Shown piece by piece: positions 1 through 39,154 of a DNA stretch of 39,154 nucleotides. The DNA comes from an uncultured Bacteroidales bacterium (GTDB lineage Bacteria > Bacteroidota > Bacteroidia > Bacteroidales > UBA932), in contig ONOH01000018.1 in NCBI GenBank assembly GCA_900319405.1, positions 1 to 39,154 of the forward strand, written 5' to 3'. The position numbers and the translations under genes are program-made. Every line of letters starts with the position of its first letter. The first letter of the stretch is position 1. Under the pieces are notes generated by a model, which saw nothing but the letters and a program-made list of their open reading frames with translations, did not search any database and had not been told where the DNA came from.

Positions 1-1
1 C

Positions 2-472
2 GGCAAGGCCTTCGGCGGTGCCGTCGGCGGATTCACTACCGGCCGCAAGGAGATTATCGATATGCTTCGCCAGCGCAGCCGTCCTTACCTGTTCTCCAAT
101 TCCATTCCTCCGATGATTGCCGGAGCCGCCCTGGAAACCTTCAGGATCCTGAAGGAGAGCAACGCTCTTCACGACAAACTGCAGTCCAACGTGGATTACT
201 TCCGTGACAAGATGATGGCTGCCGGATTCGACATCAAACCCACCCAGAGCGCCATCTGCGCGGTGATGTTGTACGACGCTCCCCTCTCCCAGAAATTTGC
301 CGCCAAAATGGCCGAAGAAGGCATTTTCGTGACCGGTTTCTATTACCCCGTCGTTCCCAAGGGACAGGCCCGTATCCGCGTACAGCTGAGTGCCGCCCAT
401 GAGAAGGAACATCTGGACAAAGCCATTGCCGCATTTGTTAAAGTAGGGAAAGAGTTGGGCGTTATCAAATAA
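2..472 (+). CDS. kbl: Glycine C-acetyltransferase (2-amino-3-ketobutyrate CoA ligase), 3' part
   Basis: PLP-dependent alpha-oxoamine synthase that joins glycine and acetyl-CoA, or runs the reverse step of threonine breakdown after threonine dehydrogenase. The gene is cut by the window edge; the reading frame is open from base 2, giving about 156 C-terminal residues. The first visible residues (GKAFGGAVGGF) follow the PLP-lysine region, and the stretches RQRSRPYLFSNS and FYYPVVPKGQARIRVQ are Kbl signatures. The paralogous serine palmitoyltransferase of Bacteroides has different sequence at both places, so Kbl is preferred over Spt. It ends in a hairpin-plus-U terminator. The upstream partner, possibly tdh, is outside the window. 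Confidence 0.93.
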   Translation, partial: GKAFGGAVGGFTTGRKEIIDMLRQRSRPYLFSNSIPPMIAGAALETFRILKESNALHDKLQSNVDYFRDKMMAAGFDIKPTQSAICAVMLYDAPLSQKFAAKMAEEGIFVTGFYYPVVPKGQARIRVQLSAAHEKEHLDKAIAAFVKVGKELGVIK

Positions 473-487
473 CGCAGACAGAATAGA

Positions 488-988
488 TTAAACAGGGCTC
501 CCGGAATTCTCTCCGGGGGTCTTTTTTTTCTTTCTTTCCCCGAAAATGACGAATTCGCTCATGATGAAGTTGAAAGCACCGCTGAAGCACAGGCCCAGCA
601 GGTTGCAAAGGACTGGCTCCACCGTCCAGTCCTGGAACCAGTCCAGCGATACGAACAGGAAATGAAGGCCCTGCATCGCCACAAATTTGATAAGGTAGGC
701 CCCTATGCTGGCGGCGTTGTACCCGGCGAAATGACGGAAAAAGGAACGGACCGAATACTGGCTGATGCGTTCTTTCCAGACAAAGAAATAGGCGATGACA
801 AAATTGACCAGCGCAGCCACTTCAAATGAAATGGTGGGTGCTATCCAGAAACTGCCCCAGTAATTACCCGGGAAAACATAAGTACAAAGCAGCCAGTGCA
901 AGCCCAGGTCCACAACGGTTCCGGCACTGCTAGTAAGTGAAAAAATGACGAATTTTCTCAGTATGTCTTTCCAGTTTAGGGGCTGCAT
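488..988 (-). CDS. GtrA-like polysaccharide membrane protein
   Basis: Small four-helix inner-membrane protein of the GtrA family, known for moving or assisting lipid-linked sugars in cell-envelope glycan decoration. The ATG at 988 (MQPLNWKDIL) gives 166 aa, the usual GtrA size. A longer reading to 1078 exists but runs through the promoter (TAAATTTG at 1007-1014, TTTG at 1034-1037), so the shorter start is chosen. Hydrophobic segments lie near residues 12-30, 45-70, 85-110 and 125-150; VIFSLTSSAGTVVDLG and the FNFIMSEFVIF end are typical of the family. The C-terminal tail KKKKTPGENSGSPV is encoded by the kbl terminator and is probably neutral. No glycosyltransferase is adjacent, so the substrate is unknown. 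Confidence 0.85.
   Translation of the reverse strand: MQPLNWKDILRKFVIFSLTSSAGTVVDLGLHWLLCTYVFPGNYWGSFWIAPTISFEVAALVNFVIAYFFVWKERISQYSVRSFFRHFAGYNAASIGAYLIKFVAMQGLHFLFVSLDWFQDWTVEPVLCNLLGLCFSGAFNFIMSEFVIFGERKKKKTPGENSGSPV
497..529 (+). terminator. Rho-independent terminator of kbl
   Basis: The arms GCTCCCGGA (497-505) and TCCGGGGGT (512-520) pair, with a G-U closing pair, around a 6-nt loop and are followed by C and eight T (522-529). It sits 24 nt after the kbl stop. The same bases encode the last residues of the GtrA-like gene on the other strand. Confidence 0.85.
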
Positions 989-1006
989 AGGTTTAATACT
1001 AAATTG

Positions 1007-1037
1007 CAAATTTACAATTTTTTGTATATCTCGCAAA
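1007..1037 (-). promoter_or_regulatory. Promoter of the GtrA-like gene
   Basis: On the minus strand TAAATTTG (1007-1014) matches the Bacteroidota -7 consensus TAnnTTTG, and TTTG (1034-1037) lies 19 nt further upstream, the usual -33 spacing. Leader about 12-15 nt. Confidence 0.7.
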
Positions 1038-1052
1038 ATTGAAGTAACTTCG
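1021..1052 (+). promoter_or_regulatory. Candidate promoter of the GlsB-like gene
   Basis: TTTG at 1021-1024 and TAACTTCG at 1045-1052 (one mismatch to TAnnTTTG) are separated by 20 nt and stand 9 nt before the chosen ATG at 1062. It is interleaved with the divergent GtrA promoter. Confidence 0.5.
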
Positions 1053-1061
1053 CATATATCT

Positions 1062-2063
1062 ATGAGTATGAAACCCATTATACCTCCTGTGGACCGTTCT
1101 TTGCTGGAGACGGAGCTTAATCAGGAAAGCCTGCTGCGGGAAACCAACCGCGCGGGCAACAAGTTGTATATTGTGGGGCCTGAGTCGGCTAACGTGATGC
1201 GGGAAATCGGACGCCTTCGGGAAATCGCCTTCCGAAATGACGGTGGAGGCACCGGAGAATCCCTGGACCTGGATAAATTTGACTTAAATCCCGCGTACGG
1301 CTATCATCAGCTGGTTTTGTGGGATCCGGATGCCCGGGAAATCATTGGCGGATACCGTTTCTGCATCTGCGACGATGCCATGTACGACAAATTCGGACAG
1401 CCTATCCTCACCTCTTCCCATATGTTCGAATTCTCAAAGAAATTCATCAAGGAGTATCTGCCTTATACGATAGAACTGGGAAGAAGTTTTGTTTCAATAG
1501 ATTATCAAAGTTCCAAGGCCGGATCCAAAAGCCTGTATGCCCTGGACAACCTTTTTGACGGGATAGCCGCCATCGGCATCCTTTACAAAAAGAAAATCAA
1601 GTATTTCTTCGGGAAAGCCACCATCTATCGAGAATATCCGACCGAGGCCCGGGAGATGATTATGTGCTTCCTGAAAAAGTATTTCGGGAAGGGAAGCCGC
1701 CTCATCCGTATCCGGAAGGAGGTGAAGGTGTCCAATCCCGGGCGTTATGAGCGCCTGTTCAATGGGATGGATTTCAAGGAGGCCTACAAAGTCCTGAAGG
1801 CCGAAGTTATGAAGCTGGGGGTGTCCATTCCTCCGCTGGTAAACACGTATATGAACCTTTCCCCCACAATGATATTCTTCGGGACGGGCATCAACGACGA
1901 ATTCGGAGACATCTACGATTCGGGCATTCTGGTCACGTTCAAAGACCTGTATCCGGAGAAGCGCCAGCGTCACGCCGATTCCTTTGTTCAGCTGGGCTGG
2001 CAACATCTGCGCAAGCTGTTCAACCGCCTGCAGCAAAGGAGAAAGACTATCTCCTCACTGTAA
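1062..2063 (+). CDS. GlsB/OlsB-like N-acyltransferase (acyl-amino-acid lipid synthesis)
   Basis: GNAT-fold acyltransferase of the Acetyltransf_5 group, which transfers a 3-hydroxyacyl chain to the amino group of an amino acid; in Bacteroides the relative GlsB makes N-acyl glycine. The ATG at 1062 gives 333 aa (MSMKPIIPPVDRS); a longer open frame to 945 crosses the promoter and is rejected. Visible family hallmarks are VMREIGRLREIAF, LDLDKFDLNPAYGYHQLV, the beta-strand REIIGGYRF and IELGRSFVSIDYQ, in the order expected for OlsB-type enzymes. The likely partner O-acyltransferase is at 3545-4399. The amino-acid substrate (glycine, ornithine, other) cannot be read from sequence. The 3' end overlaps the convergent DUF5715 gene by 17 nt. 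Confidence 0.78.
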   Translation: MSMKPIIPPVDRSLLETELNQESLLRETNRAGNKLYIVGPESANVMREIGRLREIAFRNDGGGTGESLDLDKFDLNPAYGYHQLVLWDPDAREIIGGYRFCICDDAMYDKFGQPILTSSHMFEFSKKFIKEYLPYTIELGRSFVSIDYQSSKAGSKSLYALDNLFDGIAAIGILYKKKIKYFFGKATIYREYPTEAREMIMCFLKKYFGKGSRLIRIRKEVKVSNPGRYERLFNGMDFKEAYKVLKAEVMKLGVSIPPLVNTYMNLSPTMIFFGTGINDEFGDIYDSGILVTFKDLYPEKRQRHADSFVQLGWQHLRKLFNRLQQRRKTISSL

Positions 2064-2769
2064 TGTGAAAGCAGCTCTGCTTTTTCTCATATTTGATGTA
2101 GCACATTCCCGGGATGTTGTGGATATCCCGCAGTACCTGGCTTAAGGTGGCCCTCAAGTATTCCGGTGGAACATCCTCGTAGGGACGTCCACGAAGCTCC
2201 GGAACTTTTACATAGCTCCAGTAGGAGATGTCGAACGTAGTGCCATAGCGGTGTGTGGAGTTTTCGGAGGCGTTCAGGTTCCGCCGGCGTAGCCTGGTGA
2301 CATCGGCCTCCGTGCGCAGGACGGAAGTCACCACCAGCTTGTTGGGGTTCAAACCCTTTGAAGAGAGCGAATCCAGGAAATTGCGTCCGATCAGGTCCAA
2401 CAGTTCCTTGGCCGAGGGGATGAGGTATGGGATGGAGTGTGTCAGTGAGTCCACCACATAGCTGTCCGTATCCTCCAGTTTCACCAGCCGGTTCTTCAGG
2501 CTTTCCGCTGCATCACGGTCTGCTACGGGAGGTACGCCGATAGCCTGCGCCACCTGAAGCTGTATTTCGTTCATATCGTTGAATTCCCGGGCAAACTTGA
2601 CATCGTATATTCTCACCGGCCGGTTGGGAATGGGTCCCAGGGCCAGCCAGGCTTCCTGTTCCTTGCGGAGCTTTCTGTGTTTGACACAACTTCTTACAGA
2701 AAAAAACAGAAGGAGCGCCAGGGATGCCAATACGATGCGAAAAGCGAGTTGAAGATACTTTTTGTCCAT
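2047..2769 (-). CDS. DUF5715-type, M15-like putative zinc peptidase, membrane anchored
   Basis: 240-aa protein starting at ATG 2769 (MDKKYLQLAF); the open frame continues far upstream but through the divergent promoter and over another gene, so this start is used. Residues 8-27 form one hydrophobic anchor, leaving the rest probably periplasmic. STHRYGTTFDI (H173, G176, D180) resembles the HxxGxAxD zinc motif of M15 D,D-/L,D-carboxypeptidases and CFHITVR (H235) could supply the third ligand. This suggests a peptidoglycan peptidase, but the canonical Ala and Trp-His context are changed, so activity is an inference. The name DUF5715 is by resemblance to Bacteroidales proteins. The -7 box is only 5 nt before the start. 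Confidence 0.65.
   Translation of the reverse strand: MDKKYLQLAFRIVLASLALLLFFSVRSCVKHRKLRKEQEAWLALGPIPNRPVRIYDVKFAREFNDMNEIQLQVAQAIGVPPVADRDAAESLKNRLVKLEDTDSYVVDSLTHSIPYLIPSAKELLDLIGRNFLDSLSSKGLNPNKLVVTSVLRTEADVTRLRRRNLNASENSTHRYGTTFDISYWSYVKVPELRGRPYEDVPPEYLRATLSQVLRDIHNIPGMCYIKYEKKQSCFHITVRR
2067..2085 (+). terminator. Weak hairpin-U terminator after the GlsB-like gene
   Basis: AAAGCA (2068-2073) and TGCTTT (2078-2083) can pair around GCTC and run into a five-T tract (2081-2085), 4 nt after the stop. Short stem, so termination is plausible rather than certain. It lies inside the 3' coding end of the convergent gene. Confidence 0.45.
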
Positions 2770-2774
2770 AAATA

Positions 2775-2782
2775 CAAAGTTA
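2775..2782 (-). promoter_or_regulatory. -7 box of the DUF5715 gene
   Basis: TAACTTTG on the minus strand, a full TAnnTTTG match, with only 5 nt between box and ATG, so the transcript should start at or next to the start codon. Confidence 0.6.
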
Positions 2783-2797
2783 GTAAAAAATAATTCG

Positions 2798-2805
2798 TAC
2801 TTTTG
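2798..2805 (+). promoter_or_regulatory. -7 box of the phospholipid operon
   Basis: TACTTTTG, a full TAnnTTTG match, 27 nt before the ATG at 2833. No clear -33 TTTG. Divergent to the DUF5715 promoter within the same 63-bp gap. Confidence 0.65.
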
Positions 2806-2832
2806 CAGTGCATAAAAAATATTAGTCAGATC

Positions 2833-3543
2833 ATGAGTGAAGAGACTAAACAGGCAGCCAGAATTCAGACTTCTATCCTGAACAGTTACGAAAAGAAAGT
2901 TTTGGTGTGGATGGCAGAGAGGATGCCGGCCCCCGTTACTTCCGATATGCTTACCTTCGTGGGGTTTCTGGGCGCTTGCATCGTGGCTGCCGGATATGCC
3001 CTTTCCAATCTGAATCTCCTGTGGCTGTGGCTGGCCAATCTGGGTCTTCTGGTCAACTGGTTCGGAGATTCCATGGACGGCAGTCTGGCCCGTGTCCGGC
3101 GCATCCAGCGTAAAACGTACGGTTTTTATATCGACCACAATGTCGATATCATCAACGAAACCATTATGTTCATCGGCGTGGGAGTCAGTCCGCTGGTGAA
3201 TATGAGTTTTGCGATGCTGGCGCTGGTCGCCTATTTCATGCTCAGCATCTATGTCTATATCAACTGTCACCTGAAAGGAGAGATGAGACTCACCTATGCC
3301 GGTCTGGGTCCCACTGAGTTCCGGCTTTTGCTGGTGATGGTAAACATCCTGTTCATGTATATTCCCTGGCTCTCCAACTGGAAGCATCCCATCACTCTTT
3401 TTAACACGCATTTTATGGTGGGGATCTTCGACTATATCACCGTTGCCATCTCCATACTGCTGTTTGTGTTCTATCTGGCAGGTTTCTTCCGGGATGCCAG
3501 GTATTTCTCGAAACTGGACCCTCCCGTAAAAAAAGAAGAGTAG
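2833..3543 (+). CDS. CDP-alcohol phosphatidyltransferase family protein
   Basis: Integral membrane enzyme that swaps CMP of a CDP-alcohol for another alcohol to make a phosphodiester lipid. The ATG at 2833 (MSEETKQAAR) gives 236 aa; an upstream TTG lies inside the promoter. The family signature is complete at residues 79-105: DSMDGSLAR, nine residues, GFYID, HNVD, i.e. D-x2-DG-x2-AR-x9-G-x3-D-x3-D, one residue longer in the middle than the classical x8. Several hydrophobic helices follow. It is the first gene of a tight operon with an acyltransferase (1-nt gap) and a dehydrogenase. Head group could be glycerol phosphate, serine, inositol or ethanolamine-like; the sequence does not decide. Confidence 0.85.
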   Translation: MSEETKQAARIQTSILNSYEKKVLVWMAERMPAPVTSDMLTFVGFLGACIVAAGYALSNLNLLWLWLANLGLLVNWFGDSMDGSLARVRRIQRKTYGFYIDHNVDIINETIMFIGVGVSPLVNMSFAMLALVAYFMLSIYVYINCHLKGEMRLTYAGLGPTEFRLLLVMVNILFMYIPWLSNWKHPITLFNTHFMVGIFDYITVAISILLFVFYLAGFFRDARYFSKLDPPVKKEE

Positions 3544-3544
3544 G

Positions 3545-4399
3545 ATGGTTTTCGGTCCCGAACAAGCAGCCCATTTGTCCCCGATTTTCAAAGGAAAATG
3601 GGGAAAACTGCTATATAAAGCCGGAATGCGCCTGACCGGAATATACCACGTCAATGAGATTCACGACAATGTGGAAAAACAGGGAATCGCTCCGGGGCCC
3701 GATTTCGCCAAGGGTATCCTGGATCAGATGGAGGTGGATTTCCTGATTGGGAATCCCGATCGGCTCCAGTTTCCGAAGGGTGCATTCATAACCATTTCCA
3801 ACCACGTGTACGGTCATTTAGACGGCATCTGTCTGGTGGATCTTATCGGTCACATCCGCCCGCAAGTAAAGGTGATGGTCAATGAATTCCTGATGTACAT
3901 CTACGGACTTGCGCCCAACTTCATATCGGTAAATCCCACCGTTACCCGAAAGAGAATTACAGAGACCAGCATCAACGGAATCAAGGCGGCCCTGCAACAT
4001 ATCCGGGCCGGCGAACCGTTGGCCCTCTTCCCTTCCGGGGCCGTGGCCGATATCAAACCTCGCCAGGGATGGATTCTCAGCGAACGGGACTGGCAGGATG
4101 CCGCCGTCAAGCTCATCCGCAAAGCGCGCGTTCCCATCGTCCCCATTCGTTTTTTCGACCGCAACTCGTGGTTCTACTATGCGCTGGGACTCCTGGATTA
4201 CCGTGTGCGCTTTGTCCGCCTGTTTCACGAGCTCTGGAACAAGCAGGGTACACATCCTCGCCTGGGAATCGGCGAAATCATTACCGTAGAGCAGCAGGAC
4301 GCTGTTTCCGAAGACGAATTCAAGGCTTTTCTCAGAAGCAGCGTCTATGATATGCCGCTTCCGGAACATTATATTAATCGATCTGAATTATGGAAGTAA
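3545..4399 (+). CDS. PlsC/GlsA-like acyltransferase
   Basis: 284-aa member of the glycerolphosphate acyltransferase superfamily, expected at the inner face of the membrane, adding an acyl chain to a lipid hydroxyl. The catalytic block SNHVYGHLDG (H87, D93) is the H-x5-D form seen in hemolysin/OlsA/GlsA-type enzymes rather than the H-x4-D of PlsC; LFPSGAVAD (161-169) is the second substrate-binding motif. In Bacteroides GlsA completes glycine lipids made by GlsB, and a GlsB-like gene lies 1.5 kb upstream on the same strand, so this is the best candidate partner. Its stop overlaps the ATG of the next gene by 10 nt, so translation is probably coupled. Confidence 0.78.
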   Translation: MVFGPEQAAHLSPIFKGKWGKLLYKAGMRLTGIYHVNEIHDNVEKQGIAPGPDFAKGILDQMEVDFLIGNPDRLQFPKGAFITISNHVYGHLDGICLVDLIGHIRPQVKVMVNEFLMYIYGLAPNFISVNPTVTRKRITETSINGIKAALQHIRAGEPLALFPSGAVADIKPRQGWILSERDWQDAAVKLIRKARVPIVPIRFFDRNSWFYYALGLLDYRVRFVRLFHELWNKQGTHPRLGIGEIITVEQQDAVSEDEFKAFLRSSVYDMPLPEHYINRSELWK

Positions 4400-5199
4400 A
4401 AGTAGTACTTCTGACCGGAGGCAGTAGCGGTATCGGAGCTGCTACCGCCCATATTCTGGCCAGTGCAGGAATAAAAGTATATGCCGCAAGCCGCCGGGGA
4501 ACCATCGACCATCCCCGGGAAGGCATCGTTCCCGTCGAGCTGGATGTCAACGACACAAGTCGTACCGAAGTCGTCGTAGCACAAATCGTGAAGGCCGAAG
4601 GACGTCTGGATGCTGTTATCTGCAATGCCGGAAACGGCATTTACGGTCCGGTGGAGGGAACCCTTGAGGAAGAAGCACGAAGCCAGTTCGAGACCACATT
4701 CTTCGGCACGTTCAAGACCATCCAGGCCTGTCTTCCGCAGTTCCGGAAACAGCGCTTCGGCCGAATCATCACCATCACTTCCGTGATGGCCATCCTGCAA
4801 CTCCCCTATCAGGGCTTTTATTCATCGGCCAAAGCTGCGCTGCTGTCCTTGTCGCAGTCTTTGTCGATGGAGTTGAAGGGAACGGGCATTGAGTGCTGCA
4901 GCATTCTCCCGGGTGATGTGGCTACGGGGTTCACCGCGGCCCGCAAGATCAACAAGGCGGGAAGCGATCCCGGCTCTCCTTATCGCGAAAAGATGGATCG
5001 GAACCTGGCCAAAATCGAACACGACGAGCTGGGAGGAATGGCGCCCGAAGTGATTGGCCGCGCCATCCTGAAACAGCTCCGGCGAGAGCATATGGCGATC
5101 AGGCTTATCCCCAGGCTGGATTACAAGTTGATTGGGATGCTTGTACGTTTTCTCCCTGCGAAAACCGTGCTTTCCGTCGTTTCGCGTTTGTACAATTGA
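4390..5199 (+). CDS. Short-chain dehydrogenase/reductase (classical SDR)
   Basis: 269-aa NAD(P)-dependent oxidoreductase. The Rossmann motif TGGSSGIG (9-16), NAG (79-81), catalytic Ser131 and the YSSAK active site (Y144, K148) are all present, so it should be active. It is the third gene of the lipid operon, overlapping the acyltransferase by 10 nt, which points to a lipid-related ketone or alcohol as substrate, for instance a keto-acyl or keto-sphinganine intermediate; this is inference from position only. The C-terminal part (RLIPRLDYKLIGMLVRFLP) is hydrophobic and may lie on the membrane, as in several lipid-modifying SDRs. Confidence 0.85.
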   Translation: MEVKVVLLTGGSSGIGAATAHILASAGIKVYAASRRGTIDHPREGIVPVELDVNDTSRTEVVVAQIVKAEGRLDAVICNAGNGIYGPVEGTLEEEARSQFETTFFGTFKTIQACLPQFRKQRFGRIITITSVMAILQLPYQGFYSSAKAALLSLSQSLSMELKGTGIECCSILPGDVATGFTAARKINKAGSDPGSPYREKMDRNLAKIEHDELGGMAPEVIGRAILKQLRREHMAIRLIPRLDYKLIGMLVRFLPAKTVLSVVSRLYN

Positions 5200-5218
5200 T
5201 ACATTATCCGTACTTTTG
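5187..5218 (+). promoter_or_regulatory. Promoter of the DUF5686 gene (leaderless type)
   Basis: TTTG (5187-5190) and TACTTTTG (5211-5218) are spaced 20 nt, and only 5 nt separate the -7 box from the ATG at 5224. Part of it lies inside the SDR coding end. Confidence 0.7.
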
Positions 5219-5223
5219 CATTT

Positions 5224-7707
5224 ATGTTCAAGAAAGTATGGCTCTCCCTTGTACTGCTGGGAGCGGTAATTTGTGCCGCAGCCCAGACTACCCGCATCCG
5301 CGGTATCGTCCGCGACGCCGATACAGGTGAGGCCCTTCCTTTCGTGAGCATTTACTTTGATGGAACAACCATAGGAATCTCCTCTGATCTGGATGGCCGA
5401 TACAGTCTGGAAACCCGAACGGGCGGAATCAAGATTCTTACCGCCTCGCTCATCGGCTATGAGAGCCAGTCCGTGGAGATTACTCCAGGAATCTTTTCGG
5501 AAATCAACTTCAAGCTCAGGCCGGACCCGAGACAACTTCAGGCCGCCCTGGTAAAACCGGACAACCGTTACATCAAATCCATCCTCCGTAAGCTGGACCA
5601 GAGCCGGGCCGTCAATGACCCCGAAAATGCCCCTGACTGGAATTCCCGCCTCTATACCAAGATCGAACTTGACGTCCAGAATATGGAGGACCTGCTTCGG
5701 CTCAGGGCGCTGAACCGCAACCTGGGCTTTATCCAGCAGTATTCCGACACCTCTGCCATCACGGGGAAATCCTATATTCCGGCGCTTATTTCGGAGAATG
5801 TGTCGGATGTCTATCATTCCCAGGATCCATCATTCCTGAGGGAAGTAATGAGGGCCAGCCGCATCTCCGGCCTGGAGGAGGACAATTTCCTGCGCCAGTT
5901 TACCGGATCCTATTTCCTGAAAACCAACTTCTATAAGGCCAGTATCGGCGTTTTCAACCTGGTTATTCCCAATCCTGCGGCCTCGTCATCGCAGATATTC
6001 TACAACTATTTCCTAGTGGACAGCCTGCAGGTGGAAGGACGCAAGACGTACGTTCTGCGCTTCCATCCCAAGAAACTGGTCACGTCCCCCACCCTGGACG
6101 GAGAAATGCAGATCGATGCCCAGGATTTCGGAATCCGTTCGGTCCGCGCCTCTCTTTCCGGGGAATCCAATGTGAATTGGATTCGTAACATCCACGTGGA
6201 TATCCAGAACCGAAGGCTTCCAGACGGACGGTGGTTCTACGGAGAAGAGCGCCTTTTCGTCGACTTTTCGCTCACCTTGAACAATGACTCCCGCCTTTTG
6301 TCGCTGATGGCCAATCGGCATATGGTGTACGAATTGCCCTGCTTCGAGCCGGTGAATGATCCTGATGCCCTCACTTCCAAGGAAACGGTAGTGATGCGCG
6401 ATGTCGTGGCGGGGGATCCGGAATACTGGGAGAAGGCCCGTCCCTACCCCCTGACCCAGCGGGAACAAGGCATTTATGAAATGGTGGACCATATCCAGCA
6501 GCAATCTTTCTATAAATGGACCTACGGTATCGTCCGCACCTTGGTGGGGAACTACCTGGAGGTGAAACCCTGGAAGGTGGAATTCGGCCGATATGCGCAG
6601 ACCTTTTCCTACAATGATATGGAAGGGTTCCGTATCCAGCTAGGTGCTCGTACATTGAAGGAATTCTCCAAGAAAGTGCGTCTGAGCGGACGTCTGGCTT
6701 TTGGATTCAAGGACCTGCGCCCCAAGGGAGAGCTGATGGCAGAGTTTATGTTCAAGCGGGAACAGACCCGAAAACTGACGCTGGATTTCAAGCACGACTA
6801 CGTCCAGTTCGGAGGAGGAAGCGTCTTCACCACACAGAATATGTTCTCCTCTTTCCTGGCGCGCCGGCAAAGCGAGAAGCTCAGCCTGATGCGTTCCATA
6901 CAGGCAAAGTATGAACACGAATTTGCCAACTGGCTCAATACCACCCTGGAGTGGAACACCCAGAGAATCTGGAGCAACCGGCACGTCGCCTTCATCCGTC
7001 AGACAGACGGATTGCTGCAGGACAGTTTTTCAATGAACACCCTGCATCTGGGGCTCCGTTTCTCCTCACCGGACGAGAAGGTGAACCGCAATTTTTTTGT
7101 CAAGACCTATCTATTCTCCAAATATCCTTCCCTTGAATTAAATGTTACCAAGGGTTTCAAAGGACTCACCGAGGATGATTTCGATTTCTGGAAAACGACG
7201 GCCACACTTAACTGGAACGTTCCCTCCAGTGCTGTCGGTTTCGGCCATCTGTTCCTGGAAGGCGGTGCCATCTGGGGCAGTGTCCCATATCCTATGCTCA
7301 AACTGTACGATGCCAACCAGACTTTCTTCCTGGACCGCGGAACCTATTCCTGTATGGACTACTACGAATTCGTTTCGGACCGTTGGCTCGCCGGTTTTTA
7401 CGAACACAATTTCAATGGCTTCTTCCTGGGGAAGATTCCCCTTGTCAAAGAACTGGATTTAAGAGAAGTGTTTACCTTCCGTTTTGCCTGGGGAGCCCTT
7501 TCCGATGCCAATGACGGCCAGGCGCCGTTCAGGCTGATGAACATTACCAATCTTGAGAGAATCAATACTACCCCTTACCTGGAAGCCGGTGTGGGCATCT
7601 CCAACATATTCCGTCTTCTCCGTGTAGATGCTTTCTGGAGGCTTACCCATCGCCGTCCGGACAGAAGCAATTTTGTTATCAATATCGGACTGGATGTAGA
7701 GTTTTAA
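5224..7707 (+). CDS. DUF5686 outer-membrane protein with carboxypeptidase-regulatory-like N-domain
   Basis: 827-aa exported protein. Residues 1-20 form a signal peptide (hydrophobic core, cleavage near CAAAQ). Residues 24-95 resemble the CarboxypepD_reg-like beta-sandwich of TonB-dependent transporters (IRGIVRDADTGEALPFVSI, DLDGRYSL). The rest alternates short amphipathic strands and ends in DVEF, as expected of an outer-membrane barrel. Bacteroidales members carry the label DUF5686 and their role is unknown; the architecture suggests import or surface assembly. No TonB box or SusD partner is visible, so it is probably not a SusC. It is followed after 7 nt by an AraC-type regulator, likely co-transcribed. 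Confidence 0.82.
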   Translation: MFKKVWLSLVLLGAVICAAAQTTRIRGIVRDADTGEALPFVSIYFDGTTIGISSDLDGRYSLETRTGGIKILTASLIGYESQSVEITPGIFSEINFKLRPDPRQLQAALVKPDNRYIKSILRKLDQSRAVNDPENAPDWNSRLYTKIELDVQNMEDLLRLRALNRNLGFIQQYSDTSAITGKSYIPALISENVSDVYHSQDPSFLREVMRASRISGLEEDNFLRQFTGSYFLKTNFYKASIGVFNLVIPNPAASSSQIFYNYFLVDSLQVEGRKTYVLRFHPKKLVTSPTLDGEMQIDAQDFGIRSVRASLSGESNVNWIRNIHVDIQNRRLPDGRWFYGEERLFVDFSLTLNNDSRLLSLMANRHMVYELPCFEPVNDPDALTSKETVVMRDVVAGDPEYWEKARPYPLTQREQGIYEMVDHIQQQSFYKWTYGIVRTLVGNYLEVKPWKVEFGRYAQTFSYNDMEGFRIQLGARTLKEFSKKVRLSGRLAFGFKDLRPKGELMAEFMFKREQTRKLTLDFKHDYVQFGGGSVFTTQNMFSSFLARRQSEKLSLMRSIQAKYEHEFANWLNTTLEWNTQRIWSNRHVAFIRQTDGLLQDSFSMNTLHLGLRFSSPDEKVNRNFFVKTYLFSKYPSLELNVTKGFKGLTEDDFDFWKTTATLNWNVPSSAVGFGHLFLEGGAIWGSVPYPMLKLYDANQTFFLDRGTYSCMDYYEFVSDRWLAGFYEHNFNGFFLGKIPLVKELDLREVFTFRFAWGALSDANDGQAPFRLMNITNLERINTTPYLEAGVGISNIFRLLRVDAFWRLTHRRPDRSNFVINIGLDVEF

Positions 7708-7714
7708 GCTGCCT

Positions 7715-8491
7715 ATGAAGAAAAGATCCTTTGACGGCCCTTATATGGGCCTCGCACCCATCAGAAACAACTTCCAAACGGACAGCAGTTATATGCAACT
7801 GTCCAATCATCCTGTTTCTGCGTTCATTTTTGCTTTCTTTATCGAGGGAGAAGCCCTGCTGGAAATTGACGAGCAAAAGTATCTTCTGGGAGCCGGTCAA
7901 ATGATATGGATTCCGGAGAACAAGAGTATCTACATTCATTATTTCAAGAATTGCGTAGGGTATAACGGCATCTTCACCCTCGATTTTCTCAAAGATGCCT
8001 CCTATCCTATCCTGCGTTCTCACAACCCCCTTGTCCAGAGTTTCTGGTTTGACGATGCCGTTTTTATAGGCTCCCTTTTGAAACGGATGGTGGTCGCCCT
8101 TGAAGACAAAGATATGGCTTTCCTGAAAAGCGGAATCGATCTGATTATCGGACAGCTTCGTCCCGGCGGAAAAATTGCCGTGGTTCCTGAGAAATTCCTG
8201 CAGCTGGTCTTCAACCGGAACCAGGCACCTTTAACGGTATCGGAATACGCCAATATGCTGAATGTTACGCCAAATTACCTAAACAAGACCGTCAAGAATC
8301 ATACCCATCGCACCGCCATAGACTGGATAGAGACTGCCCGTCTGAATCTGGCCAAACAACTGCTCAAGGATATTCGTATTCCCATTGTTGAAGTCGCCAC
8401 GCGCGTCGGCCTGGCCGACCAGTCTTATTTTTCCCGTTTCTTCAAGAAAAAGACCGGGATGAGTCCATCTCAGTACCGGAACGGACAATAA
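7715..8491 (+). CDS. AraC family transcriptional regulator
   Basis: 258-aa DNA-binding regulator. The N-terminal half contains a cupin-like sensor stretch (LEIDEQKYLLGAGQMIWIPE, near residues 48-67); the C-terminal 90 residues hold two helix-turn-helix units: LTVSEYANMLNVTPNYLNK and IVEVATRVGLADQSYFSRF followed by KKKTGMSPSQYR, the AraC signature. It begins 7 nt after the DUF5686 gene and probably belongs to the same transcript, making an autoregulated membrane-protein module likely (inference). The ligand is unknown. Its last 22 nt overlap the convergent trmO gene. Confidence 0.92.
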   Translation: MKKRSFDGPYMGLAPIRNNFQTDSSYMQLSNHPVSAFIFAFFIEGEALLEIDEQKYLLGAGQMIWIPENKSIYIHYFKNCVGYNGIFTLDFLKDASYPILRSHNPLVQSFWFDDAVFIGSLLKRMVVALEDKDMAFLKSGIDLIIGQLRPGGKIAVVPEKFLQLVFNRNQAPLTVSEYANMLNVTPNYLNKTVKNHTHRTAIDWIETARLNLAKQLLKDIRIPIVEVATRVGLADQSYFSRFFKKKTGMSPSQYRNGQ

Positions 8492-9153
8492 TCCGTTACA
8501 GTCAATACACCTTCATTCACCCGGAAGCGGACATCGGCTCCGTCAAAGGGCATAGCGTATTCTTTGTCCGGATTGTCCTGATAGGCGGGACGGGGATCCA
8601 GGGAAAGGACTTCCGTAAGTTGCCGACGTTGCTCCTCATTCAAAGGAATCTCCTCGGGAATGACCACGCTCAGCCGCTGCTCAGGGGCTTGCTGGGCAAA
8701 GCCGGAGACGGCCTGCGGGAAGCTGTCGGCGTAAACGATATAGGGCTTGATATCGTAGATGGGGGTTCCATCCATCAAATCAGCTCCGCGAACCAGGATG
8801 TCTGTCCCTTCCATCCCATCCACTTCTACACAGGAAAGTCCCAGCGGATTGGGCCGATATGGGGAACGCGTAGCCCAGACTCCCATTGCGGTATTGCCGC
8901 CCAGCCGGGGAGGCCGGACCGTGGGCAGCCACTCCCCCTTGGTCTCCTTGTTGGCCGAAAATCCCCATAAAAGCCAGATATGACTGAACTGCTCCAGTCC
9001 CCGAAGGGCTTCGCTTACTTGAAAAGGCTTGGTAAATACGATTCGGCCTCGGATGCCGGAGGCCAGTGCGCTTTGACGGGGTATGCCGAATTTGGAGCCG
9101 AAGGGCCCCTTGTAATAGGCCACCGGCTTAAGTAGAAGTTCTTCTCCGCTCAT
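8470..9153 (-). CDS. trmO: tRNA (adenine(37)-N6)-methyltransferase TrmO
   Basis: SAM-dependent enzyme that methylates the N6 of t6A37 in ANN-decoding tRNAs (UPF0066/TsaA/YaeB family). The ATG at 9153 (MSGEELLLKPVAYYKG) gives 227 aa, near the usual 230; a longer frame extends into the upstream SEC-C gene and is not used. Family blocks seen: FGIPRQ near residue 20, WATRSPYRPNPLGLS and LMDGTPIYDIKPYIVYADS, the last being the hallmark of TrmO. The start is 1 nt after the stop of the SEC-C gene, so it is the last gene of that transcript. The 3' end overlaps araC on the other strand. Confidence 0.93.
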   Translation of the reverse strand: MSGEELLLKPVAYYKGPFGSKFGIPRQSALASGIRGRIVFTKPFQVSEALRGLEQFSHIWLLWGFSANKETKGEWLPTVRPPRLGGNTAMGVWATRSPYRPNPLGLSCVEVDGMEGTDILVRGADLMDGTPIYDIKPYIVYADSFPQAVSGFAQQAPEQRLSVVIPEEIPLNEEQRRQLTEVLSLDPRPAYQDNPDKEYAMPFDGADVRFRVNEGVLTVTDYCPFRY

Positions 9154-9154
9154 T

Positions 9155-10384
9155 CTAAGAAAGGAATTTTCCGTGACAACGGCGGTAGCGAAGGCCGCTG
9201 CCACAGGGACAGGGATCATTAGGCGCAACGTGCGGAATGGCAAAGCCGACAGGATACTCCAGTGCAGACATTTCTCCTGCAAATCCCTCCGAGATAGTGG
9301 GTTCGGGCATCGTCCACTGGAGATAATCCCCATTAGACGATGGAGACTCCTGCTGTGGAAGCTGCGACCAGGCTTCCCAGTCTGCCTTACACACTCCTGT
9401 TTCCTGAGCGCTGCGCCCCTTGAGGAACCATTTGGGGACGCTGTCGGCATATTCGCTTACCATCCGGCAGCAGGAAAGCCAGCTCTCGTCATCCAGTTCC
9501 GTATAAAGGGGGCTGTCCACCAGGGGCTGGAAGAGTGCGTCATTCTGGGCGGCAGTGTACTGGGCTTCCATCCAAGTATCGTGTTCCGCCTTGACCAGTT
9601 CAAAACCCTCATAACCCAGACGACGATACATCTGCTCCAGACGCATTCCCTCCGGGGTTTTCATCCCCACGGTGAAATAAGGTGCTCCGGCTCCGGCTTC
9701 CCGGGCCTGGGCCAGGTCAAAAGACTTGAACTCCCGCTGGTGCAGCTGCTCCCGGAGTGTAAAAATTTCTTCCACATTATCCACACAGGGAGAGCAAAGA
9801 TAATCTCCCCACTCATCCTGATAGCGGTACATCTTTACCAGCGGACTTTTGTGGAGCATCTGGGTAAGCTGCCTGTAGTCTGTACCGTGGCTATCCTTGA
9901 ACCATTCCATAAGAAGGTCCACGAAAATTTCTGTCGGAAGCACACCGTACAGGTTCAAATAACCCAGGCCGATCCGTTCCAGTTCGTACTGGCCGCTCTT
10001 CTCTCCGGACTTGATGACCTTCTCCACCTCCGGAGCGACAATCTCATAAAGTTCGCGGCTGATCCACACTTTATGGAAGTTTTCGTCGGAGTCGTCATAC
10101 TCTACAAGGCCTGTCACTTCCAGAAGGGAAGGATAGTCTGCAAAGTCCAGATACTGAACCTTTTCCGGTCCGGCGTGAACAAGGTCTCTCAACAAACGGA
10201 CATCCCTTTCCAACAGATGCGACATCCACCTGCGCGGTTCCCCGCGCAGGTAGGTGTGCAACTGGTCCACCAACTGGGACTTCCTCATTCTGGGACTCAA
10301 GTTGTTCCCCAGGATGTTCCCGAGGTCTTGAAGCTCCATCTTTTGGAAGCCGTCCAGGATGGTATGAAGGGTCCGTTCTTTCAT
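9155..10384 (-). CDS. SEC-C motif protein of unknown function
   Basis: 409-aa cytoplasmic protein. The C-terminus carries a SEC-C zinc-binding motif, PCPCGSGLRYRRCHG, like that at the tail of SecA, where it binds zinc and helps contact partners such as SecB or ribosomes. The N-terminal 45 residues (LQDLGNILGNNLSPRMRKSQ) look like a Rho-N/SAP-type helical domain that can bind nucleic acid. The middle is acidic, rich in aromatic residues, and not recognised. It follows gcvPB by 16 nt but has its own -7 box (10392-10399), so it may be expressed both with the glycine cleavage genes and alone. No catalytic motif was found. Confidence 0.6.
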   Translation of the reverse strand: MKERTLHTILDGFQKMELQDLGNILGNNLSPRMRKSQLVDQLHTYLRGEPRRWMSHLLERDVRLLRDLVHAGPEKVQYLDFADYPSLLEVTGLVEYDDSDENFHKVWISRELYEIVAPEVEKVIKSGEKSGQYELERIGLGYLNLYGVLPTEIFVDLLMEWFKDSHGTDYRQLTQMLHKSPLVKMYRYQDEWGDYLCSPCVDNVEEIFTLREQLHQREFKSFDLAQAREAGAGAPYFTVGMKTPEGMRLEQMYRRLGYEGFELVKAEHDTWMEAQYTAAQNDALFQPLVDSPLYTELDDESWLSCCRMVSEYADSVPKWFLKGRSAQETGVCKADWEAWSQLPQQESPSSNGDYLQWTMPEPTISEGFAGEMSALEYPVGFAIPHVAPNDPCPCGSGLRYRRCHGKFLS

Positions 10385-10391
10385 CGGGGCG

Positions 10392-10399
10392 CAAATATA
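10392..10399 (-). promoter_or_regulatory. -7 box of the SEC-C gene
   Basis: TATATTTG on the minus strand, a full TAnnTTTG match, immediately after the gcvPB stop and 7 nt before the SEC-C ATG at 10384. Predicts a near-leaderless secondary transcript. Confidence 0.55.
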
Positions 10400-10400
10400 C

Positions 10401-11804
10401 CTAAATTTCCTGATATTTCAGAACAGGATTCCTGGCCGCCGTAGTCTCGTCGGGACGGGAGATGGGCGTGTTGTGCGGGGCGTCGTGCAGGATGTTGGGA
10501 TCCTGGGCCGCCTCATCGGCAATTTTGCGCATCACTTCGATGAAGGCGTCTATGGTTTCCTTGGACTCGGTTTCCGTAGGCTCTATCATCAGCGCCTGGT
10601 GGAACAGGAGCGGGAAATAGATGGTGGGAGCGTGGAAGCCGTAGTCCAGCAGGCGCTTGGCGACATCCAGGGTAGTGGCACCGGGGACATCGTCGTGGGC
10701 GCCGTCATTGATGAGTCCGTCGAAGACGAATTCATGTTTGCAGACTCCTTCAATGGGAAGTTTGTACTTGTCCTTGAGGCATTCCTTGATGTAGTTGGCG
10801 CTGAGGACAGAGTACTGGCCGACCTTCTTGAGGTGCTCCTTGCCCAGAGACAGGATATAGGCATAGGCCCGAAGGATGACACCGAAGTTGCCGTGGAATC
10901 CGGAAACCCTCAGGTCCGGGATACAGTCTTCCAGACGCTGGGCAACTCCCACGGGACCGGAACCGGGACCGCCTCCGCCGTGCGGCGTAGAGAAGGTCTT
11001 GTGAAGGTTCAGGTGCATAACATCGAAGCCCATATCCCCGGGACGGACCATTCCCATCAGGGGGTTCATATTGGCTCCGTCGTAGTAGAGCAGGCCACCA
11101 CAGTCGTGAACCAGGCTGGCGATGGTCTTGATTTCCGTCTCAAAGAGCCCCAGGGTATTGGGGTTGGTCATCATAATGCCGGCCACCTCGTCCGTCAGGA
11201 GCGGTTTCAGGGCTTCTACGTCGATTCTGCCATTCTCCAGTGACTTCACTTCCACCACCTCCAGTCCACATACGGCGGCCGATGCGGGATTGGTGCCGTG
11301 GGCGCTGTCCGGGACAATGATTTTGGTTCGCTTGAGGTCTCCCCTGTTGACGTGATACTGACGCATGATCATCAGGCCCGTCAGTTCACCGTGGGCACCG
11401 GCGCAAGGGTCAAAGGTGAAGCAGTACATACCGGTGATGGCAGCGAGCGATTTGTTCATCTCCTGATAGACTTTGAGGGCCCCTCCGGTGAGGCCGGCGT
11501 GCATCAGGGGATGAAGTCCGGCGAAACCGGAAAGTGCCGCTACCTCCTCATTGATCTTGGGATTGTACTTCATGGTACAGGACCCCAGCGGATAGAAGCC
11601 GGTGTCCACGCCGAAGTTCATCTGGGAGAGGTTGGTGTAATGGCGTACCACATCCGCTTCGCTTACCTCGGGAAGGCACAGCGGAACTGCCCGGCGAAGG
11701 GCCTGGGGCACCTCCGGTGCAGCCGGATAGGGATTGGCAGGCAAGGAATAGGCGCTGCGGCCTTCCTTGGAAAGTTCGAAAATGAGTTTGTCGTAGTATT
11801 TCAT
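10401..11804 (-). CDS. gcvPB: Glycine dehydrogenase (decarboxylating) subunit 2
   Basis: 467-aa beta subunit of the two-chain P protein. P protein decarboxylates glycine with PLP and passes the aminomethyl group to lipoyl-GcvH. NLHKTFSTPHGGGGPGSGP carries the PLP lysine (K269), and DSAHGTNPASA is conserved. Length fits the C-terminal half of the single-chain enzyme. It lies 3 nt after gcvPA, within the gcvT-gcvH-gcvPA-gcvPB operon. A split P protein is usual in Firmicutes, Thermus and archaea, while Bacteroides species carry a fused one of about 950 residues, so the arrangement is of interest for placing this lineage. Confidence 0.97.
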   Translation of the reverse strand: MKYYDKLIFELSKEGRSAYSLPANPYPAAPEVPQALRRAVPLCLPEVSEADVVRHYTNLSQMNFGVDTGFYPLGSCTMKYNPKINEEVAALSGFAGLHPLMHAGLTGGALKVYQEMNKSLAAITGMYCFTFDPCAGAHGELTGLMIMRQYHVNRGDLKRTKIIVPDSAHGTNPASAAVCGLEVVEVKSLENGRIDVEALKPLLTDEVAGIMMTNPNTLGLFETEIKTIASLVHDCGGLLYYDGANMNPLMGMVRPGDMGFDVMHLNLHKTFSTPHGGGGPGSGPVGVAQRLEDCIPDLRVSGFHGNFGVILRAYAYILSLGKEHLKKVGQYSVLSANYIKECLKDKYKLPIEGVCKHEFVFDGLINDGAHDDVPGATTLDVAKRLLDYGFHAPTIYFPLLFHQALMIEPTETESKETIDAFIEVMRKIADEAAQDPNILHDAPHNTPISRPDETTAARNPVLKYQEI

Positions 11805-11807
11805 AGC

Positions 11808-13136
11808 CTATCCCTCCTTTACCACTTGGACCAGACGGTCTATTTCTTCTTTGCTTCGCTTTTCGGTTACGCAGAAGCTGACATACCCTTCCTCGGTGTC
11901 CAGGGCGGCGAAAAAGCCGGCTTCTTCCAGTTTTTTCTGCATCTGTCCCGGGAACTGCTTGGGTTTGAGGACAAATTCTTTCAGGAACGGCTTACCGGGG
12001 AACACTTCCTCGAAGCGACCGGTCTTGAGAAGCTCGGCATACAGGTAATGGGCACCGTCGCTGCTGAGCCGGTTCACCTCCCGGAGACCTTCCGGTCCCA
12101 TCAGGGAAAGGTAAATGGTGACCCAGAGGGCCATCAGGCTCTCGTTGGAGCAGATGTTGGAAGTGGCCTTCTCGCGCTTGATGTGCTGCTCGCGGGCTTG
12201 AAGCGTGAGCACGAAAGCCCTTCGGCCTTCCTTGTCCACGGTCTTACCTACGATGCGGCCCGGCATCTTGCGCAGATGTTCCTTCTTGACGGCCATAAAG
12301 CCGACGTACGGCCCCCCGTAGCACAGAGGGAGACCCAGTGACTGACCGTCTCCCACGGCGATATCGGCATCCCACTCTCCAGGGGACTTCACGACGGCCA
12401 GGGCCGAAGGGTCGCAGTACTCTACGAGAATGCCTTTCTCTGCATGAACGGCATCGGCAAATCCGCTGTGGTCTTCGATAATGCCGTAGCGGTTGATGGA
12501 GGGGACGATAACGCCAGCGACATCGCCTTTGGCCAGTTCCCCTCGAAGGCTTTCCAGGCTGGTCTGGCCTTCCACAACAGGAATGTAAGCGATTTCTACG
12601 CCACCAAAGCGGGCATAGGTTTCCACCACCTTGATTACGTGCGGGAGAAGACCCTTGGACAAGAGGACCCGCGTTTTCTTGCGGCTGCAGGCGACGGCCA
12701 TTTTCATGGCCTCGGCGGCTGCAGTGGGGCCATCGTACATGGATGCGTTGGATACGTCCATTCCGGTAAGTTCACAAATCATACTCTGGTACTCGAAAAT
12801 GTAGCGCAGGGTACCTTGAGAAATCTCACACTGATACGGAGTATAGGCCGTCAGAAATTCGGAACGGGAGCACAGATACGGGATGACCGCAGGGGTGTAG
12901 TGGTCGTAGGCTCCGGCCCCGACAAACACCTTCAGGCGGGCGTTCATTGCCTCCAGGGAGGCAAAATAGTCTCGGATTTCCTGTTCGGAGAGTGCTTCAG
13001 GCAAGGCATAGGCGCCTTTTTTCAGAAACTCGGAAGGGACATCGCTGTAGAGGTCTTCCAGTTTCTTAACGCCGATGCGGTCCAGCATCTCCCGGATATC
13101 CGATTCCGTATGAGGAAAATAGGATAGCTGGGCCAT
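11808..13136 (-). CDS. gcvPA: Glycine dehydrogenase (decarboxylating) subunit 1
   Basis: 442-aa alpha subunit of the two-chain glycine decarboxylase, matching the N-terminal half of fused GcvP. It begins MAQLSYFPHTESDIREMLDRIG and contains YTPYQCEISQGTLRYIFEYQ, the highly conserved YQPEISQG-type block, and GGPYVGFMAVK. It lacks the PLP lysine, which is in GcvPB. Start lies 2 nt after the gcvH stop; the gap to gcvPB is 3 nt, so stoichiometric expression is expected. Confidence 0.97.
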   Translation of the reverse strand: MAQLSYFPHTESDIREMLDRIGVKKLEDLYSDVPSEFLKKGAYALPEALSEQEIRDYFASLEAMNARLKVFVGAGAYDHYTPAVIPYLCSRSEFLTAYTPYQCEISQGTLRYIFEYQSMICELTGMDVSNASMYDGPTAAAEAMKMAVACSRKKTRVLLSKGLLPHVIKVVETYARFGGVEIAYIPVVEGQTSLESLRGELAKGDVAGVIVPSINRYGIIEDHSGFADAVHAEKGILVEYCDPSALAVVKSPGEWDADIAVGDGQSLGLPLCYGGPYVGFMAVKKEHLRKMPGRIVGKTVDKEGRRAFVLTLQAREQHIKREKATSNICSNESLMALWVTIYLSLMGPEGLREVNRLSSDGAHYLYAELLKTGRFEEVFPGKPFLKEFVLKPKQFPGQMQKKLEEAGFFAALDTEEGYVSFCVTEKRSKEEIDRLVQVVKEG

Positions 13137-13138
13137 AC

Positions 13139-13519
13139 TTATTCGCCGATTTGGGCTTTGTATGCGGCGGCGTCCATCAGGGCGTCCAGTTCAGCGGGGT
13201 TGGACATTTCCACCTTGATAATCCACGCGGCGTAGGCGTCTTCGTTCACTTTCTCGGGGGCGTCTTCCAGTTCGGCATTCACTTCCACAACGGTACCGGA
13301 AACGGGACATACGAGTTCAGAGGAAGCCTTTACGCTTTCCAGGGCTCCGAATTCTTCACCGGCCTCCACGGTATCATCGGCTTCCGGCATATCTACGTAG
13401 GTGATATCACCCATCTCTGCCTGTGCAAAATCGGATACGCCGATAATGGCCACATTACCTTCAACTTTAACCCATTCGTGCGACTCGGAATACTTGAGTC
13501 CTTCAACAATCTTAGACAT
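13139..13519 (-). CDS. gcvH: Glycine cleavage system H protein
   Basis: 126-aa lipoyl carrier that shuttles the aminomethyl group between P, T and L proteins. The lipoylation site is K64 in ALESVKASSEL, and SESHEWVKVEG near the N-terminus is the family start. Full length for the family. It stands 8 nt behind gcvT and 2 nt before gcvPA. The L protein (lpd) and lipoate-attachment genes are not in the window. Confidence 0.98.
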   Translation of the reverse strand: MSKIVEGLKYSESHEWVKVEGNVAIIGVSDFAQAEMGDITYVDMPEADDTVEAGEEFGALESVKASSELVCPVSGTVVEVNAELEDAPEKVNEDAYAAWIIKVEMSNPAELDALMDAAAYKAQIGE

Positions 13520-13527
13520 AGTTACGT

Positions 13528-14649
13528 TTATTTTTTGTAGTTAGTTTGATAAAATCTCTTTTTGACCACCTTTCCGGGGAAAACTTTTTTGCGGATGCGG
13601 ACGCAGAGCGGGGTGTCCAGGGCTGAATAGGCTTTATCTACCAGCGCAAAACAAATACTCTTTTCCAGGGAAATGGAATGATAACCGGTGGTGACGACGC
13701 CCACTTCCTCCCCTTCCGGGGTTTCGACCGGATAGCCGGCGCGCGGAATGGCCTTGTCTTCGATTTCGATGCCCACCACTTTACGGGAAAGATTACCGGC
13801 TTTCTGGTCCAGCAGGGCTTCTTTGCCGATAAAATCCTTTTCATATTTGCAGAACATTCCCAGCCCGGCCATCACAGGGCTGATTTCGGGACTGAGTTCG
13901 TCCCCGTACAGAGGCAGACCGGCCTCGAAACGAAGAGTGTCGCGGCAGCCCAGACCGCAGGGCTGTACGCCGGCGGCAATGAAGCGCTCCCAGATATCCA
14001 CGATGTTGGCAATGGACGTGTAGAGTTCGAAACCGTCTTCACCGGTGTAGCCGGTGCGGCTAAGGATAAGACGTTCTCCATTGTAGAGGACATCGCAGAA
14101 CTCGTAGAATCCCAGGGATGCCGCCTCCTTGTAGCCAAGAACCTTGATCAAGGTTTCTTCGGCCAGGGGGCCCTGCAGGGCGATCTGACCCCACTCGGGA
14201 GAGGCGTTTCTCACCTCGCAGTCGAATCCTTTGGCGCGCTGCTCCTGAATCCAGGCAAAATCCTTTTCGATATTGGAGGCGTTCACCACCAGGAGGAAGC
14301 GTTCCGGCTGGTACTCGCGATAAACGAGAAGGTCGTCCACCGTTCCTCCGTCGGGGTAACACATCATTCCGTAGAGAACCTTTCCGGGCTGGAAGCCCCG
14401 GATCTCGTTGGTGAAAATATAATTCACGAAATCTTCAGCCTGAGGGCCTTCCACGAAGATTTCTCCCATGTGGGAGACGTCGAACATGCCCACCTTCTGG
14501 CGGACGGCAAGATGTTCCACGGTAATGGAATTGTACTGGATGGGCATCATAAAGCCGGCAAAAGGGCTCATTTTGGCCTGAAGGGCGATGTGGGCCGGGT
14601 ACAGGCAGGTTCTCTGAAGCTGATCCAGCGGAATCTGAACTTCTGACAT
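13528..14649 (-). CDS. gcvT: Aminomethyltransferase (glycine cleavage T protein)
   Basis: 373-aa folate-dependent enzyme that releases ammonia from the aminomethyl-lipoyl group and forms 5,10-methylene-THF. GMFDVSHMGEI, the segment NYIFTNEIRGFQPGKVLYG and LSRTGYTGEDGFELY are standard GcvT blocks. The N-terminus carries a short extension (MSEVQIPLDQLQ) before the usual TCLYPAH start. It begins 2 nt after the arginase-fold gene, so it appears to be translated from a transcript that starts upstream of that gene. Confidence 0.97.
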   Translation of the reverse strand: MSEVQIPLDQLQRTCLYPAHIALQAKMSPFAGFMMPIQYNSITVEHLAVRQKVGMFDVSHMGEIFVEGPQAEDFVNYIFTNEIRGFQPGKVLYGMMCYPDGGTVDDLLVYREYQPERFLLVVNASNIEKDFAWIQEQRAKGFDCEVRNASPEWGQIALQGPLAEETLIKVLGYKEAASLGFYEFCDVLYNGERLILSRTGYTGEDGFELYTSIANIVDIWERFIAAGVQPCGLGCRDTLRFEAGLPLYGDELSPEISPVMAGLGMFCKYEKDFIGKEALLDQKAGNLSRKVVGIEIEDKAIPRAGYPVETPEGEEVGVVTTGYHSISLEKSICFALVDKAYSALDTPLCVRIRKKVFPGKVVKKRFYQTNYKK

Positions 14650-14651
14650 AG

Positions 14652-15344
14652 TTATTGGTTTAAAAGTGTTGTTATGTGTTTATACAATTCTTTGTTTGTT
14701 TCAAAATTAATCCGTAAATCTTCTCCGCATCCCCCTTTGAAAACGGGCAGTTCCCCGCAGATATCTACGGCGGCCACCTGCATTCCTCCCTCCATTGCGC
14801 GACGGAGCATCTCCTTCACCTGCGGGAGCGTATATGCCCCCTGCGTCCAGTCCGTACGGGCCCAGGGACGATCCATAATGTCCTTGTCCAGCGATACATA
14901 CAGGCGCTCTCCCCTTCTTTCCCGCAGCCACGTCTCCGGAATATCCTCCGGACAGCCTTCCGGCCCCACGGAGAGGACACTCTGCAATAACGGATTTTCC
15001 TCCTGCATGGCCTTGACCCAAGCACCGCAACTGAGGACTCCTTCGAAAACCGGGTCCTGATTGTCGGGATGATGGTCCAAGAGCAGCAGATGGAACGGCT
15101 CCTTCTCCCTTCGGGCCAGAAGATGGCTCATGTAGTGATAGTCTCCGCTGTCTATCCATCTGACTACAGGCAGCCTGGAAGGCAATTCGGAGAAAATCTT
15201 CTCCTGCGCCGTACAATAACAGCAGGTTCCTTCCAAACGGGTATAATCCACTATTGTCAAACCCTCTCCCGCTTCTTTTTTCAGCCACAGCAAAAAACCA
15301 CTTTCCCGGTAAACGCCGCTGAAATCCGTAACCAGCACTTTCAT
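14652..15344 (-). CDS. Arginase/ureohydrolase-fold protein
   Basis: 230-aa protein with a probable binuclear-metal arginase fold. Candidate ligands: H70 and H74 in GDYHYMSH, D90-x-H92-x-D94 in LDHHPDN (the DAHxD motif equivalent), and S151-L-D153-K-D155-I-M-D158, which matches the SxDxDxxDP signature of arginase/agmatinase/formiminoglutamase except for the missing proline. It is shorter than arginase (about 300 aa), so the substrate is not assigned. It is the first gene of the gcv operon, 2 nt before gcvT, so hydrolysis of an amidino or ureido compound feeding one-carbon/glycine metabolism is a reasonable guess. Its -7 box is 4 nt before the ATG. Confidence 0.72.
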   Translation of the reverse strand: MKVLVTDFSGVYRESGFLLWLKKEAGEGLTIVDYTRLEGTCCYCTAQEKIFSELPSRLPVVRWIDSGDYHYMSHLLARREKEPFHLLLLDHHPDNQDPVFEGVLSCGAWVKAMQEENPLLQSVLSVGPEGCPEDIPETWLRERRGERLYVSLDKDIMDRPWARTDWTQGAYTLPQVKEMLRRAMEGGMQVAAVDICGELPVFKGGCGEDLRINFETNKELYKHITTLLNQ

Positions 15345-15348
15345 CTTT

Positions 15349-15356
15349 CAAAGATA
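15349..15356 (-). promoter_or_regulatory. -7 box of the gcv operon
   Basis: TATCTTTG on the minus strand, full consensus match, 4 nt before the ATG at 15344: a leaderless configuration for the first gene of the operon. No glycine riboswitch fits in this 18-nt gap. Confidence 0.65.
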
Positions 15357-15362
15357 AGCATT

Positions 15363-17375
15363 TTATCCGATATTTTTCTCCCTGCTGGCAAATTCCAGCG
15401 ATACTCTGGCCGACATATCGGCACGCTTTTGCTTCTGAGGGGGCAAATCGGCATAGGACAGCATTCCCGGCAGGCGCCGGTTCAATTCATCGACGTCCGG
15501 GCCGAGAATATATCCCTGCACGGCCAGGGCATTAACCCGATACTGCTGCATAGAGGCCGCCAATACGGATATCATTTCTTCATTTTCTTCCGGGATGCGT
15601 TCTCCTGCCAGCGCATATAATGTTCTGGCATACAGGCAGGTATCGATATCCACAGACTGCTGGCGCATCAATTCCCGGTAATTGGCCAGAGCATTGCCGC
15701 CCTGCTCCCGGATCCGTTTGCTTCGGCTTTCCCAGCTTTCGGGTACGACACCGCTGACCCGGGCCGAGATTTCCTGATAGCGAATAGTCTGGGCCTTGAG
15801 CCCTTGACCGGTCACCACGTCCAGGTTCCACACTTTTTCCGGAATTCCGAAAGGATGAATCACGGTAATGCCTTCCGGACAATAGTTCCTGTTGTAGAAA
15901 CCGATGATGGTCGGGAGCTGGGAATCTTCCACCGTGGCTTTGACCAGGATTTTCAGGCGGGACAGGTCCTTTCCGTAACGAACCGCTTCCTGCAGCAGGC
16001 GTACGGCGATTTCCACATTCCGGTGTCCGTTGTCCACCGTAATGACGACGTAGTTCAAACGCGGAAGCAGCATTGCATATTCGAGCCAAAAACGCTCCGA
16101 TCCCGTGGAATAAGGGCTCCAGGTCAGTTCGGAATCATAGCGGAAAGCGGGCGTGCGGCTAAGAAATTCTCCCTTCAGGTCTTCCACCTTCGGGTCCACC
16201 ACGTGATAACTGTTCTCCAAGGGCTGGAGGTCCTTCCCCACAAAGGAACCGAACTCGTGGATAAAGCGGAGAGCCTCCTGACCGGTAGCGTCAAATCCGA
16301 TAATCATTGCCGTAAAGCCTTCCGTAGCATATCCCAGGGATCTTCCTTGCGAATCCCGGGCGATGGGGGCAACGTTCACCGGCATCAACTCCCATTCCTG
16401 CCGTTTCACCTGGATAAACAGCATTTCCTGGCGGTTCAGAAGGCGGATTCTGGGGTGGACGTGGGTGTACAGGGCCGTGTAGTTGTTGATATTGTTGTTG
16501 TAACAGAACACCTTGGCGCGGATGGACTTCTGGGCGGAAAGGAGTTTGAGAAACTGGAAATTGTACTCGTCATCCTCAGAAAGGATATAGACGTTGGTCT
16601 TTTTGCTGCCGAGGAATTTTTCCAGTACCGGAAGCCCTATGGCCTTAGGGAGACTATCCTCGCAGGCCGGTGACGGGAGTTGCCCGCGAATGAGCATAAA
16701 GTGGTCATATCCCAGCATATCGGCCAGGCTGCGCTCTTTATGGCGCGAGAACATCGTGTGCAAGACTTCTCCGATAGACAGTTCTCCTCCGGCGTTTTCT
16801 TCCGGAGCCGGGAAATGGATGAAAAGCAGTTCGTCCCGGGGAGATACCTCCCGGATATTGCGGGCCAGAAGCCGGGAACGGGGCGTATCGCCCAGGAAGA
16901 TATGCATTCTTCGCTTATCGGCCTCGTTGCCGATGCGGCGTATTTTCAGGCGGAGGATATCCTTCAATCCCCTGGGGACAATCAGGAAAAAGAGGGAAAT
17001 GGTAAACAGGATGGAGAGGACGAAAATGGTCACATAGGCCAGCAGCAGGAGCGGCTCACGGAAAATCACCGCCGCGATGATGTCGTCAAAGACCACCGTA
17101 TGGCCGATGAACATTTCCAGCGAAGCCAGGGCCGATATCAGGAACAACTGAATCCAGTTGCCGTCCGTGACCGTATGGCTGGAGCGCGACAGGAGCACCA
17201 CGTGCATACACATTCCTGTCATCAACAGGATGGAGAAAATGAGAAGGACCGCATTCCGTTTGCCCCGCCGGAGCAACCTTACCATCAGGGCTATGAAAGC
17301 GGCGCATGCCACTAAAAGCAAGATGACCCAAAGAATCATCATTGGAACGGATACCGGAAAGTCTGGTGTATGCAT
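15363..17375 (-). CDS. Unrecognised membrane protein with Rossmann-like cytosolic segments
   Basis: 670-aa protein starting at ATG 17375. The first 135 residues hold four strong hydrophobic segments (about 9-31, 40-60, 77-97 and 110-134). The cytosolic remainder starts with a basic linker (LKDILRLKIRRIGNEADKRR) and contains two blocks that look like nucleotide-binding folds: MHIFLGDTPRSRLLARNI near 155 and AMIIGFDATGQEALRFIHEF near 355, each a hydrophobic strand, a loop with Gly, then a helix, as in TrkA/RCK domains. VVITVDNGHRNVEIAVRLL could be a further Rossmann strand-helix unit. A ligand-gated ion channel or transporter is a possible reading, not a demonstrated one. Monocistronic with its own promoter. 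Confidence 0.55.
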   Translation of the reverse strand: MHTPDFPVSVPMMILWVILLLVACAAFIALMVRLLRRGKRNAVLLIFSILLMTGMCMHVVLLSRSSHTVTDGNWIQLFLISALASLEMFIGHTVVFDDIIAAVIFREPLLLLAYVTIFVLSILFTISLFFLIVPRGLKDILRLKIRRIGNEADKRRMHIFLGDTPRSRLLARNIREVSPRDELLFIHFPAPEENAGGELSIGEVLHTMFSRHKERSLADMLGYDHFMLIRGQLPSPACEDSLPKAIGLPVLEKFLGSKKTNVYILSEDDEYNFQFLKLLSAQKSIRAKVFCYNNNINNYTALYTHVHPRIRLLNRQEMLFIQVKRQEWELMPVNVAPIARDSQGRSLGYATEGFTAMIIGFDATGQEALRFIHEFGSFVGKDLQPLENSYHVVDPKVEDLKGEFLSRTPAFRYDSELTWSPYSTGSERFWLEYAMLLPRLNYVVITVDNGHRNVEIAVRLLQEAVRYGKDLSRLKILVKATVEDSQLPTIIGFYNRNYCPEGITVIHPFGIPEKVWNLDVVTGQGLKAQTIRYQEISARVSGVVPESWESRSKRIREQGGNALANYRELMRQQSVDIDTCLYARTLYALAGERIPEENEEMISVLAASMQQYRVNALAVQGYILGPDVDELNRRLPGMLSYADLPPQKQKRADMSARVSLEFASREKNIG

Positions 17376-17400
17376 TGATAATGGCTTTATCGTATTCGTA

Positions 17401-17408
17401 CAAAGTTA
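17401..17408 (-). promoter_or_regulatory. -7 box of the 670-aa membrane protein gene
   Basis: TAACTTTG on the minus strand, full TAnnTTTG match, 25 nt before the ATG at 17375. Divergent from the S9 peptidase promoter. Confidence 0.65.
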
Positions 17409-17465
17409 ATACTTTTTTCAAGACAGCCAACAGTTCAGGCCGGTGGATTATCAATAAATAATGTA

Positions 17466-17473
17466 TAACTTTG
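17466..17473 (+). promoter_or_regulatory. -7 box of the S9 peptidase gene
   Basis: TAACTTTG, full consensus match, 25 nt before the ATG at 17499. It mirrors the divergent box at 17401-17408 in sequence and in distance to its gene. Confidence 0.65.
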
Positions 17474-17498
17474 CAAGAGACAAACACTTACTGTAAAA

Positions 17499-20027
17499 AT
17501 GAGAAAATCCTTTTTGCTGATTGTGGCTCTTTTGGCCACTGGCCCCCTCCCCTGTCTGGCCGACGGTTTCCGCCGGCCGGAGAAGGTGATTGAAGATCTG
17601 ACGATGGCCAGTCCGCTTCCGGCCACGACATTCAACCAGGACCTTACCCGCGCAGTAGTTGGCTATCGCTTCTGCCGCAGCGTCCCCATCGAAGAACTGG
17701 CGGCCAGCGAGGCCAGGATCGGCGGTGTCCGCCTGGACCCACGCAACTTCAGCGAAACCCGCGAGAATTACTACGACCGGCTTGAGTTACTGGATGTGGC
17801 CGGCGGGAAGATGCAGGCTGTCGAGGGGCTGCCTGCACAGCCCAGAATCAAGTTCATCACCTGGTCTCCCGGTGGCAGGTACGTCTGTTTTACCCAGAGC
17901 GAGGAAGACCGGGTAGAGCTTTGGAGAGTGGATGTCAGCGCTCCGAAGCCCTCTGCACATCGGCTTACCTCGCTGAAAGTGAACAGTATCTTCGGCGCGC
18001 CTTTCTTTTTCATCGACGAGGAGCACATTCTCCTCAAAGCGGTTCCGCTGGAGCCCCGTGCTTTCCCGAAGCCGGCTTTTGCATCTTCTTCCATCGCCCA
18101 GGAAATCAACGGCGAGAAGAAGATGATCCGAACCTACCAGGATCTTCTTACCAGTTCCTACGACGAGGCCCTGTACGACTACAGCTGCACCAGCGTCTTG
18201 ATGCTTATCGGCCCCGAAGGAGAACGGCAGGTGGGTAATGCGGCCATTTACCGCTCGCTGGACCTCTCTCCCGATGGCAGCTACCTGATTGCCGTCACCG
18301 AGCACCATCCTTATTCTTATGTACAGTCGCACAACTCTTTCCCCAGCCGCCAGTTCATTCTGCGCCTTGCCGACGGAAAGGAAGTAAGCGTACTCCGTGA
18401 CGATACTGTCAAAAAGGAGAAAGAACAGGATAAGGGGAAGAAGAAAGAACCCCGTCCCAGTGGTTTCAACTGGCGTCCCGATCTGCCGGCCACCTTGTAT
18501 TGGAGTGAGTCTGAGGGTGGTTCATTCGAGGAGCGTATGCGCCGTGGCGGCGATGAAGAAGATAAGGACAAGCCCGAGAAAACCTTTACCGACAAAGTGT
18601 ACCAGTGCGAGGCCCCTTTCGATTTCAAAAAGGACAAGCAACTGGTACTGGCTCCGGAATTCCGGCTGGGCCGAATCACCTGGTGTGACAGCAGGCTGGC
18701 CCTTTTTGAGGAGAGTTCTTCCAAGCAGAAATTCCGCCGGATGCTTAGCTTTGTGCCCGGCGACACCGCTGCGGTCAAGAAGATTCTGTTCACCCAGAGC
18801 ACGGAGGTGGACACCCTGGGCAATTTCCTGGCATACGGACGTCCCTACACCGTGAAGAACGCTTATGGTCGAAACGTCCTGTGGACCGATGCCAAACACA
18901 CGCATATCTACCTGCAGGGTACAGACAGAAGAGATGAACGGGGATTTCGCCGTGAGTTCCTGGACCGACTGCGCCTGAAAGACGGGAATATCAGCCAGGT
19001 ATGGATGGCATCCGGTCAGCGCAGGGAGGTGTTCACCGGCATTTCCGACTTCAAGCACATCAAGATCATTGAGCGCAGGGATGCCTTTGATACGGTTCCG
19101 GATTATTGGGAGCTGGACCTTCGCAACAAGAAGGAACGGCAGCTTACCGCTTTCGAGAATCCCGTTCCCGACTTCTCCCGGCTGGTTACGGACACCTATG
19201 TGAGCTATACCCGGAAGGACGGTCTAAAATGCTTCGCCCACCTGTATCTGCCTGCCGCTTACGACAAGGAGCGTGACGGCCGGCTGCCTATGCTTATGTG
19301 GAGCTATCCCTACGATTACAAATGCTTTGCAGAATCCGAGAAAGCCCGTCCCGAGCCGTATAAATACACCAAGCCGGCCTATGGCTCTGCCATGATCTGG
19401 GCTACACAGGGGTATGCCGTCCTGGATGAATTTACGATGTCCATCATCGCGGCCGACAAGGACTCGCTGGCCAACGACCGCTTCCTGGAGCAGCTGATTA
19501 TGAGCGCAGAGGCCGCCGTGGACTTTGTCGTAGATAGCCTGGGCATCGGAGACCGCGAGCGGATTGGTGTCGGTGGCCATTCCTACGGCGCCTTTATGAC
19601 CGCCAACCTTCTGGCCCACACCAAGCTGTTCAGGGCCGGCGTGGCTCGCAGCGGTGCCTACAACCGCAGCCTCACCCCCTTTGGCTTCCAGAGCGAGCGC
19701 CGCAATTACTGGAAAGCCAGGAAGGTCTATGACGAAATGTCTCCTTTCAACTATGCCGACAAGATTAAGGACGCCCTTTTGATCATTCACGGTCAGATGG
19801 ATAACAATATGGGTACTTTCCCGGTGCAGTCGGAACGCCTGTATCAGGCCCTGGTCTTCTTCGGAGGCACTTCCCGATATGTTCAGTTGCCTTACGAGAG
19901 CCACAGTTACCTGGGCAGGGAAACCACCCTGGATATGCTTTACGAAACCGGCGCCTGGCTGGACAAGTATGTCAAGAACGCCCAGCCGCGCAAGGAAAAC
20001 AAGAAAGAACGCGGAAAGGAGGAATAG
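17499..20027 (+). CDS. S9 family serine peptidase (prolyl oligopeptidase fold, glutamyl endopeptidase-like)
   Basis: 842-aa exported peptidase. Residues 1-22 are a signal peptide ending near CLADG. Residues 60-560 would be the beta-propeller that filters substrates, including a charged, Lys-rich insertion (VKKEKEQDKGKKKEPRP). The alpha/beta-hydrolase domain at the C-terminus has the triad S695 in GGHSYGAF, D768 in HGQMDNN and H802 in YESHSYLG. ARSGAYNRSLTPFGFQ is typical of the S9D glutamyl endopeptidase-like branch. Probably degrades peptides in the periplasm to supply amino acids. The C-terminus is very basic (KENKKERGKEE). Confidence 0.9.
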   Translation: MRKSFLLIVALLATGPLPCLADGFRRPEKVIEDLTMASPLPATTFNQDLTRAVVGYRFCRSVPIEELAASEARIGGVRLDPRNFSETRENYYDRLELLDVAGGKMQAVEGLPAQPRIKFITWSPGGRYVCFTQSEEDRVELWRVDVSAPKPSAHRLTSLKVNSIFGAPFFFIDEEHILLKAVPLEPRAFPKPAFASSSIAQEINGEKKMIRTYQDLLTSSYDEALYDYSCTSVLMLIGPEGERQVGNAAIYRSLDLSPDGSYLIAVTEHHPYSYVQSHNSFPSRQFILRLADGKEVSVLRDDTVKKEKEQDKGKKKEPRPSGFNWRPDLPATLYWSESEGGSFEERMRRGGDEEDKDKPEKTFTDKVYQCEAPFDFKKDKQLVLAPEFRLGRITWCDSRLALFEESSSKQKFRRMLSFVPGDTAAVKKILFTQSTEVDTLGNFLAYGRPYTVKNAYGRNVLWTDAKHTHIYLQGTDRRDERGFRREFLDRLRLKDGNISQVWMASGQRREVFTGISDFKHIKIIERRDAFDTVPDYWELDLRNKKERQLTAFENPVPDFSRLVTDTYVSYTRKDGLKCFAHLYLPAAYDKERDGRLPMLMWSYPYDYKCFAESEKARPEPYKYTKPAYGSAMIWATQGYAVLDEFTMSIIAADKDSLANDRFLEQLIMSAEAAVDFVVDSLGIGDRERIGVGGHSYGAFMTANLLAHTKLFRAGVARSGAYNRSLTPFGFQSERRNYWKARKVYDEMSPFNYADKIKDALLIIHGQMDNNMGTFPVQSERLYQALVFFGGTSRYVQLPYESHSYLGRETTLDMLYETGAWLDKYVKNAQPRKENKKERGKEE

Positions 20028-20047
20028 TCAAATCCAAAAAGAATCAT

Positions 20048-20055
20048 TACCTTTG
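20048..20055 (+). promoter_or_regulatory. -7 box of obgE
   Basis: TACCTTTG, full TAnnTTTG match, 50 nt before the obgE ATG. It is placed just upstream of a strong hairpin that would form the 5' end of the transcript. Confidence 0.6.
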
Positions 20056-20057
20056 TG

Positions 20058-20087
20058 CCTCAGGAGCCCGTTCGGGCCCTCCTGAGG
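20058..20087 (+). other. Strong hairpin between the S9 gene and obgE
   Basis: CCTCAGGAG (20058-20066) pairs with CTCCTGAGG (20079-20087); CCC/GGG continues the stem over a GTTC loop with a 2-nt bulge. The following bases (CATTTATTTAG) are only moderately T-rich. It could terminate the S9 transcript, or, because the -7 box sits directly in front, be the 5' leader hairpin of obgE mRNA. Confidence 0.6.
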
Positions 20088-20105
20088 CATTTATTTAGAG
20101 ACATT

Positions 20106-21098
20106 ATGGCAGAAAGTAACTTCATAGACTACGTTCGCATCTTCTGTTCCAGCGGTCACGGTGGTGCCGGGAGCGCCCATTTGCACCGGGCCAAGTATGT
20201 ACCCAAAGGCGGGCCGGACGGTGGAGACGGAGGCAGGGGCGGACACATTATCCTCAAAGTCAATCCCCAGTTGTGGACCCTGATTCACTTGCGTTACCGC
20301 AAGGTGGTCCGCGCGGAAAACGGAGGCAACGGCGCCGAAGCCTTGAAGAAGGGGAAAAACGGCAGCGATATCATCCTGGAGGTTCCCCAGGGGGTGGTCG
20401 TCAAAGATGCCGAAACGGAAGAAGTCATTACCGAACTGGTAGAAAAAGACCAGGAATTCGTGCTGTGCCGCGGTGGCAGGGGCGGCTGGGGTAACGACCA
20501 TTTCAAAAGTGCCACCAACCAGACGCCCCGCTTTGCCCAGCCCGGCGAAGAAGGACAGGAAGGCTGGTTTATCCTGGAGCTCAAAGTTCTGGCCGATGTG
20601 GGCTTGGTCGGCTTTCCCAATGCGGGCAAGTCCACGCTCCTGGCAGCCATTACTTCGGCCAAACCCAAAATCGCCAACTATGCCTTCACCACCCTGGAAC
20701 CCAACTTGGGCATCGTCCGTTATTATCACGACCGATCTTTTGTCATGGCCGATATACCCGGAATCATCGAAGGCGCACACGAGGGAAAAGGCATCGGAAT
20801 GCGTTTTCTCAGGCACATCGAACGGAATTCCGTTCTTTTGTTTATGGTATCGGCCGAGGAGGCGGACGTGACAAAGGCCTATAAAGTGCTCCTGAACGAG
20901 CTGGAAGAGTACAATCCCGAACTGCTGGTGAAAGACCGTGTGCTGGCCGTCACCAAAACCGACCTGGTAGATGAAAAGCAACGGAAAAAAATAGAGAAAA
21001 AGCTTCCGGCAGGAATCCCCTGCGTCTTTATCTCTTCCGTGGCCCAGACCGGCCTGAATGAACTGAAGGAAGCCCTATGGAAAGCCTTGTCCAACTAG
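20106..21098 (+). CDS. obgE: GTPase ObgE/CgtA
   Basis: 330-aa essential ribosome-assembly and stress GTPase. The ATG at 20106 ([20 protein letters not shown]) starts the glycine-rich Obg domain ([12 protein letters not shown]); a longer frame through the leader hairpin is rejected. GTPase motifs are present: G1 GFPNAGKS, G2/switch [11 protein letters not shown]3 [17 protein letters not shown]4 TKTD, G5 SSVA. It ends shortly after G5, so it is the short Obg form without the extra C-terminal domain. The PAP2 gene overlaps its end by 22 nt. Confidence 0.97.
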
Positions 21099-21661
21099 AC
21101 CAGCAGTTTACGTTATGGGTGAATCAGAACAATCCCCCGTTTCTGAATCCCTTCTGGCATCTGCTGTCAGAGGCCGAAATCTGGTATCCGATGTATGCCA
21201 TCATTATGACATTCATCGTCTGGAGACTGGGCTGGAAGAAAGGACTGGCTGTGGTTCTGTCCCTCATTCTGCTGGTCGTCCTTACAGACCAGATTTCTGT
21301 GCTTGTAAAAAACTCCGTGATGCGCCTCAGGCCCTGCCACGACCCCTGGATGCAGGCCGGCGGCGTATTGTGCCCGGACGGAACGGATATGGGCCTTTAT
21401 GGCTTTTTTTCCAGTCACGCCAGCAATGTATTCGGCTTTGCAGCCTGTTCGTGGCTGGGTCTGCAGTTGAATGACCGGGAGCATCGTTACGGAATGTACG
21501 GCATCGCAATCATCGTATGGGCTTTTCTGGTAGCCCTGAGTCGCACGATGCTGGCGGCCCATTATCTGGGCGACATTCTGGTAGGAAGCCTGTTTGGCCT
21601 CACGATGGGGATGGGCCTTGCCTGGCTGACAGCCCGACTTCTGCTTAAAGTGAAGGAATAA
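21077..21661 (+). CDS. PAP2 family membrane phosphatase
   Basis: 194-aa membrane phosphatase. The three catalytic motifs are visible: KNSVMRLRP (K-x6-RP), [11 protein letters not shown] (variant of PSGH) and [12 protein letters not shown] (SR-x5-H-x3-D). About five to six hydrophobic helices. Relatives dephosphorylate undecaprenyl pyrophosphate, phosphatidylglycerol phosphate or lipid A; the sequence does not single one out. Translation is probably coupled to obgE through the 22-nt overlap. Its last 17 nt overlap the convergent murF. Confidence 0.9.
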
Positions 21662-22910
21662 GCTTTTCCATCCGGGTGCTTCGGGATCCCTTGACCAGCA
21701 CGACACAGCCCTGTAAAGGATGGGCCTGCAGGTAAGCGGCCAGCTCTTCAGATGTGTTAAATGCCGGGATTCCGGAACCGACGGCCGCCTGAATGAATTC
21801 CTCCCCTACCAGATAGGCTTCAGTGCCGGCAAGGCGTGCCACCACTTTCCGGTGCTCCTCCTGGGAATCGGCCCCCAGTTCTCTCATGGCCCCCAGAAGA
21901 GCCACCCTGCGTCCTTCCGTACAGGCGAGGTTGTCCAAGGCTACTGCCATAGAAGACGGATTGGCGTTATAGGCATCTACAATTAGCGTATTCTTTTCTG
22001 TTTTAACCAATTGCGAACGATTATTGGAAGGAACGTATGAAGCAATGGCTGCCCGGGCCTCCGCATCAGGGACGCCGAAAAACCAGGCTATTTTGAGGGC
22101 GGCCAGGACGTTGGCTGCATTGTAGGCTCCCACAAGGCGGGTCTCCAGAATGTCATCCGGGAAAGCGATTCTCAGGAAGGGATGCTCCGGCGAGGAGGGA
22201 AGCAGTTTCACTTCCTTCGCCCCATAGGCAATGCATGTCATTTCACGCTCCCAGAGCATCTCCTGCAATACGCTGTCATCCCCGTTGGCAAAGGCTATGC
22301 CCTCGTGTTCCTTGAGCCAGTCGTAGAGAAGGCCTTTGGCATGCTTTACGCCTTCAAAACTGCCAAAGCCTTCCAGATGGGCCTTCCCCACGTTGGTAAT
22401 GAGGCCGTGGGTGGGCCGGGAAACAGCCAGCAGCGGACGCAGGTCTTCCGGGTGGCTGGCCCCCATCTCAATAATGGCCATTTGGGCATCAGGACCGATT
22501 TTGAGGACCGACAGCGGAACCCCGATGTCGTTGTTCAGATTGCCTTCCGTAGCCACCACGCGGTATCGGGTCGCCAGAACCGCGCGGACAAGCTCCTTGG
22601 TTGTGGTTTTCCCGTTGGTTCCCGTCAGGCCGATGACGGGAATGGCCAGCTGACGGCGATGATAGGACGCCAACTCCTGCAAGGTGGCCAGCGTATCCGG
22701 CACTTTCACCAGGCGCGGATCCCGGGCCTGGACAGAATCGCTGACGACCGCGCAGCAGGCTCCGGCCTCCAAAGCCTGGAGGGCAAAGGCATTCCCGTCG
22801 AAATTTTCCCCTTTAAGGGCAATGAAGAGTTGGTTTTCCCGAATGGTACGGGTATCGGTATTGACGCCTGCAGAATGCAGGAAAATGGTATGTAAATCTT
22901 TGATTTTCAT
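21645..22910 (-). CDS. murF: UDP-N-acetylmuramoyl-tripeptide--D-alanyl-D-alanine ligase
   Basis: 421-aa Mur ligase adding D-Ala-D-Ala to the peptidoglycan precursor in the cytosol. The ATG at 22910 (MKIKDLHTIFLHSAG) matches the family's beginning; the longer frame to 23003 covers the dut 3' end. GLTGTNGKTTTKE (94-106) is the ATP-binding loop; MGASHPEDL, TNVGKAHLEGFGS and VDAYNANPSSM are MurF blocks. It is 46 nt downstream of dut, with no good -7 box between, so it is likely the last gene of the tgt-lptG-dut-murF transcript. It sits apart from the usual dcw cluster. Confidence 0.96.
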   Translation of the reverse strand: MKIKDLHTIFLHSAGVNTDTRTIRENQLFIALKGENFDGNAFALQALEAGACCAVVSDSVQARDPRLVKVPDTLATLQELASYHRRQLAIPVIGLTGTNGKTTTKELVRAVLATRYRVVATEGNLNNDIGVPLSVLKIGPDAQMAIIEMGASHPEDLRPLLAVSRPTHGLITNVGKAHLEGFGSFEGVKHAKGLLYDWLKEHEGIAFANGDDSVLQEMLWEREMTCIAYGAKEVKLLPSSPEHPFLRIAFPDDILETRLVGAYNAANVLAALKIAWFFGVPDAEARAAIASYVPSNNRSQLVKTEKNTLIVDAYNANPSSMAVALDNLACTEGRRVALLGAMRELGADSQEEHRKVVARLAGTEAYLVGEEFIQAAVGSGIPAFNTSEELAAYLQAHPLQGCVVLVKGSRSTRMEKLIPSL

Positions 22911-22956
22911 AGATTCTACGCTTTGCACAGAATGACAGCCTATCAGGGAGTGACTT

Positions 22957-23388
22957 TTATTTTCCGGTGGAACCGAATCCGCCGGCACCGCGCAGGGTTT
23001 CATCCAGCTGATCTACCGATTCCCACTCTACCTGTTCGTGTCGGGCAATCACCATCTGCGCAATCCGCTCTCCGGGCAAAATCTCGAAAGGCTCGTTGCT
23101 CAGATTCACCAGAATGGCCCGGATCTCTCCCCTGTAGTCGGCATCTATCGTCCCGGGAGAATTGAGTACAGTGATGCCGTGTTTGGCGGCCAAACCGCTA
23201 CGGGGGCGCACCTGGGCCTCATATCCTTTGGGAAGGGCGATGTAAAGACCGGTGGGAACCAGGGTACGCTGCAGGGGTTGAAGGATAACGGGATTCTCCA
23301 GCTTGGCCCTCAGGTCCACCCCGGCACTCTGCTCGGTGGCATAGGCGGGGCAGGGATAGGGAGAAAGATTGACAATTCTGACTTTCAT
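22957..23388 (-). CDS. dut: dUTP diphosphatase
   Basis: 143-aa trimeric dUTPase hydrolysing dUTP to dUMP and pyrophosphate. All five motifs appear: [33 protein letters not shown] and GGFGSTGK. Full family length. Its ATG shares one base with the lptG stop (TAATG), so translation is coupled. Confidence 0.98.
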
Positions 23389-24485
23389 TATTTGGGCGCT
23401 TTGATATACAATACGATGGCAATGATGGTGTACAGATAGTTGGGTAGCCAGATGGCAATACTGGCAGGAAGCGTATCCGTAGTGACGAACATCTCACTGA
23501 ACTGCATAAACAGGATGTAAGAGAATCCCAGGGCCGTTCCAGCCGCGAGGTTCCACCCCATCCCGCCCCGTTTTTTCTTGGTGCAGAGCGCCACGCCGAT
23601 GATGGTGAGGATAATGGCACTGAAAGGAAGCGAATAGCGGTTGTTTTTCTCGATCAGGGACATGTTAACGGTAGCGTCACCCCTCATTTTCTGTGTTTCG
23701 ATGAGTTGATCCAGTTCCCTGGCATTCAATTCCTGAATGGTATAGCGATTGCGGAAGAAATCGTCCCGGCTGAGGCTAAGGACCGTATCCATTTGCCTGC
23801 CGGAACGGATATGGTCTCCCATCCCTTCATCATAGTCCCGGATAAACCAGTTGCGGAGTTTCCATACGCCGGTTACGGTATCGTACTGAGCGCTTTCGGC
23901 GGTAATCTTGGATTTTAATTCTCCCCCGGAAAGGTCTTCCAGTGTAAAATTGTAGGCCGTATTGTTGTAAGCGCTGAAACTTTCGATATAGACAAAATGG
24001 TCGTCCTCCAGTTTATAATGCATATCGTGGCCCATTTTCACCTTTCTCCAGGGATTGTACTTCTGTTCGAATTCAACGCGTGTGGCGTTGGCGTGCGGCA
24101 GGATCCACAAACTAAGCGTCAGAGAGAGAATGGCGATGAAAATGGCCGATACCAAATAGGGCACCATAAGCCTGTGATAGCTGATTCCACTGGAAAGCAT
24201 CGCTACCACTTCCGAGTCCTGCGTCATCTTGGAAGTGAAGAATATCACCGTCAGGAAGACGAACATCGGAGAATACATATTCAGGAAATATGGGATAAAA
24301 TTCAGGTAATAGTCAAAAATGATTTCCCTGATGGGCGCTTCCCTCTTGACGAAATCCTCGATTTTCTCACTGATGTCGAAAATGACAATCAGAAGGGACA
24401 GGAAAGCCAGGGCCACGAAAAAGGTGACCAGGAATTTCCGGATAATGTACCAGTCCAGCCTTTGTAGTCCTTTTATCTGCTTCAT
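23388..24485 (-). CDS. lptG: LptF/LptG family permease (lipopolysaccharide export)
   Basis: 365-aa inner-membrane subunit of the LPS transport ABC complex (YjgP/YjgQ family). N-terminal helices ([14 protein letters not shown], then [12 protein letters not shown]) match the family, followed by a periplasmic jellyroll domain (residues about 150-260) and C-terminal helices near 280-365. Bacteroidota have two such paralogues; assignment as G rather than F is tentative. The ATG overlaps the tgt stop by 4 nt (ATGA). Placed between a tRNA-modification enzyme and dut, a Bacteroidales-type order. Confidence 0.88.
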
Positions 24486-25624
24486 AGGCGACGGGTCAGT
24501 TTGGGAAGGACGTTCTGCATCCAGGCGTGGTAGTCGCCGGAAACGATGTGTTCCCGTGCGGTACGGACCAGATCCAGATAGAAGGCCAGGTTGTGTTCCG
24601 TGGCCACCATGGCGGCAAACATTTCCTTGGCGACGAACAGGTGATGGATATAGGCACGGGTATAGTAATTGTCCACAAACGATGTACCCAGCGGATCCAA
24701 AGGGGTAAAATCATCCGTCCATTTGGCGTTTCTCATATTCATTATGCCGTCCCAGGTAAAAAGCATACCGTTGCGGCCGTTGCGGGTGGGCATCACGCAG
24801 TCGAACATATCGATTCCCCGGGCAATTCCTTCCAGAATGTTGGCGGGCGTTCCCACACCCATCAGGTAACGGGGCTTGTCCTGCGGAAGGAGCGGACAGG
24901 TAACCTCCAGCATCTCGTACATCTTCTCCGCGGGCTCCCCTACCGCCAGGCCGCCTACGGCATAGCCGCCTCGGTTGTCGTTGTCCAGCGCGAGGGCCTG
25001 TTCGACCGCTTGCCGACGAAGATCCGGATAGACACAGCCCTGAATGATGGGAAACATTACCTGCGTGTAACCGTAAAGCGGATCCGTCTGGTCAAAACGC
25101 CTTGCAAAACGATCCAGCCAGCCTTGCGTGAGCTTGAGGGATTTGGCCGCATAGCGGTAATCCGCATCTCCGGGGCAACACTCGTCCAGGGCCATAACGA
25201 TATCGGCACCGATGATACGCTGGGTATCCACGTTGTTCTCCGGTGTAAAGATGTGGCGGCTCCCGTCGATATGGGATGCAAAACGGCAGCCCTCTTCCGT
25301 GAGTTTGCGGATGGGGGCGAGGGAAAACACCTGGAAGCCACCGCTGTCCGTCAGGATGGGCCGGTCCCAGTGCTCGAAACGATGCAATCCGCCGGCCTTA
25401 CGGAGGGTGTCCAGGCCGGGACGCAGATACAGATGATATGTGTGCCCCAGGATAATCTGGGCCTGGATATCCTGCTCCAGATCCCTGTGATATACGCCCT
25501 TGACCGACCCGACCGTCCCCACCGGCATAAAGATGGGGGTTTCAATGGTACCGTGATCCGTACTGATGACGCCGGCACGTGCCTGGGAGGCAGGGTCTGT
25601 GGCGGTGCGTTTGAATTTGAACAT
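24482..25624 (-). CDS. tgt: tRNA-guanine transglycosylase (queuosine pathway), zinc site degenerate
   Basis: 380-aa enzyme exchanging G34 of tRNA Asp/Asn/His/Tyr for preQ1 or queuine. TDSGGFQVFSL (D93), QGCVYPDLR, GGLAVGE and the nucleophile D275 in MFDCVMPTRNGRNG are intact. Where the usual enzyme has the zinc motif CxCxxC, residues 309-320 read LDPLGTSFVDNY with no cysteine; the later His of the zinc site (H344, TEHNL) remains. So catalysis appears preserved but the structural zinc site is lost, something I associate with Bacteroidota TGTs. First gene of the operon. Confidence 0.95.
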   Translation of the reverse strand: MFKFKRTATDPASQARAGVISTDHGTIETPIFMPVGTVGSVKGVYHRDLEQDIQAQIILGHTYHLYLRPGLDTLRKAGGLHRFEHWDRPILTDSGGFQVFSLAPIRKLTEEGCRFASHIDGSRHIFTPENNVDTQRIIGADIVMALDECCPGDADYRYAAKSLKLTQGWLDRFARRFDQTDPLYGYTQVMFPIIQGCVYPDLRRQAVEQALALDNDNRGGYAVGGLAVGEPAEKMYEMLEVTCPLLPQDKPRYLMGVGTPANILEGIARGIDMFDCVMPTRNGRNGMLFTWDGIMNMRNAKWTDDFTPLDPLGTSFVDNYYTRAYIHHLFVAKEMFAAMVATEHNLAFYLDLVRTAREHIVSGDYHAWMQNVLPKLTRRL

Positions 25625-25643
25625 CTAAAATCTTTTCTTACTG

Positions 25644-25651
25644 CAAAAATA
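25644..25651 (-). promoter_or_regulatory. -7 box of the tgt operon
   Basis: TATTTTTG on the minus strand, full TAnnTTTG match, 19 nt before the tgt ATG at 25624. Confidence 0.65.
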
Positions 25652-25663
25652 CGGAATTTTTCG

Positions 25664-25671
25664 TACTTTTG
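25664..25671 (+). promoter_or_regulatory. -7 box of the nucleoside-permease gene
   Basis: TACTTTTG, full TAnnTTTG match, 33 nt before the ATG at 25705. Divergent to the tgt promoter; the two boxes are 12 nt apart, so the polymerases compete for the same DNA. Confidence 0.65.
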
Positions 25672-25704
25672 TGCGATATTGACAATAAATACGCAACAAT
25701 AACT

Positions 25705-27060
25705 ATGCAGATTAGAATCAAACCCATCACCATCAGGCTCATCCTGATGAACTTCCTTCAATATGCCGTATGGGGCGCCTATCTCACCTCCATGGGCGGC
25801 TTTATCGGCTCGGCCGGTATGGGAGAAAAAGTATGGCTGTTCTATGCCTCACAGGGCTTTGTTTCCATCTTCATGCCTGCCCTGATGGGCATCGTGGCCG
25901 ACAAGTGGATCCCCGCCCAAAAGACCCTGGCCATCTGCCACGGACTGGCCGCTTTGTTCATGATTGGCCTGGGGCTTTATGCCATGGGCAACGTAGAAGT
26001 ACTGGAAAGAGTGACCAGGGGCGGCGCCAACGTCCACTATTACTCCACCACGCAGGGCTTCAGCTTTGGCATCTTCTATCTGCTGTACCTTCTCAGTGTC
26101 GCCTTCTATATGCCCACCATCGCCCTTTCCAATGCTGTGGCATACAAATGTCTGGAAACCAGTGGCATGGACACGGTAAAGGATTTCCCTCCCATCCGTG
26201 TATTCGGCACCATCGGCTTTATCTGTGCCATGCTTTTCGTCAATTTCGTGAGGGACCCCAACTTCTTCCGCTTCCAGCATAGTTACTGGCAGTTCTACGC
26301 ATCCGGCTTCCTGGGCATTCTCCTGTGCGCCTACAGCTTCACCCTGCCGCATTGCACCATTAACAGGAAGGCAAGCGAAGGAAGCATCATGGACAAGCTG
26401 GGCCTCTCGGCCTTTAAACTTTTCAAGAGCCGGCAGTTTGCCATTTTCTTCATCTTCTCGATGCTGCTGGGCGCTTCGCTCCAGATTACCAACGGTTACG
26501 CCAACATGTTCATTTCATCGTTCCGCTTGCACCCGGATCCGGCTATTGCCAGCAGTTGGGGCGCGCAGAATGCCAATGCGCTCATTTCCCTGAGCCAAGT
26601 GAGCGAGGTTCTCTGCATCCTCCTGATTCCTTTCTTCATGAAAAAGTTCGGAATTAAGAAAGTGATGCTTATTGCCATGTTCGCCTGGGTGTTCCGCTTT
26701 GGCTTCTTTGGCCTGGGCAACCCCGGAAGCGGCGTTTGGCTATTTGTCCTCAGCTGCATCGTTTACGGCGTAGCCTTTGACTTCTTCAACATTTCCGGCT
26801 CGCTGTATGTGAATGAGAATACGGACAAGAGCATCCAGTCCAGTGCCCAGGGTCTGTTCATGCTCATGACCAACGGCCTTGGCGCCTCTATCGGCACCTG
26901 GGCAGCCGGCCAGGTTGTAAACCTCTACCACGTGGCCGACAGGCTGGAACCCCAGCAGCAGAACTGGCCCACGGTGTGGTACATCTTTGCCGCTTATGCC
27001 CTGGTAGTCGCCATTCTTTTCTGGATTCTGTTCAAGGACCCTCAGAGGAAACGGGCCTAG
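25705..27060 (+). CDS. MFS permease, nucleoside:H+ symporter (NupG-like) family
   Basis: 451-aa, about 12-helix transporter. The ATG at 25705 (MQIRIKPITIRLILMNFLQY) is used because the longer frame to 25669 starts inside the promoter. NFLQYAVWGAYLTSMGGF in helix 1, IVADKWIPAQK after helix 2 and FPPIRVFGTIGFI in the middle are typical of the nucleoside symporter group. Likely imports nucleosides with protons; direct substrate unknown. Its TAG stop and that of the convergent zinc-ribbon gene share the palindrome CTAG. Confidence 0.88.
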   Translation: MQIRIKPITIRLILMNFLQYAVWGAYLTSMGGFIGSAGMGEKVWLFYASQGFVSIFMPALMGIVADKWIPAQKTLAICHGLAALFMIGLGLYAMGNVEVLERVTRGGANVHYYSTTQGFSFGIFYLLYLLSVAFYMPTIALSNAVAYKCLETSGMDTVKDFPPIRVFGTIGFICAMLFVNFVRDPNFFRFQHSYWQFYASGFLGILLCAYSFTLPHCTINRKASEGSIMDKLGLSAFKLFKSRQFAIFFIFSMLLGASLQITNGYANMFISSFRLHPDPAIASSWGAQNANALISLSQVSEVLCILLIPFFMKKFGIKKVMLIAMFAWVFRFGFFGLGNPGSGVWLFVLSCIVYGVAFDFFNISGSLYVNENTDKSIQSSAQGLFMLMTNGLGASIGTWAAGQVVNLYHVADRLEPQQQNWPTVWYIFAAYALVVAILFWILFKDPQRKRA

Positions 27061-27482
27061 AAATAATCCTCTCCTGAAAGATTCTCGTCCGCAGCGTCCT
27101 CTTGAAGGCACTTGCGGACGATTTTTTTAATTTTTGTGGGCGTGAGCTCATAACGGATGTCATAGCAGGCATACTCGTGATGGATGCCTGTTTTTTTGTA
27201 TGAGGTAGAATACTCCAGGTTAAAGCCCAATCCCATAAGGGTGAAGCGGTCCAATGAACGGATTCCCAATTTCAACAGTTTGTCCAGGATGGAGTGATTC
27301 CGTTCCAGAATTCTCATAACCCGCCGGATGACCGGCCGTGCATCAGGGACATTCCGCCGATTGTGCCAACGGTTCTTGCATACAGTGGAACAGTATTTTT
27401 TGTCCACCCGGCCGAAAGGGATAATCTCACCGCAGTTCCGGCACCGTACCGGGTGTCCCATATTTTCAATTCGATAGGTCAT
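27057..27482 (-). CDS. Small zinc-ribbon protein of unknown function
   Basis: 141-aa protein from the ATG at 27482 (MTYRIENMGHPVRC). A treble-clef/ribbon is formed by C14-x2-C17 (CRNCGEI) and C31-x3-C35 with H40 (YCSTVCKNRWH), similar to the short zinc ribbons of DUF2116-like Bacteroidota proteins. The second half is basic (KIKKIVRKCLQ), ending acidic; it may bind nucleic acid. The longer frame to 27680 runs through AT-rich intergenic DNA and is rejected. The terminator of the opposite gene encodes residues near its C-terminus. CATTTTTG at 27501-27508 (minus) is a weak -7 candidate. Confidence 0.65.
   Translation of the reverse strand: MTYRIENMGHPVRCRNCGEIIPFGRVDKKYCSTVCKNRWHNRRNVPDARPVIRRVMRILERNHSILDKLLKLGIRSLDRFTLMGLGFNLEYSTSYKKTGIHHEYACYDIRYELTPTKIKKIVRKCLQEDAADENLSGEDYF
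27086..27128 (+). terminator. Rho-independent terminator of the permease gene
   Basis: CGTCCGCA (27086-27093) pairs perfectly with TGCGGACG (27113-27120), with a small inner stem, followed by A and seven T (27122-27128). It lies 25 nt after the permease stop, entirely within the coding end of the convergent zinc-ribbon gene. Confidence 0.85.
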
Positions 27483-27721
27483 AGTATCTGTTCTTTGGGG
27501 CAAAAATGCAAAATAGGAGCCACTGAAACAAGAATCGTAAACAAAGAAAGAGCAAAAATAGACGTTTCGCTGGAACAACAAAAAACGACAGTCGTAAAAA
27601 ACATCATTATCCCCGCTTATTTTTCTTCTGATACAACGTTCAAAAGAAGAAAAAATCATAAAAAACGTCAATTTCTGCATCCCTGAGGCCGATTACTGCA
27701 GACCGTCAGGATTTCTCTCCC

Positions 27722-27729
27722 TTACTTTG
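27722..27729 (+). promoter_or_regulatory. Candidate -7 box of ssb and the fimbrial operon
   Basis: TTACTTTG, one mismatch to TAnnTTTG, the best candidate on the plus strand in this gap. Predicted start near 27734, leader about 65 nt. Confidence 0.45.
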
Positions 27730-27733
27730 CTGT

Positions 27734-27774
27734 CGGACCGGAGCGGATCAGGCGCGCACCGCCAGGCCGGTCTG
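27734..27774 (+). other. Leader hairpin of the ssb-fimbrial transcript
   Basis: CGGACCGG (27734-27741) pairs with CCGGTCTG (27767-27774, one G-U), with an inner stem GGCG (27751-27754)/CGCC (27760-27763). It would be the very 5' end of the mRNA and might stabilise it. Its right arm is shared with the 9-bp inverted repeat. Confidence 0.5.
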
Positions 27775-27799
27775 CAACAAAAACCAAAAACCAAAGTAT

Positions 27800-28162
27800 A
27801 TGGAGTTCTTGAACAGAATACAATTGCGGGGAGTCGTCGGGAAGGCTGAAGTGACAACCTTCCCCAACGACAGCCGCGTGTGCAATTTTTCCGTCGTGAC
27901 CGAATACGCCGGAGTGGACAAGGAAGGCAATTCCGCCCCCGAGATAACCTGGTTCAATGTGTCGTTCTGGAGCAGAGAGGGTTCTCCCCTGAATCTCTAT
28001 GATGTCCAGAAAGGCCTGTGGGTCGAGGTCACCGGTCGGCTCCGTCTCCGGAAATACGTCAGCCAGTCCGGAGAAGAAAGGGTTTCACCGGATATCATTG
28101 CCAGGACGGTGAAAGTCCTTCCCCGCGAAGAAGAAAGAATGCACGCCCAAAGAGACTATTAG
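27800..28162 (+). CDS. ssb: Single-stranded DNA-binding protein, short paralogue
   Basis: 120-aa OB-fold protein binding single-stranded DNA. MEFLNRIQLRGVVGKAEVT, then FSVVTEYAG, ITWFNVSFW and GLWVEVTGRLRLRKY follow the SSB fold order. It stops after the OB fold with REEERMHAQRDY: the Gly/Gln-rich linker and the acidic tip (DDDIPF-like) that recruits partner proteins are missing, so it is probably not the housekeeping SSB. The next gene, a DUF3575 fimbrial-locus protein, starts 2 nt after its stop, so the two are almost surely co-transcribed. Confidence 0.88.
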   Translation: MEFLNRIQLRGVVGKAEVTTFPNDSRVCNFSVVTEYAGVDKEGNSAPEITWFNVSFWSREGSPLNLYDVQKGLWVEVTGRLRLRKYVSQSGEERVSPDIIARTVKVLPREEERMHAQRDY

Positions 28163-28164
28163 TT

Positions 28165-28725
28165 ATGAAAACCGTCGGAAGAGCCCTTTTGCTCCTTTTA
28201 CTGGTCACCGTGGCTTTGCCGGCAGCCGGACAGCGTTTTTCCGTCAGCACGGACTGCCTGGACTGGCTCACTCTGGGTGCCATCAATGCCGATGCCTCCG
28301 TTTCTGTCAGCCAGAACGTCTCTTTGCACGCGGGCGGGGCCCTGAATCCCTGGACTTTCCGCAAGGATAATCCCGGGAAACAGTTCCAGGCCCGCTTGAT
28401 GACGGTCTGGGGTGGAGTTCGCTGGTGGCCCTGGCACGTCTATTCCGGGTGGTGGGCCGGAGTAGACGCCATTTATCGGGTTTACAACGTGGGAGGCATC
28501 ATCAAACGGGAAACGGAAGAAGCTGAGGCTTACGGAGGAAGATTGTGGGGAGGTTATTCCGTTATGCTGTCCAGCCACTGGAACCTGGATGTGGGAGCGG
28601 GAATCTGGGGCGGATGGAAAGACTATACCGTCTATTCCTGCCCTTCCTGCGGATTCATCCAGGAGAAAGGGGGAAAAGTGTTTGTCCTTCCAGACGCACG
28701 GGTTGCCATACAGCTGATATTTTGA
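28165..28725 (+). CDS. DUF3575-like exported protein of the fimbrial locus
   Basis: 186-aa protein from the ATG at 28165 with a signal peptide (residues 1-22, cleavage after AAG). The mature part is rich in aromatic beta-strands (VRWWPWHVYSGWWAGVDAIY, LWGGYSVMLSSHW, DARVAIQLIF), fitting a small outer-membrane barrel, and ends in a terminal Phe. Members labelled DUF3575 commonly stand at the head of Bacteroidales fimbrial operons. Role in fimbrial assembly is inferred from position. Its stop overlaps the next ATG (TGATG). Confidence 0.75.
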   Translation: MKTVGRALLLLLLVTVALPAAGQRFSVSTDCLDWLTLGAINADASVSVSQNVSLHAGGALNPWTFRKDNPGKQFQARLMTVWGGVRWWPWHVYSGWWAGVDAIYRVYNVGGIIKRETEEAEAYGGRLWGGYSVMLSSHWNLDVGAGIWGGWKDYTVYSCPSCGFIQEKGGKVFVLPDARVAIQLIF

Positions 28726-30755
28726 TGACAATGGAAATGGAAAGAAGACGATGTTATATCGGCTGCCTGGCATCCGTGGCGATGATCTCGGCGTTCCTCT
28801 TTTCCTCTTGCGGGCCAGGCCGGAAAATCGAGGCTGTCCGGCAGCAGGAGCTGTCGGCCGTCCTCGCCCTCTCCCGCAACGAAATCAAGGAGGAACGCGG
28901 AGTCATCGCGGTTACCCGGAGAGATACCCTGACCATCCGTGATTCGGACGGAAAGAGACTCCTTATAATGAAGGCCGTCAAGGACGATGAAACGGGAGAA
29001 ATGGTGGCTACAGATGTCTTGGACGCCGCGGTCATCACCGCCCGTTTCCGGAACGTGGCCGAGCGGCACGGAAAAATCGACCTTCGTTTTGAGATTATCG
29101 TACCTGCCTCCATGCAGGACAGCCACTGGCAACTGCGCTTCCACCCCGATATGTTCATCCTGGAAGATTCGCTGCGACTGGAAAGCGTGTTTGTCACGGG
29201 AGAAGAGTATCGGAAAAAGCAAATCCGGGGCTACGAACTGTATAACCGCTTTCTCTCCAGAATCATCACCGATTCCATGGCTTTCGTCAATCTTCGTAAC
29301 GTCGAAATCTTCATCCAGCGCAACCTGGAGGAGCTTTATCAACTCAAATGCGACTCCAGCTTCGTGTCGGAAGAACGCGCCGCCGCCTTCGAATCCTACT
29401 GGGGACTTCACGAAAAGGAGGTCATCGAACACTATACCAATCGTTTTGCGTGGCGATACAACGAAAAAAGGAAGGAAAGAAAGAGCAGTATGTTTGCGCG
29501 CTACGTCAAATCGCCCATCGTAACGGAAGGAATCCGGCTGGATACCGTCCTTCGAAACTCCGACGGGGATTTCGTGTACCACTATACCCAAACCATCAGC
29601 ACCCGTCCCCGCCTCCGGAAAGTGGACATCGTCCTGTCCGGAGACATCTACGAGGCCGACCAGCGGATCTATTCGATGCAGAGAACACCTCCGCTCACCT
29701 TCTACATCAGTTCCTTGTCGGCCTTTGTGGACGGGACAGAACGCTATCTGTCCCACATCGTGGAACGTCAGGTATCGGCCAATACGGCCTGTTATGTGGA
29801 CTTTGAAACGGGAAAATCGCAAATCAACCCGGAACTGGGCCATAACCGGACGGAACTGGGCCGTATTCGAAGGAATCTTTCCGAATTGCTGGATAAGCAG
29901 CAGTTGGAGATGGACTCGATCGTTATTGCGGCATCAGCTTCCCCGGAGGGTAACGAGAAGGCAAATATTGCCCTTTCCGGGAAAAGGGCTGCTTCCGTCG
30001 CGGACTATTTCGGACAATATATCCGGCATTACCGGGACTCGGTCCGTCGTAACGAAGGGCTGATGTTGACCGTGGATGACAGTGGGCGGGAAAGCTTGTC
30101 CGGAAAAAGCTCTTCTTTCCCCGAAATCCGCTTCCTGTCCCGTTCCAACGGCGAAAACTGGGATTTCCTCTCCTTGCTGGTAGACCAGGATACGCTGCTC
30201 TCCCCTTCCGATGTCCGCTCCTATATGCGGCATCTTTCGGAAGAGGATCCGGACCGACGCGAGACCGCCCTCCAGCGGGAGCCCTATTACCGTTACCTTC
30301 GTGAGAAACTTTACCCTCGTCTGAGAACCGTTCGTTTCGACTTCTATCTGCACCGGAAGGGAATGCTCAAGGATACGGTCCATACCACCGTGCTGGACTC
30401 TGTCTATATGAAAGGAGTCGCTGCACTTCGGGACCGGGACTACCGGAAAGCATTGGATTATCTTCGGGATTACAAAGACTACAATACAGCCATTGCCTAT
30501 GTTTCCCTGGATTACAATGCCTCCGCTATGGCCATTCTTCAGAAGCTGGAACGGACGCCACAGGTAAATTACATGCTGGCTCTGCTGTATGCCCGCAGTG
30601 AGGACGACCAGAATGCCGTTCAATGCTACCTGGACGCCTGCCACGAAGACCGCTCTTTTATTTTTCGGGGAAATCTGGATCCAGAAATCTATACGCTCAT
30701 TCAACGCTACGGACTGAATCAACAGAACGATGAAGAATGGGAGTCCTCGCTTTAG
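28725..30755 (+). CDS. OmpA-domain lipoprotein of the fimbrial locus (DUF3868-type)
   Basis: 676-aa protein from the ATG at 28725 (MTMEMERRRCYIGCL). A lipobox LFSSC puts the lipidated Cys near residue 28. Residues about 80-330 form an unassigned N-domain. Residues 353-460 resemble the OmpA peptidoglycan-binding domain: CYVDFETGKSQINPEL, then DSIVIAASASPEGNEK and LSGKRAASVADYF. The last 110 residues have TPR-like helices (YRKALDYLRDYKDYNTA, YMLALLYARSEDDQNA). Thus it may anchor the fimbrial machine to the cell wall. Similar OmpA/DUF3868 proteins follow DUF3575 in Bacteroides fimbrial operons. Frames starting upstream at 28545 overlap the previous gene and are not used. Confidence 0.78.
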   Translation: MTMEMERRRCYIGCLASVAMISAFLFSSCGPGRKIEAVRQQELSAVLALSRNEIKEERGVIAVTRRDTLTIRDSDGKRLLIMKAVKDDETGEMVATDVLDAAVITARFRNVAERHGKIDLRFEIIVPASMQDSHWQLRFHPDMFILEDSLRLESVFVTGEEYRKKQIRGYELYNRFLSRIITDSMAFVNLRNVEIFIQRNLEELYQLKCDSSFVSEERAAAFESYWGLHEKEVIEHYTNRFAWRYNEKRKERKSSMFARYVKSPIVTEGIRLDTVLRNSDGDFVYHYTQTISTRPRLRKVDIVLSGDIYEADQRIYSMQRTPPLTFYISSLSAFVDGTERYLSHIVERQVSANTACYVDFETGKSQINPELGHNRTELGRIRRNLSELLDKQQLEMDSIVIAASASPEGNEKANIALSGKRAASVADYFGQYIRHYRDSVRRNEGLMLTVDDSGRESLSGKSSSFPEIRFLSRSNGENWDFLSLLVDQDTLLSPSDVRSYMRHLSEEDPDRRETALQREPYYRYLREKLYPRLRTVRFDFYLHRKGMLKDTVHTTVLDSVYMKGVAALRDRDYRKALDYLRDYKDYNTAIAYVSLDYNASAMAILQKLERTPQVNYMLALLYARSEDDQNAVQCYLDACHEDRSFIFRGNLDPEIYTLIQRYGLNQQNDEEWESSL

Positions 30756-30799
30756 ACAGCTATATCTATCAATTCATTTATCATTTAATCAGAAAACGT

Positions 30800-31933
30800 A
30801 TGAAAAAAAAACATTTCATTTCCATCGTTGCCCTTTTGACTGCCATCTGGGCCGTTTCCTGCAACAAGAACCACAGCGATTCCGATTCGCTCCCGGAGCA
30901 ACAGGAGGCCAGTTACGGTAATGTCCGGATCAGCCTCAACACTTCCGGAGAGCAGGCGACAAAGGTCCTCAGTTCCAGTGCTGCCGAAACCCGAATCAAT
31001 TCGGTTCAGGTATTCATCTTCAACAAGGCCAGCGGAAAACGGGAAACAGATCGTTTCGAGAATCTCTCCGGTACCGTCAGCGATTCCTACTCGATGACGC
31101 TGACTTCCCTGACGGGAGAAAAAGTGGTGTGGGCAGTGGTGAATTCTCCCCGAATCACCAATGTCGCCACCTTGGACGCCCTGAAGCAAAAAGTTTCCGA
31201 CCTGGGCGAAAACACGGTCGAAAACCTTCTGATGAGCGGATTCAATGAGAACGTGCTGGTCCGGGAAACCAACAGCAACGTCTCTTCCCAACAAAACGTT
31301 GTCACAGATGCCTCTATCGACGTTTTTCGTTTGGGTGCAAGGATTTCACTGAACGCCGTCACAGTTGATTTCTCCAACACCGACTTGGAAAACGCTACTT
31401 TCACAGTAACCGGTCTTTATCTGAAAAATGTCGTGGGGAAAGTTCGCCTCGACGGCTCGGGCATCGATCTGACCCAGGCAGCAAACTGGTACAATATGAC
31501 CAATCAGGCCGCAGTCACCTCGGCTCCAGCCGCCATCCAGGCCCTCACCAAAGATATGCCCCTGAGCGTAAACTGCAACAGTTCCGGTACGGCGACGGCG
31601 ATAGGCTATTCCTGGTATGTGTATCCGAATGCAACCACGTCAGGGCAGGATACGAATGCCGCAGGAACTTCCGTTCCCAGAGGTACCCGGCTGGTCATCA
31701 AAGCGCATCTTGGAGGCACTTCCGTGGGAGGAGCGCTGAACGAAGACACGTATTATGTTTTTACCATTCCCGAAATCAAACGCAACAACGCCTACAACAT
31801 CACCAGCCTTAAAATCACGATGCGCGGAAAACCCGATGACAACACCGATGAACCTACCAACAGCGGACAGCTAAGCGCTACCATTACGGTTCAGGACTGG
31901 GACAGCAACGAAACCCTGACTTACGAGTTCTAG
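30800..31933 (+). CDS. Major fimbrillin subunit (Mfa1/FimA type)
   Basis: 377-aa lipoprotein pilin. The ATG at 30800 (MKKKHFISIVALLTAIWAVSC) gives a clean signal with lipidated Cys21; the longer frame overlaps the previous gene. Residues about 40-375 show the two-domain beta-sandwich expected of type V pilins: NSVQVFIFNKASG, VVWAVVNSP, LGARISLNAV, FTIPEIKRNNAYNITSLKI, and the C-terminal strand ATITVQDWDSNETLTYEF. In P. gingivalis such pilins are lipidated, exported, then cleaved by an Arg protease so a donor strand can be exchanged. Expected to be the most abundant product of the operon. The tRNA-like element follows 34 nt after the stop. Confidence 0.88.
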   Translation: MKKKHFISIVALLTAIWAVSCNKNHSDSDSLPEQQEASYGNVRISLNTSGEQATKVLSSSAAETRINSVQVFIFNKASGKRETDRFENLSGTVSDSYSMTLTSLTGEKVVWAVVNSPRITNVATLDALKQKVSDLGENTVENLLMSGFNENVLVRETNSNVSSQQNVVTDASIDVFRLGARISLNAVTVDFSNTDLENATFTVTGLYLKNVVGKVRLDGSGIDLTQAANWYNMTNQAAVTSAPAAIQALTKDMPLSVNCNSSGTATAIGYSWYVYPNATTSGQDTNAAGTSVPRGTRLVIKAHLGGTSVGGALNEDTYYVFTIPEIKRNNAYNITSLKITMRGKPDDNTDEPTNSGQLSATITVQDWDSNETLTYEF

Positions 31934-31967
31934 TTCTACCGGGACCGCTTATCGCCCGACCGGGAAC

Positions 31968-32029
31968 GAGGGGAAAGTACAGGGACAGGCTCTTTCGGGC
32001 ACCGGGTTCGATTCCCGGTCCCCTCGCCA
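31968..32029 (+). ncRNA. tRNA-like element (acceptor stem, T-arm and CCA) in the fimbrial operon
   Basis: GAGGGGA (31968-31974) pairs perfectly with TCCCCTC (32019-32025), followed by G and CCA (32027-32029). A perfect T-arm, CCGGG-TTCGATT-CCCGG (32002-32018), precedes it directly. Only 27 nt lie between acceptor and T-arm, whereas D-arm, anticodon arm and variable loop need about 41, so it is not a normal tRNA. It may be a truncated tRNA pseudogene, an attachment-site scar, or a functional tRNA mimic for RNase P/Z processing. Repeated ACCGGG at 31938, 31959 and 32001 allows competing folds. Confidence 0.65.
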
Positions 32030-32046
32030 GAAAAACGCGCAAAATT

Positions 32047-32892
32047 ATGAAAAAATACAGCATCGCACTGGGCCTGACAGCCCTCCTGACGGCAGCGGGA
32101 TGCCGCTCGCTAGTGTACGAAGACCGTAGTGAATGTCCTAGTTTCCTGCTATTTGATGTTCTGAACGAGGAACAGTTTCAGCCATCTGACCGCATTCACA
32201 TTACGGTTTACCGCCAGCCGGAAAACGAACTGGCAGACGCCCGGACTCCCCTTTTACGGGAGCTTAAGGACCGGACTTTCCGTTTTGAACTCAAAAAGGC
32301 CGAGGCCTGGAGCGGCTACGGCCTGCTTGGGGCGGAAAAAAGCCGCCTGGCCGGAGATTCAAAGTGGATGATCGAGGAGGGCGAACAGGGTGACCCTCTC
32401 TTCCGCTTTCATTACCACGTTCCCGGATTCGATGAAACTGAAATTGTTCCTGTGGAACTAGTAAAAGACCATTCGCGGGTTACCCTGAAATTCCTCCGCT
32501 TCGACCAGTTCGAGGGCTCCGGAGGCCAGTTCCCTTTCAAAATCGTCATCAAGGGGAACACTTGCGGGATAGATGCCCGAACGGGTATTCCCCTGAGAGG
32601 TGATTTCCTGTACAGTCCGGAAGAAACATTCGGCGGAACCTTTGCCTTCATCCTGCCCCGTCAGGGAGACAATGCTCTGACAATGGAGCTTTGGGCAAAA
32701 CCCGGCCTCTTTTCCCGTGAAGGCCTGATTGACACGTTTAACCTGTCGGCCATGTTCCAGGACCTTGGGAACATTGACTGGGAGGCAAAAAATCTTCCGG
32801 ACATCTACTTGGAAATCAACTATATCGAATCTGTCTACCACATCTTCGTTCGGGAATGGGAGGATGTCAATGAACTAAATTATGAATTATAA
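32047..32892 (+). CDS. FimB/Mfa2-type fimbrial anchor subunit
   Basis: 281-aa lipoprotein (lipobox TAAGC, Cys19) with the family's N-terminal hallmark CRSLVYEDRSECP directly after lipidation. It would sit at the base of the fimbria, retained in the outer membrane and limiting length, as Mfa2 and FimB do in Porphyromonas. The rest is beta-rich (IHITVYRQ, RFHYHVPG, VTLKFLRF, YLEINYIESVYHIFVREWED) as expected of a two-domain transthyretin-like fold. ATG lies 17 nt after the CCA of the tRNA-like element; the next gene starts 6 nt after its stop. Confidence 0.85.
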   Translation: MKKYSIALGLTALLTAAGCRSLVYEDRSECPSFLLFDVLNEEQFQPSDRIHITVYRQPENELADARTPLLRELKDRTFRFELKKAEAWSGYGLLGAEKSRLAGDSKWMIEEGEQGDPLFRFHYHVPGFDETEIVPVELVKDHSRVTLKFLRFDQFEGSGGQFPFKIVIKGNTCGIDARTGIPLRGDFLYSPEETFGGTFAFILPRQGDNALTMELWAKPGLFSREGLIDTFNLSAMFQDLGNIDWEAKNLPDIYLEINYIESVYHIFVREWEDVNELNYEL

Positions 32893-32898
32893 ACCGTT

Positions 32899-33957
32899 AT
32901 GCGTACCATCAGAACACTATTTCTAGCTGCCAGCCTTTCAGCATCGCTTTTGTCCTGTCAAAAGAGAATGAATACCGAAGTTGTTTCAGGGTCGGCCGTT
33001 CTCACCCTTGGCGGTGCGAGCCTTCAAACCAGAGTCACGGATGTCCTTTCTGCGGATGAGTCCCGTATTGAGCGGTGGGCCTATTGGGTGTTCAACCGCA
33101 GTGGACACGCCGTCAAATGCGGTATGGAGACAGGGACAAGCTCAAAAGTAAGCCTCCCTACGGGTTTTTATACCGTCGTGGTACTGGCCAATTATCCCAC
33201 ATCCGGCATCCGGACAATTCCAATAAGGGTTGATGTCACGATAGATGCGCTGTTGGATCGCACATCCGACCTCTCTGACAATGCCCGTAACTGCTTTGTT
33301 ATGAAAGGAGATGCCTCCGTAATCATTGAAGAGGGAAAAACAGTTCCGATTGAGGTGCAACTAACCCGTCTGGTGTCCAAAATCGGTGTAAAAAAGATTT
33401 CAGTAGCTTACTCCAAGTCTGCCCTGGCGACAAAGACAACGATTCTGAAGGGGGTTTACCTGACAAACCTTTACCGAAGCTCGCGTTACGGTAGCGATTA
33501 TACCTACTCGGAGCTGGAGGCTACCCGCACGAAGTGGTACAACTTAATGGGCTGGCACCGCTGGGAGTCCGATCCGGCCGATGGGGCCATCGATGCGCTA
33601 GCGGGAGACTGCGAGCTCAATGTACATCTCTCAGCATCATCGCCGTACACACGGTCACATTACTTCTACTGCTACCCGAACGCTTCCAGAAAGGAGAACG
33701 ACTCTCACGGACTCGAGACGTGGACTATCCGATCGACGCGCCTTGTCATCGAGACGGAAGTGGACGAAAAAACCTATTATTACCAAATCCAGATTCCCCC
33801 GATGAGGCGGAACACTCCTTATGTGGCCGAAGAGGTGGTCATCCGTGAACTCGGTTCACAGGATCCCGAAGACATTGTTCCGGGAAGCCTGGAAGTGATT
33901 TTCAACACAAATGTACAAGGATGGCAAGGTGATTACAGTATTGAAGAGGAATCCTAA
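32899..33957 (+). CDS. Accessory (minor) fimbrial subunit, lipoprotein
   Basis: 352-aa protein with a lipobox ASLLSC (Cys20). The mature part shows the fimbrillin-type pattern: LTLGGASLQTRVTDVLSADE, ERWAYWVFNRSGHAV, FYTVVVLANYP, VQLTRLVSKIGVKKISV, FYCYPNASR, TRLVIETEVDEKTYYYQIQI and a closing strand LEVIFNTNVQGWQGDYSI. That repeats the order of the major subunit, including the TRLVI and RRNTPY blocks, so it is a paralogous pilin. By position it could be a Mfa3/FimC-like linker below the tip. 11 nt separate it from the next gene. Confidence 0.78.
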   Translation: MRTIRTLFLAASLSASLLSCQKRMNTEVVSGSAVLTLGGASLQTRVTDVLSADESRIERWAYWVFNRSGHAVKCGMETGTSSKVSLPTGFYTVVVLANYPTSGIRTIPIRVDVTIDALLDRTSDLSDNARNCFVMKGDASVIIEEGKTVPIEVQLTRLVSKIGVKKISVAYSKSALATKTTILKGVYLTNLYRSSRYGSDYTYSELEATRTKWYNLMGWHRWESDPADGAIDALAGDCELNVHLSASSPYTRSHYFYCYPNASRKENDSHGLETWTIRSTRLVIETEVDEKTYYYQIQIPPMRRNTPYVAEEVVIRELGSQDPEDIVPGSLEVIFNTNVQGWQGDYSIEEES

Positions 33958-33968
33958 AAACTGATAGA

Positions 33969-36900
33969 ATGGATATGAAAAGATACAGAATGTTTATTAC
34001 GGCAGCCATTGTTTTTTTGGCCTCTATGCCCTCCTGCACCAGGGAGGAATATACGAAAGAAGTCAATACCGCATCCGGAAGGCATCCTTTCAGCCTGGAG
34101 ATACAGGATGTCCGAAGGCTGGACACCAAATCCGTCTTGACCGCTACGGATATCGAAACGCGAGTAAGCTCCGTTACCCTGGCCGCCTATTCTGTCTCCG
34201 ATGGTTCCCTGCTGGCCAAAGAGCACTTCACGGAAGGATTCGACCGGATGGCGCTGGATTTATTTGGCGAGCCGGTCGTGAGCGTATATGCCCTTGCGAA
34301 TATGGGAGATATGAGAAACAGCTTTCCATCCCATATTTCGGGGATTGACAACATCCAATACGTGATTCCATCCTATACGGGTTCCTCTGACAGCGTAGAG
34401 GAACGGGGCATTCCGATGTCCGGGACAGTCTATTATAATGAGCGTGCTTCGGAGGAGTCATCCGTAATCCCGCTCCGACGGCTTTTGGCAAAGATTGCCG
34501 TGGACCTTTGTCTCCACTGGCCCGGGACCATTTCTACAGTGCAGATAAAGAATATGAACAGCTTGTTGACTCCCTTCGGGACAAGCAAAGCCGATAAGGT
34601 GTCCGAAGTCTTTCATGCCGAGATAGAATCTGGCGGAGATCTCTCGGCCGGAAGTTTTGTATTCTTTGTCCCGGAGAATATCCAGGGCAGAATCGGAAGT
34701 GCCACCTCTTCTTCCGACAAGAATAATACGGACCCCGAAATCGATGCAAAAAAAGATGTGCTGACGTATATGGAGGTATCGGCCTCCGGCTCCGGAAAGT
34801 ACAATGGAACAATAAAATATCGTAGTTATCTCGGGCACAACAGTACAGATGATTTCTCCATTGCCGGGAACTGTCGTTACACCTGGAAAGTGGACTATCT
34901 TCAGGATGGGACCACCATCAATGACTGGAAGCACGACAATGATCTTTCCTGGTCTGATTACAGATATCAGGCGTTTGCAAGGCCCTCCAAAGGTTATATA
35001 GGGGATCCCATGTATGTCTATCTGAGGAAGGCGGAAGACAAATATGAAAAAGGGACACTAAAAAGCGCAGGGACTTTGAAAAACACCGACACCTTTCTTG
35101 CCGATTGGACGCGCGAAGAGTGGAGTCCCGCTAACTTTCTACGTTTTGACAGCGTTTTTGGAGGGAGTCAGGACAATTTCCGAATCTATCTCGGAATGCG
35201 AGAAGGAGAAGGATATGTCAAGGCCACCGTCAGCGATGAGACGGGGACTTACACGGACCGGGCTCTGCTTACCTGCCTGGGACCCAAGCCGGTTCTCTTG
35301 CTGGGGGGCTCCCCCATTTCCATCCGTCTGGGAGAGTCTGTTCAGCTCACGCTCACTCTGGATGGAGATGATATTATGGGTAAAAATGACACTTACTTCT
35401 ACCTGGAAAAAGGCATCTTCTTCGATCCTGTCAGCGGAAAGCGCAACACGGCAGACTATAATTATGACTATATCGGGAGAGACGGAAAATGGATTCCGAC
35501 AAAGACGGGTACGTATGTGATGTATGCGCAATATTACGGCCAGAGGGTTGTCATTGACGTTCAGTCAAACACAATCAGTATCGTCGTCTCTGATCCGGAC
35601 CCTGCCACGGATCCAGACCCGGACCCGGATCCTGAACCCGATCCAGATCCAAATCCCGACCCCGATCCTGATCCTCAACCTGATCCTGAACCCGATCCCG
35701 AACCCGATCCCGATCCTGATCCTGATCCTCAACCAGATCCAGATCCTGAACCCGAACCTGAACCTGAACCTGAACCAAACATTGTCTCTTATGTCCTTGC
35801 TGTTGATCCTGTCAATCCCGCTTCGAAGATGGTTGGCCAGACAATTTCGTTGAAAGCCTATCTGTGCACTTATGTGAACGACTCCCAAACGGCCCGCGAG
35901 AATGTGTCTTCCAGCGCAAAGTGGGAATGTGATGATGCTTGCGTAACTATCTCCAAGGGTGTCGTCTCTACGACGCTCCCTGGCACATTCGCCATCAAAG
36001 CCTCCTATAAAGACCCCCATGGGGAAACTCAGTCGTCTATGGTCAATGTATCATTCACGGCCGACCCGAATTTCATCATCCTGTCCATCAATCCGTCAAA
36101 CATCCTTTCCGGGGAAACGAGCAAAGCCACCGTGATGTACAATGGCTCGACGAACGTTTCGTCCTCCTCCACCATCAAGGCCTTCACGGCTGAAACCGGC
36201 ACCACAGCCTCGTCCAGGGTGGGTATTTCAGGCAGAACCGTCACCGGACTCTCCGTCGGAGACTGCTGGCTGGAGGCTTCCTATACTACCAGTGGCAGAA
36301 CCTATACCTCGGCCCGCGTAAAAATGACTGTGATGCCAGACACTCCTCCTGTACCTCCGTTGACGGTCGCTTGGGACAGTGAGCCTTCGTATGTCGCCCA
36401 GCGGGGCAAATTTGCCGTGAGCGGGCTGCAGAGCGGAGAAACCATTTCCTCCTACCAGGCAACGGCAGGTTCCGAGAGGGTCCGGCTCTCGCCCTCGGGG
36501 ACCTCCTGCCTCGTAAGCCTCCTGAAAACGGGCTCATACACCATCAAGGTGACCACCTCGAAAAAACGTAGCGTCACCCTCTCCGGAACGGTGAAAGCAC
36601 CGGTCCTGACCCTCAATGCTGATGTTTTCTATGCCAATCCCGACGGCACGGAAGCCCATACCGGTACCGACGGGCTGACTGGGAATAGTCTGAGAGTGGG
36701 ATACTCTGTCGGAGGAACGGCCGCAGCCTTTGTCAACGACGGGATTGCTGTCGGGAACCAGCTCCTGAAATCCCTCTATGAGGAGCTGCTCGCTCCCAGC
36801 CTGAGTTCCTCGTCAAGTTTACTTTATGTTTATGATACCGGCGTTTATGCAAAAGATACCTATGAGTATTCAGGAAGTAACGGTGCAGTTGCACACACGC

Positions 36901-37922
36901 TCGGAACAGTGACAGTAGCGCCGAAGGAGACCTCCTCGGGTATAGCTTCCAAAACATTCACCGTCAGGAAGGTAAATCCGTTTGTAGGCTGGGGATCTGT
37001 CTCCCAAAGGGAAGATGTAGAAGACTGGAGCCTCCTTTCCGGCTATTATACCCATACAAAATATTACAACGATGCCTTCTATACCAACCCTGTCGTCGCT
37101 TCCACGGGACAATGCGGCTTCACCGTCTTTATCAACGAGCAGGAGGCACCGTCCGATTTTGCTGCCCTGTTCAGCGGTAACGTAAACGCCAACGGTGGAA
37201 GGGTTTCCTGGAGCCTCAGTCAAGCCGTATTCTCCGGTTTGTCGGAACACTACGCGGGAGATGTTACCCTCCGGGCCTATGTACGGAACCGCCACAGCGG
37301 AAACCGCCTGTTCCGACCGTTCGTTTCGTTCCGCTTGTTCGTGCACGGAGCTGTCGGCGCAAGGGTGGTCATGGACAAGCCCAAGACAGTTTCGGGGAGG
37401 ATCCATTACGAAGCAATGTTAATGCAGGCAGGCTTTGTCGGAAATATCTCCGGAACCCCCTTTGCCAACAACGGCAGCGGAGGCATGGTCATCTATTCAG
37501 TCGCGTCCACATTCGATCGATGGGATGCGGTTGACCACGGCCTTGGAAGCTGTCCTTATTTCATCGCGAACAGTCAGGAAATGATCAATTTTACCACCGG
37601 AAACGATTATATCCTGCAGATTATTCCGGGCAGGAAAAAAGGGACGGTTCCGGAGACCTACGAACCCGCATACAATCAATACTTCCTCTCTTCCGACGCG
37701 GAGGCGTTCCGGATGAGTACCCCATCAAACCTGACGTGGGGAACGGTCATCAACACGGCGGTAGTCAGAAAGGACGGAAACATCCTCTATATGAAGAACG
37801 ATAGTGATGAGCCCGACAGGGAGGTTGGCGGACAAGGGGGCCTGGGATACTATGTCCTTCACCTGCTTAAGGATATACAGAATTCAGGAGCCGTCAATGG
37901 CAACAACGGCTGGATCCGTTAA
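33969..37922 (+). CDS. Large fimbrial tip-like lipoprotein (adhesin candidate)
   Basis: 1317-aa surface protein; lipobox SMPSC gives Cys23. Residues 24-330 are fimbrillin-like (DUF4906-like by resemblance), including LRRLLAKIAVDL. Residues about 450-540 contain Ig-like strands. Residues 541-603 are a Pro-Asp/Pro-Glu rich stalk. Next come several Ig-like (BIG2-type) modules, for example VDPVNPASKMVGQTISLKAY and SINPSNILSGETSKATVMYN, and a C-terminal globular region of about 350 residues without recognised motif. Being last and largest in the operon, it is probably the tip adhesin. A von Willebrand MIDAS motif (DxSxS) like that of Mfa5 was not seen. Transcription ends at the strong terminator just behind. 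Confidence 0.75.
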   Translation: MDMKRYRMFITAAIVFLASMPSCTREEYTKEVNTASGRHPFSLEIQDVRRLDTKSVLTATDIETRVSSVTLAAYSVSDGSLLAKEHFTEGFDRMALDLFGEPVVSVYALANMGDMRNSFPSHISGIDNIQYVIPSYTGSSDSVEERGIPMSGTVYYNERASEESSVIPLRRLLAKIAVDLCLHWPGTISTVQIKNMNSLLTPFGTSKADKVSEVFHAEIESGGDLSAGSFVFFVPENIQGRIGSATSSSDKNNTDPEIDAKKDVLTYMEVSASGSGKYNGTIKYRSYLGHNSTDDFSIAGNCRYTWKVDYLQDGTTINDWKHDNDLSWSDYRYQAFARPSKGYIGDPMYVYLRKAEDKYEKGTLKSAGTLKNTDTFLADWTREEWSPANFLRFDSVFGGSQDNFRIYLGMREGEGYVKATVSDETGTYTDRALLTCLGPKPVLLLGGSPISIRLGESVQLTLTLDGDDIMGKNDTYFYLEKGIFFDPVSGKRNTADYNYDYIGRDGKWIPTKTGTYVMYAQYYGQRVVIDVQSNTISIVVSDPDPATDPDPDPDPEPDPDPNPDPDPDPQPDPEPDPEPDPDPDPDPQPDPDPEPEPEPEPEPNIVSYVLAVDPVNPASKMVGQTISLKAYLCTYVNDSQTARENVSSSAKWECDDACVTISKGVVSTTLPGTFAIKASYKDPHGETQSSMVNVSFTADPNFIILSINPSNILSGETSKATVMYNGSTNVSSSSTIKAFTAETGTTASSRVGISGRTVTGLSVGDCWLEASYTTSGRTYTSARVKMTVMPDTPPVPPLTVAWDSEPSYVAQRGKFAVSGLQSGETISSYQATAGSERVRLSPSGTSCLVSLLKTGSYTIKVTTSKKRSVTLSGTVKAPVLTLNADVFYANPDGTEAHTGTDGLTGNSLRVGYSVGGTAAAFVNDGIAVGNQLLKSLYEELLAPSLSSSSSLLYVYDTGVYAKDTYEYSGSNGAVAHTLGTVTVAPKETSSGIASKTFTVRKVNPFVGWGSVSQREDVEDWSLLSGYYTHTKYYNDAFYTNPVVASTGQCGFTVFINEQEAPSDFAALFSGNVNANGGRVSWSLSQAVFSGLSEHYAGDVTLRAYVRNRHSGNRLFRPFVSFRLFVHGAVGARVVMDKPKTVSGRIHYEAMLMQAGFVGNISGTPFANNGSGGMVIYSVASTFDRWDAVDHGLGSCPYFIANSQEMINFTTGNDYILQIIPGRKKGTVPETYEPAYNQYFLSSDAEAFRMSTPSNLTWGTVINTAVVRKDGNILYMKNDSDEPDREVGGQGGLGYYVLHLLKDIQNSGAVNGNNGWIR
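35591..35778 (+). repeat. DP/EP codon repeat encoding a Pro-Asp stalk
   Basis: A 188-bp tract of GATCC-, GACCC- and GAACC-type hexamer variants encodes alternating Pro with Asp, Glu, or rarely Gln/Asn. Such tracts can change length by slippage or recombination in steps of two residues without breaking the frame. It links the fimbrillin-like N-part to the Ig-like modules of the tip protein. Confidence 0.85.
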
Positions 37923-37935
37923 ATTCACTGTGTCT

Positions 37936-37970
37936 GTGAGGGCGTGCCGAAAGGCGCGCTCTCACTTTTT
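37936..37970 (+). terminator. Rho-independent terminator of the fimbrial operon
   Basis: A 13-bp stem (37936-37948 with 37953-37965, two G-U pairs) is capped by a GAAA tetraloop and followed by five T (37966-37970), then a second T-run. It lies 13 nt after the tip gene and before the promoter of the NlpC/P60 gene. Confidence 0.93.
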
Positions 37971-37983
37971 CACGTTTTTTGCC

Positions 37984-37991
37984 TATCTTTG
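37984..37991 (+). promoter_or_regulatory. -7 box of the NlpC/P60 gene (leaderless type)
   Basis: TATCTTTG, full TAnnTTTG match, 4 nt before the GTG start at 37996. It supports choosing the GTG rather than the upstream ATG at 37804. Confidence 0.7.
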
Positions 37992-37995
37992 TACC

Positions 37996-38631
37996 GTGAA
38001 CAAACAGATTCTTTCATCTATAGCGCTTTTGTCACTGCTCTCTTGCGGGACTCTCCGCCAGGGTGGCACTGCTGTCACTTCCCCAGCCACGGATACCCTT
38101 CTCACCCGGGAAGTGGGCTTTGCTGATGTTCCGGAGAAAGAGAACAAAGAAGAAAGCGTATCGGCCCCGCAAAGTCCTTCTCCTTCGCAGACTGCCCCCG
38201 TCTCCGTTTCACAAGAGACGCTTGCAGACCAGGTCATCGCCTATGCGCGAACATTTCTGGGAACGCCCTATAAACTGGGCGCTTCCGGACCCAAGCTTTT
38301 TGACTGCTCCGGCTTCACCCGCTATGTTTTCAAGCACTTCGGCTACAACCTTACCCAATATTCGGGGGCCCAGTTTTCAGAGGGACGCGAGGTGCCCGGC
38401 TATTCCGACCTTCAGAAGGGGGATCTGGTGTTCTTCGGCAAACGCGGGAGTGTCCGCAATATCGGCCACGTAGGCATCGTAGTTTCGGTCAATGAAGAAA
38501 AGGGTTCTTTCAGCTTCATCCATGCTTCCACTTCCGGCGGTGTCATCGAGAGCGAGTCTACCCAGGCCTACTATATGATGCGCTACATCGGCGCCCGCCG
38601 TATTTTACCGGATGAAGATAGGAAAGACTGA
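37996..38631 (+). CDS. NlpC/P60 family lipoprotein (peptidoglycan endopeptidase)
   Basis: 211-aa cysteine peptidase cutting D-gamma-Glu-diaminopimelate bonds. The GTG at 37996 gives a neat lipoprotein signal (MNKQILSSIALLSLLSC, Cys17); the longer open frame to 37804 overlaps the tip gene, terminator and promoter. After a Ser/Pro/Glu-rich linker (residues 35-75) the NlpC domain has C104 in FDCSGF, H158 in IGHVGIV and H176 in FIHAS, a complete triad. Probably outer-membrane anchored and acting on the wall in the periplasm. Monocistronic, followed by the ssrA promoter. Confidence 0.9.
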   Translation: MNKQILSSIALLSLLSCGTLRQGGTAVTSPATDTLLTREVGFADVPEKENKEESVSAPQSPSPSQTAPVSVSQETLADQVIAYARTFLGTPYKLGASGPKLFDCSGFTRYVFKHFGYNLTQYSGAQFSEGREVPGYSDLQKGDLVFFGKRGSVRNIGHVGIVVSVNEEKGSFSFIHASTSGGVIESESTQAYYMMRYIGARRILPDEDRKD

Positions 38632-38640
38632 TTTTTTTCG

Positions 38641-38648
38641 TATCTTTG
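38641..38648 (+). promoter_or_regulatory. -7 box of ssrA
   Basis: TATCTTTG, full TAnnTTTG match, 18 nt before the predicted tmRNA 5' end, leaving a short 5' leader for RNase P to remove. Confidence 0.65.
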
Positions 38649-38666
38649 CAGCCACGTTCAGTCATT

Positions 38667-39061
38667 GGGGGTGTTTTGGTTTTGACAGCGCTGATGCTGG
38701 ACGGTAAGCATACCGGGCCTCGGAACCTGTCCCGTAAAACGCAGATTCCAAAAAATCAGTTGCCAACAACAACTATGCACTCGCTGCTTAATTTGCCAAG
38801 CAAATTAACTTAATCCGCGTCGCCAAGGCTGCGTCGCCGACGAGTATCCCTCGGACTTTCCGCCCGGTACAGGCCGATCAAGGGGTATCATCCAGACCGG
38901 GACGCTCCGGCGGACGCCTCTAAAGCCGGCTAAGACTTAAAGGCTAAGGGACGCTTCGCCCGCCTTTCGGCAGGGCTTCCTCGAAAACCAAAGGAAGGAT
39001 AAGTATGTAGAAAGCCGCCCGGTGCGACGTTTGGACAGCGGTTCGAGTCCGCTCACCTCCA
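38667..39061 (+). ncRNA. ssrA: Transfer-messenger RNA (ssrA)
   Basis: About 395 nt. The 5' end GGGGGTG (38667-38673) pairs with CACCTCC (39054-39060), with a G-U third pair that serves as alanine identity, and A39061 is the discriminator; CCA is not encoded. The T-arm GCGG-TTCGAGT-CCGC lies at 39039-39053. TTTTGGTTTTGACAGCG near the 5' end is the classical tmRNA start. The RNA rescues stalled ribosomes with SmpB. It is a one-piece (not permuted) form. A CoA-transferase-like reading frame begins 5 nt behind it. Confidence 0.96.
38762..38791 (+). other. tmRNA tag-coding frame
   Basis: The frame GCC AAC AAC AAC TAT GCA CTC GCT GCT TAA encodes ANNNYALAA. The preceding AGTT has the A at -4 and G at -3 found before the resume codon of E. 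coli tmRNA, which fixes GCC as resume codon. The YALAA end is the degradation signal for ClpXP-type proteases. Confidence 0.9.
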
Positions 39062-39065
39062 CAAA

Positions 39066-39154
39066 ATGATTACTTATGTTTCCGCGGAAACTGCGGTTTC
39101 CTATATCCGCAATGGATCGCACATACACCTTAGCAGTATTGCCAGTGTCCCCCA
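39066..39154 (+). CDS. Start of a CoA-transferase/acetyl-CoA hydrolase-like gene (partial)
   Basis: Only 29 codons are inside the window. MITYVSAETAVSYIRNG, then SHIHLSSIASVP resemble the N-terminus of acyl-CoA:acetate or 4-hydroxybutyrate CoA-transferases (typical wording YVSAEEAVKxIKSGDRV...). The frame remains open to the window end. The ATG is 5 nt after the tmRNA 3' end, with no room for an own promoter, so it may be read from the ssrA transcript or from a promoter inside ssrA. Identification rests on a short stretch. Confidence 0.5.
   Translation, partial: MITYVSAETAVSYIRNGSHIHLSSIASVP

What the first reader, a model, noticed from the sequence alone, without database searches (positions are those of the whole stretch)
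31934..32046. tRNA-like element between the major pilin and anchor genes of a fimbrial operon
A perfect 7-bp acceptor stem, a canonical T-arm (5 bp, loop TTCGATT), a discriminator G and an encoded CCA are spaced exactly as in a tRNA, but only 27 nt separate acceptor and T-arm, so at least one arm is missing. It sits in the intergenic space of one operon, where the expression of the pilin must far exceed that of the anchor. A tRNA mimic could be cut by RNase P and RNase Z, splitting the mRNA and setting different stabilities, or its CCA end could be recognised by EF-Tu or CCA-adding enzyme. ACCGGG copies at 31938, 31959 and 32001 can compete for CCCGGT (32014-32019), so it could also switch between folds. 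The alternatives are a tRNA pseudogene or an att scar left by an element that integrated at a tRNA 3' end.
Basis: partly seen in the sequence, partly recalled or inferred. Interest (0 to 1): 0.82.

Follow-up and report, generated by a model that had tools for sequence, protein, structure and literature searches.

The report
Half-tRNA between two fimbrial genes
Some gut bacteria carry, inside the message for their surface fibres, an RNA that looks like the upper half of a transfer RNA; its shape is kept while its letters change, so it is probably a working signal and not a scrap, although what it does is not yet known.

Summary
The pilin-anchor gap holds an 8-bp acceptor stem, a 5-bp T arm with loop TTCGATT and an encoded CCA. 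Six other species of the same Bacteroidales genus carry other letters in the same shape in the same gap. The 27 nt in between can form a short D-arm-like hairpin with GG in its loop: 6 of 7 members, shuffled mean 0.49, 0 of 50,000 shuffles (a pattern noticed before it was tested). With it, 110 of 111 cells are paired and 12 of 16 pairs show changes on both sides. So the element looks like a tRNA upper half without an anticodon arm. It is probably no att scar: no tRNA of 299 family genomes shares its 3' end within 3 mismatches. In 28 of 30 named relatives without it, pilin and next ORF overlap or nearly abut. My best reading is a cis-acting processing and insulation signal read by tRNA enzymes, RNase P first, that separates pilin from anchor expression. 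Place, pairing and conservation are shown. The fold in the real mRNA and the mechanism are inferred; no RNA data exist, and energy-based folding with flanks often prefers other pairings.

The parts
30737..31933 (+). Pilin gene (FimA/Mfa1-like fimbrillin) upstream of the element
   Evidence: Pfam P_gingi_FimA 28.2 bits, cut-off 21.4
31967..31974 (+). 5' strand of the 8-bp acceptor stem (N-1 C, then GAGGGGA)
   Evidence: read; 56 of 56 cells of this helix paired over 7 members, 7 of 8 pairs with changes on both sides
31975..31994 (+). Possible D-arm-like hairpin: AAG 31975-31977, loop 31978-31991 with GG, CTT 31992-31994
   Evidence: 6 of 7 members, shuffled mean 0.49, 0 of 50,000; but minimum-energy folding of the window's element prefers another small hairpin
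31995..32001 (+). Linker to the T arm; no anticodon arm
   Evidence: read
32002..32018 (+). T arm, 5 bp, loop TTCGATT
   Evidence: TTCGA invariant in 7 of 7; T stem 34 of 35 cells paired
32019..32026 (+). 3' strand of the acceptor stem (TCCCCTC and position 73 G)
32027..32029 (+). Encoded CCA
   Evidence: CCA in 6 of 7 members, CAA in G038; 6 of 30 measured tRNA genes of this genome encode CCA
32030..32046 (+). A-rich leader, 17 nt from CCA to the start codon
   Evidence: no T run over 2 after the stem
32047..32892 (+). Next gene of the operon, lipoprotein-like, called anchor because of its place
   Evidence: No Pfam or NCBIfam family for it, no PDB relative for its alignments (one chance-level row)

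Best explanation
[not shown]
For: Three non-circular members (window, G038, G054 found by reading the gap), four more by models R1 and R2, all seven best hits of 400 genus genomes in this one gap. Pairing 110 of 111 cells, 12 of 16 pairs with both-side changes, slid controls at most 64.8% and 4 pairs. TTCGA invariant, CCA in 6 of 7 against 6 of 30 tRNA genes of the genome (Fisher p 0.0023). D-like hairpin with GG in 6 of 7. Acceptor stem + T stem-loop is a known efficient RNase P model substrate, and RNase P acts on some mRNAs (PMC11143913, passages). No TAnnTTTG promoter-like site and no T run over 2 around the element in 7 of 7 (promoter consensus recalled). In 28 of 30 named non-carriers the first in-frame ATG lies -17 to +15 nt from the pilin stop.
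Against: No RNA data. With 120 nt flanks the acceptor stem is predicted unlikely (pair probability 0.07 or less) in window, G054 and G407, the T stem is low in G054 and G433 and about 0.47 in G356; both helices exceed 0.8 in only G038 and G597. Isolated folds are not unusually stable (z 0 to -2.9) and show the T stem in 5 of 7 and the D-like hairpin in 3 of 7 minimum-energy folds. The P15 loop of the own RNase P RNA shows no GGU in its alignment (E. coli motif place recalled), so the CCA may not serve RNase P. Pairing of -1 with 73 is also possible in 20 of 30 real tRNA genes (p 0.16). Carriers are few (7 of 400 genus genomes) and scattered on the anchor tree (5 changes). Several more distant homologues have gaps of 69-180 nt with other hairpins or none and no such element (L047, L052, L053, L058, L064), so a long gap does not need it. 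Four of seven members were found with models built on the structure.
Confidence: 0.5

Rival explanations
1. Passive stability element: 3' exonucleases coming from downstream stall at the compact fold and its CCA, so pilin mRNA outlives anchor mRNA, as with REP hairpins. No tRNA enzyme cuts it.
For: Some more distant homologues have other strong hairpins in the gap (L047, L058, L064); L142, nearest to carrier G433 on the tree, has an 8-bp acceptor-like stem followed by GCCA without a T arm.
Against: A plain barrier needs neither an invariant TTCGA loop nor a CCA nor a GG-bearing side hairpin; isolated folds are not unusually stable.
Confidence: 0.25
2. Translational element: the fold insulates or positions initiation at the anchor gene, alone or by binding a tRNA-binding protein, in place of the translational coupling seen where the ORFs overlap. 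No cutting is involved.
For: CCA lies 14-23 nt before an ATG in 7 of 7 (if the later ATG is taken in G038, G433, G356 and G597; the first lies 0-11 nt away there); non-carriers mostly have overlapping or abutting ORFs.
Against: Does not by itself explain the encoded CCA or the tRNA-type T loop; the start codon itself is uncertain in four members.
Confidence: 0.12
3. The element is excised as a free small RNA that acts in trans, for instance as a decoy for tRNA enzymes.
For: It has every part that tRNA maturation enzymes are known to use (inference).
Against: It stays within one gap of one operon in all seven genomes, and the letters of the acceptor vary freely; no sign of an own promoter.
Confidence: 0.07
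4. tRNA pseudogene or att scar left by an element that integrated at a tRNA 3' end.
For: Acceptor and T arm are of tRNA type; the T arm of G038 equals that of a tRNA-Leu of the window's genome.
Against: Only the element itself within 3 mismatches in 299 family genomes; no other row with its acceptor strand in the listed part; no phage or plasmid match; compensatory changes in three helices; same gap and strand in seven genomes. The own genome is 89% complete, so one absent tRNA cannot be excluded there.
Confidence: 0.03
5. Chance hairpins that happen to look like a tRNA.
For: Isolated folding energies are ordinary (z 0 to -2.9); two bare-geometry hits in 7.83 Mb of shuffled sequence.
Against: Seven orthologous gaps with the same geometry and different letters.
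Confidence: 0.01

Closest known systems
RNase P model substrate of the AT1 type (acceptor stem + T stem-loop; McClain et al. 1987, seen only as described in PMC11143913)
   Same: Acceptor stem continued by a T stem-loop, with a 3' CCA
   Different: Natural and within an mRNA; 15-27 extra nt that can form a D-like hairpin; 8-bp stem counting -1 with 73; cutting not shown
tRNA-like domain of tmRNA (described as the upper half of a tRNA in the abstract of PMC3929946)
   Same: Upper half of a tRNA without an anticodon arm
   Different: Lies between two mRNA genes, no tag reading frame, no sequence likeness to the tmRNA 7 kb downstream beyond a short gapped T-arm match
tRNA punctuation of mitochondrial transcripts (recalled)
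   Same: A tRNA fold between two genes of one transcript as a possible cutting mark
   Different: Bacterial chromosome; not a decoding tRNA
Intercistronic RNase P sites in bacterial operons (Li and Altman 2003; paper not held; known to me from the reference list of PMC11143913 and from recall)
   Same: RNase P proposed to act between genes of an operon
   Different: There no conserved tRNA-shaped element is known to me; here the shape is conserved and the cutting unproven

Membership tests
tRNA gene | Acceptor stem, T arm and CCA in tRNA spacing | tested here: met
tRNA gene | Anticodon arm; recognised by tRNA finders | tested here: not met
   15-27 nt between acceptor and T arm; ARAGORN finds no tRNA
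Rfam RNA family | Score at or above a gathering cut-off | tested here: not met
   best weak hit tRNA-Sec 19.6 of 47 bits
tRNA att site or pseudogene | 3' end shared with an intact tRNA gene | tested here: not met
   only itself in 299 family genomes within 3 mismatches; one search listed rows for five of seven carriers
RNase P substrate | Coaxial acceptor + T stem-loop with 3' CCA | tested here: met
   by sequence and covariation; CAA instead of CCA in G038
RNase P substrate | Cut 5' of the acceptor stem | not testable with these tools
   no RNA data or enzyme assay
RNase P substrate | GGU in the P15 loop of RNase P RNA to pair with the CCA end | tested here: inconclusive
   no GGU seen in that loop of the own RNase P RNA; place of the motif recalled
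tmRNA-type upper-half tRNA | Acceptor, D part and T arm, no anticodon arm | tested here: inconclusive
   D-like hairpin supported by covariation in 6 of 7, in 3 of 7 minimum-energy folds
Intrinsic terminator | T run after the stem | tested here: not met
   longest T run within 20 nt after the stem is 1-2 in 7 of 7

The most novel reading that the evidence does not exclude
A bacterial form of tRNA punctuation: an operon uses a purpose-built, anticodon-less tRNA upper half, not a decoding tRNA, as a signal that RNase P, and perhaps the CCA machinery, reads to divide pilin message from anchor message. It would be an undescribed class of cis-acting RNA with its own covariation signature.
Probability: 0.4. 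Interest if true: 0.9.

Novelty: new variant of a known kind. Interest (0 to 1): 0.78.

Why it matters
tRNA-like folds in longer RNAs are best known from viruses, organelles and tmRNA. A chromosomal bacterial operon that keeps such a fold by compensatory change, without likeness to the tRNAs of its own genome, would show that tRNA enzymes can be recruited as mRNA regulators. It would also give a testable answer to how a pilin is made in excess over its partner from one operon. At 51-63 nt it could serve as a small part for dividing synthetic operons.

Tried and rejected
Att scar or pseudogene: disfavoured (viral contigs, exact 25-mer, none). Chance: disfavoured. Copy of the 3' end of the tmRNA downstream: only a 21-column gapped likeness. 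Full tRNA: ARAGORN and Rfam negative. Terminator or own promoter: not seen. Fold switch by ACCGGG copies: copies are real, but not seen upstream of the other six. Pairing of -1 with 73 as a special mark: also possible in 20 of 30 real tRNA genes, p 0.16, so not used as evidence.

Distribution. DNA search of 101 genus genomes: only the own gap, plus one 25-base match in the next gene of G089. Model R1 on 250 genus genomes: 192 with a match at E up to 1; of the 30 loci fetched 22 hold an ARAGORN tRNA, not always at the match. A strict pattern on 250 genomes: 2 carriers. R2 on 400 genus genomes: 20 with a match at E up to 0.003, namely the 7 elements, G071 and G565 before an rve-domain gene, G003 without a tRNA call, 8 tRNA-Ser called by ARAGORN and 2 tRNA-Ser-like by eye at contig ends. 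R2 on 295 order genomes: 22 with a match at E up to 0.003; besides the own (49.8 bits) the best is 33.7, 19 inspected are all tRNA genes, 2 not inspected. R2 on 269 family genomes: only the own at E up to 0.0005; I do not know which of the other carriers were in that draw. These runs use strict filters and score at most 16-25 candidates per genome, so weak or divergent members may be missed.

Anchor identity: no family found; structure prediction could not be run. A single origin of the element is neither shown nor excluded: 5 changes on the tree, at least 4 forced by starred branches, 38 of 500 shuffled labellings as low.

Full report
What is there. Between the pilin gene (30737-31933, Pfam P_gingi_FimA above its cut-off) and the next gene (32047-32892) lies a 113-nt gap. 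Read directly it holds C-GAGGGGA at 31967-31974, 27 nt, a T arm CCGGG-TTCGATT-CCCGG at 32002-32018, TCCCCTC-G at 32019-32026 and CCA at 32027-32029. ARAGORN and Rfam do not call it. The next gene is called the anchor here because of its place; its protein has no Pfam or NCBIfam family and its alignments no convincing PDB relative.

Is it a relic? The 28-nt 3' end (T arm, acceptor 3' strand, 73, CCA) occurs once in 299 genomes of the family with up to 3 mismatches, namely here. A pattern for tRNA 3' ends in the seven carrier genomes gave a list that was cut: rows for G054, G433, G356, G000 and most of G407, none shown for G038 and G597; by eye no other listed row has the acceptor strand of an element. 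Phage and plasmid records have no match to the gap. The own genome is 89% complete, which leaves a small hole in this test.

Relatives. The anchor protein matched in 49 of 121 genus genomes at E 1e-10 or better. I read the gaps of the 30 fetched loci, the own included (for one, L045, no upstream ORF was found): G038 and G054 hold a hairpin of the same shape but other letters. A model of these three (R1) on 250 genus genomes added G407 and G433. A model of five (R2) on 400 genus genomes added G356 and G597. The seven best hits there, 40.6-53.3 bits, are all in this gap; the eighth, 35.7 bits, lies before an rve-domain gene of G071. A scan of named genomes with the anchor alignment gave 37 loci, Bacteroidales or Bacteroidia MAGs and one titled Prevotellaceae, many named after ruminant hosts. 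Six of the 37 carry the element and are the same six carriers by sequence. In these loci plus the window, 281 kb, the seven are the only matches above 25.9 bits.

Structure. Over seven members the 8-bp acceptor stem (position -1 with 73 included) and the 5-bp T stem pair in 90 of 91 cells, with both-side changes in 9 of 13 pairs; over the first five it was 65 of 65 and 8 of 13. Four members were found with models of this structure, so the counts lean towards it; the first three were not. Isolated folds showed small hairpins in the spacer of several members. I then tested this: 3 Watson-Crick pairs starting at the first spacer base and closing a loop with GG are possible in 6 of 7 spacers, and in G433 too if the first T-stem base is used. 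Shuffled spacers give 0.49 on average and never 6 in 50,000 trials, also when the best of four start positions is allowed; random window stretches give 0.41 and never 6 in 20,000. With that helix 110 of 111 cells pair, 12 of 16 pairs have both-side changes, no shuffle of 500 reaches the pairing or covariation score, and slid versions reach at most 64.8% and 4 pairs; the number of pair types alone is not exceptional (73 of 500). I saw the pattern before testing it, so the p-value is optimistic. The picture is acceptor, D-like arm with GG, T arm with TTCGA, CCA: the upper half of a tRNA.

Results against the fold. With 120 nt flanks the acceptor of window, G054 and G407 has pair probabilities of 0.07 or less, the T stem is 0.01 in G054, 0.16-0.18 in G433 and at most 0.47 in G356; only G038 and G597 have both helices high. 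The isolated elements fold with z from 0 to -2.9 against shuffles; the acceptor stem is in all seven minimum-energy folds, the T stem in five, the D-like hairpin in three. Such programs do not model tRNA tertiary contacts, so this weighs against but does not settle it.

CCA. Six of seven members encode CCA, G038 has CAA; 6 of 30 measured tRNA genes of the window's genome do (Fisher p 0.0023; the 30 come from the 30 best-scoring fetched tRNA loci). So the CCA is not just what tRNA genes of this genome look like. In E. coli the CCA end pairs with GGU in the P15 loop of RNase P RNA (PMC11143913, passages). The own RNase P RNA was found and shows no GGU in the corresponding loop (place recalled). 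The CCA may thus serve something else, such as keeping RNase Z away (papers on CCA as RNase Z antideterminant seen as a listing only).

Context. No TAnnTTTG site and no T run over 2 after the stem in 7 of 7, so one transcript through the gap is likely. An ATG lies 14-23 nt after the CCA in 7 of 7, but in G038, G433, G356 and G597 an earlier ATG exists at 0-11 nt. Of the 37 named loci, L150 was dropped and six are carriers; in 28 of the other 30 the first in-frame ATG lies -17 to +15 nt from the pilin stop. Exceptions are L118 (42 nt, no ATG) and L149 (58 nt), and L142 counts as near only by an ATG before its hairpin; its match starts 85 nt after the stop. L142, nearest to G433 on the tree, has an 8-bp acceptor-like stem followed by GCCA but no T arm, perhaps a remnant. 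Among more distant homologues, L047, L052, L053, L058 and L064 have gaps of 69-180 nt without the element. On a tree of 37 anchors the element needs 5 changes, so it was gained or lost repeatedly.

Mechanism. The shape is that of a small RNase P substrate (McClain et al. 1987 as described in PMC11143913) with an added D-like arm, and the same review says RNase P acts on some mRNAs. I prefer processing and insulation by tRNA enzymes, RNase P first, at about 0.5. A passive barrier to exonucleases is the main rival (0.25). An aminoacyl-tRNA or EF-Tu role is not supported: position 73 is G or T and can pair with -1, and the acceptor letters vary.

Known or new. Paper searches for tRNA-like elements and RNase P in operons, for fimbrial operons and for anticodon-less forms showed, in titles and abstract openings, nothing of this kind; I read only passages of PMC11143913 and PMC12710915. 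Most subscription papers are not in that library. [quoted passage not shown] that of PMC3929946 likens tmRNA to the upper half of a tRNA. I rate the element a new variant of a known kind, tRNA-like structures in longer transcripts.

Noticed in passing
L103 (G071:C7:33206-33266) and L110 (G565:C71:12140-12184): Another tRNA-like sequence without an ARAGORN call lies just upstream of a gene with an rve (integrase core) domain, downstream of a small ORF that looks alike in both genomes; perhaps the end of a Mu-like element.
   Followed up: partly
L072 (G059:C66:18459-18524): A sequence with acceptor, long hairpin, T arm and CCA lies some 190 nt after a tRNA-Val and has the same T arm as it; G059 had 6 matches to R1.
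   Followed up: no
L142 2916-3001: Gap of a non-carrier nearest to G433 with an 8-bp acceptor-like stem followed by GCCA but no T arm, perhaps a remnant or a variant.
   Followed up: partly
G356:C34:1027-1440: Four tRNA-like 3' ends of unusual sequence lie within about 400 bases, perhaps a tRNA cluster on a mobile element.
   Followed up: no
window 38667-39062: tmRNA gene with tag ADSKKSVANNNYALAA about 7 kb downstream of the element, after an ORF that ends at 38631.
   Followed up: no
L171 1501-1828 (G000:C33:52756-53083): The RNase P RNA of this genome is of type A; its P15 loop shows no GGU, in line with few CCA-encoding tRNA genes (6 of 30) (motif place recalled).
   Followed up: partly
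window 32899-33957 and 33969-37922: Further operon genes: one with a weak FimD tip-adhesin likeness (3e-13, 49.4 bits, below the cut-off of 170) and a 1317-aa DUF4906 protein with a stretch rich in D and P.
   Followed up: no
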